From Alienimonas chondri (GTDB lineage: Bacteria; Planctomycetota; Planctomycetia; Planctomycetales; Planctomycetaceae): a DNA stretch of 64,000 nucleotides. Each line of letters opens with the position of its first letter. Within the stretch, counting starts at the first letter, position 1. Shown piece after piece: positions 1-64,000 of this stretch. The stretch is taken from the NCBI RefSeq assembly GCF_013036045.1, contig NZ_WTPX01000001.1:1-64000 (forward strand), given 5' to 3'. The notes under the pieces are model-generated. The model worked only from the letters and a program-made list of their open reading frames with translations, did not search any database and was not told the origin of the DNA. Position numbers and translations under genes: made by a program.

Positions 1-1695
1 GAGGACGGGCTCTGGGGTCATCGAGGCGAGGTCGCAGCCGACGGCCCGCTCCAGCTCGGCGAGGGCCGTCCCGACGTCCGCACGCAGCCGGGCCTGTTGA
101 ACCTCCAACTGCAACAGGTCCCCATAACTGTTCGAGACTTCAGTGAAGCCGACCCGTTCGCCCCGATAGTCCGCCAGACTCACGTCCAGCGTCTGCTCCG
201 CCCGGGGGAGGATGCGGTCGTTCAAGAGGACGAGTTGGTCCGCGAGAGTTTCCAGCCGAAAGCCCAGCCGGCGGATCTGCCGGAGCGTGTCGTCCTGTTC
301 GGCGTCGAGGGCGCGGGAGTCCGCGGCGATGCGTCGGTCCGCCTCCGCCACGCCGGCGCGGATCTTGTCGCGATAGATCGGCAGGGTCAGGCCGAACTGT
401 ACGGAGACGTTGTCGCGGCCGTTGGCGTTGCCGGCGAGGGCGTCTTCCTCCGTCACCACGGCGTAGCCGAGGCCCGCGGTGAAGTCCGGCTTGGCGGCGA
501 GGCAGGCGACCTGCCGTTGCGCCCGGTCGCGGGCGATCTCCCAGCCGATCCGCTGCAACTCCGGCCGACACCGCTTGGCCGCGGCGAAGAGGGCGTCGAC
601 CTCCGCAGCGGCGTTGAGCGGCGGCAGTTCCTCCGCGGCCGTCGGCAGCGCCGCCCCCGGCGGCAACCGGAGCGTCGCGGCGAGGTCCGCCCGGGCCAGG
701 TCCCGCTGCCGACGGAGCGTCAGCATGCGATCGTCGAGGCGGTCGATTTCAAGCTGCGTCCGCAACACGTCCGTCTGCCCGCCCCCCGTCCGCACCCGGG
801 CCACGGCGACGTCGAGGAGCTGTGCGAGGAGCTCGCGGTTCCGCAGCGTCACCTCAACGGCCCGGTCGGCGAACCACGCTTCGAACCAGGCGGTCCGGGC
901 GGCGAGGGCGGCGTCCAGTTCGGCGGTCGTCGCCTCCGTTCGCGCCGCCTGCGCCTCCCGCCGGACGACTTCGCCCCGCGCGCCGAGTTTCGCCAACCAG
1001 GGAATGCGTTGGGTCACATGCACGCCGGTCTGAATGCGACCGGCGGCGGTTTGCAGGGCCTGATCGCGGATCGGGTAGCTGGTGCTCATCAGCGTCGGGT
1101 CGTCCAGCGCCGTCACCTGCGGAATGCGGGCGGCGGTCGCGGCCGCCCGATTCCGGGCGGCTTGCGCCCGCGGCGACCGGGCGACGGCGAGGGCGACGGC
1201 CTCCGCCAGTTCAATGGCGGAAGCGTCTTCGGGCAGGAAGGAACTGCCGCCCGGGAGCGATTCGGCCGTGCCCTCCGAAGCCGGCCGGTCTCCGACGGGG
1301 GCGTCCAGCAGTGGATCGGCAAACTCATCGTCCCGCCCGCCGTTCTCGGGCGAAGGGCGTTCGCCGGGGAGGTTCGCTGAGTCAGCCTGCGGGCTGTCCA
1401 GCAGCGGATCGAAGAATGATTCTCCGGCCGGTTCGCCCGTCTCTTCCTGATAGGAGGCGAGTTGATGGGAGGAGCGTTGCCGGCCGGAAGACGCGGTTGC
1501 CGAACGCTCCGCGTGAGGCGGCACTTCCGCGAGGACCGGCGACGTCCCGATCTGCCGCGTGGCTGTCTGACGCGTCGCCGTTTGCCGGCAGCAATCGCCG
1601 TCGGCGGCGCAACCGCCGGCGAGCGAGACGAAGCCCGCCAGCGGAAAGGCTGCGGCCAAGGCGAGCGACGGTCGGCGACGGAATTGATCTTGCAT
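1..1695 (-). CDS. TolC/CusC-like outer-membrane efflux factor (C-terminus beyond window)
   Basis: Read on the minus strand from ATG at 1695; the frame stays open for 565 codons to base 1, so the C-terminus lies outside the window. The N-terminus (MQDQFRRRPSLALAAAF) has basic residues, a hydrophobic stretch and a Gly-Gly-Cys at residues 27-29, a plausible lipoprotein signal as in NodT/CusC-type channels. After a Pro/Ser/Glu-rich linker of about 130 residues comes the alpha-helical TolC-type repeat (ELAEAVALAVARSPRAQAAR, later VGFTEVSNSYGDLLQLEVQQ). Such proteins trimerise to form the outer-membrane exit duct of RND pumps. It is divergent from the Cys-rich protein and CusBA genes, which makes it their likely outer-membrane partner. 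Family assignment is firm; the metal is inferred from neighbours. Confidence 0.88.
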   Translation of the reverse strand, partial: MQDQFRRRPSLALAAAFPLAGFVSLAGGCAADGDCCRQTATRQTATRQIGTSPVLAEVPPHAERSATASSGRQRSSHQLASYQEETGEPAGESFFDPLLDSPQADSANLPGERPSPENGGRDDEFADPLLDAPVGDRPASEGTAESLPGGSSFLPEDASAIELAEAVALAVARSPRAQAARNRAAATAARIPQVTALDDPTLMSTSYPIRDQALQTAAGRIQTGVHVTQRIPWLAKLGARGEVVRREAQAARTEATTAELDAALAARTAWFEAWFADRAVEVTLRNRELLAQLLDVAVARVRTGGGQTDVLRTQLEIDRLDDRMLTLRRQRDLARADLAATLRLPPGAALPTAAEELPPLNAAAEVDALFAAAKRCRPELQRIGWEIARDRAQRQVACLAAKPDFTAGLGYAVVTEEDALAGNANGRDNVSVQFGLTLPIYRDKIRAGVAEADRRIAADSRALDAEQDDTLRQIRRLGFRLETLADQLVLLNDRILPRAEQTLDVSLADYRGERVGFTEVSNSYGDLLQLEVQQARLRADVGTALAELERAVGCDLASMTPEPVL

Positions 1696-1723
1696 TGTCC
1701 GCCCGGTCTGCCACACTTGAAGA

Positions 1724-1738
1724 TACCCTCTGTGGGTA
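1724..1738. promoter_or_regulatory. CsoR-like operator dyad TACCC-N5-GGGTA
   Basis: In the 67-bp gap between the divergent efflux genes lies TACCC TCTGT GGGTA, a perfect 5-bp dyad with a 5-nt centre, and the flanking AAG/CTT bases extend it imperfectly. The form resembles operators of the copper-sensing CsoR/RcnR repressors, for example the copZA operator of Bacillus subtilis. It is placed to control both directions. No csoR-like gene is in the window, so the regulator is inferred only. Confidence 0.5.
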
Positions 1739-1762
1739 CTTCGACCCCGGCCGACCGTCGCT

Positions 1763-2224
1763 TTGAGCGCTTTCCGTACCGCCGTTACAGCTTGCCTGAT
1801 TCTGGCGGTCTGTCTCGTCGGCGGCCCGGCGCCGATCGCGCTCGCGGGCGGATGCATCGAGGAGGGGAGTGCCGTTTCCTCGACAGACTCCGGCTCCGGC
1901 GGTCATTCCTGCTGCGGGGCAATCGTCGCGGTGGAAGCGACCCCGGCGGCATGCGTTCGCTGCGGGGAGGACTGTCAATGCGGTTCTTCCAAGAGCGGCG
2001 AGCGGGACGGATCATCCGCCAGTTGTCGCTGCAGCTCGGAGCATCCGGCTCCGACCGCTCCCGAACCGTCCCCGCGGCAAGAATCGCCGCTGGGAGAGGG
2101 CTTTTCGGTCGTCTGGTCGGTGGAACCCGCGGCCGCCCGTCCGGAGACGGCGGGCGACTCAGTCAACGGCCTCGTTAGGCCCCAAGGATTTGCGCAGCAC
2201 GTGCTCAGCGTTTGGCTGACGTAG
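1763..2224 (+). CDS. Cys-rich secreted protein of the metal-efflux locus
   Basis: A 153-residue protein starting at TTG 1763, since no in-frame ATG fits better. It opens with a hydrophobic signal-like segment (TAVTACLILAVCLVGGPAPI) ending near ALAGG. The mature part carries nine cysteines, including SCC, CVRC, CQC and CRC motifs within about 65 residues, and a single His beside the first pair. The C-terminal third is Pro/Glu-rich without cysteine. I recognise no family. Its position directly divergent from the outer-membrane factor and ahead of the metal-binding lipoprotein and CusBA suggests a periplasmic metal-binding role, which is inference. A TTG start in GC-rich DNA leaves the exact N-terminus uncertain. 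Confidence 0.62.
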   Translation: MSAFRTAVTACLILAVCLVGGPAPIALAGGCIEEGSAVSSTDSGSGGHSCCGAIVAVEATPAACVRCGEDCQCGSSKSGERDGSSASCRCSSEHPAPTAPEPSPRQESPLGEGFSVVWSVEPAAARPETAGDSVNGLVRPQGFAQHVLSVWLT

Positions 2225-2246
2225 CCGCGGTTTCCCGGCGTGATCG

Positions 2247-2265
2247 GGCGGCGCAGTGCGCCGCC
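2247..2265. terminator. GC-rich hairpin, possible terminator
   Basis: GGCGGCGC-AGT-GCGCCGCC is a perfect 8-bp stem with a 3-nt loop, 22 bp after the stop of the Cys-rich protein gene. The following bases (ctctcttt) are pyrimidine-rich but not a clean T-run, so it may be an attenuator or a weak terminator rather than a full stop. Confidence 0.4.
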
Positions 2266-2423
2266 GGCGCCGCTCTCTTTCGCGTCCTATAGACGCAATA
2301 CGCCGTATCAGTCGGCAAGTCCTCAGGGACTCTGCCATCTCCGATACCGCCCCGCCGCGGGCGGCGTTCGGATCGGCCGCTTCCGGCCTTCTTCTTTCCC
2401 CCCCTGTCTTGAAAGACGCTTCG

Positions 2424-2792
2424 ATGACGTTCCGCGCACTGCTCTCCGTTCCCGCCGCCGCTCTTGTCGCTCTCGCGGTCGGTTGTGCGGTCGAATCCTC
2501 CCCCGACGACTCCGCCGAACTGACCTCCGCCGACGCCCCGCAGGCCGCGCCCGTCGTCTTGGTCAACGAAACCTGCCCGCTGATGGGCGGGGCGTCCGAT
2601 CCGGCCGTCACGACGGAATGGAACGGCCAAACCGTCGGCTTCTGCTGCGCCAGTTGCATTCCTGAATGGAACGAACTGACCGACGAGCAGAAGGCCGAGA
2701 AGCTCGCCGCCGCCGAGGCCGGCGAGACGGAGAACGAAATGCACGACCACGGCGACGGACACGAGCACGGTCATGAGCACGGCGACGCCTGA
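2424..2792 (+). CDS. Metal-binding lipoprotein, Cys motif and His-rich tail
   Basis: A 122-residue protein from ATG 2424. Residues 1-21 form a lipoprotein signal ending in LALAVGC, with Cys21 the expected lipid-anchored residue. The core has CPLMGG, then after about 20 residues GFCCASCIPEWNEL, a YHS-like arrangement of paired cysteines seen in small planctomycete metal-associated proteins. The tail is strikingly His-rich (HDHGDGHEHGHEHGDA), typical of metal binding. Its 3' end overlaps an upstream in-frame ATG of the CusB gene by 20 bp; with the preferred CusB start the gap is 49 bp, so the two are probably co-transcribed. Likely a periplasmic metal chaperone or buffer for the pump; the metal is not shown by sequence. 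Confidence 0.8.
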   Translation: MTFRALLSVPAAALVALAVGCAVESSPDDSAELTSADAPQAAPVVLVNETCPLMGGASDPAVTTEWNGQTVGFCCASCIPEWNELTDEQKAEKLAAAEAGETENEMHDHGDGHEHGHEHGDA

Positions 2793-2829
2793 GCCGTCGC
2801 TCCCGTCCGGTTTCTTCACCGGTTTCTTC

Positions 2830-2834
2830 AGGAG
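2830..2834 (+). promoter_or_regulatory. Shine-Dalgarno AGGAG deciding the CusB start
   Basis: AGGAG sits 7 nt before ATG 2842. The alternative in-frame ATG at 2773 lies inside the upstream lipoprotein gene and has no comparable site, so 2842 is the preferred start of the adaptor. Confidence 0.6.
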
Positions 2835-2841
2835 CCAATCG

Positions 2842-4983
2842 ATGCTAGCCGCCCTCCGCCGCCGCCTGTCCCGATCCGCCGCGTCCCCTCCGCCCTCGGG
2901 CGACGGGACGCAGGTTTCCCCCGCGTCCGACACCGCCCCGCCGGCTCCGGCCCCGCACCAGTCTCTCGGAGACGACGGCGCGCCGGATCCCGCGACGCGG
3001 TCCGGCGGGCGGTGGTGGGTCGGCACGGCGGTGCGGACGGCGGCGTTTTTGATCGCCCTTGTCGGTCTGTTGGTCGGCGTGGGCGTCGCCCAGCGGTTCG
3101 GCCTCCTGGACGGGGCGGCGTCGGTCGCCGCGGCCGGCGTGGACGCCGTGGAAGACGGGGTGCAGTGGATCTGCCCGATGATGTGCACCCCGCCGTCATC
3201 GGAACCCGGGCGTTGCCCGGTCTGCGGGATGGAACTGGTGAAATCGGCCGGCGGCGGGGGGGGCGACGGGGTCTCCGTCACGCTCGATCCGGCGGCCCGC
3301 CGGGTGGCCGGGATCGAAACGGCCGAGGCGACGCTCGAAGCCCTGGATCGGCAGATTCGCACCGTCGGCGAACTGTCGTTCGACGAGGGCCGCGACGCCA
3401 CAATCGCCGCTTATGTCGACGGGCGGCTCGAGCGGCTCTTCGCTGATTATGTCGGCGTGCCGGTGCAGGAGGGCGACGACCTCGCGGTGCTGTATAGCCC
3501 GGAGCTCTATACCGCTCAGCGGGAGTACCTCTCGGCCCGTTCTTCCCTCGCCGCGGGGGCCAACGCCGACGAACAGGTCACGCGGGAATTGGCTCTCGCC
3601 GCCCGCGATAAGCTGATCGAACTGGGCATGACGGCCGATCAGATCGTCGCGTTGCGGGAGAGCGGAACGGCTGAGACCCGATTGCGGATTCGCTCTCCGC
3701 TGGGCGGCACGGTGGTGGAGAAGCTGAAGACGGAGGGGCAGTACGTCTCCCGGGGCGAACCGATTCTGAAGATCGCGGATCTGTCGGCGGTCTGGTTAAT
3801 GCTAGAATTATTCCCGGAGGACGCCGCCGGGGTGCGGTTCGGGACCAAGGTGCGGGCGACGCTGCGGAGCCTGCCGGGCGAGGAGTTCGTCGGCCGGGTC
3901 GCCTTCGTGGACCCCACCGTCGACCCGAACACCCGCACCGTGGGCGTGCGGGTGGAGATGCTCAATCCCGACGGCCGCCTTCGCCCCGGCGATCTGGCGA
4001 CCGCCGTCGTCGAGGTGCCCGCGGTCCCGCCCCCGCCGGGCGAGCCGGTCTACGACCCGGAGCTCGCCATGAAGTACGTCAGCCCGATGCACCCGCAGAT
4101 CGTGCGGGACGAGCCGGGCGAGTGCCCGGTGTGCGGCATGGACCTGGTGCCGGCGAGCGAGCTGGGCTTCGCCGAGAGCCGCACCGCCGACCGCCAAGTC
4201 CTCACCGTCCCCCGCGACGCCGTGCTGCGGGCCGGCGGGCACAGCGTGGTGTACGTCGAAACCGACCCCGGCCGATTCGAGCTCCGGGACGTGGAACTGG
4301 GCCCCACCGCGAACGGCCGCACCGTGATCCTCGGCGGCGTGAAGGCGGGGGAGGCGGTGGCGTCCGGCGGGAACTTCCTGATCGACTCCCAGATGCAGCT
4401 CGCCGGCAACCCGTCGCTGATCGACCCCACCCGGGCCAAGCCCCGGACGGAGCCGGCCGACGGCCCGCTGACCCTGCCGGACGAGCCCGTGCTGATCGTG
4501 GAGGGGGAGACCGGCGCGGCGTTGGACGCCCTGTTCGCCGCCTATTTTGACGTGCAGACGGCGTTGGCCGCGGACGAACCCCCGCCGGCCGGGGCCGTCC
4601 GGGCCCTCGCAGCCGCGGCGGATCGGCTGGACGCCGCGGACCTCGCCTCCGTCGCCGACCAGATCGTCGTGATCGAACGGCACGCGGCGGAACTGCGCAC
4701 CGACGAGATCGAGGCCGCCCGGGTCGCCTTCAAACCGCTCAGCCATGCGGTGTTGCAGCTGTCCGCGGCGGTGCGGGGGCCGGACTCGAACGCGGCCTTC
4801 ACCCACTTCTTCTGCCCCATGGTGAAGGGCGGGGGGGGCGATTGGCTCCAGCCCGGCGGCCTGCCCCGGGACGCCCTGCGGAACCCCTACTGGGGCGCCC
4901 AGATGTTGAAGTGCGGGGAGAAGGTACGCGAGGTCGCCGCGAACGCCGCGTCGGCTGACGGCGGCTCGTCGGGGGGCGTTTGA
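2842..4983 (+). CDS. CusB-like RND periplasmic adaptor with metal-binding modules
   Basis: A 713-residue membrane-fusion (HlyD-type) adaptor linking the inner-membrane RND pump to the TolC-like duct. A membrane anchor (VRTAAFLIALVGLLVGVGVA) lies near residues 60-85. A heavy-metal-binding module follows at about 108-131 (ICPMM then CPVCGM), then the barrel-sandwich/beta-barrel body (IRSPLGGTVVEKLKTEGQYV). A second module is at about 408-434 (SPMHP, CPVCGMDLVP). The C-terminal section, ending FFCPM, NPYWG, MLKCG, resembles the DUF3347 domain fused to some CusB proteins. Much longer than E. coli CusB (about 400 residues) because of these extra domains. Its stop overlaps the CusA start (TGATG), indicating translational coupling. 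CPMHP/CPVCGM modules usually accompany copper or silver export. Confidence 0.93.
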   Translation: MLAALRRRLSRSAASPPPSGDGTQVSPASDTAPPAPAPHQSLGDDGAPDPATRSGGRWWVGTAVRTAAFLIALVGLLVGVGVAQRFGLLDGAASVAAAGVDAVEDGVQWICPMMCTPPSSEPGRCPVCGMELVKSAGGGGGDGVSVTLDPAARRVAGIETAEATLEALDRQIRTVGELSFDEGRDATIAAYVDGRLERLFADYVGVPVQEGDDLAVLYSPELYTAQREYLSARSSLAAGANADEQVTRELALAARDKLIELGMTADQIVALRESGTAETRLRIRSPLGGTVVEKLKTEGQYVSRGEPILKIADLSAVWLMLELFPEDAAGVRFGTKVRATLRSLPGEEFVGRVAFVDPTVDPNTRTVGVRVEMLNPDGRLRPGDLATAVVEVPAVPPPPGEPVYDPELAMKYVSPMHPQIVRDEPGECPVCGMDLVPASELGFAESRTADRQVLTVPRDAVLRAGGHSVVYVETDPGRFELRDVELGPTANGRTVILGGVKAGEAVASGGNFLIDSQMQLAGNPSLIDPTRAKPRTEPADGPLTLPDEPVLIVEGETGAALDALFAAYFDVQTALAADEPPPAGAVRALAAAADRLDAADLASVADQIVVIERHAAELRTDEIEAARVAFKPLSHAVLQLSAAVRGPDSNAAFTHFFCPMVKGGGGDWLQPGGLPRDALRNPYWGAQMLKCGEKVREVAANAASADGGSSGGV

Positions 4984-7900
4984 TGCTCGCCGCCCTCGTT
5001 CGCTTTTGCGTCCGCGAACCGCTGATCGTCCTGCTGCTCACGGCGGGGCTGATCGGCTTCGGCGTCTATAGCGTCAATACGGTCCCGATCGACGCGATCC
5101 CGGACATCGGGGAGAACCAGGTGATCGTCCTCACCGACTGGCCCGGCCGGTCGCCGAAGGACGTGGAGGATCAGATCACCTACCCGCTGAGCGTAAATCT
5201 GCTGGCGGTGCCGGGGGCGGAGAGCGTCCGCGGAAAGAGCCTGTTCGGGGTCAGCTTCGTGCAGGTGACGTTCGCGGACTCGGTCGATTTTTATTGGGCC
5301 CGCAGCCGGGTGAGCGAACAACTGGGCGTGGCCGCGGCAAGCCTGCCGGACGGCGTCACCCCCCGGATGGGGCCGGACGCCACCGGCTTGGGACAAATCT
5401 ATTACTACGTCCTCCGGCCGCCGCCCGGCGGGGGCGTAAACCTCGCGGAACTGCGGTCGTTGCAGGACTTCGTCGTCCGCTACGAGCTGCAGGCCGTGGA
5501 GGGGGTCAGCGAGGTCGCCGGCATCGGCGGATACGTTCGCCAATATCAGGTGGACGTGGACCCGGACCGCCTCCGGTTTCATCAACTCCCGCTGGACCGG
5601 GTGACGGCGGCGGTACAGGCCGCCGGCCGGGACGTCGGCGCCAAGACGGTCGAGAGCGGCGGGATGGAATACATCGTCCGCGGCCGCGGCCGGCTTGGTG
5701 ACGGACCGGGCGGGGGCGGGGACGACGGCGACGCCGTGCGGGACCTGGAAGAAACCGTCGTCGCGGAGCGCGGCGGCGTGCCGGTGCGGCTGAAGGACGT
5801 GGCCGACGTGCAGCTCGGCCCGGACTTCCGCCGCGGCGCCCTGGATCTGAACGGAGCGGAAGCCGTCGGCGGGGTGGTCGTCATGCGGTACGGGGAGAAC
5901 CCGCGGGCCGTCATCGAGCGGATCAAGGCGAAGATTCGCCAGATCGAACCGTCGCTGAACGGCGTGACGATCCGCGGCGTGTACGACCGCAGCGGCCTGA
6001 TCGACGAGACGATCGCCACCCTCGCCACGGCCCTGTGGGAGGAGATTCTCATCACCGCCGCCGTCATCCTGCTGTTTTTACTGCACATTCGCAGCAGCCT
6101 GACGGTCGCCGCCACGCTGCCGGTCGCCGTGCTGCTGGCCTTCGGGGCGATGCGCGTCGGCGGAGTCGACGCGAACATCATGTCGCTGGCCGGCATCGCG
6201 ATCGCGATCGGCACGATGGTCGATATGGGCATTATCGTCTCGGAGAATATCTATCAGCACCTCGCGTCGTGGACGGCCGGCGGTGGTGACGCGGGCGACG
6301 ACGATCGCACCCGCGTGGAGGTGATCGAGGAGGCCGCCGGCGAGGTCGCCCCGGCGGTGTTCACGGCAGTCATGACGACCGTGGTCAGCTTCCTGCCGGT
6401 CTTCTTCCTCACCGGCCGCGACCACAAGCTGTTCGCCCCGCTGGCCTGGACGAAGACCTTCAGCATCGTGGCGGCGCTGATCGTGGCGGTCTGCTTGGTG
6501 CCGCCCGCCTGCCGGTTGCTGCTGGGCGGCAAACGGCGGTCGCGGTGGACGGCGGCGTGGGCCGGGTTGGCCGGGGCGGCGGTCTTTGCGGGCAGCGCCC
6601 TCGTCTGGGGCGAACGGGCCGCGGCGGCGCTGAGCGGGTGGCTGTTCCCCGGCGGCGGGTACGCCGTGCTCCCGGTGCACGTCGCCCTCGCGGCGGCGGC
6701 GATCGGCTTTGCAGTCGGCTACCAGATCGCCCGCGAGCGGCTCCGCCCGGTCGATGAAAACCCCGTCAGCCGCTTCATCGTCTGGATTTACGAGCCGACG
6801 CTGCGCTTCTTCCTGCGGCATAAGATCGCGTTCCTGACGGTCCCGGCCCTGATCGTCCTGCTGGGTCTGGGGGCGTGGAAGGGCCTCGGCAGAGTGCTGC
6901 GGCCGGTCGAACAGGGCGCCGCACTGGTCGGGGCCGACCTCAACGCAGTGCCCGGATATCTGGACGCAAAAAGGCAGTTTATGGGACTGCCGGGCGACGA
7001 CTGGATCGCGCTGGACGAGGGCAGTTGGTTCTATATGCCGACGCTCTATCCCGCCGCGAGCTTCAGCGAAGCGATGCGGGTCCTGCAAACGCAGGACGTG
7101 CTGATCAGTCAGATCCCCGAGGTGGAAGACGTGCTGGGGAAGATCGGCCGGGTGGACAGCGCCCTGGACCCCGCCCCGGCGGCGATGGTGGAAACCTACG
7201 TGATGCTCAAACCCTGCGACCAGTGGCGGCCCGGCGTGACGAGCAGGGACGTGTGGGAGGAGATCAACGCCGTCGCCACCCTGCCGGGCGTCACCCCGGC
7301 GTCCCCCCTGCAACCGATCGAGGGCCGCGTGGTGATGCTGCAAAGCGGCATCAAGGCGCCCACCGCGGTGCGGATCTACGGCGACGACCTCGGCGAACTG
7401 GCCGCCGCCGCCCGCTCCGTCGCGGCGAAGCTGAAGGACTCCCCGTACGTCAACGCCGGCACGGTGAACCCGGACATCGTGCTCGGCAAGCCGTACGTGG
7501 AATTCGCCGTGAACCGCGAGGCCGCCGCCCGCTACGGCATGAGCGTGGAGATGGTGAACGGCGTCATCGAGACGGCCTTGGGCGGTATGAACGTCGACCG
7601 CACCGTCGAAGGCCGGGAGCGTTACCCCGTCCGCGTTCGCTACCGTCGCGACCTGCGGGAGCGCATCGACGACCTGGGCGAGTTGCCGGTCGTCGCCCAC
7701 AGCGGGCAGACGGTCCCGCTGTCGGAATTGGCGACGCTGACGACCACCTGGGGGCCGGGGGCGATCTCCAGCGAGAACGCCCGCCTGGCCGCGCACGTGG
7801 CGTTTGCGACGAGCGGGGCCGTCGGCGACCTCGAAGCCGTGGCCGCGATCGAAGAGTCCCTCCGGGACGCCGCCGCGAAGCCGGCGGGCGATCCGGACGC

Positions 7901-8570
7901 CTTGACCCTGCCGGCGGGCTATTCGTTCGAATTGGTCGGCAGTTTTCGCAACCAGATCGAAGCCAACCGCCGGCTGATGTGGCTCGTCCCGCTGGTAATC
8001 GCGATAAATCTGCTGCTGATTTACTTCCAGTTCCGTGCCGTGCCGCTGACGTTGGCGGTGTTCGCGGGCATCCCGGTGGCGTTCGGCGGCGGGATGATCT
8101 GTCTGGCGCTGGCCGGCACGGAGATGAACACGGCGGTTTGGGTGGGGTTCATCGCCCTGTTCGGCATCGCCGTGGACGACGGGGTGGTGATCGCCACCTA
8201 CCTCGACCAAGTCTTCACCCGCCGCCGACTGCGGACCGTGGAGGATATCCGGGCCGCGACCGTGGCCGCCGGCGCCCGCCGCATCCGACCCTGCCTGATG
8301 ACGACGGCGACAACCGTGCTGGCGTTGGTTCCCGTGCTGCTGTCGGACGGCCGCGGAGCGGACGTCGCCCGGGCGATGGCTCTGCCAGTGTTCGGCGGGA
8401 TGACCGTCGAACTGGTGACGCTGTTCGTCGTCCCGGTGCTGTTCTGCGGGTTCAAGGAATTTAAGCTGCGGGCCGGTCTCGCCGACCGCCACTGGGCCGG
8501 GGTCGAGGACACGCCCGTCGACGATCCTGGCAAATCCGCCCCGGCCCCGCTCGCCCCCTCGGCGGCTTGA
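4983..8570 (+). CDS. CusA-like heavy-metal RND efflux pump
   Basis: A 1195-residue inner-membrane proton-driven RND transporter (HME family; members are commonly around 1050). The start at ATG 4983 shares a base with the CusB stop. Family hallmarks: VPIDAIPDIGENQVIV after the first membrane segment, WPGRSPKDVEDQITYPL, the membrane motif AIAIGTMVDMGIIVSENIY near the middle of the first half, and a C-terminal half repeating the layout (FIALFGIAVDDGVVIATYLD). Extra length comes from Gly/Asp-rich insertions (around GPGGGGDDGDA and WTAGGGDAGDD) and an additional hydrophobic stretch between the two halves. Together with the adaptor and outer-membrane factor it forms a tripartite metal exporter. Confidence 0.95.
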   Translation: MLAALVRFCVREPLIVLLLTAGLIGFGVYSVNTVPIDAIPDIGENQVIVLTDWPGRSPKDVEDQITYPLSVNLLAVPGAESVRGKSLFGVSFVQVTFADSVDFYWARSRVSEQLGVAAASLPDGVTPRMGPDATGLGQIYYYVLRPPPGGGVNLAELRSLQDFVVRYELQAVEGVSEVAGIGGYVRQYQVDVDPDRLRFHQLPLDRVTAAVQAAGRDVGAKTVESGGMEYIVRGRGRLGDGPGGGGDDGDAVRDLEETVVAERGGVPVRLKDVADVQLGPDFRRGALDLNGAEAVGGVVVMRYGENPRAVIERIKAKIRQIEPSLNGVTIRGVYDRSGLIDETIATLATALWEEILITAAVILLFLLHIRSSLTVAATLPVAVLLAFGAMRVGGVDANIMSLAGIAIAIGTMVDMGIIVSENIYQHLASWTAGGGDAGDDDRTRVEVIEEAAGEVAPAVFTAVMTTVVSFLPVFFLTGRDHKLFAPLAWTKTFSIVAALIVAVCLVPPACRLLLGGKRRSRWTAAWAGLAGAAVFAGSALVWGERAAAALSGWLFPGGGYAVLPVHVALAAAAIGFAVGYQIARERLRPVDENPVSRFIVWIYEPTLRFFLRHKIAFLTVPALIVLLGLGAWKGLGRVLRPVEQGAALVGADLNAVPGYLDAKRQFMGLPGDDWIALDEGSWFYMPTLYPAASFSEAMRVLQTQDVLISQIPEVEDVLGKIGRVDSALDPAPAAMVETYVMLKPCDQWRPGVTSRDVWEEINAVATLPGVTPASPLQPIEGRVVMLQSGIKAPTAVRIYGDDLGELAAAARSVAAKLKDSPYVNAGTVNPDIVLGKPYVEFAVNREAAARYGMSVEMVNGVIETALGGMNVDRTVEGRERYPVRVRYRRDLRERIDDLGELPVVAHSGQTVPLSELATLTTTWGPGAISSENARLAAHVAFATSGAVGDLEAVAAIEESLRDAAAKPAGDPDALTLPAGYSFELVGSFRNQIEANRRLMWLVPLVIAINLLLIYFQFRAVPLTLAVFAGIPVAFGGGMICLALAGTEMNTAVWVGFIALFGIAVDDGVVIATYLDQVFTRRRLRTVEDIRAATVAAGARRIRPCLMTTATTVLALVPVLLSDGRGADVARAMALPVFGGMTVELVTLFVVPVLFCGFKEFKLRAGLADRHWAGVEDTPVDDPGKSAPAPLAPSAA

Positions 8571-8787
8571 AGAAAGTCCCGTGAGGGGCGTGATCCGTTG
8601 GGTCGTCGGTGCGGTCCGTCGGCGTTCACGTTTGATCGCACCTGGGTCGTGCGGCGCCTGTTTCCAAGAGACTTCCCGACCAGCCGTCTCAGCCTTCCCG
8701 CCGCCGCCCGGGTGCGGCGACTGGTCCAGCGTCTTCCGCTGCGCCGATGATCAGGCCTCGAAGCCGGAATAGCGGGCGCTGCGTCGG

Positions 8788-9963
8788 TCAGGCCGCGTGA
8801 CGGAACGGGAGCAGCACCGGACCCTGCGCATCCGTCCGCTCGGCCGGACGGCGGATCAGGCCGTTCTTCGTCAGGCAGCGTTTCATCGCCTCCCAAACGG
8901 TCGAGACCTGCACGTCTTCCAGACAGCCGCAGTGCCCCGCGCCGGGGATCGGGCACGTTTTTTTGTAGCTGCCGGCGCAGGCGACCTCGGTTTGCAGCAA
9001 TTCGTGCTGATCGCCCGGGGGGCCGCTTCGCACCGGATCGGTACAGGTGAAGACGCCGACGACCGGGGTGTTGACCGCCGCGGCGAGGTGCATCGGACCG
9101 GTGTCGTTCGAGAGCGCCAGATCGCAGCCGGCCAACACCGCGGCCAGCTGTCGCAACGTCGTCCCGCCCGCGAGATTGATCGCTCCGCAGCCGGGGGCGA
9201 AGCGGAGGATCGCCTGCGTGACCTGTCCGCACAGGTCGACTTCGTCCGGCGCTCCGACCACGACCGGCAGTGCTCCCGTCTTGCGGAAGGCTTTCACGGC
9301 CAGCCGGGCGAACTTCTCCGGCGGCCAGCGCTTCGTGTCCCACCGCGCCCCGGGCACGAGCGCGAGCTTCAACCGGCCCGCCGGAAGGAGCGTCTGGGCG
9401 AACGCGGCGTCCGACCGCGACACGGCGATCGGCGTGGACCGATCCAGTCCGCCCATCCCCAGTTCCTCCGCGACGCGCCAGTAGCGGGCATGGGCGGGCA
9501 TCATGCGGCCGCTATCCGGCAGCGTGCGGTGCACGGCCAGCGAAGCGCCTTCGCGGGCGCTTTCCAGTCCGATCCGCATCGGGGCGCCGGTGGCCGCCGT
9601 CATCAGTCCGGTGCGGGCCAACCCCTGCAGATCGAATACCAGATCGAATCGGGCCGTCCGCAGTTCGCCCAGCAACGTGCGCCATTCCCGCCAACCGCCG
9701 CGACGTTCGAAGCGAATCACCCGATCGACCATCGGATGCGGGGCGACGAGGTCGGACAGGCCGGAGGCGATCACCCAGGTGATCTCCGCTCCCGGAAAAC
9801 GCCGCCGCAACACGCGGAGCAGCGGCATCGCCTGCACCACGTCGCCCAGGGCGCTCGGTTTGATCACGCAGACCCGCGCGGCGGTAACGCGGGCGAGACG
9901 GGACACGGGCGACGAGGGGGAACGAGGAGAGGCGGGCGGCGGGGGCGGGGCAGCGTCGGTCAT
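8788..9963 (-). CDS. Glycosyltransferase family 9 (heptosyltransferase-like)
   Basis: A 391-residue protein with the GT9 N-terminal signature VCVIKPSALGDVVQAMPLL, followed by DLVFDLQGLARTGLM, the mid-region KLALVPGARWDTKRWPPEKF and the C-terminal GGTTLRQLAAVLAGCDLALS with NDTGPMHLAAA. The family transfers ADP-heptose, or related sugars, onto lipopolysaccharide core. The first 30 residues are Pro/Ser-rich and the conserved part starts near residue 30, so the true start could be slightly downstream. ATG 9963 overlaps the stop of the DUF11 gene by 4 bp (ATGA), favouring that start and translational coupling. A C-terminal cysteine cluster (CAGSYKKTCPIPGAGHCGC) may bind a metal or form disulfides. 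Confidence 0.9.
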   Translation of the reverse strand: MTDAAPPPPPASPRSPSSPVSRLARVTAARVCVIKPSALGDVVQAMPLLRVLRRRFPGAEITWVIASGLSDLVAPHPMVDRVIRFERRGGWREWRTLLGELRTARFDLVFDLQGLARTGLMTAATGAPMRIGLESAREGASLAVHRTLPDSGRMMPAHARYWRVAEELGMGGLDRSTPIAVSRSDAAFAQTLLPAGRLKLALVPGARWDTKRWPPEKFARLAVKAFRKTGALPVVVGAPDEVDLCGQVTQAILRFAPGCGAINLAGGTTLRQLAAVLAGCDLALSNDTGPMHLAAAVNTPVVGVFTCTDPVRSGPPGDQHELLQTEVACAGSYKKTCPIPGAGHCGCLEDVQVSTVWEAMKRCLTKNGLIRRPAERTDAQGPVLLPFRHAA

Positions 9964-11924
9964 TCCGCGTCAGCGTAAACGCGGACCGGCTCGGAGCGTT
10001 TCGCCGGTTCCGGGAGATGATCGGCGGAGACGCTCAACTCGATCGCCCCGCCGCCGGCGGCGGCGCCTTCGACCAACACCTCCGCGGTGACCGTCTCGCC
10101 CGGGGCGACCTGCCGTTTGGGGTTCAAGCGGACGCCGTCGTCGATCTCGACCGCCTCAAAGTCTTCGCTGGCGCACATCAGCGCCCGCATCGAGGGGGGC
10201 AGGTGCACGTCGGCGAACAGGGCCGAGGTCGTCTCGGTGCCCGTGTTTTGCAGCGTGACCAGCACCGCGACACGCTCGCCGACCGCCAGCGGACCGTTCA
10301 ACCCGCCGATGCGCGGGGCGACGGCGGTGTAGCCGCGAACCTGCGTGGCGGCGATGAGTTCGGCCTCCGTGCGACCGTCCGATTGCAGCGCGACGACGCT
10401 TTCCCACTGACCCGCTTCCTCCGCTTTCAACTCCACGCCCAGCGTCGCGGAACGGCCGGGGTCCAATGCGGGCACTTCCCAGGAGACTTGGCGGGAAGAG
10501 GGATCGAACGTCCCTCCGTTCGTGGCGGAGGCGAAGGTCATCCCGAGCGGCACGGCTTCGACGACCCGGGCCGGGGGCGCCGCGGCGTTCGAGGCGTTCG
10601 TGACCACGTTCTCGAACGTCCCCGTGCGACCGAGGAACCGGGTCCGCGGGCCGCTGCGGGTCAGCGTGAGTTGGCGCCGGCCCACTTCGACGTTCGCCGT
10701 CGAGGCCGCCGGGGCGGCGCCCGCGGCCGTGACTTCACAGGAGAATTGAACCGGACCCGCCGCCTTGGCGACGACCGTTAGCGAAACATCGCGCGTTTCC
10801 CCGGCCCGCAGGGCGCCGAGGTCGTAGACGAGATCTTGCTCCCCGCTGGCGTGGGTTACGCCCGCCGGCAACAGCGTGCGAACGGCGGCGTCAGGGGCGT
10901 TCGCGGTGCCGGCGTTCGTGACCGTCAGATTCAGATCGAATGGACGACCTGCGCGGACTGAGCCGTTCGGCGCCGCGCTGAGCGTCAACCGCGGGGCCAG
11001 CACGGCCGTCCGTGCCGCGGCGGAGAGATCGCAGCGAACCACCGTGACGCTGCCGACGGTTCCGGCGGCGTCGGGGACCACTTTGATGCTGAATTCCCGC
11101 GTTCCGCCCGGCTGCAAGTCACCCAGCGCCCAGCGGAGCGTGCGACCGTCGAGATCCGCCCGGGGATCGGTGCCTTCCAACGTCACGCCGGCCGGCACCG
11201 GTTCCTCGACGGAGACGGACTTCGCCGGCGTGCGGCCGTCGTTGGTCACGGTAATCGTGTAAACGAAGGACTCTCCCGGTTTTGCTTCCGCGGGGGCGTT
11301 CTTGACGACGCTCAATTGGACGGCCGCGTCCGCGGGGCGGCGGTCGTCGAACTCAAGTTGGGCCGGGACGGGCTGTGCCGGAACCGGCGTCCTCGGATTC
11401 ATCGGCATGCCGGCGCCGCTCTCGCCGAAGTCCGGGTCGTCGAAATCGTCCGAAACGGATTCGCGCTCGGCGGGAGCGGGGCGAACGGGGGCGGCGGTCG
11501 GCGGGTCGGTCCAGCTATCGAAATCGACCTCCACGCCGGGCGAAACGGCCGGTTCTTCGGCTGGCCACTCCGGCGTCGGTTCGATCCGCCGCGGCTCGGT
11601 CGTGGCGTCGCGAACCGGGGCTTCGTCGAAGGCCGCACCGGCTTCGAACGCCGGGGTTTCCTCCGGCCAAGAGGCGTCGTCGCTCGGTTCGACGGCGGTC
11701 GGTTCGGTCGCGGGGGCGTCGTCGAACCAGCCGGTGTCGAGATCGACGTCGCCGGGGTTCTCGCCGAAGTCCTCGCCGAAATCGTCTGCGCCGTCCGGGG
11801 CCGCTTGCGCGACGGCGGCGGCCGCGAGGGAGCCTTCGACGGCGTCGTTGGCTTGCAACAGGGCGAACGCCCCGCCTAGCAGGGCTGTCGCCATGCCGCC
11901 CGCTTTGAGGATCGCCGCGCCCAT
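9960..11924 (-). CDS. DUF11-repeat surface/secreted protein
   Basis: A 654-residue protein. Residues 1-40 look like a signal or membrane anchor (GGMATALLGGAFALLQANDA). Residues about 40-200 are an acidic, Pro/Asp-rich low-complexity region (DDFGEDFGENPGDVDLD). From about residue 205 come four Ig-like DUF11 (COG1361) repeats with the typical VKNAPAEAKPGESFVYTITV, LRWALGDLQPGGTREFSI, FENVVTNASNAAAPPARVVE and VSWEVPALDPGRSATLGVEL wording. These repeats occur in exported surface or envelope-associated proteins. The gene is translationally coupled to the GT9 gene downstream, so the two may act in the same envelope process. No enzyme motif is visible. Confidence 0.82.
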   Translation of the reverse strand: MGAAILKAGGMATALLGGAFALLQANDAVEGSLAAAAVAQAAPDGADDFGEDFGENPGDVDLDTGWFDDAPATEPTAVEPSDDASWPEETPAFEAGAAFDEAPVRDATTEPRRIEPTPEWPAEEPAVSPGVEVDFDSWTDPPTAAPVRPAPAERESVSDDFDDPDFGESGAGMPMNPRTPVPAQPVPAQLEFDDRRPADAAVQLSVVKNAPAEAKPGESFVYTITVTNDGRTPAKSVSVEEPVPAGVTLEGTDPRADLDGRTLRWALGDLQPGGTREFSIKVVPDAAGTVGSVTVVRCDLSAAARTAVLAPRLTLSAAPNGSVRAGRPFDLNLTVTNAGTANAPDAAVRTLLPAGVTHASGEQDLVYDLGALRAGETRDVSLTVVAKAAGPVQFSCEVTAAGAAPAASTANVEVGRRQLTLTRSGPRTRFLGRTGTFENVVTNASNAAAPPARVVEAVPLGMTFASATNGGTFDPSSRQVSWEVPALDPGRSATLGVELKAEEAGQWESVVALQSDGRTEAELIAATQVRGYTAVAPRIGGLNGPLAVGERVAVLVTLQNTGTETTSALFADVHLPPSMRALMCASEDFEAVEIDDGVRLNPKRQVAPGETVTAEVLVEGAAAGGGAIELSVSADHLPEPAKRSEPVRVYADAE

Positions 11925-12030
11925 GTGTCGTGCCGTTCGGCCGGACCGAGAAAGAAACTTCGCGCTCGCAATAACATCGATCGGCGCTCGGGTGGAACCC
12001 GGTTTTCTGTCCGTCCCGCGGCAGTCCGAG

Positions 12031-12957
12031 TCACTCGGCGGGCGGCTCGGTGTGGAGTTCGCTCCACCGCAGTCCGCGTTCGACCGGTTCGATACGCAAG
12101 ACGACGCGGCCGTTCTGAAACACCCGCACCGTGCCTGTAGACTCGCTGACGGCGACGAGGATCGCGTCCGTCACCTTGGACATCGCGGCCGCCGCCCAGT
12201 GCCGGGCGCCCAGTCCCTTGGACAGCGTCAGCCCCTCGGCCGGGGCGTTGAGGTTCCGCCCGGCGCCGTGCACCAAACCGTCCGAGGCGATCACGAACGC
12301 CCCGTCCATCTGAGCGATCTCCTTGACCGACTCCTGCACGCGGGGATTGCGAATCAGGCAGTCCTTGCGGGCGTAGCCGCGGAACGGATCGTGCACCTGC
12401 TCATGGCTGAGCGTCATCACGCGTTCGTGATCCCCGACGGCGAACAGGGCGCCGACTTTTTTCCCCTCACGCCCTTCGCGGCCGATCTCCACGGCAAGAT
12501 CGACGACCTGACGCAGCGTCTCCAGCGGCACCTGCGTGTCGAGCCGCCGCAGATCGCGGGAGGTCAGCCGGGATAGGTGATCCGCGAGGCTGACGACCGA
12601 CAGCGAATCGACGCCGTGCTTCTCGAACAACGAGTACAGGCAGACGACGTTGTCGCCGCTGGCGAACAGGTCGTCCGCGATCGCTTCGAGAAGCGCCTGG
12701 GAAAGCTGCGTCTGTCGGGTCTGCGGTTCGTGTTGCAGCACGACGACCGGCAGCCCGGCCTCCTTGGCGGCGCGTTGCACCGCAGGCCGATCGGACGCGA
12801 CGATCAGTCGGGTTCGCTTGAGCAGATCCGTCCACGCGGCGAAATCCGGGGCCACGTCGGCCAGCACCAGGACCGGGGCGCCGCCGGCGTCTAACGCCGC
12901 CCGTTTCGCCGCCTTGATGAGACTGAGATCGCGTTCCTGCGTAGGGGACGGGGGCAT
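12031..12957 (-). CDS. Diadenylate cyclase (DisA_N/DAC domain) with extra N-terminal domain
   Basis: A 308-residue protein from ATG 12957. The C-terminal part (about 165-295) is a DAC domain that makes c-di-AMP from two ATP: VGALFAVGDHE, then DGA at 218-220, and GLGARH at 248-253 in place of the common RHR, followed by AAAAMSKVTDAILVAVSES. The N-terminal 160 residues lack membrane segments and form a separate domain (LIVASDRPAVQRAAKEAG). This differs from CdaA (three membrane helices) and from DisA (DNA-binding HhH C-terminus) and is closer to soluble archaeal-type DacZ arrangements. A longer reading frame upstream exists, but 12957 avoids overlap with the neighbouring gene. No c-di-AMP receptor or phosphodiesterase is visible here. 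Confidence 0.85.
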   Translation of the reverse strand: MPPSPTQERDLSLIKAAKRAALDAGGAPVLVLADVAPDFAAWTDLLKRTRLIVASDRPAVQRAAKEAGLPVVVLQHEPQTRQTQLSQALLEAIADDLFASGDNVVCLYSLFEKHGVDSLSVVSLADHLSRLTSRDLRRLDTQVPLETLRQVVDLAVEIGREGREGKKVGALFAVGDHERVMTLSHEQVHDPFRGYARKDCLIRNPRVQESVKEIAQMDGAFVIASDGLVHGAGRNLNAPAEGLTLSKGLGARHWAAAAMSKVTDAILVAVSESTGTVRVFQNGRVVLRIEPVERGLRWSELHTEPPAE

Positions 12958-13051
12958 CGAGCGAAGCGACGGGCGGCACGGCGGGCTGATCGTCAGTCTA
13001 CGACGCCCGCAACATGCTGCAAGCCGCGTGCCGTTCTCCCCCGACAGGCTT

Positions 13052-13963
13052 TCAGCGAACACTCGCGGCGGCGGTGCGGGAGACTCGCAGTTCACTCGTC
13101 GGGCCGCTCTCGATGAGGCGTTGGACATGCGTGCTCTTCAGTTTGAGCAGGCCGCCGGGGCCGCGGAAACCGATGATTTCCGCATCGACGTCCGCCCGCA
13201 GGGAAAGGATGCGACCCTTCGCGATGTCGAACTCCATCAGCCCCGCGGGGCATTTCATCGCCAGCTGTTCCTGAAACGCCGGATCGACCGGCGGGGGCAG
13301 GGGGGTGACCTTCACCGTGATCGTGGCGATGCCGTCTTCGACCTTCGTCAGCGTGGACAGGCGCCGCAGTTTCCAGGGCTTGAGCAGCTGCCCTTCCTGC
13401 ACGCGGACGGTGAGCATTTCGGTCCACGTTTCGCCCACGGTCACCGGCTCGACCGGCATATGGGGATACAGATCGCGGTAGGCGTCGGTCGCTTTTTCGG
13501 CATCCAGATCCTCCATGCCGGGCAGCAGGCTCTTGGCGTGGGTGACCTCGCCGAGTTCGGAGACCGTCAACTCTCCCAACGGCGCCTTGGCGACGGCGTC
13601 GACCGCTTGGTAGCCGTCCGCGACGGGTTCGGTCGACTCGCTGTCGTAGCCGGTCGGCGGCTCAAGATTGAACTGGGCGGACAGCTTCACCTTTTCGCTG
13701 GTGACGCGGAGCACGCCGGCCGTGCCGGGTTTGGCGTCGGCGGGCAGCGGCAGCACGTCGATCCGCTGCACGGTCGTCCCGCCGTTCCGGACGATCTGGG
13801 CGTTGCCCTGCATCAGGCTGTCGATCGTGACGGCCGTCGTGATCTCGTGCCGCAGGCTCTCGCCCGGCGCGAATTGATAGCGAAGCAGATGAGCGCCCGC
13901 GTCGCCGTCGGCGGTTTCCCCGAACGGGGACAGGGCGAGGGCGACGAGCAGCAACGGGGTCAC
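13052..13963 (-). CDS. Secreted protein of unknown function (DUF6263-like)
   Basis: A 303-residue protein starting at GTG 13963 with a short hydrophobic signal (MTPLLLVALALSPFGETADG). The mature part begins with LLRYQFAPGESLRHEITTAV, uses repeated strand-rich segments, and contains VTVGETWTEMLTVRV and MEFDIAKGRILSL. This layout matches planctomycete exported proteins sometimes annotated DUF6263, which is my recollection rather than a search result. It has no catalytic signature. It lies between NAD kinase and the diadenylate cyclase on the same strand, with a tandem repeat array in its upstream leader. Confidence 0.7.
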   Translation of the reverse strand: MTPLLLVALALSPFGETADGDAGAHLLRYQFAPGESLRHEITTAVTIDSLMQGNAQIVRNGGTTVQRIDVLPLPADAKPGTAGVLRVTSEKVKLSAQFNLEPPTGYDSESTEPVADGYQAVDAVAKAPLGELTVSELGEVTHAKSLLPGMEDLDAEKATDAYRDLYPHMPVEPVTVGETWTEMLTVRVQEGQLLKPWKLRRLSTLTKVEDGIATITVKVTPLPPPVDPAFQEQLAMKCPAGLMEFDIAKGRILSLRADVDAEIIGFRGPGGLLKLKSTHVQRLIESGPTSELRVSRTAAASVR

Positions 13964-14015
13964 GGCGGAGGCTCCGGGCGCGAAGGAAGACGTGCCGCGG
14001 GGCGTAGCAGATCGA

Positions 14016-14105
14016 GGTTGAAGGTGGAAAGGTTGAAGGTGGAAAGGTTGAAGGTGGAAAGGTTGAAGGTGGAAAGGTTGAAGGTGGAAAGGTTGAAGGT
14101 GGAAA
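14016..14105. repeat. Six-copy 15-bp tandem repeat
   Basis: Six exact copies of GGTTGAAGGTGGAAA follow each other without a gap between the NAD kinase gene and the start of the secreted-protein gene. The array is purine-rich on the plus strand and markedly less GC-rich than its surroundings. A unit length divisible by three keeps reading frames open through it, which creates spurious KVERL-repeat frames. No spacers are present, so it is not a CRISPR array. Confidence 0.97.
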
Positions 14106-14172
14106 GGAGGGACGACCTGAACAGCGAGTCACCCGATACGGAACGCCGCTGACCCGGCCGCCTCGTTCTACG

Positions 14173-14198
14173 ACCTTCCACCTGACACCTTCCACCTG
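14173..14198. repeat. Two direct ACCTTCCACCTG copies, opposite in sense to the nearby array
   Basis: ACCTTCCACCTG occurs at 14173-14184 and 14187-14198, period 14 bp. Its reverse complement contains AGGTGGAA, shared with every unit of the 15-bp array 70 bp away, so transcripts of this intergenic stretch could pair across the gap. It ends just before the NAD kinase stop codon. Confidence 0.75.
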
Positions 14199-14201
14199 GT
14201 T

Positions 14202-15086
14202 CTACCGGCGATACCGCGGCTGGCCGCCCCAGCCGAGCTTGTTGTGCAGCGCCGCGTAGAAGCTGGCCCCGGGGAGCTTCACCAGCGGGCAGGTCACTTC
14301 CGCGGCGGTCAGTTCCAGCACGTCGCCGCAGGTCATCGGGAGGCGGGTGCGGCCGTCGATCGTGGCGGTGGCGCCGTCGCATTCGTTCTGCAGCGCCAGC
14401 GTGTAGGTCGCGTCCGCCACGTCGACCAACGGACGCACCGTGAGCGTGTGCGGGCAGATGGGGGTGACCACGAAGGCCCGCAAGTCCTGCCGCAAAATCG
14501 GCCCGCCGGCGGAGAGGTTGTGGGCCGTGCTGCCGACCGGCGTGCTGACGATCAGCCCGTCGCCATTGTAGGTGGTGACGGGGACGCCGCCGATTTCCAG
14601 CCGCACCTCGATCATGTGCAGCGTGCGGCTCGTCACGGCGAGTTCGTTCAGCCCGAGGAAACCTTCGTTCCCGCCGGGAGCGCCGTCGACATCCACATAT
14701 TCTCCGCCGCGCCGCAGCCGCACGCGGAACATCAGGTGCTCGCGGATTTCGTAGCGGCGCTCGATCAACTCGTCGAAGCGATCGAAGAACTCATCCGGGG
14801 CAAGGTCCGCCAGAAACCCCAGGCGCCCGAGGTTGACCCCCAGCAGCGGCACCTGTTTCGTGCCGAACATGCGGCAGGCCCGCAGGATCGCCCCGTCCCC
14901 GCCCAGGACCACGGCCATCTCAGTCCCCTGCGGCGCGACGTGGAGATCGTCGTCCAGCGCCGCGGCGAGCAGTTCCACGTCGGCCCGGTCCTGCAGGAAA
15001 CGATTCACCTCCCGCCACGCGGAGCGAACGCGGTCGCTGCCGTCGCGGGCCAGCACGACCAGCCGGAGGGGATCGGCGGGGGGCAC
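14202..15086 (-). CDS. nadK: NAD kinase
   Basis: A 294-residue ATP-dependent NAD kinase, the cytosolic enzyme making NADP. The nucleotide motif GGDG is at 62-65 (VVLGGDGAILRA), the conserved NE pair at 147-148 (GLNELAVTS), and the third signature YNGDGLIVSTPVGSTAH at about 173-189, with His in place of the frequent Tyr in GSTAY. The C-terminal CPHTLTVRPLV and DGRTRLPMTCGD match the family. Length is normal. It is transcribed away from the next gene at 15153, so its promoter is within the 66-bp divergent gap. Confidence 0.96.
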   Translation of the reverse strand: MPPADPLRLVVLARDGSDRVRSAWREVNRFLQDRADVELLAAALDDDLHVAPQGTEMAVVLGGDGAILRACRMFGTKQVPLLGVNLGRLGFLADLAPDEFFDRFDELIERRYEIREHLMFRVRLRRGGEYVDVDGAPGGNEGFLGLNELAVTSRTLHMIEVRLEIGGVPVTTYNGDGLIVSTPVGSTAHNLSAGGPILRQDLRAFVVTPICPHTLTVRPLVDVADATYTLALQNECDGATATIDGRTRLPMTCGDVLELTAAEVTCPLVKLPGASFYAALHNKLGWGGQPRYRR

Positions 15087-15152
15087 GGGCAGTTCGAGAA
15101 CGAGGGGGGAAACGACTCCCGATTGTGGACCGCGGGGGGCGAACCCTCAACA

Positions 15153-15926
15153 ATGCCTCTCCCGGAATGCCCACGCATTGCCGTCACGCCCGTCGGATCG
15201 CCCGTTCTGAATTTTCTTGCACACGCCGTTCCCCTGCTCGGGACGGACGACGCCCACGGCATCGATGGTCACTTGGCGCTGCGCGTCGCGGGGACGGGAA
15301 CCCCGGACATGCTCAGCGTCGCCGATCGCCGGGTGCGGCTGCGGGAACGGATGTTGAAGCATGACGACGCCGACCCACGCCTCGCCGCGTTCTGCGACGG
15401 CGTGCGTCGCCACCTCCATGACGACGGCTGGTTCCACTCGACCCGAGCCTTCGCCGAAGTGACCGCGCACCTCGGCGTGACGCTGCGGGAGACGTTCGGC
15501 CCTGGCGACGGGTTTCGCAGCGGGTTTCTGGGCCATATCGGCATGGAGATGCTGCTGGACGACGTTCTCCGCGAGCGCATCCCCGGCTGCCTGGACCGCT
15601 ACTACGACGCCGTTGACGCGGTCGATCCGGAGGAGGTTCAGGCGCTCGTCGATCGCCTGCATCCGACCGGCACCGACCGACTGGCGAAGCTGATCCGCGG
15701 CTTCCGCGAGGCACGCTTCCTCGAAGACTACGCCGACCCGAGCCGCTTGTTGTTTCGCATGAATCAGGTCTGCAAGCGGGTGAAGCTGACGCCGCTGCCG
15801 GAGGAGGCGTCGGGCGTGTTGGCGGAGGCGCGGACGATGGTGGATGATCGGCGGTTCGATCTGCTGCCCCCGGCCCGCTACGACTGGCCGGCGGTCGCGC
15901 TCCCGCCGCTCTCCGACGTCCCCTGA
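15153..15926 (+). CDS. Protein resembling ACP phosphodiesterase (DUF479-like)
   Basis: A 257-residue protein from ATG 15153. After about 19 residues it has LNFLAHAVPLL, matching the MNFLAH opening of the acyl-carrier-protein phosphodiesterase/DUF479 family, and later RLRERMLKHDDADPRLAAFCDGVRRHLHDDGWFHST, recalling the family's LAGVRLHRAIDRFTDTHP region in position though not closely in sequence. Helix-rich throughout with several His/Asp pairs that could bind a metal. Relation to the family is weak and function is unproven. It ends 5 bp before the epimerase gene, so the two probably share an operon. Confidence 0.6.
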   Translation: MPLPECPRIAVTPVGSPVLNFLAHAVPLLGTDDAHGIDGHLALRVAGTGTPDMLSVADRRVRLRERMLKHDDADPRLAAFCDGVRRHLHDDGWFHSTRAFAEVTAHLGVTLRETFGPGDGFRSGFLGHIGMEMLLDDVLRERIPGCLDRYYDAVDAVDPEEVQALVDRLHPTGTDRLAKLIRGFREARFLEDYADPSRLLFRMNQVCKRVKLTPLPEEASGVLAEARTMVDDRRFDLLPPARYDWPAVALPPLSDVP

Positions 15927-15931
15927 CACCG

Positions 15932-16771
15932 ATGAAATACGGACTGAACCTGCTGCTCTGGACGCCCGAAGTCACTGCGGAGCACGCTCCGCTGCTGGCG
16001 GACGTGAAGAAGTGGGGCTACGACGGGGCGGAGCTGCCGCTGTTCGCCGGCGACGGATCGACCGGCGCGGCGCTCGGCAAGATGTGCGACGACGCCGGCC
16101 TCGCTCGGACCGCCGTGACCGTCTGCGACGCGGACCACGATCCGATCTCCACGGACGCCGCCGTGCGGGCCGCGGCGGCGGATCACCTCAAGCAGATCCT
16201 CGATTGCTGCGCCGCGGCGGGCGTCGAAACGCTTTGTGGACCATTACATTCCGCCCTCGGCAAGTTCAGCGGCTCGGGGCGCACCGAGGAGGAATGGAAG
16301 CGGGCCGTCGACGTCCTCGCCGAGGTCGCCGATCACGCCCAGAGCGTCGGCGTGACCGTCGCCGTCGAGGCGATCAACCGCTTCGAGTGCTACTTCCTGA
16401 ACGCCCAGACGGACGTCGCCGACTTCGCCGCCGCCGTGAACAAGCCGGCGCTCGGCTGCATGTACGACACCTTCCACGCGAACCTCGAAGAAAAGAACGT
16501 CCCCGCCGCGATCCGGCACGTGAAGGACCAACTGCGGCACGTTCACATCTCCGAGAACGACCGCAGCACCCCCGGCGAGGGTCAGGTGCACTGGGACGAG
16601 ACATTCGCCGCGCTGAAGGAGATTGGCTACGACGGCTGGATGGTCATCGAAGCGTTCGGCCTGGCGATGCCGGAACTGGCGGAGCCGACGAAGATCTGGC
16701 GGCGGATGTATCCCACCGAGGAGCATCTCGCCGTGAACGGCCTCGCCTTCATGAAGCAGCACGCGGAATAA
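15932..16771 (+). CDS. TIM-barrel sugar isomerase/epimerase (tagatose/psicose 3-epimerase-like)
   Basis: A 279-residue xylose-isomerase-like TIM barrel. Opening MKYGLNLLLWTPEV and GYDGAELPLF are typical of D-tagatose/D-psicose 3-epimerases and hydroxypyruvate-isomerase relatives. The four metal ligands of the fold are visible: Glu in VTVAVEAINRFE, Asp in CMYDTFHANLEE, His in LRHVHISEND, and Glu in DGWMVIEAFG. The divalent metal would hold the ketose during proton transfer at C3. Exact substrate cannot be set from sequence. The start codon follows the upstream stop by 5 bp; a strong hairpin terminator follows the gene. Confidence 0.88.
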   Translation: MKYGLNLLLWTPEVTAEHAPLLADVKKWGYDGAELPLFAGDGSTGAALGKMCDDAGLARTAVTVCDADHDPISTDAAVRAAAADHLKQILDCCAAAGVETLCGPLHSALGKFSGSGRTEEEWKRAVDVLAEVADHAQSVGVTVAVEAINRFECYFLNAQTDVADFAAAVNKPALGCMYDTFHANLEEKNVPAAIRHVKDQLRHVHISENDRSTPGEGQVHWDETFAALKEIGYDGWMVIEAFGLAMPELAEPTKIWRRMYPTEEHLAVNGLAFMKQHAE

Positions 16772-16791
16772 GCTACGGTTCCTGAAAGCCA

Positions 16792-16824
16792 ATTGTCCCG
16801 GACGCTTCAGGCGTCCGGGACAAT
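16792..16824. terminator. Strong hairpin after the sugar epimerase gene
   Basis: ATTGTCCCGGACGC-TTCAG-GCGTCCGGGACAAT is a perfect 14-bp stem with a 5-nt loop, 20 bp beyond the stop codon and 24 bp before the hemQ start. No T-run follows. The CCCGGACGC/GCGTCCGGG core is shared with the hairpin at 34309-34345. Confidence 0.8.
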
Positions 16825-16847
16825 CTCGATCAACCAGAAATCAGTCT

Positions 16848-17660
16848 ATGTCCGGCCGTCCCCCCGCTCGCGAACTGCCCCCGCCGACGATCCGTACCAC
16901 CGACGGCTGGCACTGTCTGCATGCCTATTTTCAGGCGCAGCCGGGCCAGCACGAAATCGATCGCGACCGGTTGCTCGCCGCGTTGGACCCTGACCGGGAG
17001 TACGCTCCGCAGCGCCTGCAAACGTTCGCCGTCACCGGCCACCGGGCGGACCTCGGCGTGATGGCGATGGACCCGGACCCGCTCCGACTCGACGCCGTGC
17101 TGCAAGAGGTCCGGGCCGCCGCGGGGCACGCGCTCAAGCCGGTCTATTCGTTCGTCTCCATCACGGAGGTCAGCGAATACGTGCCCAGCCTGGAGCAGTT
17201 CGCCGAGCGCCTGAAGAGAGAAGGGATGGGCGAGGACAGCCCCGGTTTCAAGGCCCGCCTCGCCGGGTACGAAAAGCGCCTGCCGGCGATGAACGTGCAA
17301 CGGCTGACGCCGGATATCCCGGAGTTGCCGGTGCACTGCTTCTACCCGATGAACAAGATCCGCGACCCGAACGCGAACTGGTACACGCTGCCGTTCTCGC
17401 GTCGCAGCGAGTTGATGGCAGAACACGCCACCAGCGGCATCAAGTTCGCCGGGCGGGTCTCGCAGCTCATCACCGCCAGCACCGGCTTCGATGATTGGGA
17501 GTGGGGCGTCACCCTGTGGGCGCGCTCGCCGGAGGACGTGAAGGAGATCGTCTACACGATGCGATTCGACGCCGCGAGCGCCAACTACGCGGAGTTCGGC
17601 GAGTTCTACGTCGGCTACGTCATGCCCGCCGCCGAGTGCCTGAACCACCTGCGGCTGTGA
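16848..17660 (+). CDS. hemQ: Coproheme decarboxylase HemQ (chlorite dismutase fold)
   Basis: A 270-residue protein of the chlorite-dismutase superfamily that decarboxylates coproheme III to heme b in the coproporphyrin-dependent pathway. The catalytic pattern is complete: Tyr166 in FYPMNKIR, Lys170 four residues on, and the proximal His193 in ELMAEH, exactly 27 residues after the Tyr as in Listeria and Staphylococcus HemQ. It is followed by GFDDWEWGVTLWA and RFDAASANYAEFGEFYVG. These separate it from true chlorite dismutases. The start at ATG 16848 lies just after a hairpin. It converges with the DUF1571 gene, leaving only 21 bp between stops. Confidence 0.94.
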   Translation: MSGRPPARELPPPTIRTTDGWHCLHAYFQAQPGQHEIDRDRLLAALDPDREYAPQRLQTFAVTGHRADLGVMAMDPDPLRLDAVLQEVRAAAGHALKPVYSFVSITEVSEYVPSLEQFAERLKREGMGEDSPGFKARLAGYEKRLPAMNVQRLTPDIPELPVHCFYPMNKIRDPNANWYTLPFSRRSELMAEHATSGIKFAGRVSQLITASTGFDDWEWGVTLWARSPEDVKEIVYTMRFDAASANYAEFGEFYVGYVMPAAECLNHLRL

Positions 17661-17681
17661 CGGCTCCCCCCGGACCGTGCG

Positions 17682-18596
17682 TCATTTGACGTGGAATCCG
17701 GTGAACTCGACCAGGTCGTCGACGGACTCGGCGTCCGTCAGGCTGTCCAAGTCGATCGCGGTGTAGCTGTAGCGGCCGGTCAGGGTGCGGGCGTCGAGTT
17801 CGTCCGCGGGCACGTCGCCGGCCGGCCAGCCGTAGGTCTCGAGCCGGACGGGCAGGTTCCATTCGCGATCGATCAGCACGACGGATCGGCGGAACTCCCC
17901 GCCGACCTGCGGCGTGCTGTAGTCCAGGACGTGCTTCCAGGCCGGCCGCCCGTCGTGCTCGTGCCCGTCGGACAGCGTGCAAACGAAGTCTTCGCCGGAA
18001 GCGAGTTCCTTCACCCGGTGGCTCAACAATGTCTCGGCCAGGCGCTCAAGTCCGATCATCGTCACCGGCTGACGGGCTTCGCTTTTGGCGAGCGAGCCCT
18101 CCGGATCGAGCCGCAGCGTGCCGGTCAGTCGGCCTTTCCAGCCGCCGGGGTTCACCAACATCCGGCCGTCGTGCCGCCCGGCTTCATAGAGCAGGGTGCG
18201 TCCCCGCTGGCCCTCCAGCCATGACAGATGCACGCCGAACGGTTCGTGCCGCAGCGTGAGCGCCATCGTCTGCGGATCGAGCAGCACGCCGTCGACCGCT
18301 TCCCGCTTCTGGAAGGTCGCGGTGTAGGCGGGCACCGCGTCGAGGCGTTCGAGGCCGTCGCGGAGCAGTTCCACGCTGCGGCGCAACGCCCGGGTGGAAG
18401 GGCCGTCGCTGGGCTTGGCCAGTATGAGCGACGAATCCGCGGAGGCGACCCGCAGCAGTTCGACAGTGCCCGCGCGATTCGCCTCGACCGTTCCGTTATT
18501 CGGAGCGGCCGGCGCTTCCGGGGCGACGCCGCCCACGAACGCCCACGCCCCGCAAAGCAGCAACGACGAACCGAGCACGGGCAATGGGCGAAGCAT
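17682..18596 (-). CDS. Secreted DUF1571 protein
   Basis: A 304-residue protein with an N-terminal signal (PVLGSSLLLCGAWAFVGGVA). The DUF1571 domain is recognisable from about residue 75 by RLDAVPAYTATFQKREAVDG, LTLRHEPFGVHLSWLEGQRG, TLLYEAGRHDGRMLV and LRLDPEGSLAKSEARQPVTM. These exported proteins are frequent in planctomycetes and have a fold related to lipoprotein-localisation (LolA-like) factors by my recollection; the role is unknown. No catalytic residues are evident. The C-terminus (SVDDLVEFTGFHVK) is intact. Confidence 0.85.
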   Translation of the reverse strand: MLRPLPVLGSSLLLCGAWAFVGGVAPEAPAAPNNGTVEANRAGTVELLRVASADSSLILAKPSDGPSTRALRRSVELLRDGLERLDAVPAYTATFQKREAVDGVLLDPQTMALTLRHEPFGVHLSWLEGQRGRTLLYEAGRHDGRMLVNPGGWKGRLTGTLRLDPEGSLAKSEARQPVTMIGLERLAETLLSHRVKELASGEDFVCTLSDGHEHDGRPAWKHVLDYSTPQVGGEFRRSVVLIDREWNLPVRLETYGWPAGDVPADELDARTLTGRYSYTAIDLDSLTDAESVDDLVEFTGFHVK

Positions 18597-18736
18597 GAGC
18601 GCTCGAACGACGGGGGCGGCGGACGGGCCGCGACCAAACGACGCGGCTCGCCCGAAGATCGGCGAAGCGCATCCCGCCCTCCAGCTTTCCGCCTCGCCCC
18701 CGCGTCACCTTGAGAACCGGCCGGGAACCCTAATCG

Positions 18737-19768
18737 CTACGACCCGTCCCCGACGGCGGCGGCGTCTTCAAACGCCTCATCGACCGCCTCGCCGCTTCGA
18801 CCGCCCGCAGCGGGCGACGGATCGGCCGCGGGCCGCTTCTCCGGGTTCTCCGCGGCTTTCGCGGAGAAGGTGATCAGCACTTCGGTGCCCATCGGCGGGA
18901 TCAGCTCCGTGGCGGCCTCGTACAACACGCCCTCCGCCTCCGCGGAACTGCGTTCGGCGATGTCGATCGTCGCGGCGGGGAAGTTCGCCACGCACACGAC
19001 TTCTCCTCCCTCCGCCGCGTACGAACGCACGGTCTCCATCACCTCGCCCTCCGCGTCGTACGCCACCGGTTTGTCGTAGACGAAGCTGCCGGCGAACACG
19101 AAATTCGCGGTGAGCGGCCGCGGCTGGCTCTCGTCGTAGAAGGAGAGAATGTGCTCGCGGAACGTTGCGTCCGTCGAAAGGGCGAGGGCGCGATCGCGGT
19201 CCTCTTCGCTCATCCGTCCGTACCACAGCAGTTCCTTATTGCCGGGGTCGTAACGCACCTCGAGATCCTCCGGCAGGGAAACGCTTTTGGGCAGCGCGGC
19301 GAGGTCGCGTTCGTACCACTTGTCCGTGCTGGTCCGCACCCAGTCCTGCCCCGGGGCGGAGCGGGCGACGCCCTCTTTATCCGTCCAATGCAGCGTGATA
19401 TCGAGGATCGGCCCTTTCGGCGGGACGAACGCCGGGCTGAACGACACCGGCTGGCCCGGTTCGAGGCCCGCGGCCACCAACCCGGCGTGCAGGGAGCGGG
19501 CGTCGCCCTCGAACTTCAAAATCGATTCGTGCTCCTTCGTCTGCGGCAGACAGACCAGCATCTCCAGCGGCCCGCGGCGGAGACAGACCTCGCCCTTCAC
19601 CACGACGCGTTTCTTCGCCCGATCCAGCAGCACGGTGCCCGCTTCGTTCAGCGGGTGCGTTCCCTCCGTCAGTTCCGCGGCGGTCGGAACGGTCGCGGGA
19701 CCCGGCGGGGCGGCGGGCGTCGGGGGAGCCGGCTGGGCGAGGAGGGCGGCGAGCAGCAACGTGGGCAT
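18737..19768 (-). CDS. Secreted YdjY-domain protein
   Basis: A 343-residue protein from ATG 19768, preferred over an in-frame TTG ten codons upstream. The signal peptide is short (MPTLLLAALLAQPAPP). The YdjY domain spans about residues 45-160: TVLLDRAKKRVVVKGEVCLRRGP, LEMLVCLPQTKEHESILKFEGDA, LHAGLVAAGLEPGQPVSFSP and ITLHWTDKEG. A second half ending in an Ala/Asp-rich tail has no recognised fold but includes TANFVFAGSFVYDKP. Function of the domain is unknown. It lies 45 bp downstream of the hydrolase gene on the same strand, so an operon is plausible. Confidence 0.85.
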   Translation of the reverse strand: MPTLLLAALLAQPAPPTPAAPPGPATVPTAAELTEGTHPLNEAGTVLLDRAKKRVVVKGEVCLRRGPLEMLVCLPQTKEHESILKFEGDARSLHAGLVAAGLEPGQPVSFSPAFVPPKGPILDITLHWTDKEGVARSAPGQDWVRTSTDKWYERDLAALPKSVSLPEDLEVRYDPGNKELLWYGRMSEEDRDRALALSTDATFREHILSFYDESQPRPLTANFVFAGSFVYDKPVAYDAEGEVMETVRSYAAEGGEVVCVANFPAATIDIAERSSAEAEGVLYEAATELIPPMGTEVLITFSAKAAENPEKRPAADPSPAAGGRSGEAVDEAFEDAAAVGDGS

Positions 19769-19813
19769 CGGGGTGTCCGGGGCGATCGGCCGGGGCAAAG
19801 GGTCCGGGGCAGT

Positions 19814-20725
19814 CTAACGCATTGCCCCTTGCGGCAGACGATTCAACCAGTCGATCAGGAGGTCGAAGATCGCCTCCCGGTTCGGCTCGAACTCCAAAGT
19901 GTGCCGAGCGGCCGGAAAGGTCCGAATCGTCAGATCCTCGGTTCCGCAGCGCCCCAACAGCCGACGCGTCGCCGGATTATCGACGATCTCGTCCCGACCG
20001 GCGAGCGCTGTGTAAGTGGGAACGGAGAGCCGCTCGACGGCGGCTTTCGCCCGCTGATCGAGATCCAGCGACGCCGCGGTGAATCGCAGCGTGACCGCAT
20101 CGAGCGTCAGCGGATCGTCTTCGATAAAACGGACGAAGTCGTTTTCCGCGGTGAACAATCGGGCGTCTTCGAGCGGCACGCGCACCAGCGTTCGCCCCCG
20201 CCCGCTTCGCACCGCGGCGCGAACAGCGGCGGCCTGCACCGGACCGACCCGCACCCGGGCGCGCAGCCCCGGCGTCAGCAGGAGCAACGCATCACAGAGG
20301 CCGTCCTCCGCCGCGAGCGTGGCCGCCAGCTTCCCCCCCCAACTGATCCCGCCGAGCGTCACCGGCGTTTCGGGATCGCGACGGCGTGCGAGCCGCACCA
20401 CATGCCGCACGTCTGCGAGCAACCGGTCCGCGTGCGGCGCGTCGCCCCGGGGGCCGCCGTTCGCACCGGTCCCCCGGCGATCGGCGAACCAGACCCGCCA
20501 GCCCGCCTCCGCCAACCTGCGACCGCTCCACCCGTACCAGCCGGAGTGGCTTCGCACCCCGGGACAGAGCACGACCGATCCCTTCACGGCGCCGCTCGGA
20601 TCGAACCGTCGACAAAACAGCGGCACTCCGTCCGAGGCGACGATCCGCAGGCACGCGGCGGACTCCAGCGCCGATCGCGACGCCTGCACGGCCGGCGATT
20701 CCTGATCGTGGACGGGCGCGGGCAA
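19814..20725 (-). CDS. Alpha/beta hydrolase (lysophospholipase-like)
   Basis: A 303-residue serine hydrolase. The fold is shown by VVLCPGVRSHSGWYGWSGRRLAEAGW, ADRRGTGAN, the nucleophile elbow GGISWGGK (Ser in GxSxG), an acid candidate in LAGRDEIVDN and the late His in FPAARHTLEFE, in the right order for a catalytic triad. It resembles monoacylglycerol lipases and lysophospholipases, but substrate is undetermined. The annotated start is TTG 20725; a later start near LRIVASDGVPL would still keep the fold. It is divergent from the GT4 gene with 87 bp between. Confidence 0.86.
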   Translation of the reverse strand: MPAPVHDQESPAVQASRSALESAACLRIVASDGVPLFCRRFDPSGAVKGSVVLCPGVRSHSGWYGWSGRRLAEAGWRVWFADRRGTGANGGPRGDAPHADRLLADVRHVVRLARRRDPETPVTLGGISWGGKLAATLAAEDGLCDALLLLTPGLRARVRVGPVQAAAVRAAVRSGRGRTLVRVPLEDARLFTAENDFVRFIEDDPLTLDAVTLRFTAASLDLDQRAKAAVERLSVPTYTALAGRDEIVDNPATRRLLGRCGTEDLTIRTFPAARHTLEFEPNREAIFDLLIDWLNRLPQGAMR

Positions 20726-20812
20726 GGCGGGTTCGGGGAGAGCGGGGGATTCGGCTATTGTTTCGACAGCCTACGTCCTGAACGCCGCTTCGCCGCGGGA
20801 ATTGATCGCACC

Positions 20813-21916
20813 GTGCCACGCGTCCTGTCCGTCATCGCCACCCTCGACGGCAGCGGCGCCGAGAAGCAGTTCGCCCTGCTGAACGCCGGTTTGCAGGCGC
20901 GCGGCTGGGACATGCACGCGGTCGCGCTGACCCGCGGCGGCCCCAACTCGCAACCGCTGGACGCGGCCGGCGTCCCCTTGACGGTCCTACATAAGGCGTT
21001 GAAGTTCGACCCGCTCTGTCTGGCGCGACTGCGGCGGATCGTGGCGAAGCTGAAGCCGGACGTCATCCACAGCTGGATGTTCACCGCGAACGCCTACGCC
21101 CGCATGGCGAGCGGCGGACGCCCGGTCGTGACGGGGGAACGCTGCGTCGATCGGTGGAAGGGCGGCTGGCAGCACGCCGTCGATCGGCGGTTGATCGGCC
21201 GGACGGCCCGTGTGGTGGGGAACAGTCAGGCGGTGGCGGACTTTGCGATCGAACGCGGCGCCCCGGCGGACCTCCTCACCGTCATCCCCAACGGCGTGGA
21301 ACCGCTGACGCCCGATCCGTCGTTTCGGGCGAATCTGCTCAGTTCGCTCCAGTTGCCGCCGGACTCCCAGCCGGTGGTGTTCGCCGGGCGCTTGGCGTCG
21401 CAGAAGCGGCCGGAAGACCTCATCTGGGCCTTTCAGTTATTGCACCAGGCGAACCCCTCGGCGGTACACCTGATCGTCGGGGAAGGGCCGCTGCGGGAGC
21501 GATGCGAGCGGCAGGCGCTTCACTTCGGGCACGCCCATCGGTGTCGGTTCCTGGGACATCGGCAGGACGCCGCGAAGATCATCGCCGCCGCCGACGTCCT
21601 CTGGCTCGCGAGCGAATACGAGGGTCAATCGAATACCGTGATGGAAGCGATGAGCGCCGGAGTCGTGCCGATCGTCAGCGACATCCCCTCCAATCGGGAA
21701 CTCGTCGCCGACGGGGAGACCGGCTTCGTGGTGAAGGTCGGCGACTCGTTGGGCTTCTGTCAGTTCGCGGACCGGCTCCTCAGCGCGGGCGATCTGCGGA
21801 GCCGCATGGGGGCGGCGGCCGGAGATCGGATGCGGGAGGAGTTCTCCGTCGACGTGATGTTGGACCGATACGAGGCGCTGTACCGAGAACTTCTTGACGA
21901 AAAGGCCGGGCCCTGA
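20813..21916 (+). CDS. Glycosyltransferase family 4
   Basis: A 367-residue GT-B glycosyltransferase from GTG 20813; the frame is open far upstream but family similarity begins at RVLSVIATLDGSGAEKQFALL. The donor-binding half carries VVFAGRLASQKRPEDLIWAF, LIVGEGPLRERCE and the EX7E-like ASEYEGQSNTVMEAMSAGVV, followed by DIPSNRELVADGETGFVVK. Such enzymes add sugars to capsule, exopolysaccharide or lipid carriers. The stop overlaps the asparagine synthase ATG by 1 bp (TGATG), indicating translational coupling, a pairing common in envelope polysaccharide loci. Confidence 0.9.
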   Translation: MPRVLSVIATLDGSGAEKQFALLNAGLQARGWDMHAVALTRGGPNSQPLDAAGVPLTVLHKALKFDPLCLARLRRIVAKLKPDVIHSWMFTANAYARMASGGRPVVTGERCVDRWKGGWQHAVDRRLIGRTARVVGNSQAVADFAIERGAPADLLTVIPNGVEPLTPDPSFRANLLSSLQLPPDSQPVVFAGRLASQKRPEDLIWAFQLLHQANPSAVHLIVGEGPLRERCERQALHFGHAHRCRFLGHRQDAAKIIAAADVLWLASEYEGQSNTVMEAMSAGVVPIVSDIPSNRELVADGETGFVVKVGDSLGFCQFADRLLSAGDLRSRMGAAAGDRMREEFSVDVMLDRYEALYRELLDEKAGP

Positions 21917-23901
21917 TGTGCGGAATCGTCGGCGCCGTCTGGGAGGCCGGCGCGAAGCCGGTCACGATGCGGGAACTTCGCGCGATGACCGAGGCGCTGA
22001 CGCATCGCGGCCCGGACGACGGCGACGTGTGGATCGGCGAGACGGCCTCCGGCGGCGGCGTGGCGCTGGGCCACCGGCGGTTGTCGATTCTCGATCCGAC
22101 GCCCTGCGGCCGGCAGCCGATGACCGACGAGGCGACCGGCTGCCGCATCGCCTTCAACGGGGAGATCTACAACTACCGCGAGCTGCGGAAGCGGCATGCC
22201 GGCGATCGGACCTTCCGCACCGGAACCGACACCGAAGTCCTGCTGCGGCTGTTCGGAGAGCGGGGGGCCGATTGCGTCGACGAATTGCGCGGGATGTTTG
22301 GCTTCGCGGCGTTCGATCCGCGATCCGAGACGCTGCTGATCGCTCGCGATCGGCTCGGGCAGAAACCGTTGTTCCTCAGGCGGGAGCCGGGGCGAGTGCT
22401 GTTCGCCAGCGAGTTGAAGTCGCTCCTGCAGGTGGACGGGGCGCCCCGGGAGGTCGACCCCGCGGCAGTCGATCGGTTCCTCGCTTACCAATACGTTCCC
22501 GATCCGCACTGCATCCTCCGCGGTTACGAAAAGCTGCCGCCCGGGCACAGGCTCCGCTGGCGTCGGGGGGCGGTTGAGATTCAGCGCTACTGGCGCCCGC
22601 GGTACGACGCGGGGACGCGCGACGCCTCGCCGACGGAATGGCTGGAGGAAACCCGTGAGACGCTGTCCGAGGCCGTGCGGCTTCGCCTGCGCAGCGACGT
22701 GCCGCTGGGGGCGTTCCTCTCCGGCGGCGTCGACAGCACGGTGATCTGTGCGGTCGCTCAGCGAATCTTGAAGGAGCAGGGCGCCGGTTCGCTCAAGACG
22801 TTCAGCATCGGCTTCGCGGAGAAGCGGTACGACGAATCCGAGCACGCCCGCGTCGCCGCGGAAACGCTGGGGACGGAGCACCGCGAGTTCCGCGTGACGC
22901 CCGATGCGCTCGCGGCGCTGCCGCGTCTCGCCTGGCACTTCGACGAGCCGTTCGGCGATTCCTCGGCAATCCCCACGCTGGCGCTGTCGGAGCACACCCG
23001 CGAGCACGTCACGGTGGCGATATCGGGCGACGGCGGGGACGAATTGTTCTGCGGCTATGAACGTTACGCGGCGGTGAGGTTGGCCGCCCGGCTGGACCGG
23101 ACGGGGCCGTTCAAGTCGCTCCTGACCGCGAATCTCTGGCAGAAATTGCCTTCCGGAGTCGAGCAGAAGGGATTCATGCGGCGGGCGAAACGGTTCGTGA
23201 AGGAGCTCGGGAACCCGCCGCACGAGCGGTATCTGCGTTGGGTCGGGATCTTCGACCGGGAAACGCGCGGCGGGCTGTACACGCCGGAGTTCCGTGTCGC
23301 GATGGGCGACGCCGACGCCGCATCGGACCTGTTGGACGCGTTTGAGGACTGCGGCTGCGGCGAGGACTCGGCGGAGGAACAGGTTCGAGCCGCGACCTGC
23401 GCCGACCTGCCCACCTATCTGGCCGGCGACATCCTCACGAAGGTCGATCGAGCCAGTATGGCGGTGGGACTGGAGGCGCGCAGTCCGTTGCTGGATCACC
23501 GCGTCGCGGAACTCGCCGCGGAGATGCCGCAGTCGATCAAGGTGAGGGGCGGTTCCGCCAAATGGCCGCTCAAAGCGACGGCCTGGTCGGACGATTTCGC
23601 TCGCCTGCCGAAAGGCTTTCTGGATCGAAAAAAGACCGGATTCGGCGTGCCGCTGGGACCGTGGTTCCGCGGCGAACTGCGACCTCTGCTCGATCGCATC
23701 CTGCTGAGCGATCGCGCCCTGGGCCGGGGATGGTTCCGCCCGGAGGCCGTCCGTCGGCTGATCGACGATCACGCGGCCAGCCGCTGGGATCACTCTGCCC
23801 GGCTGTGGTGTTTGCTAATGTTGGAGGTCTGGTGTCGGGTGTGGATCGACGGGCCGACCGTGCCGACCGCCGGCCCGACGACGATCGAAGAACTGATGTG
23901 A
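21916..23901 (+). CDS. asnB: Asparagine synthase (glutamine-hydrolysing)
   Basis: A 661-residue two-domain enzyme. MCGIVGAV gives the catalytic Cys2 of the glutaminase domain, with HRRLSILD, FNGEIYNYRELR and RTGTDTEVLL. The synthetase domain has the PP-loop SGGVDST at 269-275 and later VAISGDGGDELFCGYERY and KVDRASMAVGLEARSPLLD. It would use glutamine, ATP and an acidic substrate. Coupled to a GT4 glycosyltransferase, it could be one of the amidotransferase paralogues of exopolysaccharide clusters rather than the housekeeping asparagine synthase. Length is slightly above the usual 630. Confidence 0.94.
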   Translation: MCGIVGAVWEAGAKPVTMRELRAMTEALTHRGPDDGDVWIGETASGGGVALGHRRLSILDPTPCGRQPMTDEATGCRIAFNGEIYNYRELRKRHAGDRTFRTGTDTEVLLRLFGERGADCVDELRGMFGFAAFDPRSETLLIARDRLGQKPLFLRREPGRVLFASELKSLLQVDGAPREVDPAAVDRFLAYQYVPDPHCILRGYEKLPPGHRLRWRRGAVEIQRYWRPRYDAGTRDASPTEWLEETRETLSEAVRLRLRSDVPLGAFLSGGVDSTVICAVAQRILKEQGAGSLKTFSIGFAEKRYDESEHARVAAETLGTEHREFRVTPDALAALPRLAWHFDEPFGDSSAIPTLALSEHTREHVTVAISGDGGDELFCGYERYAAVRLAARLDRTGPFKSLLTANLWQKLPSGVEQKGFMRRAKRFVKELGNPPHERYLRWVGIFDRETRGGLYTPEFRVAMGDADAASDLLDAFEDCGCGEDSAEEQVRAATCADLPTYLAGDILTKVDRASMAVGLEARSPLLDHRVAELAAEMPQSIKVRGGSAKWPLKATAWSDDFARLPKGFLDRKKTGFGVPLGPWFRGELRPLLDRILLSDRALGRGWFRPEAVRRLIDDHAASRWDHSARLWCLLMLEVWCRVWIDGPTVPTAGPTTIEELM

Positions 23902-23940
23902 GCGCCCCCGCGACAGCCGCGCGCCGCAACAGGGCACCCG

Positions 23941-24735
23941 TCAGTACAACGACAGACTGATGCCGGCCCCTTGCCACACGGGCTGCGGCGTCTGGCGGGA
24001 GCGGCCGAAAATCCGCACCTTCTCCGCCCGTCCCCACACCACCGGCACGCGGGGCAGAGTGGCTTCGCCGTTCGTTTGGAAGGACTCCCAGCCGGAAAAC
24101 AGGCGTTCCCAAGCCTCGCGTCGCCGACTGCGGCGAATGTGGATCGGGTCGAAACCGTACCACTCCGCCGGCGGTTCGAGCGGCGCGACCGACCGGCTCT
24201 CCGCCAAGGCGGACAGCCGGTCGTGCAACTCGTCCGCCCGCCGGCGCATTTCATCCCACGGCAGCGGATTCAGGCTGGGGAAGAGCAGCCCTCGAGCCAT
24301 GTGATATTCCCACGCGGGCAGCGCCGCGGCTCGCTTGCTGGGCGGAAGCGTCATGACGACCTCCGCGGACCCGCCGAGGCGATCGAAACAGGCGGCGACC
24401 CAGCCGACCAGCGTCGCCGGCGGCGTGTCGTACAGCAGATCGTTGCCGACGTCGGTGAAGCAGACCAGCGGCGGCGGTCCCTCGGGTCGGTTCGCGTACG
24501 CCGACCAGGCGCCGCATCGCAACAGGCCCGGCAGGCTCCGCCCGAAAGTGATCGTGCGATCCGCGTAGCTGCGGCCGTGCCCGGCCGCGACCAAGACGTT
24601 CAATTCGCCTTCCAGTCCGCCCCGGAGGCAGCGGAGGATCGGTCGCAGACCCAGCGAGATGTTGCTCGCCCCGAGGAGCAGCACGGTGCGGGCCGGGGCG
24701 TCGGTCGGCTCGTCGGGACGGGTCTGGGGGGACAT
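23941..24735 (-). CDS. SGNH/GDSL-like hydrolase family protein
   Basis: A 264-residue protein. VLLLGASNISLGLRP near residue 18 occupies the GDS block position with Ser in GASN, a central CFTDVGNDLLYD supplies the Gly/Asn block, and WYGFDPIHIRRS provides the DxxH block, so the order of SGNH hydrolase motifs is kept. There is no signal peptide. This suggests an esterase or acyl hydrolase acting in the cytoplasm, yet the nucleophile block is atypical, so activity is uncertain. It converges on the asparagine synthase gene with a 39-bp gap. Confidence 0.66.
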   Translation of the reverse strand: MSPQTRPDEPTDAPARTVLLLGASNISLGLRPILRCLRGGLEGELNVLVAAGHGRSYADRTITFGRSLPGLLRCGAWSAYANRPEGPPPLVCFTDVGNDLLYDTPPATLVGWVAACFDRLGGSAEVVMTLPPSKRAAALPAWEYHMARGLLFPSLNPLPWDEMRRRADELHDRLSALAESRSVAPLEPPAEWYGFDPIHIRRSRRREAWERLFSGWESFQTNGEATLPRVPVVWGRAEKVRIFGRSRQTPQPVWQGAGISLSLY

Positions 24736-24792
24736 CGACGTACGGGACCGCCGATCGCGCGTGGGTGCAAGGGGGTGGGCCGCGAGTCGTTG

Positions 24793-25206
24793 CTAAGCCG
24801 TCAGTTTTCGCCGACGGCGGCGGCGGTCGCGGTCGTGCATCAACTCCTCCCCGTCTTCGCTTTCGACCAACAGCCGGCCGGAGAACAGGCGGTAGAACAA
24901 CAGCAGCGTGAACGCTCCGGCGATCCCCGCAGCGAATCCGACGGGGCTGATCGGCGTGATTGGTCCGTGACGGCGGCCGAGTTGTTCCAGCGTGAAGATC
25001 AGCACCCCGCAGCCGATCACGCTGCCGGCGATGCCCATCAGCGTCGTGGCGATCGCCCCGCCGGGGTCGCGGCCGGGCATCACGGCCTTCGCGCAGAGGC
25101 CGACGATCGTGCCGAAGCCCACCCACAGCAGAAACTCATGGGCGGCGGCGCTGAACACGCCGCGGAACTGGTCGAAGTCCATCAGTCGGTCCGGCGGGTC
25201 GGTCAT
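24793..25206 (-). CDS. GlsB/YeaQ/YmgE-family membrane protein
   Basis: A 137-residue protein with three hydrophobic segments: EFLLWVGFGTIVGLCAKAVM, GAIATTLMGIAGSVIGCGVL and VGFAAGIAGAFTLLLFYRLF. The GxxPGxDPGG turn between the first two (MPGRDPGGAI) is the family mark. The tail is highly basic (RDRRRRRRK). These small transglycosylase-associated proteins are widespread and of uncertain role, often stress linked. The first residues before LMDFDQF may be excluded if translation starts at the second Met. Its start faces the comEC start. Confidence 0.83.
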   Translation of the reverse strand: MTDPPDRLMDFDQFRGVFSAAAHEFLLWVGFGTIVGLCAKAVMPGRDPGGAIATTLMGIAGSVIGCGVLIFTLEQLGRRHGPITPISPVGFAAGIAGAFTLLLFYRLFSGRLLVESEDGEELMHDRDRRRRRRKLTA

Positions 25207-25304
25207 CGGGGCGAAACTTCGGCTCGACCCGCTTCATCGACAGGAGCGGACCGCCGCGTCCGGTTCCGTTTGCGGCCCCCCGCGCGCGACGGCTTCAATC
25301 CGAC

Positions 25305-27734
25305 GTGCCCCGGTCGAACGACGCCCCCGCCGCCCGGAGCGAACCGCGGCGCCCCACCGTCGCCGTTGCGGCGGCCCTGGCCGTCGGCGTCTGCTTGGAT
25401 CGGGCGCTGGCGCCCCCGATTGCCGTCGTCCTCGCGGTCGGCGGGCTGGCGATCGCGTTTTCGCTCGCGGCGCCGGCGGCTCGACGCGCGGCCGTCCTGC
25501 TGGGACTGGTCGCAGTCGGGGCGGCGCTCCATCATCTCCAGTGGTACGCCGTGCCGGAGACCGACGTATCGAAACGTGTGGGGGAGGAAGCGATACTCGC
25601 CCGACTCACGGGCGTGCTTGCGGCCGATCCGCGGGAGTACGAAGACCCGGACCGCCCCGCGTGGGAGGATCCGCGTCGCTCGATCGCGGAGGTGCGCTGC
25701 GAATCGTTGCTTGGCGAGGAGGGGCCGGTCGTCTGTTCGGGGACGGTTCGCCTCTATGTCGAAGGGTCGCTGGCCGGGTACGGGGCGGGCGACCGGGTGC
25801 GGGTTCTGGGATGGCTGGGACCGGTCCGCGGACCGCGGAACCCCGGCGAGTGGGATCGCCGTGCCGGACTGCGGCGCCGGGGCGTGCGGGGGGAGATGTC
25901 CGCGGACGCCGGGACGGTCGAGTTGCTTTCTGAAGGCTGGAACCTCTCCGCCCCACTGGACGGGCTCCGCAAGCGGTGCGGCCGTCAAATCGAACGCCTG
26001 ATGCCGGAGCGGGCCGCGGCGGCGGCGAAGGCCTTGCTATTAGGCGATCGGACGGATCTCAGCCGGGAGGACCGACGGCGGTTCGTCGCCAGCGGCACGA
26101 TGCACCTGCTCGCGATCAGCGGATTGCACGTCGGCATGCTGGCGGCGTTCGCCGCGGTGCTGTGCCGGCTGATCGGGTTCGGGCCGACGCTCACCGCCGT
26201 GGCGTGCGTCGCCGTCGTCGGGGCGTTCGCGACGCTGGCGGAGTTCCGCCCCCCGGTCCTGCGGGCCGTCCTGTTCGTGCTATTGGCGGCGCTGGCGTGG
26301 TGGTCCCGCCGCACGCTTGATCTGTTCAACACGCTGTGCGCCGCCGTCGCCATCGTGCTGCTGATCACCCCGGCATCGCTGTTCGAAGCGGGGACGCAAC
26401 TGTCGTTCGTCGCTGTGGCCGGGTTGGAATGGGGGCGCCGGGTCTTTCCAACCCGTCCGCACTTCTGGCCGGCCGGACCGTATGGACTGGGAGAGCGCTT
26501 GTGGGACGGCTATCGCCTGACGGCCGGCATCGCGCTGTGGACGGGACCGCTGGTCGCCGCAAACTTCGGCTTGGTGACGCCGATCGGCTATCTGCTGAAC
26601 GTCCTGCTGCTCCCGGCGTTCGGGGTGCTGTTGGCCTGCGGATTCGTGACGCTCGGCCTGCTGATCGTCGCTCCGTCGCTGGCCTGGGGACCGGGCGTGT
26701 CGTTCGGCGCGGGCCTGACGGCGTTGCTGTGGATCGTAGACGCCGCCGCGGCGCTCCCCGGCGGGCACGCGGCCGTGCCGCCGCCGCCGGGGTGGTGGCT
26801 GGCGGGGTGGTACGTGGGCCTGACTGCGTCGCTGCTGGTTCCGATCGCTGCGGTCCGCACGTCGATCGGTCGCGCGGCGTTGTTTCTCGGCGGGGCCGGG
26901 TGGGCGATGGCGCTGTACCTGGCGCCGGGCGATCTGCCGCCGGGATCATTGCGGGTGACGGTTCTCGACGTCGGCCACGGTTCGGCGACGTTGATCGAAC
27001 TGCCCGACGGACACACGCTGCTGTACGACTGCGGCAGTCTCTCCGGGGGCGAGCGAGCCGCCGACGCCGTCGCCGCGGCGTTGCGCGCCCGCGGCCGGAC
27101 GCGGCTTGATGAAATCGTGATCTCCCACGCGGACGCCGACCACTTCAACGGCCTCTCCGAACTCTTGGACGGGGCCGCGTGGAGCGGCGTGGCGGTCGGC
27201 GGGGTGTCCTTCGGCCCGAACTTCACGGCGTCCGGGCAGACGGACGCGGCAGTGGCGTTTGATGCTGCGAAGGACTGGCCGACCGCGGCGCTGGCACGGG
27301 GACTGACGCGCGACGCCGGCGCGGCGGTTCTCACCATTTTGCATCCGCAGCGGGAGATGAAACCCGCAGAGTCGGACAACGCACGCAGCGTCGTCCTGCT
27401 GATCGAGTTTGCCGGTCGCCGCCTCCTGCTTCCCGGCGATCTAGAGGGCGGTCCGCAGGACGAACTGGCTGCGGATTTCATCAATCGCTTTGGCCCGGGC
27501 CTCGATCTTTTGCTCGCTCCGCACCACGGCGGAAAGCGGGCGAATCCGCAATCGCTCGCGCAGCGACTGGAACCGAAGATCGTGGCCGTCAGCGGCGCTC
27601 AGCATGCGGATGCCGAGTTCCTGCGCGGCGTCTATCCCGCCGCCGACCTGTTCCTCACCTCCGAGGTCGGCGCCGTCACCGTGACGATCACGCCGGACGG
27701 GGCGGTCAAAACGGAGTCGTTCCTCAACCGTTGA
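25305..27734 (+). CDS. comEC: ComEC/Rec2-family DNA uptake channel
   Basis: An 809-residue polytopic membrane protein from GTG 25305. N-terminal helices are followed by the OB-like segment (RVRVLGWLGPVRGPRNPGEW), then the competence domain with LLLGDRTDLSREDRRRF and SGTMHLLAISGLHVGMLAAF, further helices, and a C-terminal metallo-beta-lactamase-like domain starting RVTVLDVGHGSATLIEL with EIVISHADADHFNGL and LLAPHHGGKRAN. This is the complete three-domain layout of ComEC, which passes single-stranded DNA across the inner membrane. No other competence genes are adjacent. Its 3' end overlaps the convergent TPR gene by 11 bp. Confidence 0.93.
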   Translation: MPRSNDAPAARSEPRRPTVAVAAALAVGVCLDRALAPPIAVVLAVGGLAIAFSLAAPAARRAAVLLGLVAVGAALHHLQWYAVPETDVSKRVGEEAILARLTGVLAADPREYEDPDRPAWEDPRRSIAEVRCESLLGEEGPVVCSGTVRLYVEGSLAGYGAGDRVRVLGWLGPVRGPRNPGEWDRRAGLRRRGVRGEMSADAGTVELLSEGWNLSAPLDGLRKRCGRQIERLMPERAAAAAKALLLGDRTDLSREDRRRFVASGTMHLLAISGLHVGMLAAFAAVLCRLIGFGPTLTAVACVAVVGAFATLAEFRPPVLRAVLFVLLAALAWWSRRTLDLFNTLCAAVAIVLLITPASLFEAGTQLSFVAVAGLEWGRRVFPTRPHFWPAGPYGLGERLWDGYRLTAGIALWTGPLVAANFGLVTPIGYLLNVLLLPAFGVLLACGFVTLGLLIVAPSLAWGPGVSFGAGLTALLWIVDAAAALPGGHAAVPPPPGWWLAGWYVGLTASLLVPIAAVRTSIGRAALFLGGAGWAMALYLAPGDLPPGSLRVTVLDVGHGSATLIELPDGHTLLYDCGSLSGGERAADAVAAALRARGRTRLDEIVISHADADHFNGLSELLDGAAWSGVAVGGVSFGPNFTASGQTDAAVAFDAAKDWPTAALARGLTRDAGAAVLTILHPQREMKPAESDNARSVVLLIEFAGRRLLLPGDLEGGPQDELAADFINRFGPGLDLLLAPHHGGKRANPQSLAQRLEPKIVAVSGAQHADAEFLRGVYPAADLFLTSEVGAVTVTITPDGAVKTESFLNR

Positions 27735-28782
27735 CCTCCGGGGCGGCCGAGCCGCCCGCCATCAGTGCCGGAGATGAGGCGGAGGAGGGCGGTTCCTCAG
27801 ATTCCGGAGCGGCCGCCGCCGCTGCGGGGAGCTTGGGCGCCCGGATCAGTTCTTCATGGGCTCGAACCTGGACGATCTCCGCCCGATAGGCCGTGGCTGC
27901 GGTCTCGGCTTGTTCCCCGGCCTGTTCAAAGGCGTCGTAGGCGGCGGAGAGCGTGGTGCCTGTAGAGCCGGCGATCGCATGTTCCATCTTCGCGAGCGAT
28001 CCCGGGAGATCGCCCTTCAAACACTCGCCCCAACTTGCCGCCGCGGTTTCGACGGCGGCGGACAGCTTGAGAAGCTGCAACCGATCCATGGCGCGACGGC
28101 TGGCGGAGAGTTCCGGATAGCAGCGGGCGTTGGCCTTCGCCTTGCGAGCGAGATCGGCCGTCACGGAGGGCGACGCCAGCCGATCCAGCGAGGCCAAAGA
28201 GGCCTTCTTCTCCGCGGCGTCGGACTCGGCTCGCCGCAACCCCGCGCTGGCCTTCGGGAAGTCCGGTCGAATACGGAGGGCTTCGCGGAACGCCGCCGCC
28301 GCCGCCCGCGCGCGGCCGAGATCGAGCAACGTGTTGCCGAGATTCTGATGAGCCTCCGCGAACGACGGGTCCAGTCGAACCGCCTCCCGGTACGCCTCCG
28401 CAGCGAGCTTGTTGCGACTGAGTTTCCGCCGCGCGATGCCGAGATTGTAGAACGCTTCGGCGACCGTGTGATCCACGGCAATCGCCTTGAGCAGCACCTT
28501 CTCCGCCTGCTTGTACTCCTTGGTGCGATTGTGGATCGCCCCGATGTTGATCAGTGCCCGGCAGTGGGCCGGTGTGAGCCGCGTGACTTTCTCGAATAAT
28601 TCGACGGCCCGCTCGAATCGCCCGGCTGCGAAGGCCGATCCGCCCGCGGCCATGTGCAACTCGACGTCCATCGGAGCCGCGGCCGCGGCGGCCTCGTAGG
28701 TGTCGGCGGCCTCGTCTCGCCGCCCCGCCGCAGCGTGAGCCTTCGCAGCGGACGACAGCTCTGAGGCAGACGGAGCAGACAT
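27724..28782 (-). CDS. Tetratricopeptide-repeat protein
   Basis: A 352-residue protein with about five TPR units between residues 5 and 180, clearest in LINIGAIHNRTKEYKQAEKV, AEAFYNLGIARRKLSRNKLA and AEAYREAVRLDPSFAEAHQN. The remaining half is Ala/Lys/Glu-rich helix with a Pro/Ser/Glu tail (APESEEPPSSASS). There is no signal peptide or membrane segment, so it is probably a cytosolic scaffold for protein contacts. Partner unknown. It overlaps comEC tail to tail by 11 bp. Confidence 0.83.
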   Translation of the reverse strand: MSAPSASELSSAAKAHAAAGRRDEAADTYEAAAAAAPMDVELHMAAGGSAFAAGRFERAVELFEKVTRLTPAHCRALINIGAIHNRTKEYKQAEKVLLKAIAVDHTVAEAFYNLGIARRKLSRNKLAAEAYREAVRLDPSFAEAHQNLGNTLLDLGRARAAAAAFREALRIRPDFPKASAGLRRAESDAAEKKASLASLDRLASPSVTADLARKAKANARCYPELSASRRAMDRLQLLKLSAAVETAAASWGECLKGDLPGSLAKMEHAIAGSTGTTLSAAYDAFEQAGEQAETAATAYRAEIVQVRAHEELIRAPKLPAAAAAAPESEEPPSSASSPALMAGGSAAPEVNG

Positions 28783-28887
28783 GGCGAACGTCCGATGGGA
28801 AGAATCGACGACGCCGCAGCCTAGACCTCTTCACACCCCCGCGAAAGCGGCGCAGCCCCCCGGACTCACCCTTGGGAAGAAAAGCGG

Positions 28888-29394
28888 CTAGCGAGGCAAC
28901 TTAAAGGGGGCGGACGACGCCCCGGATTCGTCCGATCCGGGGCCGGCCATCTCCGTGAGCGAGGAACCGGTGACCGCGCGCACCGCCCGTCGGCTGAGGG
29001 CTTCGAGTTCCCGCCGCCGCTCCTCAATCTCGCGGTCGACTCCCTGGTAGAACAGAACGTACGTCACGCCGGCATCGCGGAACGCCCGGACTCGCGCCGC
29101 GACGGTGCTGTCCAGACAGAAGAATGCGGTGTCCAGCCCGGACTCCCCTTCGACCAGCGGAGGAGCCGGCAGCGGCTCGCTTTCAAAATCTTCGTACTCG
29201 TCCCGCAATCCAGCGACGGCGCTGTCCACCGCGTCGGCGGGGTCCGGGCCGCCCGGGATCGCGGTGAAGGTCCAGAAGCAGGTGTCCGGCGTAATCAGCG
29301 TCAGCGTCCCGCCGTCCCGCTCCGCGGTCCATCCCTCGGGCACGGGGACGGGCGGGGCGGCGGGCAGGCCGTCGGCGGACTCGTCGGGACTCAT
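28888..29394 (-). CDS. Hypothetical 168-residue protein
   Basis: Starts at ATG 29394 (MSPDESADGLPAAPPVPVPEGW) 41 bp after the UvrA-like gene on the same strand. The reading frame is open much further upstream, but that part lies antiparallel in frame with uvrA codons and is not credible. The protein has a strand-rich core (GGTLTLITPDTCFWTFTAIP) and helices with GLDTAFFCLDSTVAARVRAF, then VTYVLFYQGVDREIEERRRE. No signal peptide and no family recognised. Probably co-transcribed with the UvrA paralogue. Confidence 0.65.
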   Translation of the reverse strand: MSPDESADGLPAAPPVPVPEGWTAERDGGTLTLITPDTCFWTFTAIPGGPDPADAVDSAVAGLRDEYEDFESEPLPAPPLVEGESGLDTAFFCLDSTVAARVRAFRDAGVTYVLFYQGVDREIEERRRELEALSRRAVRAVTGSSLTEMAGPGSDESGASSAPFKLPR

Positions 29395-29435
29395 CACGGC
29401 GGGGGAGCATTCGAATCGGGGAAGGGCGGACCATC

Positions 29436-32000
29436 CTAGCGATCGGTGCGTGCGAATCGGGCCGCCAGCGCCGCACCTGTCGGCGTTTCCCGTTCGGCGA
29501 TCTCCCGCGGAGTTCCCTCTGCGATCAGTCGCCCGCCGGCCGGTCCGGCGCCCGGGCCGAGTTCCACGATGTGATCGCAGCGGGCAATCAGGTCGGGGTC
29601 GTGTTCGACGCACAGGGCCGTGTGTCCCCGTTCGACCAACCGCAGCAACAGTTCCGTCAACCTGGCCACGTCGAGCGGATGCAGGCCCGCCGTCGGTTCG
29701 TCCAGCACGAATAACGTCGGCGTCGCCCCCGGGTCGGCGAGCGCGGCGGCCAGTCGCACCCGCTGGGCCTCCCCGCCGGAGAGCGTGCTGGCGGGCTGTC
29801 CTAACGGCAGATAGCCCAGCCCGACCTCCACGAACGTCTCGAGCACGCGCGCGATCGGCGTGACCTCCGCGAACGTCTCGGCCGCCTCGCCAGCCCGCAT
29901 CGCCAGCAGATCCCCGGCCGTCCGGCCCTTCCATCGCACGGCGAGGGTTTGCGGATTGAATCGCGCCCCGCGGCAGGCGCCGCACACGGTCGTGGAGGAG
30001 GGCAGGAAGTCCATTTTCAGCGTGCGAAAGCCGCGGCCACGACACTCCGGGCAGCGCCCCGCACGATTGGCGGGGCTGAAGCGGCTCGCGGTAAAACCGA
30101 GTCGCCGGGCGTCCCGCGTGCGGGCCAACAGCTTGCGGATTTCCGTCCACACGCCGCTCGCCGTCGCGGGGCAGCTTCGAGCCGAACCCCCCAGGCGCGA
30201 TTGGTCCACCTCCGCGAGTCGTCCGATCGGCTCCAAACCGAGGAGCGATCCGTAGAACGAAGCGGGCGGCGGATGAGCCGACGGGGACAGCGCCGCCCGC
30301 ACCGCCGGCACGAGCAACCCGGCCACCAGCGACGACTTTCCCGAACCGCTCACGCCCGTCACCGCCGTCAGCCGGCCGTGCGGCACGCGCAGCGTGACTC
30401 CCTGAAGCGAGTGCAGCCGGGCGTCTGCGAGAGTCAACGACTCCCTTGGCGGAGTCAGGGTGTTTCGGGCGGGAGTCCCGGACTCTCCGGCTACGGCGAG
30501 GGCGGTGGGGGAGTCGCCGCGAGCGAAGACCTCCGCGGGCGTTCCCGTGTCGCAGATCGTGCCGCCTTCGGCACCGGCGCCGGGGCCGAGGTCGATCAAA
30601 CGGTCGGCACGCCGAATGAGGTCCGGGTCGTGCTCCACGAGCAGCACCGTGTTGCCGGCGTCGCGCAGTTCGACGAGCGCCTCCCACAGGCGATCCGCAT
30701 CGGCGGGGTGTAGGCCGACGGTCGGCTCGTCCAGCACGAAGCATCCCCCGCTCGTGCGTTCGCCCAGGGCCCCGGCCAGCCGCGAGCGGCGATATTCCCC
30801 GCCGGACAGCGTCCCGGCCCGCCGGTCGAGCGTGAGATATCCCAGCCCCACTTTCCGCAGTCCGGTGAACAGGCGGCTCACTTCAGGCAGCAGACGGGCG
30901 ACGACCTCGTCTCCGCCGGCCGATAGCTCCGCCTTACCGTCAGTTGCACGGGCCTCCAGCGCCGCGAATCGCTCCGCCGCCGCATCGACGGAGAGGCGGG
31001 CCGCTCCGCCGATCGTCAGGCCGTCCAACCGCGTCGCCAAGGACTCTGGGTTGAGCCGCTGGCCGTCGCACGCCGGGCAGGGCGCCGGGAGGCCGAGGCG
31101 GCTCGCCTGGGCGTCGGGATCGGCGAGTCCTGTGCCGCCGCACGCCGGACAGGCGCCGCGGGGGGAGTGGAAGCTGAACGACTGCGGCGTCAGCGGCCGC
31201 CGCTCCCCGCCGGTCGCCGGATCGATCAGGCGGGTGCGATAGTCCTCGGTCTGCCAGCCGCCGGGGGCGTCGGCGTCGGTGAATCGCAACGAGACCGCTC
31301 CACCGGATCGGGACGCCGCCAGATCGACGCTCTCCCGCACCCGGTCCTCGGCGCCCGGTTTCACGATCGCGCGGTCGATCACGACGCCCACGGCGCCGCT
31401 CGGCGTGGCTTCGCCGGCAGCCAGTTCCGCCGTCTCGAAGGACTCGCCGCCCACGTCGCAGCGTACGAACCCCTCCTTTAACGCCTGTTCATAGATTACG
31501 CGATCGTCTTCGGCGCCGACCGCTTCGCCGGCCGGGGCGAGGACCATCAGCTTCGTACGTTCCGGCAACGCGAAGATCCGATCGACGACCTGCCGGACCG
31601 TGTGTCGGACGAGCGGATCGCCGGTCTCGGGGTCGTGCGGAACGCCGGCGCCGGCCCAGAGCAGGCGAAACAGATCGTGCAGACCGACGAGCGTCGCCAG
31701 CGTGGTCCGCGGCCCGGCAGTGGGATCGGATTGCCCGATCGCGATCACCGGCGGGAGGTTCTCGACCGCATCGACCTCCGGGCGATCCAGCTTCGCCACG
31801 GCGGCCCGAGCCTTGGGGGAAGCCGTGGCGAGAAACCGGCGCTGGCCTTCGGCGTGGACCGTATCGAAGGCGAGGGAGCTCTTACCGCTGCCGCTGACGC
31901 CCGAGAGGACGGTCAGTTCGCCGGCGGGGAACTCGACGGAAACGTTCCGCAGATTGTGGACGCGGGCGCCGACGACGCGGATCGGCGGACGCTCGTGCAT
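29436..32000 (-). CDS. UvrA-family ABC ATPase (short UvrA paralogue)
   Basis: An 854-residue protein from ATG 32000. It has two ABC modules: Walker A GVSGSGKSSL at 34-43 with a UvrA-type zinc element (CPACGGTG and CPACDGQR) and signature TLSGGEYRRSRLAGAL; then a second Walker A (GVSGSGKSSLVAGLL), a zinc element (CPECRGRGFRTLKMDF, CGACRGARF), signature TLSGGEAQRVRLAAAL and LFVLDEPTAGLHP. Canonical UvrA, the damage-recognition subunit of nucleotide excision repair, is about 940 residues; the shorter length is compatible with UvrA2-type paralogues linked to drug resistance or DNA repair. No uvrB or uvrC is nearby. Which class applies cannot be decided here. Confidence 0.9.
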   Translation of the reverse strand: MHERPPIRVVGARVHNLRNVSVEFPAGELTVLSGVSGSGKSSLAFDTVHAEGQRRFLATASPKARAAVAKLDRPEVDAVENLPPVIAIGQSDPTAGPRTTLATLVGLHDLFRLLWAGAGVPHDPETGDPLVRHTVRQVVDRIFALPERTKLMVLAPAGEAVGAEDDRVIYEQALKEGFVRCDVGGESFETAELAAGEATPSGAVGVVIDRAIVKPGAEDRVRESVDLAASRSGGAVSLRFTDADAPGGWQTEDYRTRLIDPATGGERRPLTPQSFSFHSPRGACPACGGTGLADPDAQASRLGLPAPCPACDGQRLNPESLATRLDGLTIGGAARLSVDAAAERFAALEARATDGKAELSAGGDEVVARLLPEVSRLFTGLRKVGLGYLTLDRRAGTLSGGEYRRSRLAGALGERTSGGCFVLDEPTVGLHPADADRLWEALVELRDAGNTVLLVEHDPDLIRRADRLIDLGPGAGAEGGTICDTGTPAEVFARGDSPTALAVAGESGTPARNTLTPPRESLTLADARLHSLQGVTLRVPHGRLTAVTGVSGSGKSSLVAGLLVPAVRAALSPSAHPPPASFYGSLLGLEPIGRLAEVDQSRLGGSARSCPATASGVWTEIRKLLARTRDARRLGFTASRFSPANRAGRCPECRGRGFRTLKMDFLPSSTTVCGACRGARFNPQTLAVRWKGRTAGDLLAMRAGEAAETFAEVTPIARVLETFVEVGLGYLPLGQPASTLSGGEAQRVRLAAALADPGATPTLFVLDEPTAGLHPLDVARLTELLLRLVERGHTALCVEHDPDLIARCDHIVELGPGAGPAGGRLIAEGTPREIAERETPTGAALAARFARTDR

Positions 32001-32052
32001 GGCGGGGCGGAACAATCGAAGACGGATGAGGGGCGATCGGTACGATAGCGGC

Positions 32053-32751
32053 ATGCCCGCCGCCGTCCCCGCCCCCGCCGTTCCGACCGCTCCCGCCGCC
32101 AGCGGAGCGGATCGTCCCGTGCCCGCCGCGTTCCTCGCGCGATTCGAGGTCGATCTCCCGCGTGTGGGGGACGACCTGCTCGAACCGCCGTTCGATCTGC
32201 CCCCCGCGGCGGAATTGCCGCACTTCGGCGGGTTGGACGATTTGCCGCGGTTTGCGGTGGTGAAGGTCGGTTGGACGCCGGCCGGACTGGCGATCGCCTG
32301 TCGGGTCGAAGGCAAGTCCCGCAAGCCGGAGGCGTCGGCGAAAGCGGTCAGCGGCGGCGACGGGCTGCACCTGTGGATCGATACCCGCCCCACCGGCACG
32401 TCGCATCGCGCCGGCAAATATTGCCGTCGCTTTGCTCTGCTGCCTCGGGTCGGCCGCGTCGGCAAGCCGGGCGTTTACGAGTCGCCGATCATGAAGACGG
32501 GGGACGCGTCCGTTGCTGAGCCGCTGCCGATTCCGCTGCAGGCGACGGTCGAACGCGGCGGAGACTACGAACTCGCGGCGTTTCTCCCCGCGGAGCAGCT
32601 CCCCGGGTTTGATCCGTCCCGAAGTACGACGATCGCGTTGCACACGGTCGTGACGGACGGGGAACTCGGTTCGCAGCCGTTGACGGTCAGTGAGGCGTTC
32701 CCCACCGCCCACGACCCCAGCCTCTGGACCCGTGCGGCCCTCTCGAATTGA
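32053..32751 (+). CDS. Hypothetical protein, possible CBM9/DOMON-like fold
   Basis: A 232-residue protein from ATG 32053. It begins with an Ala/Pro-rich segment, then VDLPRVGDDLLEPPFDLPPA and a strand-rich core with ALAIACRVEG-like wording (GLAIACRVEGKSRKPE), GGDGLHLWIDTRPTGTSHRA and LPAEQLPGFDPSRSTTIALH. The DGLHLWIDTR segment and overall layout recall family-9 carbohydrate-binding-like domains, where similar wording is DSVELWID. There is no convincing signal peptide, which argues against a cell-surface lectin. Divergent from the UvrA-like gene (52 bp). Confidence 0.6.
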   Translation: MPAAVPAPAVPTAPAASGADRPVPAAFLARFEVDLPRVGDDLLEPPFDLPPAAELPHFGGLDDLPRFAVVKVGWTPAGLAIACRVEGKSRKPEASAKAVSGGDGLHLWIDTRPTGTSHRAGKYCRRFALLPRVGRVGKPGVYESPIMKTGDASVAEPLPIPLQATVERGGDYELAAFLPAEQLPGFDPSRSTTIALHTVVTDGELGSQPLTVSEAFPTAHDPSLWTRAALSN

Positions 32752-33064
32752 AGTGGTCGAAGTGCTCGTCGTCGTGGGGCCGCCAGGGCAACGCGGCGGC
32801 GTAGAGCGTCATCACGGCGCCCAGCGAGGTCGCGGCGAAGGACGCCCACAGCGGCGGGTCGAGCCAGAGCGTCTCGTCTTCGACGCTCGTGAACGGCAGA
32901 TCGCCGTCCCAGTCCGGTCCGAGCCGCAGCGAGCAGCGCTCGACGAACGCCAGGGAGAGTCCGCCCAGCAGCACCCACAGGCCGACGGCGAAGAAACAAG
33001 CGCGGAGCACGGCGTCGGCTTTCGGCGGGGGGCGGGCGAAGGGGGCGGTCCGTGCGGTGGACAT
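32687..33064 (-). CDS. Small two-helix membrane protein
   Basis: A 125-residue frame from ATG 33064. Two hydrophobic segments are clear: [20 protein letters not shown] and [20 protein letters not shown], separated by an acidic loop with [19 protein letters not shown]. The tail ([20 protein letters not shown]) runs 65 bp into the 3' end of the opposite-strand gene, so the last residues are less certain. No family recognised. It is divergent from leuB across 103 bp. Confidence 0.6.
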
Positions 33065-33167
33065 CGACCGGCCGCAGGCCCACCCTTCGGCCCCGAACCG
33101 CCCGCCGGTCCTGCCGGCGCGATCCGCACGTCCCCTCCCTCTCCGCGTTCGACCCGCCCCCCGCCTG

Positions 33168-34244
<1,077 letters not shown>

Positions 34245-34253
34245 GCGAGCCAA

Positions 34254-34394
34254 GGCGAGCGGCGGGGCGTCAGCCCCCCGTGCCCTGAATCGTTCGACAG
34301 GCAAATAAAAAGCGACCCGGACGCTCCGAGCGTCCGGGTCGCTTTGCTTTGTACCAAACTCAAAGGCTCAGGGGGCTGACGCCCCCCGCTCGCC
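34254..34394. repeat. Inverted pair of GGGGCGTCAGCCCC-type repeats flanking a terminator
   Basis: The left copy (34254-34288) reads GGCGAGCGGCGGGGCGTCAG and on; the right copy (34368-34394) is nearly its reverse complement (TCAGGGGGCTGACGCC and on). Each is itself a small hairpin, GGGGC-GTCA-GCCCC, and the outer GGCGAGC/GCTCGCC ends also pair. They bracket the terminator at 34309-34345, the architecture of a BIME (paired REP elements). Lies between convergent leuB and the BI-1 gene. Confidence 0.85.
34309..34345. terminator. Bidirectional intrinsic terminator between leuB and the BI-1 gene
   Basis: AAAGCGACCCGGACGCTC-C-GAGCGTCCGGGTCGCTTT gives 18-bp perfect arms around a single central base; in practice the loop would be TCCGA. 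An A-tract precedes (AAATAAAA) and a T-rich stretch follows (GCTTTG), so it works as a classic terminator from either side. The core CCCGGACGC/GCGTCCGGG also occurs in the hairpin at 16792-16824. Confidence 0.92.
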
Positions 34395-34404
34395 TCCCTG
34401 GCGA

Positions 34405-35130
34405 TCAGTCGTCGCCGGCGAAGCCGAGCAGCATCACCACGTAGTAGAACAGCGTCGCGACGCTGGCGAACAGCGCGAGGCTGGCGGCGACATGCTGGTG
34501 CGTGCGGTAGTGATGCAGCACGTTCGAGGTGTTGTAGAGGATCGATCCGCTCATCAGCACGATCATCCCGACGCTGAACCACAGGCCCAGACTGAACCCG
34601 AACAGCCAGCCGGCGATGATGACCCCGAACGCCGCGAAGCTGCCGATCGCCAAGGCGCCGCGGAGAAACGAGAAGTCCGCCCCCGATACGAACACCGCGG
34701 CCGATAGTCCGCCGAAGATCACCGCCGTAATCAGTCCGGCCATCGGCAGCACGTTGCCGTCCAGTTGCTTCGCGTACCACAGCAACGGCACGAAGATCAG
34801 CGCTTCCGCGAGGACGTAGAGACCGAGGCCGAGATACTGCTTGCCGGTGGAGGAGGCGTCCGAACTGGCCCAGGACTGGGCGAGCCAGGAGGCGCCCATG
34901 AACAGGAAGAACGCGATGTACCAGTGTCCGCCGATCAAACCGACGAGGAGCCGTTCCAACGGCTCGACGGTCTGAAAGATGCCCTCGATCCCGCAGAAGA
35001 TCAGCACCGCGGTCAGCAAGTGGGCGTAGGTCCGGCGGATGAACGTCGCCCGCTCCGACCGCGCGGCGTCCGCCGCGAAGCCGTAGCCGGAGGACAGTTC
35101 GTAATCGTCAGCGGCGCCGCCGAAGCTCAT
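34405..35130 (-). CDS. Bax inhibitor-1 (BI-1/YccA) family membrane protein
   Basis: A 241-residue polytopic membrane protein from ATG 35130 (MSFGGAADDYELSSGYGF); longer upstream reading has no family support. After RRTYAHLLTAVLIFCGIEGI come seven predicted hydrophobic segments, including IAFFLFMGASWLAQSWAS, LGLYVLAEALIFVPLLWYA and LFGFSLGLWFSVGMIVLMSG, and the family end YNTSNVLHHYRTHQHVAASL followed by LFYYVVMLLGFAGDD. BI-1 relatives such as YetJ are pH-sensitive calcium leak channels; a like role is inferred. Confidence 0.9.
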   Translation of the reverse strand: MSFGGAADDYELSSGYGFAADAARSERATFIRRTYAHLLTAVLIFCGIEGIFQTVEPLERLLVGLIGGHWYIAFFLFMGASWLAQSWASSDASSTGKQYLGLGLYVLAEALIFVPLLWYAKQLDGNVLPMAGLITAVIFGGLSAAVFVSGADFSFLRGALAIGSFAAFGVIIAGWLFGFSLGLWFSVGMIVLMSGSILYNTSNVLHHYRTHQHVAASLALFASVATLFYYVVMLLGFAGDD

Positions 35131-35300
35131 CGGAGGGATCTCGAGACAGGTGGGGGATGATTCCGTGAGGGAAGTGTCCGTCGCATTGACCGGCGGGTCC
35201 AGCAGGAAACGACCCAAGACGCGCTCGGGGCGGTTGGGGGCGTCGGCCTGGACCGGTAGGCTGGGGGGACAAACCCTCAAACCTGCAGCTGATCCGCACC

Positions 35301-35834
35301 GTGGCCAAGAACTACAAGTCCGACGTCGAAAAGCACACCGCCGACTTCGATCCCGCCAAGCAGTACCGAGTCACCCTCAACACCACCGCCGGTCCGATCC
35401 GCCTCGACCTGCGGTCCGACAAGGCGCCCGGTCACTGCAAGAACATGGTCGGCCTGGCGAAGGTCGGCTTCTACGACGACTGCATCTTTCACCGGGTGAT
35501 CGACGGGTTCATGATCCAGGGCGGCGACCCGACCGGCACCGGCACCGGCGGCCCGGGCTATCAGATCGACGCGGAGTTCAACGACCTCCCGCACGAGCCG
35601 GGCGTGCTCAGCATGGCCCGCAGCCAGGATCCGAACAGCGCCGGCAGCCAGTTCTTCATCTGCTTGCCGGGCGACACCAGCTTCCTCAACAACCAATACA
35701 CCGCGTTCGGCAAGGTCGCGGACGAGGAGAGCATGGCGACGGTCGCCAAGATCGGCGCCGTCGAGACCAACACCGGCGATCGCCCGCTGGACGAAGTGAA
35801 GATCGAAAAGGCGTCCGCCGAAGTCGTCGGCTGA
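35301..35834 (+). CDS. Cyclophilin-type peptidyl-prolyl cis-trans isomerase
   Basis: A 177-residue protein from GTG 35301. The cyclophilin core is clear: PIRLDLRSDKAPGHCKNMVG, FYDDCIFHRVIDGFMIQGGD with the catalytic Arg, GVLSMARSQDPNSAGSQFFI and NNQYTAFGKVADEESMATV. It catalyses proline isomerisation. There is no signal peptide, so it is probably cytosolic. Short compared with periplasmic PpiA because it lacks a leader. Divergent from the BI-1 gene (170 bp), convergent with the phosphatase-family gene, with an inverted repeat between the stops. Confidence 0.95.
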   Translation: MAKNYKSDVEKHTADFDPAKQYRVTLNTTAGPIRLDLRSDKAPGHCKNMVGLAKVGFYDDCIFHRVIDGFMIQGGDPTGTGTGGPGYQIDAEFNDLPHEPGVLSMARSQDPNSAGSQFFICLPGDTSFLNNQYTAFGKVADEESMATVAKIGAVETNTGDRPLDEVKIEKASAEVVG

Positions 35835-35845
35835 AGTCAGCGAAG

Positions 35846-35919
35846 CTCCAAGACCAAGAACTCAAGAACCAAATGACGAGCAGTCGATCGCTTTGGGATC
35901 TTGATTTCTTGGTCTTGAG
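35846..35919. repeat. AT-rich inverted repeat between convergent stops
   Basis: The left arm CAAGACCAAGAACTCAAGAA (with flanks 35846-35873) and right arm TCTTGATTTCTTGGTCTTG (35892-35919) are imperfect reverse complements, about 18 of 20 core bases matching, with an 18-nt loop. It can fold from either strand and could serve as a bidirectional terminator between the cyclophilin gene and the phosphatase-family gene. It is unusually AT-rich for this window. Confidence 0.75.
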
Positions 35920-35922
35920 ATT

Positions 35923-36882
35923 TCACAACGCTTCGCCGTCGCGGTAGCGCTCCGGATGCCAGTCCCGGCCGACTGCCTGAAGCGTCGCTAACGTCGCCGG
36001 ATCGTTGGCAGTAGCGACGACGCGGGGGAGACGGAGCATGTCCGCTCGGTCGTCCATCCACAGCTCCCGGTAATGAACCGGTTCGCCGGTGTCGCACCAG
36101 ACGCTGCCGCCGCCGAAGGCGGCGGCGATCTGGGCGGCGGCGGGATAGTCGTAGACGTTGGGGGAATGAATTAACGACCCGGCGAAGGCGCCGGTCGCCA
36201 TCAGGTCGTAGATGCTGCCGGGAGTTTCGTCGGCGACGACGCCCTCCAAGCCCGCCGCGGTGATCGCCGCCGCGGCGGCGGGATCGCGGTGTTGGAAGCC
36301 GATGACGTAGATCTTCTTTGACCCCGACGGCGGCGCGGCCGGCGTGGGCCGGGGAGCGAACGAAGCAAGCGCCGCTCCGGCGGGGCGGGAGGGATCGTCG
36401 TCCCCGCAGCGCACTTTGGCGCCGGGACCGGCGCCGACGCACTCGACCCATCGACCGTGTGCTCCCGCATCCGGCACGAAGGTGAGGGAATAGTGGACCG
36501 CGTCCTCGGTCCGCAGATTGAGCATCACCGCCCAGCCGTCGCCGGCGTGATCGCGGTACTGCTTCGTGCCGTCGATCGGATCGAGGCACAGCGTCAGCGG
36601 CGAATCGGTCGCGAACGCCTCCAGCGGGCCGGTCGCTTCCTCCGCCTCGATGCGACAGGCCAGAAACCGTGGATCGAGATCGCGGAGGGCCGTGACGACC
36701 AATTCCTGCACCGTCAGATCGGCGAGGGTGAGGGCGTCGGTGTTACTGGATCCGCTGATCTTGCCGGCGACGGCGATGTCGAACTGCCGCATCCGCGACG
36801 CCACCCGTCCCGCCCAGCGGAAGACGGCGGGCAGATGGGCATGCAGGGCCGCGGCGACTTCGGCAGGAACTGGCTGATTCAT
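35923..36882 (-). CDS. Inositol monophosphatase family protein (CysQ/IMPase-like)
   Basis: A 319-residue Mg-dependent phosphatase-family protein from ATG 36882. Metal and substrate motifs are present: TDALTLADLTVQELV, the acidic IEAEEATGP at about 78-86 and LCLDPIDGTKQYRD with DPIDGT at 101-106, plus a C-terminal SPNVYDYPAAAQIAAAFGGG where the family has the WDxAAGxxI block (Asp kept, Trp replaced by Tyr). Substrates of relatives include inositol phosphates and PAP; the exact one is undetermined. The insert after GPGAKVRCGDDDPS is variable among planctomycetes. Confidence 0.85.
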   Translation of the reverse strand: MNQPVPAEVAAALHAHLPAVFRWAGRVASRMRQFDIAVAGKISGSSNTDALTLADLTVQELVVTALRDLDPRFLACRIEAEEATGPLEAFATDSPLTLCLDPIDGTKQYRDHAGDGWAVMLNLRTEDAVHYSLTFVPDAGAHGRWVECVGAGPGAKVRCGDDDPSRPAGAALASFAPRPTPAAPPSGSKKIYVIGFQHRDPAAAAAITAAGLEGVVADETPGSIYDLMATGAFAGSLIHSPNVYDYPAAAQIAAAFGGGSVWCDTGEPVHYRELWMDDRADMLRLPRVVATANDPATLATLQAVGRDWHPERYRDGEAL

Positions 36883-36974
36883 GCGAAGATAGTAGAGCGG
36901 GCCGCGTCCGAACGCTCGCTCGCCGATGACCCCGGTGGCCGGTTCGGCGGCTCCTAATCCCGCGTGCGCGACTC

Positions 36975-37790
36975 CTACTCGACGGGGGCGTCCTCGCCTC
37001 GCGATTCCAAGGACTCCCCCCACCGCCGGAGCGTCGCGACCGCCTCGCGGCGAGCGGCGGGGATCTCACCGGCGGCGTCATCCAGCAGCGCGCGGAGCCG
37101 TGCGGCCGCTTCCTCGGAATCAAAGTACCGTAGCGCCCGTGCGGCTTCCGCCCGCGTCTGCGGGTCGTCGGAATTGAGGTTGCGAAAGGCACGGTCTCTC
37201 AGCCGATCGTCCACCGGCACGTTCACGCTCAGGCGTCCCCCTGCGTCGTAGAACGGCTCCCAGTCCGTGTTTTGAACCGTCTCCCGAGGCGCTTGCAGAC
37301 CGAACGTGTGAACCCGCCGCACGCCCGGCGGCGTCTCACGAATCGCGGTGCGGGCGACCCGAAGCACCTCCGCCGGATCCCTGAGCAGCGTGAGGTCTGC
37401 GGTCATCGCCTCGACGTCGCCCGGTTTCAGCGAGATAACGCTTACCTTATGTGTTTCGTCCGAACTCGTCAGCAGCAGTCGGGTCTGTTGCTTCTTCCAC
37501 CGGGCGACGACGGCATCGGGATAGCGGAGAAACTGCTGGACCTGGGTATATGGCGTATCCTCGCGAAAGGGCTGCTTGAGCGTCTCTTCCACGAGGACCA
37601 CGGTGTTGCGGCCATAATCCGGTTCCCCGTCCTGCTCGGGGAGGTCGTCCCGGATCACCCGCGCGACGAACACGTAGTCGGCGTTGATGACGGCCGCCTC
37701 CACGCTGTCAGTCTGGGGAGACAGCGGTTGGGCGGCGGCGGACGGGACCAGCGCCGCACACAGGAGATAGGCGAACGAAAACTTCGACAT
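36975..37790 (-). CDS. Secreted hypothetical protein with HEAT-like C-terminus
   Basis: A 271-residue protein with signal MSKFSFAYLLCAALVPSAAA. The first half is strand-rich (VINADYVFVARVIRDDLPEQ, NTVVLVEETLKQPF), a composition seen in secreted proteins that describe transport or binding modules. The last 80 residues have a HEAT-repeat flavour (DPQTRAEAARALRYFDSEEA, RREAVATLRRWGESLESRGE). No catalytic motif. Downstream on the same strand, after 92 bp, comes the IMPase-like gene. Confidence 0.75.
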   Translation of the reverse strand: MSKFSFAYLLCAALVPSAAAQPLSPQTDSVEAAVINADYVFVARVIRDDLPEQDGEPDYGRNTVVLVEETLKQPFREDTPYTQVQQFLRYPDAVVARWKKQQTRLLLTSSDETHKVSVISLKPGDVEAMTADLTLLRDPAEVLRVARTAIRETPPGVRRVHTFGLQAPRETVQNTDWEPFYDAGGRLSVNVPVDDRLRDRAFRNLNSDDPQTRAEAARALRYFDSEEAAARLRALLDDAAGEIPAARREAVATLRRWGESLESRGEDAPVE

Positions 37791-37861
37791 CGGCTGCGAC
37801 GGACGCCGGAAGGCGAGCGGTAGGGCGGCTCAACCTATCAACTCGCAACGAACCCGGCCGA

Positions 37862-38941
37862 CTACAAGCCGAAGGAACGCGCCAGAAGATCCTCCCTTAG
37901 CGTGCCCGCGGACACGGCGGAGCCGTCGCGGAGGCCGATCAGGGTGACCTGCGCCGGGCTGAACAGCAGCGGGTCCAAGTCGTAGAAGTTCCCGCCGGCT
38001 TCGGCGAGCAACTCGGCGAACGGGCGGCCGTGTTGCGGGCTGGACTCGGACGGAACCTTGGACACGAGATCGCGCAGTTCCGCCTGATCCGCTTCGATCC
38101 ACAACGTGACGCGGGCGCCGTAGAGGATCGAATCGTTCGTTCGTCCCAACGCAACCGAGTCTTCGCCGCCGGCGGGGGCCAGCGGGGCGGAGCCGACGCC
38201 GCTGCGCACCCGGCCGACGTCGAAGCCGAGGGCGTCGAGCTTGTGCAGCGCCGTCTCCACGCTGCGGGCGGCGATCTGCACCGTGCCGGCGAGGCTCGCC
38301 GTGGGAGCGATACAGAGGATGAGTTTGTCCGGGGCGAGGCCGGCGGACTCCGCAAGATGGGCGGCGACGTTCGGCGGCGGGATTTGGCGGGTCTCCAGCA
38401 CGCCGACCGCTCGGCGGGCCTCTTCCGAGCCGCCGAGTTTGCGAATCAGTTCTTCTTCGTCGCAGGCCGCCCGCAGCGGGCCGGAGGCCATCGCGAAGAA
38501 CTGCCCGCCGCTGGAGTCGGCCAGCTCCACCTTCCGACCCGCGTACTGACAACGCAGGCAGGCCGAGATAGGATCGTCCGTCCGCACCGCCGCGTGCGGC
38601 CATGGGCGACCGGCGAGCGTCCCCGAATCGATCGACACGTCCAACAGGTCCGCCGAGGAGAGTCGGGCCAGCACGATGCCGGCCTCCAACCCGCCGGGGG
38701 CGTGGGCGCCGAAGTCGAGGACCGTGGTGCCGGTCGAGAGCCGCAGCAGGTCGACGCCGAGGTCGTCCAGCCGCTTCATCGTGAAGTCCGCCAACCGGGC
38801 GGCGCGGCGGTTCAGCAACCCGCCGGGCGGACTGCCGCCGCCGGGTTTGGCGCCCGCCGCCTTGCGGCCGGGGGAAGGGGACTGTTTCTTGCGTTTCGCC
38901 AAGGGGGGCCGATGCCGTTCGTACAACTGTGCCGGGAGCAT
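37862..38941 (-). CDS. mch: Methenyltetrahydromethanopterin cyclohydrolase
   Basis: A 359-residue enzyme that interconverts methenyl- and formyl-H4MPT in the tetrahydromethanopterin C1 pathway, found in methanogens, methylotrophs and planctomycetes. Recognisable blocks: LGVDLLRLSTGTTVLDFGAH, PGGLEAGIVLARLSSADLLD, SGGQFFAMASGPLRA and LILCIAPTASLAGTVQIAAR, ending YDLDPLLFSPAQVTLIGLRD. The first 40 residues are a Lys/Arg/Pro/Gly-rich extension absent from usual Mch, so translation may begin later (for example TTG 38902). The annotated start is only 5 bp from that of the opposite MOSC gene. No other H4MPT genes lie in the window. Confidence 0.88.
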   Translation of the reverse strand: MLPAQLYERHRPPLAKRKKQSPSPGRKAAGAKPGGGSPPGGLLNRRAARLADFTMKRLDDLGVDLLRLSTGTTVLDFGAHAPGGLEAGIVLARLSSADLLDVSIDSGTLAGRPWPHAAVRTDDPISACLRCQYAGRKVELADSSGGQFFAMASGPLRAACDEEELIRKLGGSEEARRAVGVLETRQIPPPNVAAHLAESAGLAPDKLILCIAPTASLAGTVQIAARSVETALHKLDALGFDVGRVRSGVGSAPLAPAGGEDSVALGRTNDSILYGARVTLWIEADQAELRDLVSKVPSESSPQHGRPFAELLAEAGGNFYDLDPLLFSPAQVTLIGLRDGSAVSAGTLREDLLARSFGL

Positions 38942-38946
38942 TGTTC

Positions 38947-39444
38947 ATGCAGACCGTACCCGATCTGCTCGCTTCGATCCCGCAGGTCGGCCGGCTGGAA
39001 TGGATCGGCCTGTCGCCGGGCCGCCGAATGACGCTGCTCGAACCGGCCGACGCGATCTGCCGGGTCGGCACCGGCCTCGACGGCGACCACCACAGTCTTC
39101 GCGGGACCGGCAAGCGGCAGGTGACGTTGATTCAGGCCGAACATCTCCCGGCGATCGCCGCGATGCTCACCCCGACTGCGGACGGTTCAGCGAGAATCGT
39201 CACCCCGGCCAAACTCCGGCGGAATCTGTGCGTCGCCGGGTTCCCCTTGCTGGCGGTGAAGAACCGGCGGTTCCGGGTGGGCGATGTGTTGCTGGAGGGC
39301 ACCGGCTTGTGTCACCCATGCAGCCGGATGGAGTACTACTTCGGCCCCGGCGGGTACAACGCCGTCCGCGGGCACGGCGGCATCACGGCCCGTGTACTCG
39401 AACCCGGGACGTTGCGGATCGGCGATGTGATCGAAGCTACGTGA
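38947..39444 (+). CDS. MOSC-domain protein
   Basis: A 165-residue protein from ATG 38947. The MOSC core is shown by LEWIGLSPGRRMTLLEPADA, GTGLDGDHHSLRGTGKRQVT, TPAKLRRNLCVAGFPLLAV, FRVGDVLLEGTGLCHPCSRM and a late RGHGGITARVL. Cys in CHPC is the residue that handles sulfur or molybdenum cofactor in the family. It stands alone without a molybdoenzyme, consistent with stand-alone MOSC proteins such as YiiM. Head to head with mch with nearly no gap, so promoters must lie inside the genes. Confidence 0.88.
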   Translation: MQTVPDLLASIPQVGRLEWIGLSPGRRMTLLEPADAICRVGTGLDGDHHSLRGTGKRQVTLIQAEHLPAIAAMLTPTADGSARIVTPAKLRRNLCVAGFPLLAVKNRRFRVGDVLLEGTGLCHPCSRMEYYFGPGGYNAVRGHGGITARVLEPGTLRIGDVIEAT

Positions 39445-39460
39445 GTCAGCCCGATCGCGG

Positions 39461-39964
39461 CTACGCCGTGCCGGTGCAGATCTGCGACCATTCGACGAGG
39501 CTGCGGCCCACGATCAGCGGGAGGGTCACCCCGCCGGAATCGCGGAGCTTCGCCTGTTTGCTGAGCCGCTTCACCACGGGACGCAGCGGGTTCTCCGAGA
39601 CCTCGACGGTTCGGGGGATCATCTGCAGTTCGCCCGCCTGGCCCATGCCGCAGGTTCGAGCCGTCGCGGCGAGTTCCTGCAACATCAGGCCGAAACGTTC
39701 CTCGTGCAGTAACCCCGCCATCGCGGCGATCTCCGACGGGCCGGCTTCCATGAGGCTGCTCACGGCCGCTTGAAAGTCCGGGCAGTCCCGGCAGCTCCGC
39801 ACCAGGGCCTCGCGGCAGGACTGCAGGCTGTCCTCCGGCACCGGCAAGGCCATCAGCCGTTCGGCCGACCAACCTTCCCGTTCTTCGGTCGAGCGGGCGT
39901 GATCCCAGTCCGCAGCGGTGATGTGCACGTTGGGTGCAGGGGGGGGGAGGGTCGGGATAAACAC
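39461..39964 (-). CDS. Hypothetical 167-residue protein
   Basis: Starts at GTG 39964, supported by a strong GGAGG 8 nt upstream. No signal or membrane segment. The sequence is helical with a Cys-rich mid part (LQSCREALVRSCRDCPDFQA), then EIAAMAGLLHEERFGLMLQE, LAATARTCGMGQAGELQMIP and a final LPLIVGRSLVEWSQICTG. The spacing of CxxxxxxxxCxxC is suggestive of a metal site but proves nothing. I recognise no family. It is convergent with the MOSC gene. Confidence 0.68.
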   Translation of the reverse strand: MFIPTLPPPAPNVHITAADWDHARSTEEREGWSAERLMALPVPEDSLQSCREALVRSCRDCPDFQAAVSSLMEAGPSEIAAMAGLLHEERFGLMLQELAATARTCGMGQAGELQMIPRTVEVSENPLRPVVKRLSKQAKLRDSGGVTLPLIVGRSLVEWSQICTGTA

Positions 39965-39972
39965 CGAGGAAT

Positions 39973-39977
39973 CCTCC
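39973..39977 (-). promoter_or_regulatory. Shine-Dalgarno GGAGG for the GTG-start orphan
   Basis: On the minus strand GGAGG precedes GTG 39964 by 8 nt, a perfect site that decides this start. The rest of the 226-bp gap to 40190 shows no RNA gene or repeat that I recognise. Confidence 0.65.
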
Positions 39978-40190
39978 GTAGGAATTAGGCAAGGGACGCA
40001 AAGTTTGCCCGGGAAAATCCCCGGTCGTCAACTCTAGGATCCGCCAAGCGACCGACCGCCGGGCAATTGTGAAGGATCGGACAATCGAGCAGGTTTTCGT
40101 GAACCGCGCGAGAGCCGTGGGCGCGAACGATTCAATCCGCAAACTCGGGCCGCGACCGTCCGCGTACTGGAGCATGGCCGGCGATCTCGG

Positions 40191-40777
40191 CTACAGCCCG
40201 CCGATCACTTCGAGGTACTCCAGGAGCAGGAGCCAAGCTGACATCAACCCCGATTCGACCATGACGTAGGCGATCGCTGCCGGGATTCGCCACAGCCAGG
40301 GCTGTGGCAGGGGCGCCGCCACGGCGCCCAGTACAAGCGGAAAGCCGAACGCGAGGATCCAGAACCAGACGACGAGCCATTCGGGGTTCATCGCGTCGGC
40401 GACGGCGATAAAGCCCATCAGCAGCGGGGCCGCGAGCCACAGGGGGACGAGCGTGGCCGCCGCGATCCGCAAGCCAAAAATCCACCCGGGGGGGAGGCTT
40501 GAAATCCGATCCCTGCGGACCGGCTGATCCAAAATCGTCCGGTTCGGAAGCAACTCGATCGCGGCGACGTCGGCGAACCGGACGGAGCGATAGCTCGAAA
40601 GTCCCTCCCGTACGCACGCGGTCGTCGCGCTGAACGTCGCGTCCCCGGGGTCGAGCACGGCGAGCGACTCGCCCGCCGCGGTTCTGAGCAGGAACGGCTC
40701 GAACGGCTCCCGGAGTACGGCGTCCAGCACGTCGCCCGCCGTCACGGGCGGCGGGGCGTCGCCTTCCGCGGGGGAGG

Positions 40778-40781
<4 letters not shown>
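40191..40781 (-). CDS. Membrane protein coupled to aconitase
   Basis: A 196-residue protein from ATG 40781, which overlaps the aconitase stop by 4 bp (ATGA). The first 90 residues form a soluble domain ([51 protein letters not shown]) resembling small single-domain proteins of planctomycetes. Then come four hydrophobic segments: [59 protein letters not shown] and [15 protein letters not shown]. The soluble part wording recalls a domain that binds DNA or ligand but I cannot name it. Coupling to aconitase may be incidental. Confidence 0.75.
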
Positions 40782-43642
<2,861 letters not shown>

Positions 43643-43746
43643 CGGAGTGGGCGAGGACGCGGGCGTGAATGCAGGTGTACGGTTGCCGATCCTAGCCGCC
43701 TCCGTGGATGATCGACACCGCTCCGCCCCCGTATGCCTGACTGCCG

Positions 43747-45144
43747 ATGTCTTCCGCCCTGTTGATCGCTGCGGCCGTCGTGTTCGCCGGACCCGCGGAC
43801 GCCGGCGAGACGCTCACGCCCGGCGAATGGCCGATGTTCCGCGGTCCGAACGGCAGCGGCGTGGGAACCGACCCGCTGCCGGCGGATCTCATCCAATCGA
43901 AGTATCTCCGCTGGCAGGTGGACGTACCGGGCCGCGGTTGGGGCAGCCCGGTCGTCGCGGACGGCCCGGAAGGACCGACGATTTACGTCCCCACGGCGAT
44001 GCCCGACGGCACGCAGATGGACGTGCTGGCCTACGACCTCGCCACCGGCGAGCGCCGCTGGCTGCGAAAGCTGTTTCGCGTCGCCGAGCCGGACTTCACC
44101 CACCCCACCAACACCTACGCCAGCTGCACGCCGGTCGCGACGAACGAAGCGGTCTTCGTGCATTTCGGCAAGTACGGCACCGCCCGCCTCGATCCCGCGA
44201 ACGGGCATGTGGTGTGGGAGCGTCGCGACTTTGAATGCGATCACTTCCGCGGCCCGGCGTCCTCCCCGCTGCTGGTGCAGGTCGACGGTTTGAGTCCGCG
44301 GCTGATCGTGCCGTTCGACGGCGTGGGGGAGGACGACCAGTACGTCGTCGCGCTGGACGCGGCGACCGGCGAGACGTTGTGGCGGACGAATCGCAACCCG
44401 GAGGTGCAGGAAGTCGTGCCGGACCTGCGGAAGGCGTACGGGACTCCGGTCTTGGCCGAGATCGGCGGCCGCACCCTGGTCGTGACGACCGGCGCCATCG
44501 CGACGGACTTCCTCGATCCTGCCACCGGGGAGCGCGTCTGGCGAATCAAGCACGGCGGGATGAACTCCGGGAGCGCTCCGCAGGTGATGGACGAACCGGA
44601 TCCATTTCAGGGCGGACCTGCGATCCTCGTCACCACCGGAGATGCGCCGACCTCGATGGCGATGCTGACTGTGGAGGACGCTCTGGACGCCGAATCCGCT
44701 CAGGCCGGCACGTCGAAGGCGAGTCCTCCGAAGCTCGTCTGGTCTTCGAACAAGTCGGCCCCGAAGCGCACGTCGCCGCTCAGGCTGGACTCCGACCATG
44801 TCCTCACGGTCGACGACGGCGGCGTTGCATCGCTCATTCACCTGGGCCGTTCCGAGCCTGCCGCTGGAGGCGAGGTCGAATCGCGCGTTCGCCTGGGCGA
44901 TTCCTACTGGTCCTCGCCGGTCATGGCCGGCGCGATCTTCACGTTCGGCAAGGAAGGAACGGCCGCGACGCTGAGCACCGGCATCTTCCGCGGCAGGGCC
45001 GGCGCCCCGATCGAATTGAAGGTCGAAGAGAAAACGAGCTTGGACGAGGGCGTGTGGGCGACGCCCGCGCTCGCCGGCGGCGGACTCGTGCTGCGGACGG
45101 AGCACACGCTGCGGTTCTATCACCCCGAAGGAACGACGAAATGA
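43747..45144 (+). CDS. Secreted PQQ-like beta-propeller protein
   Basis: A 465-residue exported protein (signal [20 protein letters not shown]). It opens with [20 protein letters not shown], the hallmark of planctomycete PQQ-binding-like propellers, and carries the repeated blades [53 protein letters not shown] and [18 protein letters not shown]. The fold is like BamB or quinoprotein dehydrogenases but no catalytic Asp or cofactor residues are certain. Stop overlaps the next start by 4 bp (ATGA), coupling it to a c-type cytochrome, which suggests they act together in the periplasm. Confidence 0.85.
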
Positions 45145-46109
45145 CACTCCGCCTGCCGTTCCGCCTCACCAGCGGCTGTCTCCTCGCGGCGAGCATTCCG
45201 GCGCTGGCCGTCGCCCAGCAGGGCGACGGGAGTGCGAAACCGAAGTTCCCGGAGGTGCCGGCGGACGTGTTCTTCCCGGACCCGTTTGCTGTATTCGAAG
45301 ACCAGACGCCCGTGCCCGGCGCCGCCCCGGTTGCGCCCTCCGCGGTGATGAATCCGGCGGAAGCGCCGGTCACGGGCGGGCCGGTCGATGCGGTCGCGGT
45401 CGGCGGTTCGGACGAGCCGGAGACCGCCGCCGTCGATTGGGCGGCGCTGCTTCCGCCGGATGCGCTCGACGCCCAGGTCCGCGCCGTCATGGAGGAACTG
45501 GCCAGAAACAGCCGCGACGTGCAGACCTACAACAACGCCTACCTGTCGATCCCGCCGGCGGCCGCGGAACTCGGTTCGCTCTTCGCGGTCGGATCCCGCT
45601 ACGACAAAGGCGTGGCGTGGTCGGACAACGCCGCGGCGCTGGCTCGAAAGGCCGCCGAGATCAACGAGACCCAGCTTCGCCGCGGCGCCGGCGGTCAGAA
45701 GCAGGTGGCCGATCCGCTGCGGACGCTGGATGCGCTGCTCAACGGCGGCGGGGCCGGCGGCGGCGAGGTGGTGGACTTCGCGGAGGCTGCCGACTTCAAC
45801 CTGATCATGAAGCGTTTTCAGGTGGGCGTCGACTCGCTCAAGGCGCTGGCGTCCTCCGCCCAGCTGATGGAGGCGAATAAGGAGGCCGTCGAGCGCGAGG
45901 CGCGGGTTCTGTCGGTGCTGAGCGAAGTCAGCGCCGACGAATCGCACGGCTGGGGCTTCGAGCAGGAATTCGTCGCGCTCTCAAAAAAGATGACGAAGGC
46001 CGCCTCGGAAACGGCCGCAGCGGTCGGCCAGGACTTCGACACGTTCGACGCGGCCCGTCGACGCCTATCGCAGACCTGCTCCGACTGTCACGGCGAATAC
46101 CGCAACTGA
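45141..46109 (+). CDS. Secreted c-type cytochrome, cytochrome c'-like
   Basis: A 322-residue exported protein starting at ATG 45141, coupled (ATGA) to the propeller gene. A signal (TSGCLLAASIPALAVAQQG) is followed by a Pro/Ala-rich stretch, then a helical domain with DVQTYNNAYLSIPPAAAELG and MKRFQVGVDSLKALASSAQL. A single CSDCH heme site stands about 10 residues from the C-terminus (QTCSDCHGEYRN), the position typical of cytochrome c' four-helix bundles. It would carry one heme in the periplasm. Partner is likely the propeller protein. Confidence 0.82.
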   Translation: MTLRLPFRLTSGCLLAASIPALAVAQQGDGSAKPKFPEVPADVFFPDPFAVFEDQTPVPGAAPVAPSAVMNPAEAPVTGGPVDAVAVGGSDEPETAAVDWAALLPPDALDAQVRAVMEELARNSRDVQTYNNAYLSIPPAAAELGSLFAVGSRYDKGVAWSDNAAALARKAAEINETQLRRGAGGQKQVADPLRTLDALLNGGGAGGGEVVDFAEAADFNLIMKRFQVGVDSLKALASSAQLMEANKEAVEREARVLSVLSEVSADESHGWGFEQEFVALSKKMTKAASETAAAVGQDFDTFDAARRRLSQTCSDCHGEYRN

Positions 46110-46150
46110 GGCGGCGTTGTGGCGGGAGGTCTCGTGTCTCGGTCCGGCTG

Positions 46151-47086
46151 CTACCGCGGTTGGGGCGGACTCGGTTCATCGGCGACGCGTTCACACTCGA
46201 CGATGATCCCGCCGAACTTCAACGCCTTGTGGACGGGGCTGAGGTGGTGGCGCCGCACCCACGGCAGCCCGGCGGCGGCACACGCCGCCGCGAGTTCGTC
46301 CGGGTTGTAGGTCCGGCACTTCCAGGTCCGGCTGTTCCATTGACCGGTGACGTTGTCCGCCGTGCAAAGCAGCAGCAGGCGACCGCCCGGACGCAGCACG
46401 CGGGCCATCTCTTCCAACCCCGGCGCCGGATCGGGGAGGTGTTCCAACACCCATCCGGCCGTAACGCAATCGAACGCCCCGTCGACGAACGGCATCCGCA
46501 GCATATCGCCGGCGACGTACCCCGGCTCGTGACCGTGGCGGACGGAGCGAGCCTCCATCCGACGCCGCGACCGTCGCAGCATCTGCTTGGAGAGATCGAA
46601 CGCCGTCAAGCGGGCGTCCGGCGAGGCTTCGCGAATGAGATGGCCGAGGATCTGCCCGGCCCCGCTGCCCACGTCCAGCACGTCGCGGAACCGCGTCACG
46701 TCAAATCGGGGCGGCCGCCGCTCTTCGCCACGCCCCGGGGGAGGAGCCTTGAGCAGTTGGCCGATCAACGGCTCGTGCAGGCTGACGGCGCTCGCCAACG
46801 CCAGCACGGCGCCGGCCGGTCCGTCGTACAAGCGACGCGTGAGATCGCGGTTCTGACCTTCCGAACGCTCCACGACCGGAGCCTGCCCCGCACGCCGATC
46901 CCGATTGGCGAGGCGCCGCCGGGCCGCGAACCGACGAGGGAGCCGCCGCAGTTGACGAACGACGCGGTCCGCCGGACTCGGAGGTCCGATACGATCGGCT
47001 TCGTTGTCGAGTCCGGACTGACCAGGCGGCGGAGCGACGGGGAGCGGGGGGGGAAGCAAGGCGTACCTCAACCGACGGAACTGCAC
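46151..47086 (-). CDS. Class I SAM-dependent methyltransferase
   Basis: A methyltransferase read from GTG 47086 (311 residues); the frame is open further up to 47287 but that part is Pro/Arg-rich and overlaps the divergent gene, so it is doubted. SAM motif I is DVLDVGSGAGQILGHLIREA, then AFDLSKQMLRRSRRRMEAR, a post-I acidic GDMLRMPFVDGAFDCVTAGW and EMARVLRPGGRLLLLCTADN. The ending with WKCRTYNPDELAAACAAAGL is of the UbiE/type-11 sort. Substrate unknown. The N-terminal 70 residues are basic and uncharacterised. Confidence 0.84.
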   Translation of the reverse strand: MQFRRLRYALLPPPLPVAPPPGQSGLDNEADRIGPPSPADRVVRQLRRLPRRFAARRRLANRDRRAGQAPVVERSEGQNRDLTRRLYDGPAGAVLALASAVSLHEPLIGQLLKAPPPGRGEERRPPRFDVTRFRDVLDVGSGAGQILGHLIREASPDARLTAFDLSKQMLRRSRRRMEARSVRHGHEPGYVAGDMLRMPFVDGAFDCVTAGWVLEHLPDPAPGLEEMARVLRPGGRLLLLCTADNVTGQWNSRTWKCRTYNPDELAAACAAAGLPWVRRHHLSPVHKALKFGGIIVECERVADEPSPPQPR

Positions 47087-47242
47087 CGTTATGACGGGGC
47101 GGGGGGAGCGGGGCAACGTAACCGATGCCCGTGTCTGCGGTTGGGGCCGACCCGGGGACGGTTCGACCGATGGGGTAAGGGTTGAAGCGCGGCGCCGGCC
47201 GCACGATACTCGCTCGGTCTCCCACCCGGCCCGATCCCCCGT

Positions 47243-48232
47243 ATGACCACTCCAGCCTCGCCCGGCGCGGCCAGGGATCGCATCCACGAGCAGGTCCGCA
47301 CCCTCGCGGCCGGCGGCGCCGCGGAGATTGACACGGCCGAGGGGCCGGTGCGGGTCGTTTCTTTACTCACGCGGCCCGACTGGAGCGACGGAGAGACGGG
47401 GCCGATCCTGCTGCTCCGCGATCCATCGGAGTTCCTCGACTACTTCCCGCGTCTGGCGGCGGCGGCGTCCCGCACCACGGCCCGCTGGTGGCCGGGGGCC
47501 GTGACGGTCGAAGTCAGCGGCTCCGCGGAAGGGCTCGCCCGTTCGCTCTACGGCCAGACTCCCGAATCCGCCGCTCGCACCCGCACCCGTTGTCCAGACG
47601 ATCCGGCCGTCGCCGCGGTTCTGGAACTTAGTCCGACGCCGCTGGTGCAGGTCGGCGGACAGGCGACGGAGACGCTCGTTCGCCTCGACGACGACGGCCG
47701 CTGGGAGATTCTTGTGGAAGGCACGATGAGCCAGCGGGATCTCGCGGAAAGGCAGGGCGAGACGATCGTCTTCGTGTGCACCGGCAACACCTGCCGAAGC
47801 CCTCTGGCCGAGGCATTGCTTCGACATCGTCTCTCGCAGGTTGAAGCCCCGGCCGTCCGCGTCGTCTCCGCGGGACTCTCCGCCGGATACGGCTCCGCGG
47901 CGAGCCCGGAATCCGTCGATCTGGCGAGGAGAGCCGGGGCCGATCTGGACGCCCACCGTTCACAACCCCTCACCGAAGACCTGCTGGACTCCGCGGATCG
48001 CGTGATGTGCATGACCAGGGGGCACCGCGACGCCATCCTGCGGCATCGGCCGGACGTGCGGGATCGCGTCACGCTGCTGGACGCCGCCGGCTACGATATT
48101 CCGGACCCGATTGGTGGAGAGATGGCGGACTACGAGGCCTGCCGGCTGGCAATCGATCGGGGCCTCGATCGATTGATGGCCGACCTCGGACTCGCCCCCG
48201 AACCGGACGATCCGCCGCCCGGTCGCAGCTAG
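47243..48232 (+). CDS. Degenerate YrdC domain fused to a YwlE-like arginine phosphatase
   Basis: A 329-residue fusion. Residues about 10-165 match the YrdC/Sua5 fold in outline (ARWWPGAVTVEV for the WPGPLT block, TRCPDDPAVAAVL for the RxPxHP block, SPTPLVQVGGQ where Sua5 has SAN), but the conserved TDTxYGL/KxR active-site residues are lost. Residues about 172-310 form a low-molecular-weight phosphatase: Cys179-Thr-Gly-Asn-Thr183-Cys-Arg185-Ser-Pro with general acid Asp288 in DIPDPIGG. Thr at 183, instead of Ile/Leu, is what gives Bacillus YwlE its phospho-arginine specificity. Followed by rpiB, as ywlE is by ywlF in Bacillus. Protein-arginine dephosphorylation is the likely job. Confidence 0.85.
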   Translation: MTTPASPGAARDRIHEQVRTLAAGGAAEIDTAEGPVRVVSLLTRPDWSDGETGPILLLRDPSEFLDYFPRLAAAASRTTARWWPGAVTVEVSGSAEGLARSLYGQTPESAARTRTRCPDDPAVAAVLELSPTPLVQVGGQATETLVRLDDDGRWEILVEGTMSQRDLAERQGETIVFVCTGNTCRSPLAEALLRHRLSQVEAPAVRVVSAGLSAGYGSAASPESVDLARRAGADLDAHRSQPLTEDLLDSADRVMCMTRGHRDAILRHRPDVRDRVTLLDAAGYDIPDPIGGEMADYEACRLAIDRGLDRLMADLGLAPEPDDPPPGRS

Positions 48233-48283
48233 CCCGACCGCCGGATTCCTACTCACATCCTCCCCAAGGATCGGGATCATACG

Positions 48284-48859
48284 ATGTCCAATCCCTCCAA
48301 AAATGACGAATCATCCGGCGCCGACGACCTATCGGAGTCGGACACGATGCTGCACCCCATCCCGGGCCACGTGGCCAGCGGCCACGAAGGGCCCTGGCGA
48401 ATCGCCGTCGCGAGCGACCACCGCGGTCAGCACGTGAAGGGCCGCATCCTGGATCGAATCCGGGAGTTGGGGCACACGACCGAAGACTTCGGCCCCGGCG
48501 ACGAGACGAGCGTCGACTATCCGGACTTCGCCGCCCGGGTCGCGGAAGCGATCGGCTCCGGCAAGTTCGATCGCGGGATCCTGATCTGCGGGTCCGGGCT
48601 GGGGATGTGCATCGTCGCGAACAAGTTTCCCGGCGTCCGGGCCGTCCCCTGTCACGACGACCTCAGCGCGGAAGTCTCCCGGCTGCACAACGACGCCAAC
48701 GTGCTGTGCCTGTCGGCGGATCTGCTCGGCGAGCGGTTGATCGACCGCATGCTGGAGCTCTGGCTGTCGACCGGCTTCGAAGGCGGCCGGCACGCCCGTC
48801 GGCTGGAGAAGATCGCCGCATTGGAACGCAAGGTCGCCGGTCTTCCGCCCGAGGATTAG
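48284..48859 (+). CDS. rpiB: Ribose-5-phosphate isomerase B
   Basis: A 191-residue RpiB/LacAB-family isomerase converting ribose 5-phosphate and ribulose 5-phosphate. AVASDHRGQHVKGRILDRIR, VDYPDFAARVAEAIGSGKFD and ILICGSGLGMCIVANKFPGV with catalytic Cys102 are diagnostic, followed by RAVPCHDDLSAEVSRLHNDA, NVLCLSADLLGERLIDRMLE. An extra 37-residue N-terminal tail (SNPSKNDESSGADDLSESD) precedes the core. It lies 51 bp after the phosphatase fusion gene and probably shares its transcript. Confidence 0.94.
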   Translation: MSNPSKNDESSGADDLSESDTMLHPIPGHVASGHEGPWRIAVASDHRGQHVKGRILDRIRELGHTTEDFGPGDETSVDYPDFAARVAEAIGSGKFDRGILICGSGLGMCIVANKFPGVRAVPCHDDLSAEVSRLHNDANVLCLSADLLGERLIDRMLELWLSTGFEGGRHARRLEKIAALERKVAGLPPED

Positions 48860-48924
48860 CTCGCCCGCAGCGTCGCGGGGGGCTATGGTCCCGATTTCGA
48901 CTCCGCCCCCAGATCGTTTCCACG

Positions 48925-49308
48925 ATGTCGCCCGACGAACTGCACTACCTTGAGAGCCACGAATGGGTCGGCCGCGACGGCGACGTCGCGGTGGTCGGCA
49001 TCAGCGAGTTCGCCGTCAACCAACTGACCGATCTTGTCTACGTCGACCTGCCGAAGGTCGGCGACACCGTGACCCGCGGCGAGACCTTCGGCGAAGTCGA
49101 AAGCGTCAAAGCGGTCTCCGATCTCTACTCGCCGGTCACCGGCGAGGTGCTGGAGGTGAACTCCGGTTTGGAAGACGACACCAGCCCGCTGTCCGAAGAT
49201 CCGTTCGGCAAGGGCTGGTTGATGAAGGTGAAGCCGTCCGACGACAGCGTCGAGGGGTTGATGGACGGTCCCGCGTATCGCGAGTTTTGTAAGACATCGG
49301 ACCAGTGA
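48925..49308 (+). CDS. gcvH: Glycine cleavage system H protein
   Basis: A 127-residue lipoyl-carrier protein. YLESHEWVGRDGDVAVVGIS starts the domain and GETFGEVESVKAVSDLYSPV places the lipoyl Lys at residue 62, followed by TGEVLEVNSGLEDDTSPLSE and FGKGWLMKVKPSD. It shuttles the aminomethyl group between glycine decarboxylase and the T protein. The chosen start is ATG 48925, immediately before the conserved segment. It precedes gcvPA by 111 bp. Confidence 0.97.
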   Translation: MSPDELHYLESHEWVGRDGDVAVVGISEFAVNQLTDLVYVDLPKVGDTVTRGETFGEVESVKAVSDLYSPVTGEVLEVNSGLEDDTSPLSEDPFGKGWLMKVKPSDDSVEGLMDGPAYREFCKTSDQ

Positions 49309-49419
49309 GTCCGGCGAACGACCCGGCCGCGTCGGTCTGACGCCGGGCGAGACGATCCGTCGTGGCTACACTGCGACGGCTCGCCGCCTCCCTTCAGCAC
49401 CACATCCCCCCGCAGCGTC

Positions 49420-50856
49420 TTGGCGTACCTCTTTGATTCACCCGACGACGTCTCCGCGATGTTGGCGGAGGTCGGGGCGGAGTCCGTCGAGGATCTCCTC
49501 GCGCAGATCCCCGCGTCCGTCCGGCTCGATCGCCCCCTGAACCTCCCCGAGGGGCTGTGCGAGTCGGAGTTGCAACGGCACGTCGCGGCGCTCGCGGAGC
49601 GGAACCGTCCCCGCGACGCGGCGAACTTCGTGCACGGCGGAGGAGACCGCGTCTGCTTTCTCGGCGGCGGCGTCTACGACCACTTCGTTCCGGCCGCGGT
49701 CGATGAAATCGCCGGCCGCGGCGAATTCTACACGGCCTACACCCCCTATCAGGCGGAAGCGTCGCAGGGCAGTCTGCAGGCGTTCTTCGAGTTTCAAACG
49801 CTCGTCTGCCGCCTGACCGGCTTCACCGTCGCCAACGCCAGCCTGTACGATGGCGGCACCGCGGCGGCCGAGGCGGCGCTGCTGGCCATTCGGGAGACGA
49901 AACGGGAGGGCCGCGTGGTGGTCCTCGGGTCCGTGCACCCGGAGTACCGCCAGACGCTCTCCACGCTGCTGGAATACCTGCCCGCGGACGTGGTGACGGT
50001 CGATTGCCCGAACGGCGTGACGGACGTCGCCGCGGTCGAGGCGGCCCTGACGGACGACACCGCGGCGCTGATCGTCCAGCACCCGAACTTCTTCGGGAAT
50101 CTGGAAGACGCGGAACGCCTGTTCGCCGCCGCGAAGGCGAAGGGCGTGATCTCCGTGCAGGTCTTCGACCCGGTCACGCTGGGCCTGTTGAAGTCTCCGG
50201 CAGAATTGGGCGCGGACATTGCCGTCGGCGAGGGGCAGGGGCTGGGCATTCCGATGCAGTACGGCGGCCCCTACCTCGGGCTGTTCGCCTGTCGTGAGGA
50301 GTTCCTCCGCAAGACGCCGGGGCGCTTGATCGGTCGCACGGAGGACGCCGACGGACGCGAGTGTTACGTCCTCGCCCTGCAAACCCGCGAGCAGCACATC
50401 CGCCGCGGAAAGGCGACCAGCAATATTTGCTCGAACCAAGGGTTGCTGGCGCTGAGGGCGACGGTGCATCTGGCGTTGCTCGGCCCGCAGGGGCTGCGCG
50501 AGGTCGCGGATCTGTCCGTGCGGAAGACGCATTACCTCGCCGATCGTCTGTGCGAAACGCCCGGGGTGACGAAGGCGTTCGACGCTCCGTTCGTTCGCGA
50601 GGTCTGTCTGCGCGTGGAGGGCGGGGCGCGAGGCTTGTTGGGAACCGCGAGGGCGGCCGGATTCGATTTGGGGCCGGCGCTGTCTCGATTCCCGGCCGAG
50701 TTGTTCCCCGCGGAGATGCGGGCGGAGGAGCTGGTGCTCGTCGCGGCGACGGAACGGCGGACGAAGCAGGAGATCGACCTGCTCGCCGCCGCGCTCTCCG
50801 ACGATCCGGCCGCGACTCCGCTCGACCGCGGCGAACCCGTGCTCGCCGTCGCCTGA
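49420..50856 (+). CDS. gcvPA: Glycine dehydrogenase subunit 1 (P-alpha)
   Basis: A 478-residue N-terminal half of split glycine decarboxylase, starting at TTG 49420 (MAYLFDSPDDVSAMLAEVG) as no ATG is in the right place. Family text: CFLGGGVYDHFVPAAVDEIA, EFYTAYTPYQAEASQGSLQA, FEFQTLVCRLTGFTVANASL, YDGGTAAAEAALLAI, EGQGLGIPMQYGGPYLGLFA and TREQHIRRGKATSNICSNQG. It is one half of an alpha2beta2 PLP enzyme that decarboxylates glycine; the PLP Lys is in the other subunit. Followed by gcvPB after 66 bp. Confidence 0.96.
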   Translation: MAYLFDSPDDVSAMLAEVGAESVEDLLAQIPASVRLDRPLNLPEGLCESELQRHVAALAERNRPRDAANFVHGGGDRVCFLGGGVYDHFVPAAVDEIAGRGEFYTAYTPYQAEASQGSLQAFFEFQTLVCRLTGFTVANASLYDGGTAAAEAALLAIRETKREGRVVVLGSVHPEYRQTLSTLLEYLPADVVTVDCPNGVTDVAAVEAALTDDTAALIVQHPNFFGNLEDAERLFAAAKAKGVISVQVFDPVTLGLLKSPAELGADIAVGEGQGLGIPMQYGGPYLGLFACREEFLRKTPGRLIGRTEDADGRECYVLALQTREQHIRRGKATSNICSNQGLLALRATVHLALLGPQGLREVADLSVRKTHYLADRLCETPGVTKAFDAPFVREVCLRVEGGARGLLGTARAAGFDLGPALSRFPAELFPAEMRAEELVLVAATERRTKQEIDLLAAALSDDPAATPLDRGEPVLAVA

Positions 50857-50922
50857 CTCGCTTCGCACCTCCCCCGAACAGCGCCCGGCCGACGACGTTT
50901 TCGGCCTCACCCCGAGCTTGCC

Positions 50923-52440
50923 ATGCGGAATACTCTCGCCATCCGTCCCCTGACGGAGATGTCCCGGCCCGGCTACCGCGCCGCGCGGTTCCCGACCCCG
51001 GACGTGCCCGACCACGCCCCCGCCGACGTCCTGCCGGCCGGCGCCCTCGCCGCGGCTCCGCCCGAGTTGCCGGAGCTGACGGAGCCGGACGTGATTCGTC
51101 ATTTCACGAATCTGTCGACGCTTAACATGAGCGTCGACACCCACTTCTATCCGCTCGGCAGTTGTACGATGAAGTACAACCCCAAGCGGCACGAACGCCT
51201 CGCGGGGCTGCCGGGCATTGGCGACCCGCACCCTTATCGGGATGAGGCGGACCTGCAGGGGATGCTGCAGATCCTGCATGAATTGCAGGGGATGCTGGCG
51301 GAGATCAGCGGCCTCCCCGCGGTCAGCTTGCAGCCGGCGGCCGGCGCTCAGGGCGAGCTGACGGCGCTGCTGACGGCCGCGGCCTACTTCCGCGACCGCG
51401 GCGAGGGGGAGCAGCGTCGCAAAGTGATCTTCCCCAGCTCCGCGCACGGTACGAACCCGGCCAGCGCGGCGCTCGCGGGGTTCGACACGGTCCAGCTCAA
51501 GCCGACGAAGACCGGCCTGACGGACCTGGACGAGCTGGCGTCGAAGGTCGGCGAGGACACCGCCGTCTTCATGATCACCAACCCGAACACGCTGGGCCTG
51601 TTCGAGAAGGACATCGAGGCGATCACTGCCCTGCTGCACGATCATGGCGCGCTGGTCTACATCGACGGGGCGAATATGAACGCGATCCTCGGTCTGACCC
51701 GGCCGGGCGATTTCGGCGGCGACATGATGCACTACAACGTGCATAAGACATTTACCGGCCCCCATGGCGGCGGCGGCCCCGGCGCCGGGCCGATCGCGGT
51801 CCGGGATTTCCTCGGTCCGTACCTGCCCGGTCCGGTCGTGAAGAAGGTCGGCGGCACGCCGGAGCGGCCGGAATTCGCCCTGCACACGCCCTCCAAAAGC
51901 ATCGGCCGCGTCCGCAGCCACTTCGGGAACGTCGGCATCCTGCTGCGGGGCTATTTCTATCTGCGGACGTTAGCTGCGGCGGGCATGCGCGACGTCTCGG
52001 AGCGGGCCGTTCTCAATGCCAATTACCTGCGGAGCAAGCTGAAGGACGTGCTGGAGATCCCGCATCCGGCGCCCTGCATGCATGAATTCGTCGCGAGCGC
52101 CTCGCGGAGCAAGAAGAACCGACAGATCTCCGCGATGGACGTCGCGAAGCGGTTGCTCGACTACGGCGTGCACGCCCCCACGGTCTACTTCCCGCTCGAC
52201 GTGCCGGAGGCGTTGATGATCGAGCCGACCGAAACGGAGTCCAAGGCGACGCTCGATCAGTTCGCCGACATCGTCCGGGACATCCTGACCAAGGAGGACG
52301 CCGAGACGGTGAAGACCGCTCCCCACACGACGCCGGTCCGGCGGCCGGACGAGGTGAAGGCCGCCCGCCAGCCGGTCCTGTGCGGCGTCGCGAAGGGGTG
52401 CGGAACGGTGCCGGTGGACGAGGTCACGGTCTCCGCGTGA
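50923..52440 (+). CDS. gcvPB: Glycine dehydrogenase subunit 2 (P-beta)
   Basis: A 505-residue C-terminal half of the split glycine decarboxylase. YPLGSCTMKYNPKRHERLAG, QPAAGAQGELTALLTAAAYF and FPSSAHGTNPASAALAGFDT are diagnostic; the PLP-binding Lys275 is in HYNVHKTFTGPHGGGGPG. The end (ALMIEPTETESKATLDQFAD) is standard. With GcvPA it forms the enzyme that loads the aminomethyl group onto GcvH. The stop overlaps the GTG of the lipoate ligase-like gene. Confidence 0.97.
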   Translation: MRNTLAIRPLTEMSRPGYRAARFPTPDVPDHAPADVLPAGALAAAPPELPELTEPDVIRHFTNLSTLNMSVDTHFYPLGSCTMKYNPKRHERLAGLPGIGDPHPYRDEADLQGMLQILHELQGMLAEISGLPAVSLQPAAGAQGELTALLTAAAYFRDRGEGEQRRKVIFPSSAHGTNPASAALAGFDTVQLKPTKTGLTDLDELASKVGEDTAVFMITNPNTLGLFEKDIEAITALLHDHGALVYIDGANMNAILGLTRPGDFGGDMMHYNVHKTFTGPHGGGGPGAGPIAVRDFLGPYLPGPVVKKVGGTPERPEFALHTPSKSIGRVRSHFGNVGILLRGYFYLRTLAAAGMRDVSERAVLNANYLRSKLKDVLEIPHPAPCMHEFVASASRSKKNRQISAMDVAKRLLDYGVHAPTVYFPLDVPEALMIEPTETESKATLDQFADIVRDILTKEDAETVKTAPHTTPVRRPDEVKAARQPVLCGVAKGCGTVPVDEVTVSA

Positions 52441-53147
52441 TTTCGGTTCCCATCGAAACGACTCCGCGGAGCGGGGCGGCGAACATGGCCGCGGACGCCG
52501 CGATGCTGGACGCCGCCGCAAACGGCGTCGCCGCGGGGCGTTGGTATCGGTGGACGGAGGCGACCGTCTCGCTCGGCCACTTTCAGGAGGAAACCGATCT
52601 CGACTGCGTCGTTCCCCCAGACCTGCCGCTAGTCCGGCGACTCTCAGGGGGCGGGGCGATCGTGCACCATCACGAGTGGACGTATGCGCTCGCGGTGCCC
52701 CGCGGTCATGCCCTCGCCGCGCGGCCGGAACAGTTTTACGAAGCGGTTCACGGAGAATTAATCGCGGCGCTCGGCACATCCGGAGTCGCGGCCCGATTGC
52801 GGGGCGAGCGGCCGACGGAAGGACCGGATCCGGCGCTTTGCTTCCGCCGTAGCGACCCACGGGACGTGGTGATTACGGACGCCGACGGCGTGGAGCGGAA
52901 GATCGTCGGGAGCGCCCAGCGCCGGCGCAAGGGGGCGGTCCTGCAGCACGGCTCGCTGCTGATCACAGCCTCGCCGTACGCTCCGCATGTGCCGGGGCTT
53001 CGTGAGACGCAAGGGATAACGGACGCCCGGGCGGCAGCGATCGTGCGGGACGCCGCCGTCCGCTTCGGCCGGTTACTCACGGCCGGCTCCGCGAGCGGAC
53101 CGTTCGGGGGTCCGAGCCTTATTGACGACCTCCCGAAGCCGCTCTAG
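52437..53147 (+). CDS. Lipoate-protein ligase A-like (biotin/lipoate transferase family)
   Basis: A 236-residue protein from GTG 52437, overlapping the gcvPB stop by 4 bp (GTGA). Family features: NMAADAAMLDAAANGVAAGR, YRWTEATVSLGHFQ, the RRLSGGGAIVHHHEWTYALA lipoyl-binding segment and the catalytic-region KIVGSAQRRRKGAVLQHGSL with its conserved Lys. It would transfer lipoate or octanoate to GcvH, and its coupling to the glycine decarboxylase genes supports that. LplA, LipM-like octanoyltransferase and LipL-like transferase cannot be told apart by eye. The length is short for LplA (about 340), closer to the catalytic domain alone. Confidence 0.88.
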   Translation: MISVPIETTPRSGAANMAADAAMLDAAANGVAAGRWYRWTEATVSLGHFQEETDLDCVVPPDLPLVRRLSGGGAIVHHHEWTYALAVPRGHALAARPEQFYEAVHGELIAALGTSGVAARLRGERPTEGPDPALCFRRSDPRDVVITDADGVERKIVGSAQRRRKGAVLQHGSLLITASPYAPHVPGLRETQGITDARAAAIVRDAAVRFGRLLTAGSASGPFGGPSLIDDLPKPL

Positions 53148-53211
53148 ATTTCATGGGCCCCGGAAGCGCCCGACGAGCGGTATTCCGCTTCTCAACTAAG
53201 ATTGAACGAAC

Positions 53212-53886
53212 ATGCTGTCCGCCCAACTGGTCGTCCGTGGGGGCAAGCATGAGGGGAAACGCATCGTCCTGGAACGCGGTCGATTCCTCATCGGCCGGGA
53301 ACAGGACTGCAATCTGCGTCCCAGCAGCGATCTCGTCAGTCGGCATCACTGTGTCTTCCACGTCGACGACTTTACGGTCCGGCTGCGAGATCTCGGCAGT
53401 ACGAACGGGACGTTGGTCAACGGCGAACGGCTCAGCGGGGAACGAACCCTGGTCGCGGGCGACCGCGTGACGGTGGGGAAACTGACCTTCGAGGTCGCGC
53501 TCAAAGAGGTCGCAGACGAGCAGGCCGCGGCCGAGCAGGGGCCGTCCGAAGAGATGTCCCTGCCGACCGACGGCGCGGATACGTCCTATGAACTACCGGT
53601 GAATCCCGGTCAGTCCGATTCTCAGGCCGAGGGAGCGACGATGCCGGTCCCCGGGCCGAACCCGAACGATACGGCGATGTTCCCGGCGAACCCGGGCTAT
53701 CCGCCGCCGGGATACGGCTATCCGCCGCAGTATCCGGGATATCCGCCGCAGTATCCGGGGTATCCGCCTCAGTACCCGCAATATCCGCCCCAGGGCGGCC
53801 CGACGCCGGCGCCGCAGCAGGAGGGAGGCGACTCCAAGTCCTCGGCGCCCCCCGTGAAGCTTCCGCCCCCGCCGAAACGCGATTGA
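53212..53886 (+). CDS. FHA-domain protein with Tyr/Pro-rich repeat tail
   Basis: A 224-residue protein. Residues about 4-95 are an FHA domain (LVVRGGKHEGKRIVLERGRF, LIGREQDCNLRPSSDLVSRH, FTVRLRDLGSTNGTLVNGER), with the Gly-Arg and Ser-Arg-His residues that bind phosphothreonine. An acidic Gln/Glu-rich linker follows, then YPPPGYGYPPQYPGYPPQYP, a low-complexity tail, and a short basic end (KLPPPPKRD). It probably reads a Ser/Thr kinase signal, common in planctomycetes; partner unknown. The kinase is not in the window. Confidence 0.88.
   Translation: MLSAQLVVRGGKHEGKRIVLERGRFLIGREQDCNLRPSSDLVSRHHCVFHVDDFTVRLRDLGSTNGTLVNGERLSGERTLVAGDRVTVGKLTFEVALKEVADEQAAAEQGPSEEMSLPTDGADTSYELPVNPGQSDSQAEGATMPVPGPNPNDTAMFPANPGYPPPGYGYPPQYPGYPPQYPGYPPQYPQYPPQGGPTPAPQQEGGDSKSSAPPVKLPPPPKRD
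53719..53799. repeat. 21-bp tandem repeats encoding YPPQYPG
   Basis: Within the FHA gene the unit TATCCGCCGCAGTATCCGGG plus one base recurs at 53719, 53740, 53761 and, cut short, at 53782. It keeps the frame and encodes YPPQYPG repeats. Third-base differences accumulate from the first copy to the last. Confidence 0.85.
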
Positions 53887-53982
53887 GTCGGCTGCCGTCG
53901 GCGGCAGGCGTTTGTGGGCGTCCGACGGGGATCGCATACTCGCGGCGTTCCGTTCGCCTTTCGTTTGCCCCCGAACCGCCCG

Positions 53983-54213
53983 ATGGCCGACCCCGCCAAC
54001 CCCGTCAAACCCGCCGGCGCTAATCCGGAGGACGTGAAGCGTCGTTACCGGGAGTTCCTCGATCTGCTTCCGCTGACGCTGTCGCTCGCCGGCCTGCCGA
54101 CCAGCGAATCGGGTCGCTATTACACGGAGGAGCAGATCGAAAGCCGCGCGTTCACGATCAAATCCGCCTGGCGTCTCGCCCGGCAGACCACGCGGGAGTG
54201 TCTGCAGAAGTAG
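53983..54213 (+). CDS. Small conserved-looking orphan, 76 residues
   Basis: From ATG 53983 the product reads MADPANPVKPAGANPEDVKR and continues with FLDLLPLTLSLAGLPTSESG, EEQIESRAFTIKSAWRLARQ. Helix-rich, no signal or membrane segment. The EEQIESRAFTIKSAWRLAR ending has the look of a small DNA- or RNA-binding helical protein but this is speculation. The dense, non-repetitive sequence and its position between the FHA gene and the sigma factor favour a real gene. Earlier in-frame codons upstream are unlikely. Confidence 0.68.
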   Translation: MADPANPVKPAGANPEDVKRRYREFLDLLPLTLSLAGLPTSESGRYYTEEQIESRAFTIKSAWRLARQTTRECLQK

Positions 54214-54331
54214 TTTTTCGCCGGACCGAGGAACGAGCGAAGATTTTTCGCACGTCGTCGAAACCCGTTCGTGGCCGGGCGGGTATATCCCCGTGACCGG
54301 ACCTCCGTTCGGCCTCCCGCACACAACCCGC

Positions 54332-54925
54332 ATGAGCGACGACTCGGACGCCGCCCTCGCCCGTCGCGCCATCGACGGAGACGACGCCGCTGCCGCCGCC
54401 CTCGTGCGACGGTATCAGCGGTCGGTTTTCGGGGTCTGCCTACGGATGCTGGGGCGTCGGGAGGACGCCGAAGATGTCGCCCAGGAAGCTTTTCTGCGGC
54501 TGTTCAAGCACCTCCATCGCTGGGATGCGTCCCGCCCGCTTCGCCCCTGGCTCATGACGATCACCGTGAACCGCTGTCGTACGGCTCTCAGCCGCCGGGC
54601 GAGAAAGCAGCCGCTGCTGCCGGGCGATCTGGATCCGACAGACACGTCCGTGCCGCTGACGGACGCGGCGCTCGCGGAGGAGCTGCAACGGGCCGTCGAC
54701 GGTTTGCGTGACGATCATCGGGCCGCGTTCGTGTTGTTTCATTACGAGGAAATGAGCTTGCAGGAGGTCGGCGAAGCGCTTGAACGCCCGGACGGGACGA
54801 TTAAGACCTGGCTGCATCGTGCCCGCAAACAGCTCTCCGAAACGCTCTCCCGGCGCGGTATCCAGCCGGACCAACGTCGCTCTGATTCCCCCCGTTCCCT
54901 GACCCGGGAGCCTATCCGTGCCTAA
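54332..54925 (+). CDS. ECF-type RNA polymerase sigma factor
   Basis: A 197-residue sigma-70 family protein from ATG 54332. Region 2 is evident in ARRAIDGDDAAAAALVRRYQ, VFGVCLRMLGRREDAEDVAQ and EAFLRLFKHLHRWDASRPLR, with PWLMTITVNRCRTALSRRA just after. Region 4 is RAAFVLFHYEEMSLQEVGEA, LERPDGTIKTWLHRARKQLS. There is no region 3, so it is ECF. A Ser/Arg-rich tail overlaps the start of the next gene by 8 bp, suggesting that the next gene encodes its anti-sigma partner. Target genes are unknown. Confidence 0.93.
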   Translation: MSDDSDAALARRAIDGDDAAAAALVRRYQRSVFGVCLRMLGRREDAEDVAQEAFLRLFKHLHRWDASRPLRPWLMTITVNRCRTALSRRARKQPLLPGDLDPTDTSVPLTDAALAEELQRAVDGLRDDHRAAFVLFHYEEMSLQEVGEALERPDGTIKTWLHRARKQLSETLSRRGIQPDQRRSDSPRSLTREPIRA

Positions 54926-55520
54926 TTCCCCCCCGGAGATCGAACCGCTTCCCGAGTCGCTCCGTCTGACGCTGCCGGCGTGGCGGGCGGACCTGGACGT
55001 GCCGGATCTTGCGCCGGGCGTCGTCCGTCGTCTGAGGTCGACCCCGACCGTCGAACCGCCGCCGCGGAATTGGGCGCACGTCGGCTGGGCGACGCTTGCG
55101 GCAGGGCTGTTGATCGCCTCGTCGTTTGTGCCGAACGCTTTCCGCCAAGGCGTCGATCAAGATGCGGAATCCGCGATCGTGGAAGCGCAGCCGATATCGG
55201 CGCCCTCAGGCACGAACTTGCAGCCGCTGGACGGTTCCGAAACAACGGTCGTTCGGGTGGAGACGCCGCCCGAAGATACGGACGAGAACATTCGCGAGCC
55301 GCGCGCCTTCCCGGCAGATCGGCTCACATTGCGAGAAAACTTGCTCCCCAAGGATCTCTTCTCCGCGGATCGGTTAGCGGGGGCGTGGGCCGCCCTGCCG
55401 GACCCGAACAGGACGTGGCGGGACGAAGTTCGGGACGGCGTGCAGCCTTTCCGCGACGGCGCCCAGACCGTCGCGACGTTGTTCGCCGAAGCGCTCCCGC
55501 CGGCCCGCCGGCCGTACTGA
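54918..55520 (+). CDS. Probable anti-sigma/transmembrane partner of the ECF factor
   Basis: A 200-residue protein starting at GTG 54918, inside the last codons of the sigma gene. The first 50 residues are soluble (PPEIEPLPESLRLTLPAWRA), then one membrane helix VGWATLAAGLLIASSFVPNA at about 53-73 puts the rest (Pro/Glu-rich, with LTLRENLLPKDLFSADRLAG) outside. This topology and the overlapping gene order match anti-sigma regulators, although no zinc HxxxCxxC anti-sigma motif is seen. Function is inferred from context. Confidence 0.68.
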   Translation: MPNSPPEIEPLPESLRLTLPAWRADLDVPDLAPGVVRRLRSTPTVEPPPRNWAHVGWATLAAGLLIASSFVPNAFRQGVDQDAESAIVEAQPISAPSGTNLQPLDGSETTVVRVETPPEDTDENIREPRAFPADRLTLRENLLPKDLFSADRLAGAWAALPDPNRTWRDEVRDGVQPFRDGAQTVATLFAEALPPARRPY

Positions 55521-55754
55521 TCGAGCGGCGGCGGGGCGGGGCAGCGCCCGTCAGGGCGACGCCGTCGTCATATTCGAAGCGATCCGCAGGCAGAACCGGA
55601 TCGGCCGGCGCGACCGGACCGGCGCCCCTTCGCGAGCCGGAACTTCTTGCCCGAACGGTCAGGTTCACGGTGGTTGGGGGCCGATGAAGTTTGTGCGGCG
55701 GGAGGCCGCCGCGACCGGACGGACTCGGTTTTCTTCCCCCCAGTGAACAGCCCG

Positions 55755-56105
55755 ATGTCCGCCACCTTGAACGCTCCCGCCTCTTCCAAGAAGCGAACCG
55801 CACACGTCAATCGATTGGCGGTCGTCGATCGGCGGGCCCGCGCCCGCCGCCAAGCGCTCGCCGAAGACACCCCGCCGCCGGTCGAACGCCGCACGGTCGA
55901 ACGTCGGAAGCAGATCGATCCGACGACCTGCGAACGCGACTACAGCGATGACGAAGTCGACTTCATGCGGGCGATGGACGAATACAAACGCCTCGCCGGC
56001 CGACAGTTCCCGACCTGGAGCGAAGTGCTGGAGGTCGTTCGCGCGATCGGCTACGAGCGTGTGAACGCCTCGGTGGAGATCTCGACCATCCTCGAAGATG
56101 ACTGA
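55755..56105 (+). CDS. Small orphan protein, 116 residues
   Basis: From ATG 55755. Opens with a basic tail ([34 protein letters not shown]) and ends in a compact helical part, [40 protein letters not shown]. That second half resembles short planctomycete proteins annotated as hypothetical in which [10 protein letters not shown] recurs, by recollection only. No signal peptide. It is followed by a strong terminator at 56174-56211. Upstream 234 bp to 55521 shows no gene. Confidence 0.75.
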
Positions 56106-56173
56106 ACGGAAGGCTGCTTGAGGCTCCCGGGGGGGATTGCAGGTTCGATGCGAGACCCCGCAGGTTCAAAACG

Positions 56174-56211
56174 AAGCACGGCGGCGGGACGAGAGTCTCG
56201 CCGCCGTGCTT
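56174..56211. terminator. Strong hairpin just before thiL
   Basis: AAGCACGGCGGCG and CGCCGCCGTGCTT form a perfect 13-bp stem around GGACGAGAGTCT, whose GAC/GTC bases extend pairing. It ends the 55755-56105 gene from the plus strand. It lies only 16 bp before the thiL ATG, an unusually tight spacing. Confidence 0.85.
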
Positions 56212-56227
56212 GCGTTACGGTGCGGAG

Positions 56228-57118
56228 ATGTCCGCCGAGTTCGACCTGATCCGCTCGCTCCAACGCGCCGCTCGACCGGACTCGCGGACGCCGTTGGGAA
56301 TCGGCGACGACGCGGCGGTCCTGAACCTCGCCGGACGTCCCGTCGTCTGCTGCGATCTGATCGCCGAGGGGACGCACTTCCCGGCGGAGACCCCGCCGGA
56401 CCTCGTCGGTCGGAAGGCATTGGCCGTGAACCTGTCGGACTGTGCCGCGATGGCGGCAACGCCGACGGCGGCGTTCGTCGGACTGCTCGTGGATCGTCGC
56501 CGCGGCTTCGCCTATGCCGAAGCGATCATGGGAGGGCTGACCGAGCTGGCCGAGCAGTTCGACGTGACGCTCGCCGGGGGCGATACGGCCACGCACGACG
56601 GGCCGACCAGCGTGTGCGTGACGGTCGTCGGAACGTGCGAACGGGAAGTGCGACGCACCGGGGCCAGGCCGGGCGACGCCCTCCTGGTCACCGGTTCGCT
56701 CGGCGGCAGTTTGCCGTCCGGTCGCCATCTGACGTTCCCACCGAGGGTCGCCGAAGCCCAGGCGTTGGTCGCGGCGGCGAACCTGCACGCCATGATCGAT
56801 CTCTCGGACGGTCTCCTCGCTGACTGCGGACGGCTCTGCGAAGCGTCGGGCGTGTCCGCAGAGCTGACAGCGGAGGCGATCCCCGTCGCCGAGGGCGCCG
56901 CGGGGCTACGGGCGGCTCTGACGGACGGCGAAGATTTCGAATTGCTGTTCGCCGTCGCGGAGACCGATGCGGTGCGTCTCCTGGCCGATCCCCCTGTCGA
57001 CTGCGGGTTAACCCGAGTCGGTCGCATCGGCGCAGGCGCCGGCGTGACGGTCCGTGACGCTACGGGAGAACCGCTGTCGTTCCGCACGGCCGGCTACGAG
57101 CATCAATTCGCCTCGTAA
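56228..57118 (+). CDS. thiL: Thiamine-monophosphate kinase
   Basis: A 296-residue enzyme making thiamine diphosphate from thiamine monophosphate. Start ATG 56228. PurM-like ATP grasp residues are seen in PLGIGDDAAVLNLAGRPVVC, RKALAVNLSDCAAMAATPTA, FDVTLAGGDTATHDGPTSVC, GDALLVTGSLGGSLPSGRHL and AMIDLSDGLLADCGRLCEAS. Fairly standard in length. The leader is just 16 nt after a strong hairpin, so transcription may start within the hairpin or the gene may be read through. Confidence 0.94.
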   Translation: MSAEFDLIRSLQRAARPDSRTPLGIGDDAAVLNLAGRPVVCCDLIAEGTHFPAETPPDLVGRKALAVNLSDCAAMAATPTAAFVGLLVDRRRGFAYAEAIMGGLTELAEQFDVTLAGGDTATHDGPTSVCVTVVGTCEREVRRTGARPGDALLVTGSLGGSLPSGRHLTFPPRVAEAQALVAAANLHAMIDLSDGLLADCGRLCEASGVSAELTAEAIPVAEGAAGLRAALTDGEDFELLFAVAETDAVRLLADPPVDCGLTRVGRIGAGAGVTVRDATGEPLSFRTAGYEHQFAS

Positions 57119-57148
57119 TCGCCCGGCGACGATTGCAGACGACCGGTG

Positions 57149-57943
57149 CTAAGCAGCCCGTTTCGGATCGAACCCGCGGGCCAGTTCGTCGTCCCATTCT
57201 TCCAGCAGCGGCCAATCGACGGCGCAGGTGCCGAAGTCCGAGAGGTGCAGATAACCGCGCAGCCGGTCGATCGCTCCCTGCAAGACCTTCGGATCGTTGC
57301 GGAAGATGGGGCCGTGGCTCGGCAGCAGCCAGGCGGCGTCGCAGTCGCGGATGCGTTCCAAGCTCTGGATGAACGCGGGCAGTTCGCTGCCGTGGTGGGC
57401 GTCGATGTTGCCGACTCCGCCGTCCCGGTAGATGTTGTCGCCGCTGAACAGCAGGTCGTTCATGCGAAACGACAGCTGCCCGTCGGTGTGGCCGGGGGTG
57501 CTCCAGACGGTCAACGTCTGAGAACCGACCGTCAGTTCGTCGCCCTCGTCGATCGTGCGGTCGAACGTGACCGCCGGCATCGGTTCGTCGATCCCCTGAG
57601 CCGGGATCAGCGCATAGCTGGTAATCCGATCGTCCGCTTCCAGCACCGCCTTGGTCCGGGGGTGGCCGATCACTTCCGCATTGGGCAACAATGCCTTCGC
57701 CGCGGCGAGCCCCTGCACGTGGTCGGCGTCGGCATGCGTGGCGACCAGCGCCCGGCAGTTCGCCAGCGGCAAGTCGACCGACCGGACGATGTCGATGACC
57801 TCCGCGACGGTGTCTTCATACCCGACGTCGATCATCAGCCAGTCGGCCCCGTCGTGCACGACATAAACGGCGCAGCCCAGTCGACGGCCGGCTTGATTGT
57901 TGAGTTCAAGGACGTGCGGAAAGACGTCGCGGCGAGGCTGCAT
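57149..57943 (-). CDS. Metallo-beta-lactamase fold hydrolase
   Basis: A 264-residue MBL-fold protein. The di-metal motif is THADADHVQG, then STPGHTDGQLSFRMNDLLFS with the second His, GDNIYRDGG supplying the bridging Asp, and a final LPSHGPIFRND with His. This set is typical of glyoxalase II-like and related hydrolases. The extended C-terminus (CAVDWPLLEEWDDELARGFD) is unusual and its role unknown. Substrate undetermined. It is convergent with thiL (30 bp) and divergent from the zinc-ribbon protein. Confidence 0.87.
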   Translation of the reverse strand: MQPRRDVFPHVLELNNQAGRRLGCAVYVVHDGADWLMIDVGYEDTVAEVIDIVRSVDLPLANCRALVATHADADHVQGLAAAKALLPNAEVIGHPRTKAVLEADDRITSYALIPAQGIDEPMPAVTFDRTIDEGDELTVGSQTLTVWSTPGHTDGQLSFRMNDLLFSGDNIYRDGGVGNIDAHHGSELPAFIQSLERIRDCDAAWLLPSHGPIFRNDPKVLQGAIDRLRGYLHLSDFGTCAVDWPLLEEWDDELARGFDPKRAA

Positions 57944-58173
57944 GGGGGGCGAACGAGACGAACTGCGGCGGAGCGGCGAATGCCGGCGGGTATCCTAGAT
58001 CGCAGGAGCGTGGGGCCGACCGCTCCCGGGGCAAGCCGCGTCGTCCGGCCACGGATTGACACCCGATCCCAGTCTGACCCGGATGATCCTCCCGGGGAAC
58101 GTCCCGCGAGCCGCTGATCGCTCCCCGACCGTTTGCGTCCGGGGCCTCGGGGGGGCACCCTGCCCGGTCCATT

Positions 58174-59634
58174 TTGGACTTCGCTTCCGCCGTTCCGCTC
58201 ACACGCCCGCGGTCGATCGCCCGCCCCGCCCCGATCGAGTTCGCCTGTCCGCATTGCCGGGCCATTCTGCGCGCGCCGCATGACGCCGCCGGCGCCCTCG
58301 GCGACTGCCCCCACTGCGAAAAGGAAGCCCGCATCCCCGGTGGCGCGGCGCCGGAGGCCGCGGATCCGCTGGCGTTCATTCCCGTCGGCGCCCCCCTCGA
58401 TCACGAGGCGGTGCAGGCCGCCATCGAGCAGTCGGCGCCGGAGCGCACGCCCGATGTCTCCGACTCGGCAAAGTCCGGCTCCGCGAAGGAGGAGGGCGAA
58501 CCGGCCAAGACGCCGATCGCGACCGCGGAGCGCTCGCCCGACGCCGCGGCGCCTGACGGCGGAGTGGTGTTCGCACCGGCCGACGGGGACGACGCGGCGC
58601 CTGTCACGTTCGAATCCGCTGACGACTCGGACGGCCTGCCGGGCGACGACGCGGCGCCGGACAAATATGACGACGAGTACGCCCCCGCGGCCGCCAGGGG
58701 GCCGGCGCCGAGACGTGGGACGCGCCGCCGGAAGCGGGGGAATCCGGTCTTGGCGAGCGTGGTGTTGCTCCTGCTGCTCGGCGGAATCGGGGCGGCCGGG
58801 TGGGTGATGTACGACCGGCTCGCCGGGCCCCCGCCGGTCGGGTTGGCGGCGACGGAACTCTCCGCGGACGCCGTTCCGCCCGCTTCCTTCCGCCCCCCCG
58901 CCGGCGTCGATCAGGAGGCGCTGCGGAAGGTCGAAGCCGGCGTGCCGTTCAACAGCCCGGTCCTCGAAGTGCTGCTGACCGGGACGCGATCCCGGTCCGG
59001 CGGCGGCGGTGGCCGACAACCGGAACCTGACGCGGGCGGCATGACGGACCGCGGCGGTATGTCCGACGCCGCTCCCATGGACGGAGAACCGGACGACGAC
59101 CCCGCGGACGAAGAGGCCAGCGACGGCGAGATGGCCGCGGACAGGGACGACGCGGCTGAGCCGAACGCCGATCCGCCGGCGGGGGCGCCGTCGATCGAAG
59201 AGGGATCGATCCGAGTGGAGATCCGCCCCGGATCCGCCGGCCGATTGGTTCGGGTCTCCCCCCGCGAGCGCCCGGAGGTCGCGGCATGGATCGAAGCGAA
59301 CACTGGGCTGTACGGCGAAAAACAGCTCGCGTTCGTGAAGGCCCGCGGGGAGTTCTTCGCCGCCGTCCCGGCGGGGAAGCAGACCGCGGAGTACCGCAAT
59401 TCCGTCGCCTTGAACGTGGCGACGGAGGCGTTGGGCTGGAGCGTCGAGGCGGTCGCCGACGGCCGCGTCGTCCCCTGCTGTCGGGAGACCGAGTCGGGCG
59501 ACCTGCTGTTCTGCATCCCCCGGACCGCCGCCGGCTTCACGATCCGCGGCCGCGACATCCCGGGGCAGGGCCGCGTGTTTCCGTACGAATTCATCGCGAC
59601 GCTCGATCCGCCGCCCGGCGGCGCGGGGGAGTAG
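58174..59634 (+). CDS. Zinc-ribbon, single-helix membrane protein
   Basis: A 486-residue protein with a TTG start at 58174 that is not certain. A zinc ribbon is at Cys25/Cys28 and Cys45/Cys48 (FACPHCRAIL, LGDCPHCEKE), then an acidic low-complexity stretch, a membrane helix at about 190-212 (VLASVVLLLLLGGIGAAGWV), an exported acidic Gly/Asp-rich segment, and a C-terminal domain with VRVSPRERPEVAAWIEANTG, EKQLAFVKARGEFFAAVPA and CRETESGDLLFCIP. The zinc-ribbon-plus-membrane-helix layout is common in planctomycetes. The C-terminal domain is unrecognised. Confidence 0.78.
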   Translation: MDFASAVPLTRPRSIARPAPIEFACPHCRAILRAPHDAAGALGDCPHCEKEARIPGGAAPEAADPLAFIPVGAPLDHEAVQAAIEQSAPERTPDVSDSAKSGSAKEEGEPAKTPIATAERSPDAAAPDGGVVFAPADGDDAAPVTFESADDSDGLPGDDAAPDKYDDEYAPAAARGPAPRRGTRRRKRGNPVLASVVLLLLLGGIGAAGWVMYDRLAGPPPVGLAATELSADAVPPASFRPPAGVDQEALRKVEAGVPFNSPVLEVLLTGTRSRSGGGGGRQPEPDAGGMTDRGGMSDAAPMDGEPDDDPADEEASDGEMAADRDDAAEPNADPPAGAPSIEEGSIRVEIRPGSAGRLVRVSPRERPEVAAWIEANTGLYGEKQLAFVKARGEFFAAVPAGKQTAEYRNSVALNVATEALGWSVEAVADGRVVPCCRETESGDLLFCIPRTAAGFTIRGRDIPGQGRVFPYEFIATLDPPPGGAGE

Positions 59635-59673
59635 ACTACGGTCGCCCTGCTTGCCTGCGTCGAAGGCTCACCG

Positions 59674-60942
59674 ATGTCCGCGTTCCTGCTGTATCTGCCC
59701 GCCGGCATCGCCGCGGTCGTCTTGATCTGGATTGCGGCCCGGGTGAGGTCGGCGTACTTCGGCTGGACGGCAGCGACGACGTTCGGCGTGGCGCTGCTCC
59801 TCTGCGGCTTCAATCCGGGTCTCGGCGCGATCCCCCACACGTTAGGGGCGCTGTCGTGCGGGTTCGCCGTTGCGATGTTGCGGGCCTGCGGGGTGAAGCC
59901 AAAATGGGCCGCGGCGGGCGTCGGCGCGACGTTCATGGCAGCCTGCGCCGTCGACGCGGGACGCTTCTACGCGTCGGAATATCGACCTTGGCTGGCGGAG
60001 GTGACGGAACAGCGTGAGGCCCACCCCGCCGTCCCCCGATCGACCCGGCTGCCGCGGACGGAACCGGTCGTCGCACAATCGGCTCCCTACCGCAGCGACG
60101 AGAAGTGGGACCAGTATTTCTCTGAAACTGAACCGTCGTGGCACAGCGATGAACGCCCCGGCGACGGCTTCCGGCGGGTGATGGGGCGGTTGCACTCAGT
60201 GCACACCGATTTCGCCGATCGCTTCGCCCAGCGAATGGGGTTTGGCATCCACCGCATGCCCCAGGTGCAATGGGAGCTACGCGAGTTCAAAACCTTCCCC
60301 GCCGCCCCGACGGGCAGCGAACGCATCCGGCAGCCGAGTGGCGTGAGCGGTGAAGACCCGAAGGCTGCGACGGCGGTCATCGGCACGGAGCGGGCGGCGA
60401 TCGCCGCGTGGCACAGGGAGCGGGGGATCGACTTCGCGAACGAAGCCGGCTTCGGCGCGTTCGGCGATCGAGGACCGGGATACGGGGACTTGCTCCCGAA
60501 AGACTTCGATCCCGCCAGCGGCGAGGGACCGTTCCTGATCGGCTTCGAATCGCACGCCGCACAAACCGCGGCCGACGAGGAACCGTTACCGGGATGGTCG
60601 CTGACCGGGTTCGAGTTGATCGGTCTGATCCTCCACGACGAACCGGTCGCCTATCAGTCCGACTACCTGCCGATCGCCGGGCCGAACGCCCCGCACAACA
60701 TCCGACCGCTGACCGACTTTGAAGCGAAGGGGCTGGCCCGGCTCGCGATGGGCGAGTGGGTCTACGCCGAGGCCGATGCCGAACGATTCCGGGCCGTCGG
60801 CGCCCTCACCGCCGCGACCGCCTGCGCGGACTGTCACGCCGTCGAGGAGGGTCGCTTGTTGGGCGCCCTGAGCTACGAGTTTCTGCGGTCCCCCAGCGCT
60901 GAGGGGATCGGCCCCGGGGCGGGCGACGGTGGGATCGACTGA
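59674..60942 (+). CDS. Membrane-anchored protein with one c-type heme site
   Basis: A 422-residue protein. Three hydrophobic segments near the N-terminus (LLYLPAGIAAVVLIWIAARV, WTAATTFGVALLLCGFNPGL, AAAGVGATFMAACAVDAGRF) anchor it. The bulk is a soluble part with FRRVMGRLHSVHTDFADRFA and LTGFELIGLILHDEPVAYQS, and a single CADCH heme-binding motif follows (TAATACADCHAVEEGRLLGA) about 35 residues before the end. Domain order recalls planctomycete cytochrome-like membrane proteins. It is 48 bp upstream of the PVC cytochrome, so an electron-transfer pair is possible. Confidence 0.75.
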   Translation: MSAFLLYLPAGIAAVVLIWIAARVRSAYFGWTAATTFGVALLLCGFNPGLGAIPHTLGALSCGFAVAMLRACGVKPKWAAAGVGATFMAACAVDAGRFYASEYRPWLAEVTEQREAHPAVPRSTRLPRTEPVVAQSAPYRSDEKWDQYFSETEPSWHSDERPGDGFRRVMGRLHSVHTDFADRFAQRMGFGIHRMPQVQWELREFKTFPAAPTGSERIRQPSGVSGEDPKAATAVIGTERAAIAAWHRERGIDFANEAGFGAFGDRGPGYGDLLPKDFDPASGEGPFLIGFESHAAQTAADEEPLPGWSLTGFELIGLILHDEPVAYQSDYLPIAGPNAPHNIRPLTDFEAKGLARLAMGEWVYAEADAERFRAVGALTAATACADCHAVEEGRLLGALSYEFLRSPSAEGIGPGAGDGGID

Positions 60943-60990
60943 CGCGGGTGCGTAGGCTGCCGGCCGTCGTACGCATCCATCGTAGCCGCT

Positions 60991-63900
60991 ATGTCTCTCC
61001 GTCGTCTGTCGTTCGCCCTGATCTTGTTAGCTGGCCCGGCGTTCTTGCCGGCCGGGGAGTTGAAATACGCCGGCTTGCCGGCCGAAGAGGCGGCGGCGGT
61101 CATGCGGTTGCCGGACGGCTTCCGGGTCGTGCCGTTCGCGGCGGAACCGGACGTGGTGCAGCCGATCGCGATGACGATCGACCACCGCGGCCGGCTGTGG
61201 GTCGCCGAGGGGCACAGCTACCCGGTCAAACGGCCGGAGGGCGAGGGGAAGGACCGCATCCTGATTTTCGAGGACACCGACGGCGACGGCCGGCATGACG
61301 TGCGGAAGGTCTTCGCGGAGGGGCTGAACCTCGTCAGCGGCTTGGAAGTCGGCTTCGGCGGGGTGTTCGTCGGGCAGGCGCCGCACCTGCTGTTCATCCC
61401 GGACGCCGACGGCGACGACGTGCCGGACGGCCCGCCGGAGGTGCTGCTCGACGGCTGGCACGACGAAGACACCCACGAAACGCTGAACTCCTTCATCTGG
61501 GGACCGGACGGCTGGCTCTACGGCTGCCACGGCGTGTTCACCCACTCGCGGGTCGGCCCGCCAGGCACGCCGGACGATCAGCGGGTGCCGATTAACGCCG
61601 GCATCTGGCGGTATCACCCGACCAGCCGGGCGTTCGAGGTCTTCGCCCACGGCACCAGCAACCCGTGGGGCGTGGACTTCGACGAACGCGGCCAGAGCTT
61701 TCTGACCTGCTGCGTGATCCCGCACCTGTTCCACGTGATCCCCGGGGCCCGCTACTTCCGTCAGGCGGGCCGGCATTTCGATCCGCACGTCTACGAAGAC
61801 ATCCCCACGATCGCCAAACACCGACACTTCGTCGGGCACCAGTGGACGCAGGCGGACAGGGAGGCCAGCCTCGACTTCGGCGGCGGACACGCCCACGCGG
61901 GAGCGATGATCTATCAGGGGGACGCCTGGCCGGCCGAGTTTCGTGGCCAACTGCTGATGAATAACATTCACGGCGCGCGGCTGAACGCCGATTCGCTCAC
62001 GCCGTCCGGCAGCGGATTCGTCGGCGATCGCCTGCCGGACTTCTGCCTGACGGACGATCTCGCCAGTCAGATGCTCTACCTGCGAACCGGCCCGGACGGG
62101 AACGTGTTCGTAATCGACTGGTACGACACGAACCAGTGCCACCACCGCGGGATCGAAAACCACGACCGCTCGAACGGCCGGATCTGGAAGATTGTCCACG
62201 AGAACCCTGTAACGCCGAGGCCCCGCGGGGCCTCGGCGTTACAGGGGACGAGCGAGGAACTGGTCGATCTCCTGACGCACGAGAACGTCTTCCAACGCCG
62301 ACAGGCTCAGCGGTTGCTTCAAGAACGCGGCCCGGACGAAGCCGCGGTCGAAGCGTTAGGCAAAATGTACTCTTCCGCCGACTCCCTCGACCGTCTGCGG
62401 GCCCTGTGGGCGCTGACCGCGACCGCGACGCTGACCGGCGAACAACTGGACGCGGCCTTGGGCGACGAAGACGCTGACGTCCGACTGTGGGGCGTCCGGC
62501 TGACCGGCCAATCGCTCCCGGCGCTGCCGATGAGCGGCGGCATCCCCCGCGCGATCGGCGACTTGCCCCCGCTGCCGGCGTTCGGCGATCGGCTGGACGT
62601 CTTGGTTGAGATGGCGAAGTCGGACGACGACGCTTCGGTACGGCTGGAACTCGCCTCCCTGGCTCAGCGGTTGCCGGTCGACCAGCGGTGGGGACTGCTT
62701 GAAGCGCTGCTGGCGCGGGGCGAAGACGCGGACGATCACAACTTGCCGCTGATGCTGTGGTACGCCTTCGAACCGTTGGTGCCGGCGGACGCTGAACGCG
62801 CGTTGTCGGTCGCGTTGGCGGGCGAGATCCCGACTGTCCGGCGGCTGGCGTTGCGGCGGGTGGGCGAATTGGGCACGGCGGAATCGCGTGCAGCGATCGT
62901 GTCGGTGATTTCCGATTCGGCCGAGCGCCCCGAGCGCGCCCTCGAAGCGCTGGCGGGGCTGAGATCCGCGATCGCCGGTCGTGACGTCGAGCGGCCGGCC
63001 GGCTGGGATGCGGCGCTCACGGCTCTGGCGCTCAGCGACGATCTGCGAGTTCTGGATCGCGCGCAGGGACTGGATTACCGCTTCGGCACCGCGGAGGCGG
63101 GACAGGAACGGCAGGCGGTCCTCGCCGATGAGGCCGCTTCCCTCGAACGTCGCCGCGGGGCGCTGGCGGACCTGCTGGACGTATCGCCCCGGGAGTTACC
63201 GATTTTCCTACGGCGCCTGATCAGCGCCGAGCCGGCCAGCCCGTTCGCGGCGGATCTGATTCGCGGATTGGGCCGCACGAACGACCCGGCGAACGCTCCG
63301 TTCCTGAGGCAGTATTACCCCCGCTTCGCCCCCGCCGCGAAACGGGCGGCGCTCGCGGTATTGGTCGCTCGCCCCGTCGGCGCCGACCTGCTTCTGACCG
63401 CCATGGCGAACGAAGAGATTCCCACGGTCGACCTCACCGCCGACCTGGCTCGACAGATTCGCAGCTTGAACGATGAGGGGCTGACCGCCCGGTTGCGAGA
63501 CGTTTGGGGCACGGTCGCGGAGACGGATGCGGACCGCCTTCGTCTGATCGACTCGTGGAAGCGAAAGGTCGCCGCGGGCAACAACGACAGCGACGTGACG
63601 CCGGACCTCGTCGCCGGCCGGGCGCTGTTCAAGAAGACCTGCGGGCAGTGCCACGAGTTGTACGGCGAGGGGGAGAAGGTCGGCCCCGGCTTGACCGGAT
63701 CGAACCGCAGAGACCTCGATTACCTGCTGTCCAACATCCTCGCCCCGTCCGCCGTGATGGCAAAGGACTACCGGCCGACCGTGTTCCTGCTTGCCGACGG
63801 TCGCGTGCTGACCGGTTTGATTCAGGCCAAAACCGACGCCGTCGTGACGCTCGCCACCGCGGACGGCGAAGCGATCGTGCCGGTCGCGGACATCCTCGAA

Positions 63901-64000
63901 CGCACGGAGAGCGACACCTCGATGATGCCGGACGGCTTGCTCACGCCGCTGTCGACCGAGCAGGTGCGGAACCTCGTCGCCTATCTCCGCAGCGACAGCC
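60991..64000 (+). CDS. PVC-type heme-binding propeller/HEAT cytochrome (C-terminus beyond window)
   Basis: Over 1003 residues from ATG 60991, open to the right edge. A signal peptide (RLSFALILLAGPAFLPAGEL) leads into the PVC membrane-bound dehydrogenase-like propeller (ELKYAGLPAEEAAAVMRLPD, VAEGHSYPVKRPEGEGKDRI, NSFIWGPDGWLYGCHGVFTH, FAHGTSNPWGVDFDERGQSF, GGGHAHAGAMIYQGD). HEAT-like repeats follow, then the cytochrome part with KKTCGQCHELYG and GLTGSNRRDLDYLLSNILAP. These giant exported proteins are a planctomycete hallmark and may oxidise sugars or alcohols; the substrate is unknown. A 42-bp palindrome codes residues 405-419. Confidence 0.92.
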   Translation, partial: MSLRRLSFALILLAGPAFLPAGELKYAGLPAEEAAAVMRLPDGFRVVPFAAEPDVVQPIAMTIDHRGRLWVAEGHSYPVKRPEGEGKDRILIFEDTDGDGRHDVRKVFAEGLNLVSGLEVGFGGVFVGQAPHLLFIPDADGDDVPDGPPEVLLDGWHDEDTHETLNSFIWGPDGWLYGCHGVFTHSRVGPPGTPDDQRVPINAGIWRYHPTSRAFEVFAHGTSNPWGVDFDERGQSFLTCCVIPHLFHVIPGARYFRQAGRHFDPHVYEDIPTIAKHRHFVGHQWTQADREASLDFGGGHAHAGAMIYQGDAWPAEFRGQLLMNNIHGARLNADSLTPSGSGFVGDRLPDFCLTDDLASQMLYLRTGPDGNVFVIDWYDTNQCHHRGIENHDRSNGRIWKIVHENPVTPRPRGASALQGTSEELVDLLTHENVFQRRQAQRLLQERGPDEAAVEALGKMYSSADSLDRLRALWALTATATLTGEQLDAALGDEDADVRLWGVRLTGQSLPALPMSGGIPRAIGDLPPLPAFGDRLDVLVEMAKSDDDASVRLELASLAQRLPVDQRWGLLEALLARGEDADDHNLPLMLWYAFEPLVPADAERALSVALAGEIPTVRRLALRRVGELGTAESRAAIVSVISDSAERPERALEALAGLRSAIAGRDVERPAGWDAALTALALSDDLRVLDRAQGLDYRFGTAEAGQERQAVLADEAASLERRRGALADLLDVSPRELPIFLRRLISAEPASPFAADLIRGLGRTNDPANAPFLRQYYPRFAPAAKRAALAVLVARPVGADLLLTAMANEEIPTVDLTADLARQIRSLNDEGLTARLRDVWGTVAETDADRLRLIDSWKRKVAAGNNDSDVTPDLVAGRALFKKTCGQCHELYGEGEKVGPGLTGSNRRDLDYLLSNILAPSAVMAKDYRPTVFLLADGRVLTGLIQAKTDAVVTLATADGEAIVPVADILERTESDTSMMPDGLLTPLSTEQVRNLVAYLRSDS
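62205..62246. repeat. Perfect 42-bp palindrome inside the PVC cytochrome gene
   Basis: CCCTGTAACGCCGAGGCCCC is followed after GC by its exact reverse complement, so all 42 bases are palindromic. It spans residues 405-419 (NPVTPRPRGASALQG), at the end of the propeller just before the HEAT region, and keeps the frame open. The high symmetry, Pro/Arg-rich coding sense and domain-border location suggest an inserted palindromic element. Confidence 0.95.

Follow-up and report, generated by a model that had tools for sequence, protein, structure and literature searches.

A loop-free palindrome translated within a DUF7133-cytochrome c gene of Alienimonas chondri is one copy of a dispersed, genus-specific, REP-like repeat family

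The window, i.e., the whole stretch of 64,000 nucleotides of the Alienimonas chondri genome analysed here, carries near its end a large open reading frame (Table 1), with 1003 codons as far as it was read. Residues 32-404 of its product form a DUF7133 domain, and a cytochrome c domain lies at the C terminus. Directly after the DUF7133 domain the gene runs through a perfect palindrome without a loop, CCCTGTAACGCCGAGGCCCCG-CGGGGCCTCGGCGTTACAGGG (here and below a single hyphen between arms marks the centre), which is in frame and encodes ..NPVTPRPRGASALQG... An inverted-repeat search placed its two arms, of 21 nt each, at 62205-62225 and 62226-62246, 100% complementary and 0 nt apart, as had been claimed in a previous sequence-only reading, which described a 42-bp tract symmetric at every base. 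The tract is the sole loop-free palindrome of such strength within the 64-kb window, in which no second occurrence of the arm was found (chance expectation 0.01). Folding of the element gives -46.2 kcal/mol as RNA (z -7.6) and -27 as DNA, and Rfam returned no family match at gathering score in 58000-64000. Elsewhere in the window, strong short-loop inverted repeats of terminator-like appearance are located between called genes at 16792-16824, 34309-34345 and 35849-35917.

Table 1. Coordinates of the host gene, the palindromic element and related features (window positions, unless preceded by a locus handle).
Feature	Location	Strand	Remarks
Host gene: DUF7133 domain, then repeat region, C-terminal cytochrome c	60991..63999	+	open frame of 1003+ residues
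Translated in-frame linker between DUF7133 and the next repeat region	62203..62253	+	..ENPVTPRPRGASALQGT..
Perfect 42-bp palindrome, Alienimonas family-A copy	62205..62246	.	4 additional matching base pairs at each outer end
34-bp family core	62209..62242	.	GTAACGCCGAGGCCCCG-CGGGGCCTCGGCGTTAC
Example copies of the second loop-free palindrome family	L107:15921, L120:18078, L139:12246		CTAAGCCGGANNCATGNNTCCGGCTTAG

The tract is one copy of a dispersed palindromic repeat of about 100 copies, specific to the genus Alienimonas and hereafter called family A. A search of the whole genome with the arm, allowing up to 3 mismatches, gave 28 + 22 = 50 matches versus 0 for the reversed control, and the family is present in both Alienimonas species, A. 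chondri and A. californiensis; the search of genome and relatives proposed in the sequence-only reading thus had a positive outcome, and the copies in A. californiensis rule out an element unique to A. chondri. Exact matches to the arm pattern GTAACGCNGAGG number 42 + 45 = 87 in A. chondri and 30 + 30 = 60 in A. californiensis, as compared with 0-6 in each of 57 other genomes. The covariance model R1, built from 23 copies, scores the window copy at 68.7 bits on both strands and has at least 150 strand matches in each Alienimonas genome, that is, at least about 75 places in each, with no match in 23 other genomes of the same bacterial family and, among the genomes of the class, a single weak, differently built match in each of 4. 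The 19 copies counted across 0.9 Mb of A. californiensis, taken without selection, extrapolate to about 115 per genome. The family core, GTAACGCCGAGGCYCCG-CGGRGCCTCGGCGTTAC, is 32-34 bp long; its inner 16 pairs are paired in 77-100% of the copies (most of them in 90-100%), while at pair 17 about 50% of the copies are paired and beyond, from pair 19 on, the level approaches chance, so that the extra symmetry of the window copy is partly a chance extension. Literature searches returned no description of this repeat for Alienimonas.

Other palindromes recur in these genomes. A second loop-free family, CTAAGCCGGANNCATGNNTCCGGCTTAG, has 34 copies in A. californiensis and 10 in A. chondri, with 4 copies in each of two other genera (G013 and G021) and 0 in 36 other genomes, and a third, CGCGACCGTCAGGGAGCCGGCTCCCTGACGGTCGCG, has 9 and 2 copies, respectively (e.g., L107:6470 and L140:11245); a relative of the latter that is 2 nt shorter, CGCGACCGATAGGGAGCGCTCCCTATCGGTCGCG, is found in G013 (L264 and L267) in 4 copies, one of which has compensated inner pairs. 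The palindrome GTTAG(C/T)CGC(T/C)CTCTT-N-AAGAG(A/G)GCG(A/G)CTAAC is repeated at L107:13588 and L149:4839. Recurrent GCGTCCCGGACCCT-N-AGGGTCCGGGACGC hairpins, some followed by a T run (L109:11684, L114:14479, L149:8388 and downstream of the DUF7133 orthologue in L151), look like repeated intrinsic terminators, and a palindrome GCGAAACCGCAAGCG..CGCTTGCGGTTTCGC near a Y1_Tnp match (L061, around 1324) may be a genuine A. chondri repeat of the RAYT/TIR type.

The location of family A with respect to genes, the latter called with a home-made codon-usage caller, was determined for two sets of copies. In the loosely defined set, 83 of 113 copies are intergenic, while intergenic DNA represents only about 15%, and about 80% of these intergenic copies are centred no more than 60 nt downstream of a stop codon, compared with 21% for intergenic points drawn at random. 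The stricter set comprises 88 copies; the element contains the TAA stop of the gene in 13 cases, 47 more copies lie within 60 nt of a stop, about 16 are inside genes and 12 elsewhere. Intragenic copies are always read in one of two open frames (VTPRPRGASAL or NAEAPRGLGVT), the third, which holds a TAA, never being used, and their hosts with clear domains include GyrA/ParC, SMC, MutL, a BioF-like aminotransferase, MotA/ExbB and a PSCyt/WD40 protein. The idea of a dispersed palindromic element is therefore upheld, with related copies translated inside other genes in one of two stop-free frames; by contrast, an element at home chiefly within genes, as the Rickettsia parallel drawn in the sequence-only reading would suggest, was not borne out: most copies lie outside genes, immediately 3' of stop codons, and the distribution is thus REP-like. 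This placement at gene ends suggests a 3'-end role.

Most copies that can be compared with the sister species keep their place, and keep their symmetry by paired changes. For each of the 11 testable 3'-end copies of A. chondri, an element is also present at the end of the orthologous A. californiensis gene, a count that includes one copy which failed the motif filter and was recognised in the sequence by eye, and that draws in part on A. californiensis tiles picked for carrying copies (the unpicked tiles give 3/3). As to the intragenic copies, 4 out of 7 are found at the same codons in both species (DUF7133, GyrA, WD40 and BioF-like) and 3 are not shared (MutL, SMC and a weak match in L189). 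Over 14 orthologous copy pairs, identity is 91% in the 32-bp core and 38% in the flanks. Among the 224 base pairs of these copies, 28 differ between the species, and 14 of the 28 form a standard pair in both species with a changed identity, i.e., they are compensated; at a per-site difference of about 0.094, some 2 double changes, 0.7 of them paired, would be expected in 224 pairs. Pair 10 may be C-G, G-C, A-T or T-A, being paired in 87 of 88 copies, and pair 4 is T-A in 22 copies of A. chondri, half of those in this genome, versus 1 in A. californiensis (Fisher P 8e-7). That positions of free identity still remain self-complementary speaks for a hairpin or cruciform, or for a process that copies one arm into the other; it speaks against a simple dyad to which a protein binds.

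In the DUF7133 gene itself, whose A. californiensis orthologue (77% protein identity) carries the element at the same codon, all ten residues of the element common to the two species use identical codons. Codon identity elsewhere in this gene being 63%, this corresponds to P ~0.01, and equally long identical runs exist; codon identity across the element in this gene alone is thus only mildly unusual, and this intragenic copy is best seen as a tolerated passenger.

How the element came to be part of the protein can be addressed by comparison with outgroups. The tract had been described as inserted in frame, and in frame it is, but an added peptide of 14 residues it is not. The linker extending from NGR to the next conserved Glu measures exactly 26 residues in 24 of 39 outgroup orthologues, and 29 and 30 residues in A. 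chondri and A. californiensis, respectively, which rules out a clean 14-residue insertion; as the element encodes 11-14 residues and the net gain over most outgroup linkers is 3-4, most of the old linker was lost and largely replaced. The extra residues are not exclusive to the A. chondri gene either, contrary to one expectation of the sequence-only reading, since the alignment reveals this element in A. californiensis as well, at the identical codon. The residues encoded by the element are present in none of the 39 outgroup DUF7133 orthologues, so the pattern named in advance as the mark of ordinary coding sequence (the same residues in all distant orthologues, no genomic copies) was not encountered. 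In other hosts, the BioF-like gene with the element shows almost no net length difference from outgroups, the GyrA element sits within an insert of about 40 residues that is specific to the genus, and where the element lies in the PSCyt/WD40 protein the outgroups carry about 100 additional residues, which, by eye, are Big2-like (L180:3991-8892, L233 vs L234-L238). Overall, replacement in a variable linker fits these alignments better than insertion, and could have occurred either in one event or by insertion followed by trimming.

The account that we favour, and consider fairly probable, is that the window tract belongs, as an intragenic member, to a REP-like family of loop-free palindromes that is specific to the genus, spread ancestrally, was retained at gene 3' ends and has passengers within genes. 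The elements would have spread in the ancestor of the genus Alienimonas, probably through a single-stranded hairpin form that was copied, and would have been retained because a hairpin or cruciform is useful at the 3' ends of genes, either in transcript 3'-end formation or protection or as insulation between neighbouring genes; we accordingly infer a molecular function as a 3'-end hairpin or DNA structure. Copies of the DUF7133 type may have landed in dispensable linkers, displacing most of the linker sequence, and could survive as translated passengers that are tolerated, their symmetry perhaps upheld by the same palindrome-restoring process. A farther-reaching version, according to which the roughly 100 genus-wide 3'-end palindromes would be actively kept self-complementary over long times, as the paired changes at positions of free identity and the species-wide switch of one base pair might indicate, through a DNA-level process or structure rather than an RNA hairpin, with in-gene copies replacing coding sequence roughly length-for-length and being maintained too, seems to us unlikely.

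Several other explanations can be weighed against the favoured account. The position of copies just 3' of stop codons, the conservation of this position, the very stable hairpin and the compensated pairs would all be expected of intrinsic transcription terminators or mRNA 3'-end stabilisers that act as RNA hairpins, the in-gene copies being masked by ribosomes. This is a possibility to be taken seriously, which on balance we doubt: a U tract is missing, with TTT within 7 nt after the stem in only 4 of 60 copies versus 16 of 65 other 3'-end hairpins of these genomes (e.g., GCGTCCCGGACCCT..AGGGTCCGGGACGC-TTTTT), intragenic copies exist, and on the mRNA strand G.U pairs are no commoner than A.C mismatches (18 vs 22), which gives no support to selection acting specifically on an RNA hairpin. 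Rather unlikely, in our judgement, is that the elements are REPs still or formerly mobile by means of a Y1/HUH (RAYT-type) transposase, and that conserved positions reflect old insertions only. Dispersal, copy number, 3' distribution and in-gene copies in replication and repair genes do match described REPs (PMC3733652), both Alienimonas genomes encode several Y1_Tnp proteins, the species differ in their subfamilies at pair 4, and the MutL and SMC genes of A. californiensis are without the element. Nevertheless, no family-A palindrome was found within ±1.5 kb of the 12 Y1_Tnp loci examined (7 in A. chondri and 5 in A. californiensis), a GTAG-type tag is virtually lacking, and all the testable 3'-end copies are common to both species. 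A lone arm-like match near Y1_Tnp was seen in L059.

It is quite improbable that the copies are dyad sites bound by a sequence-specific DNA-binding protein (a nucleoid organiser or regulator) regardless of secondary structure. A perfect dyad without a loop and a strongly conserved sequence, with the same half-site in both arms, would suit such a protein, yet positions 4 and 10 vary while staying complementary, which independent reading of half-sites would not require, and the sites hug stop codons. Finally, that the tract is ordinary coding sequence, palindromic by chance, is hardly credible, even though it is translated and common to two species: dozens of further copies, mostly non-coding, together with the outgroup alignment, rule out such a coincidence.

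The closest known counterparts of family A are the REPs, which, as described by Di Nocera et al. (2013), are 20-40 bp long and lie near gene 3' ends, sometimes supplying stop codons (PMC3733652). Some described REPs are located inside replication and repair genes, families occur in Planctomycetes and many in-gene copies exist in a verrucomicrobium (PMC3733652). The sequence-only reading knew of no description of in-gene elements for planctomycetes; already on record are palindromic repeats from Planctomycetes and, from other bacteria, intragenic REPs (PMC3733652). Similarly, the Alienimonas elements are short palindromes in many copies, mostly intergenic and near the 3' end of the upstream gene, they sometimes supply the stop codon, and a minority is in-gene, also in the replication and repair genes GyrA, SMC and MutL. 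On the other hand, they have no loop, their 3' positions are conserved between species with compensatory change, GTAG/GTGG is present at the stem base in only 1 of 88 copies, and CGTC, the signature of the superfamily that includes RPE-4/6, lies close to the base of the stem in no more than 10 of 88 (a raw count, in genomes of 68-71% GC); RPE-4 and RPE-6 are classed as CGTC REPs (PMC3733652). Since neither the GTAG and CGTC tags nor the RAYT linkage apply, the family is classed as a REP-like variant and not as a GTAG or CGTC REP, and we call it a family of REP-like, tag-less, transposase-orphan palindromes with intragenic members.

As with intrinsic terminators, the element is a stable hairpin 10-60 nt after stop codons, but it differs from them in having no U tract and a near-invariant sequence at about 100 sites. 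The RPEs are known chiefly from coding sequence. They resemble the Alienimonas elements in being palindromic, translated in frame inside unrelated genes and tolerated in linkers, whereas the Alienimonas family is chiefly extragenic (16 of 88 copies inside genes); two of its three frames are open. REP-type repeats, in turn, are usually treated as transposase-dependent and evolutionarily labile. The Alienimonas family, with no recognised tag or adjacent transposase, nonetheless occupies the same gene ends (11/11 testable) and the same genes (4/7) in two well-diverged species. With its core identity amid saturated flanks and its clear compensatory change, it lends itself naturally to the question of whether selection, correction or inheritance alone accounts for such palindromes, and also to that of how large proteins, such as gyrase, a BioF-like enzyme and the PVC cytochromes, absorb them.
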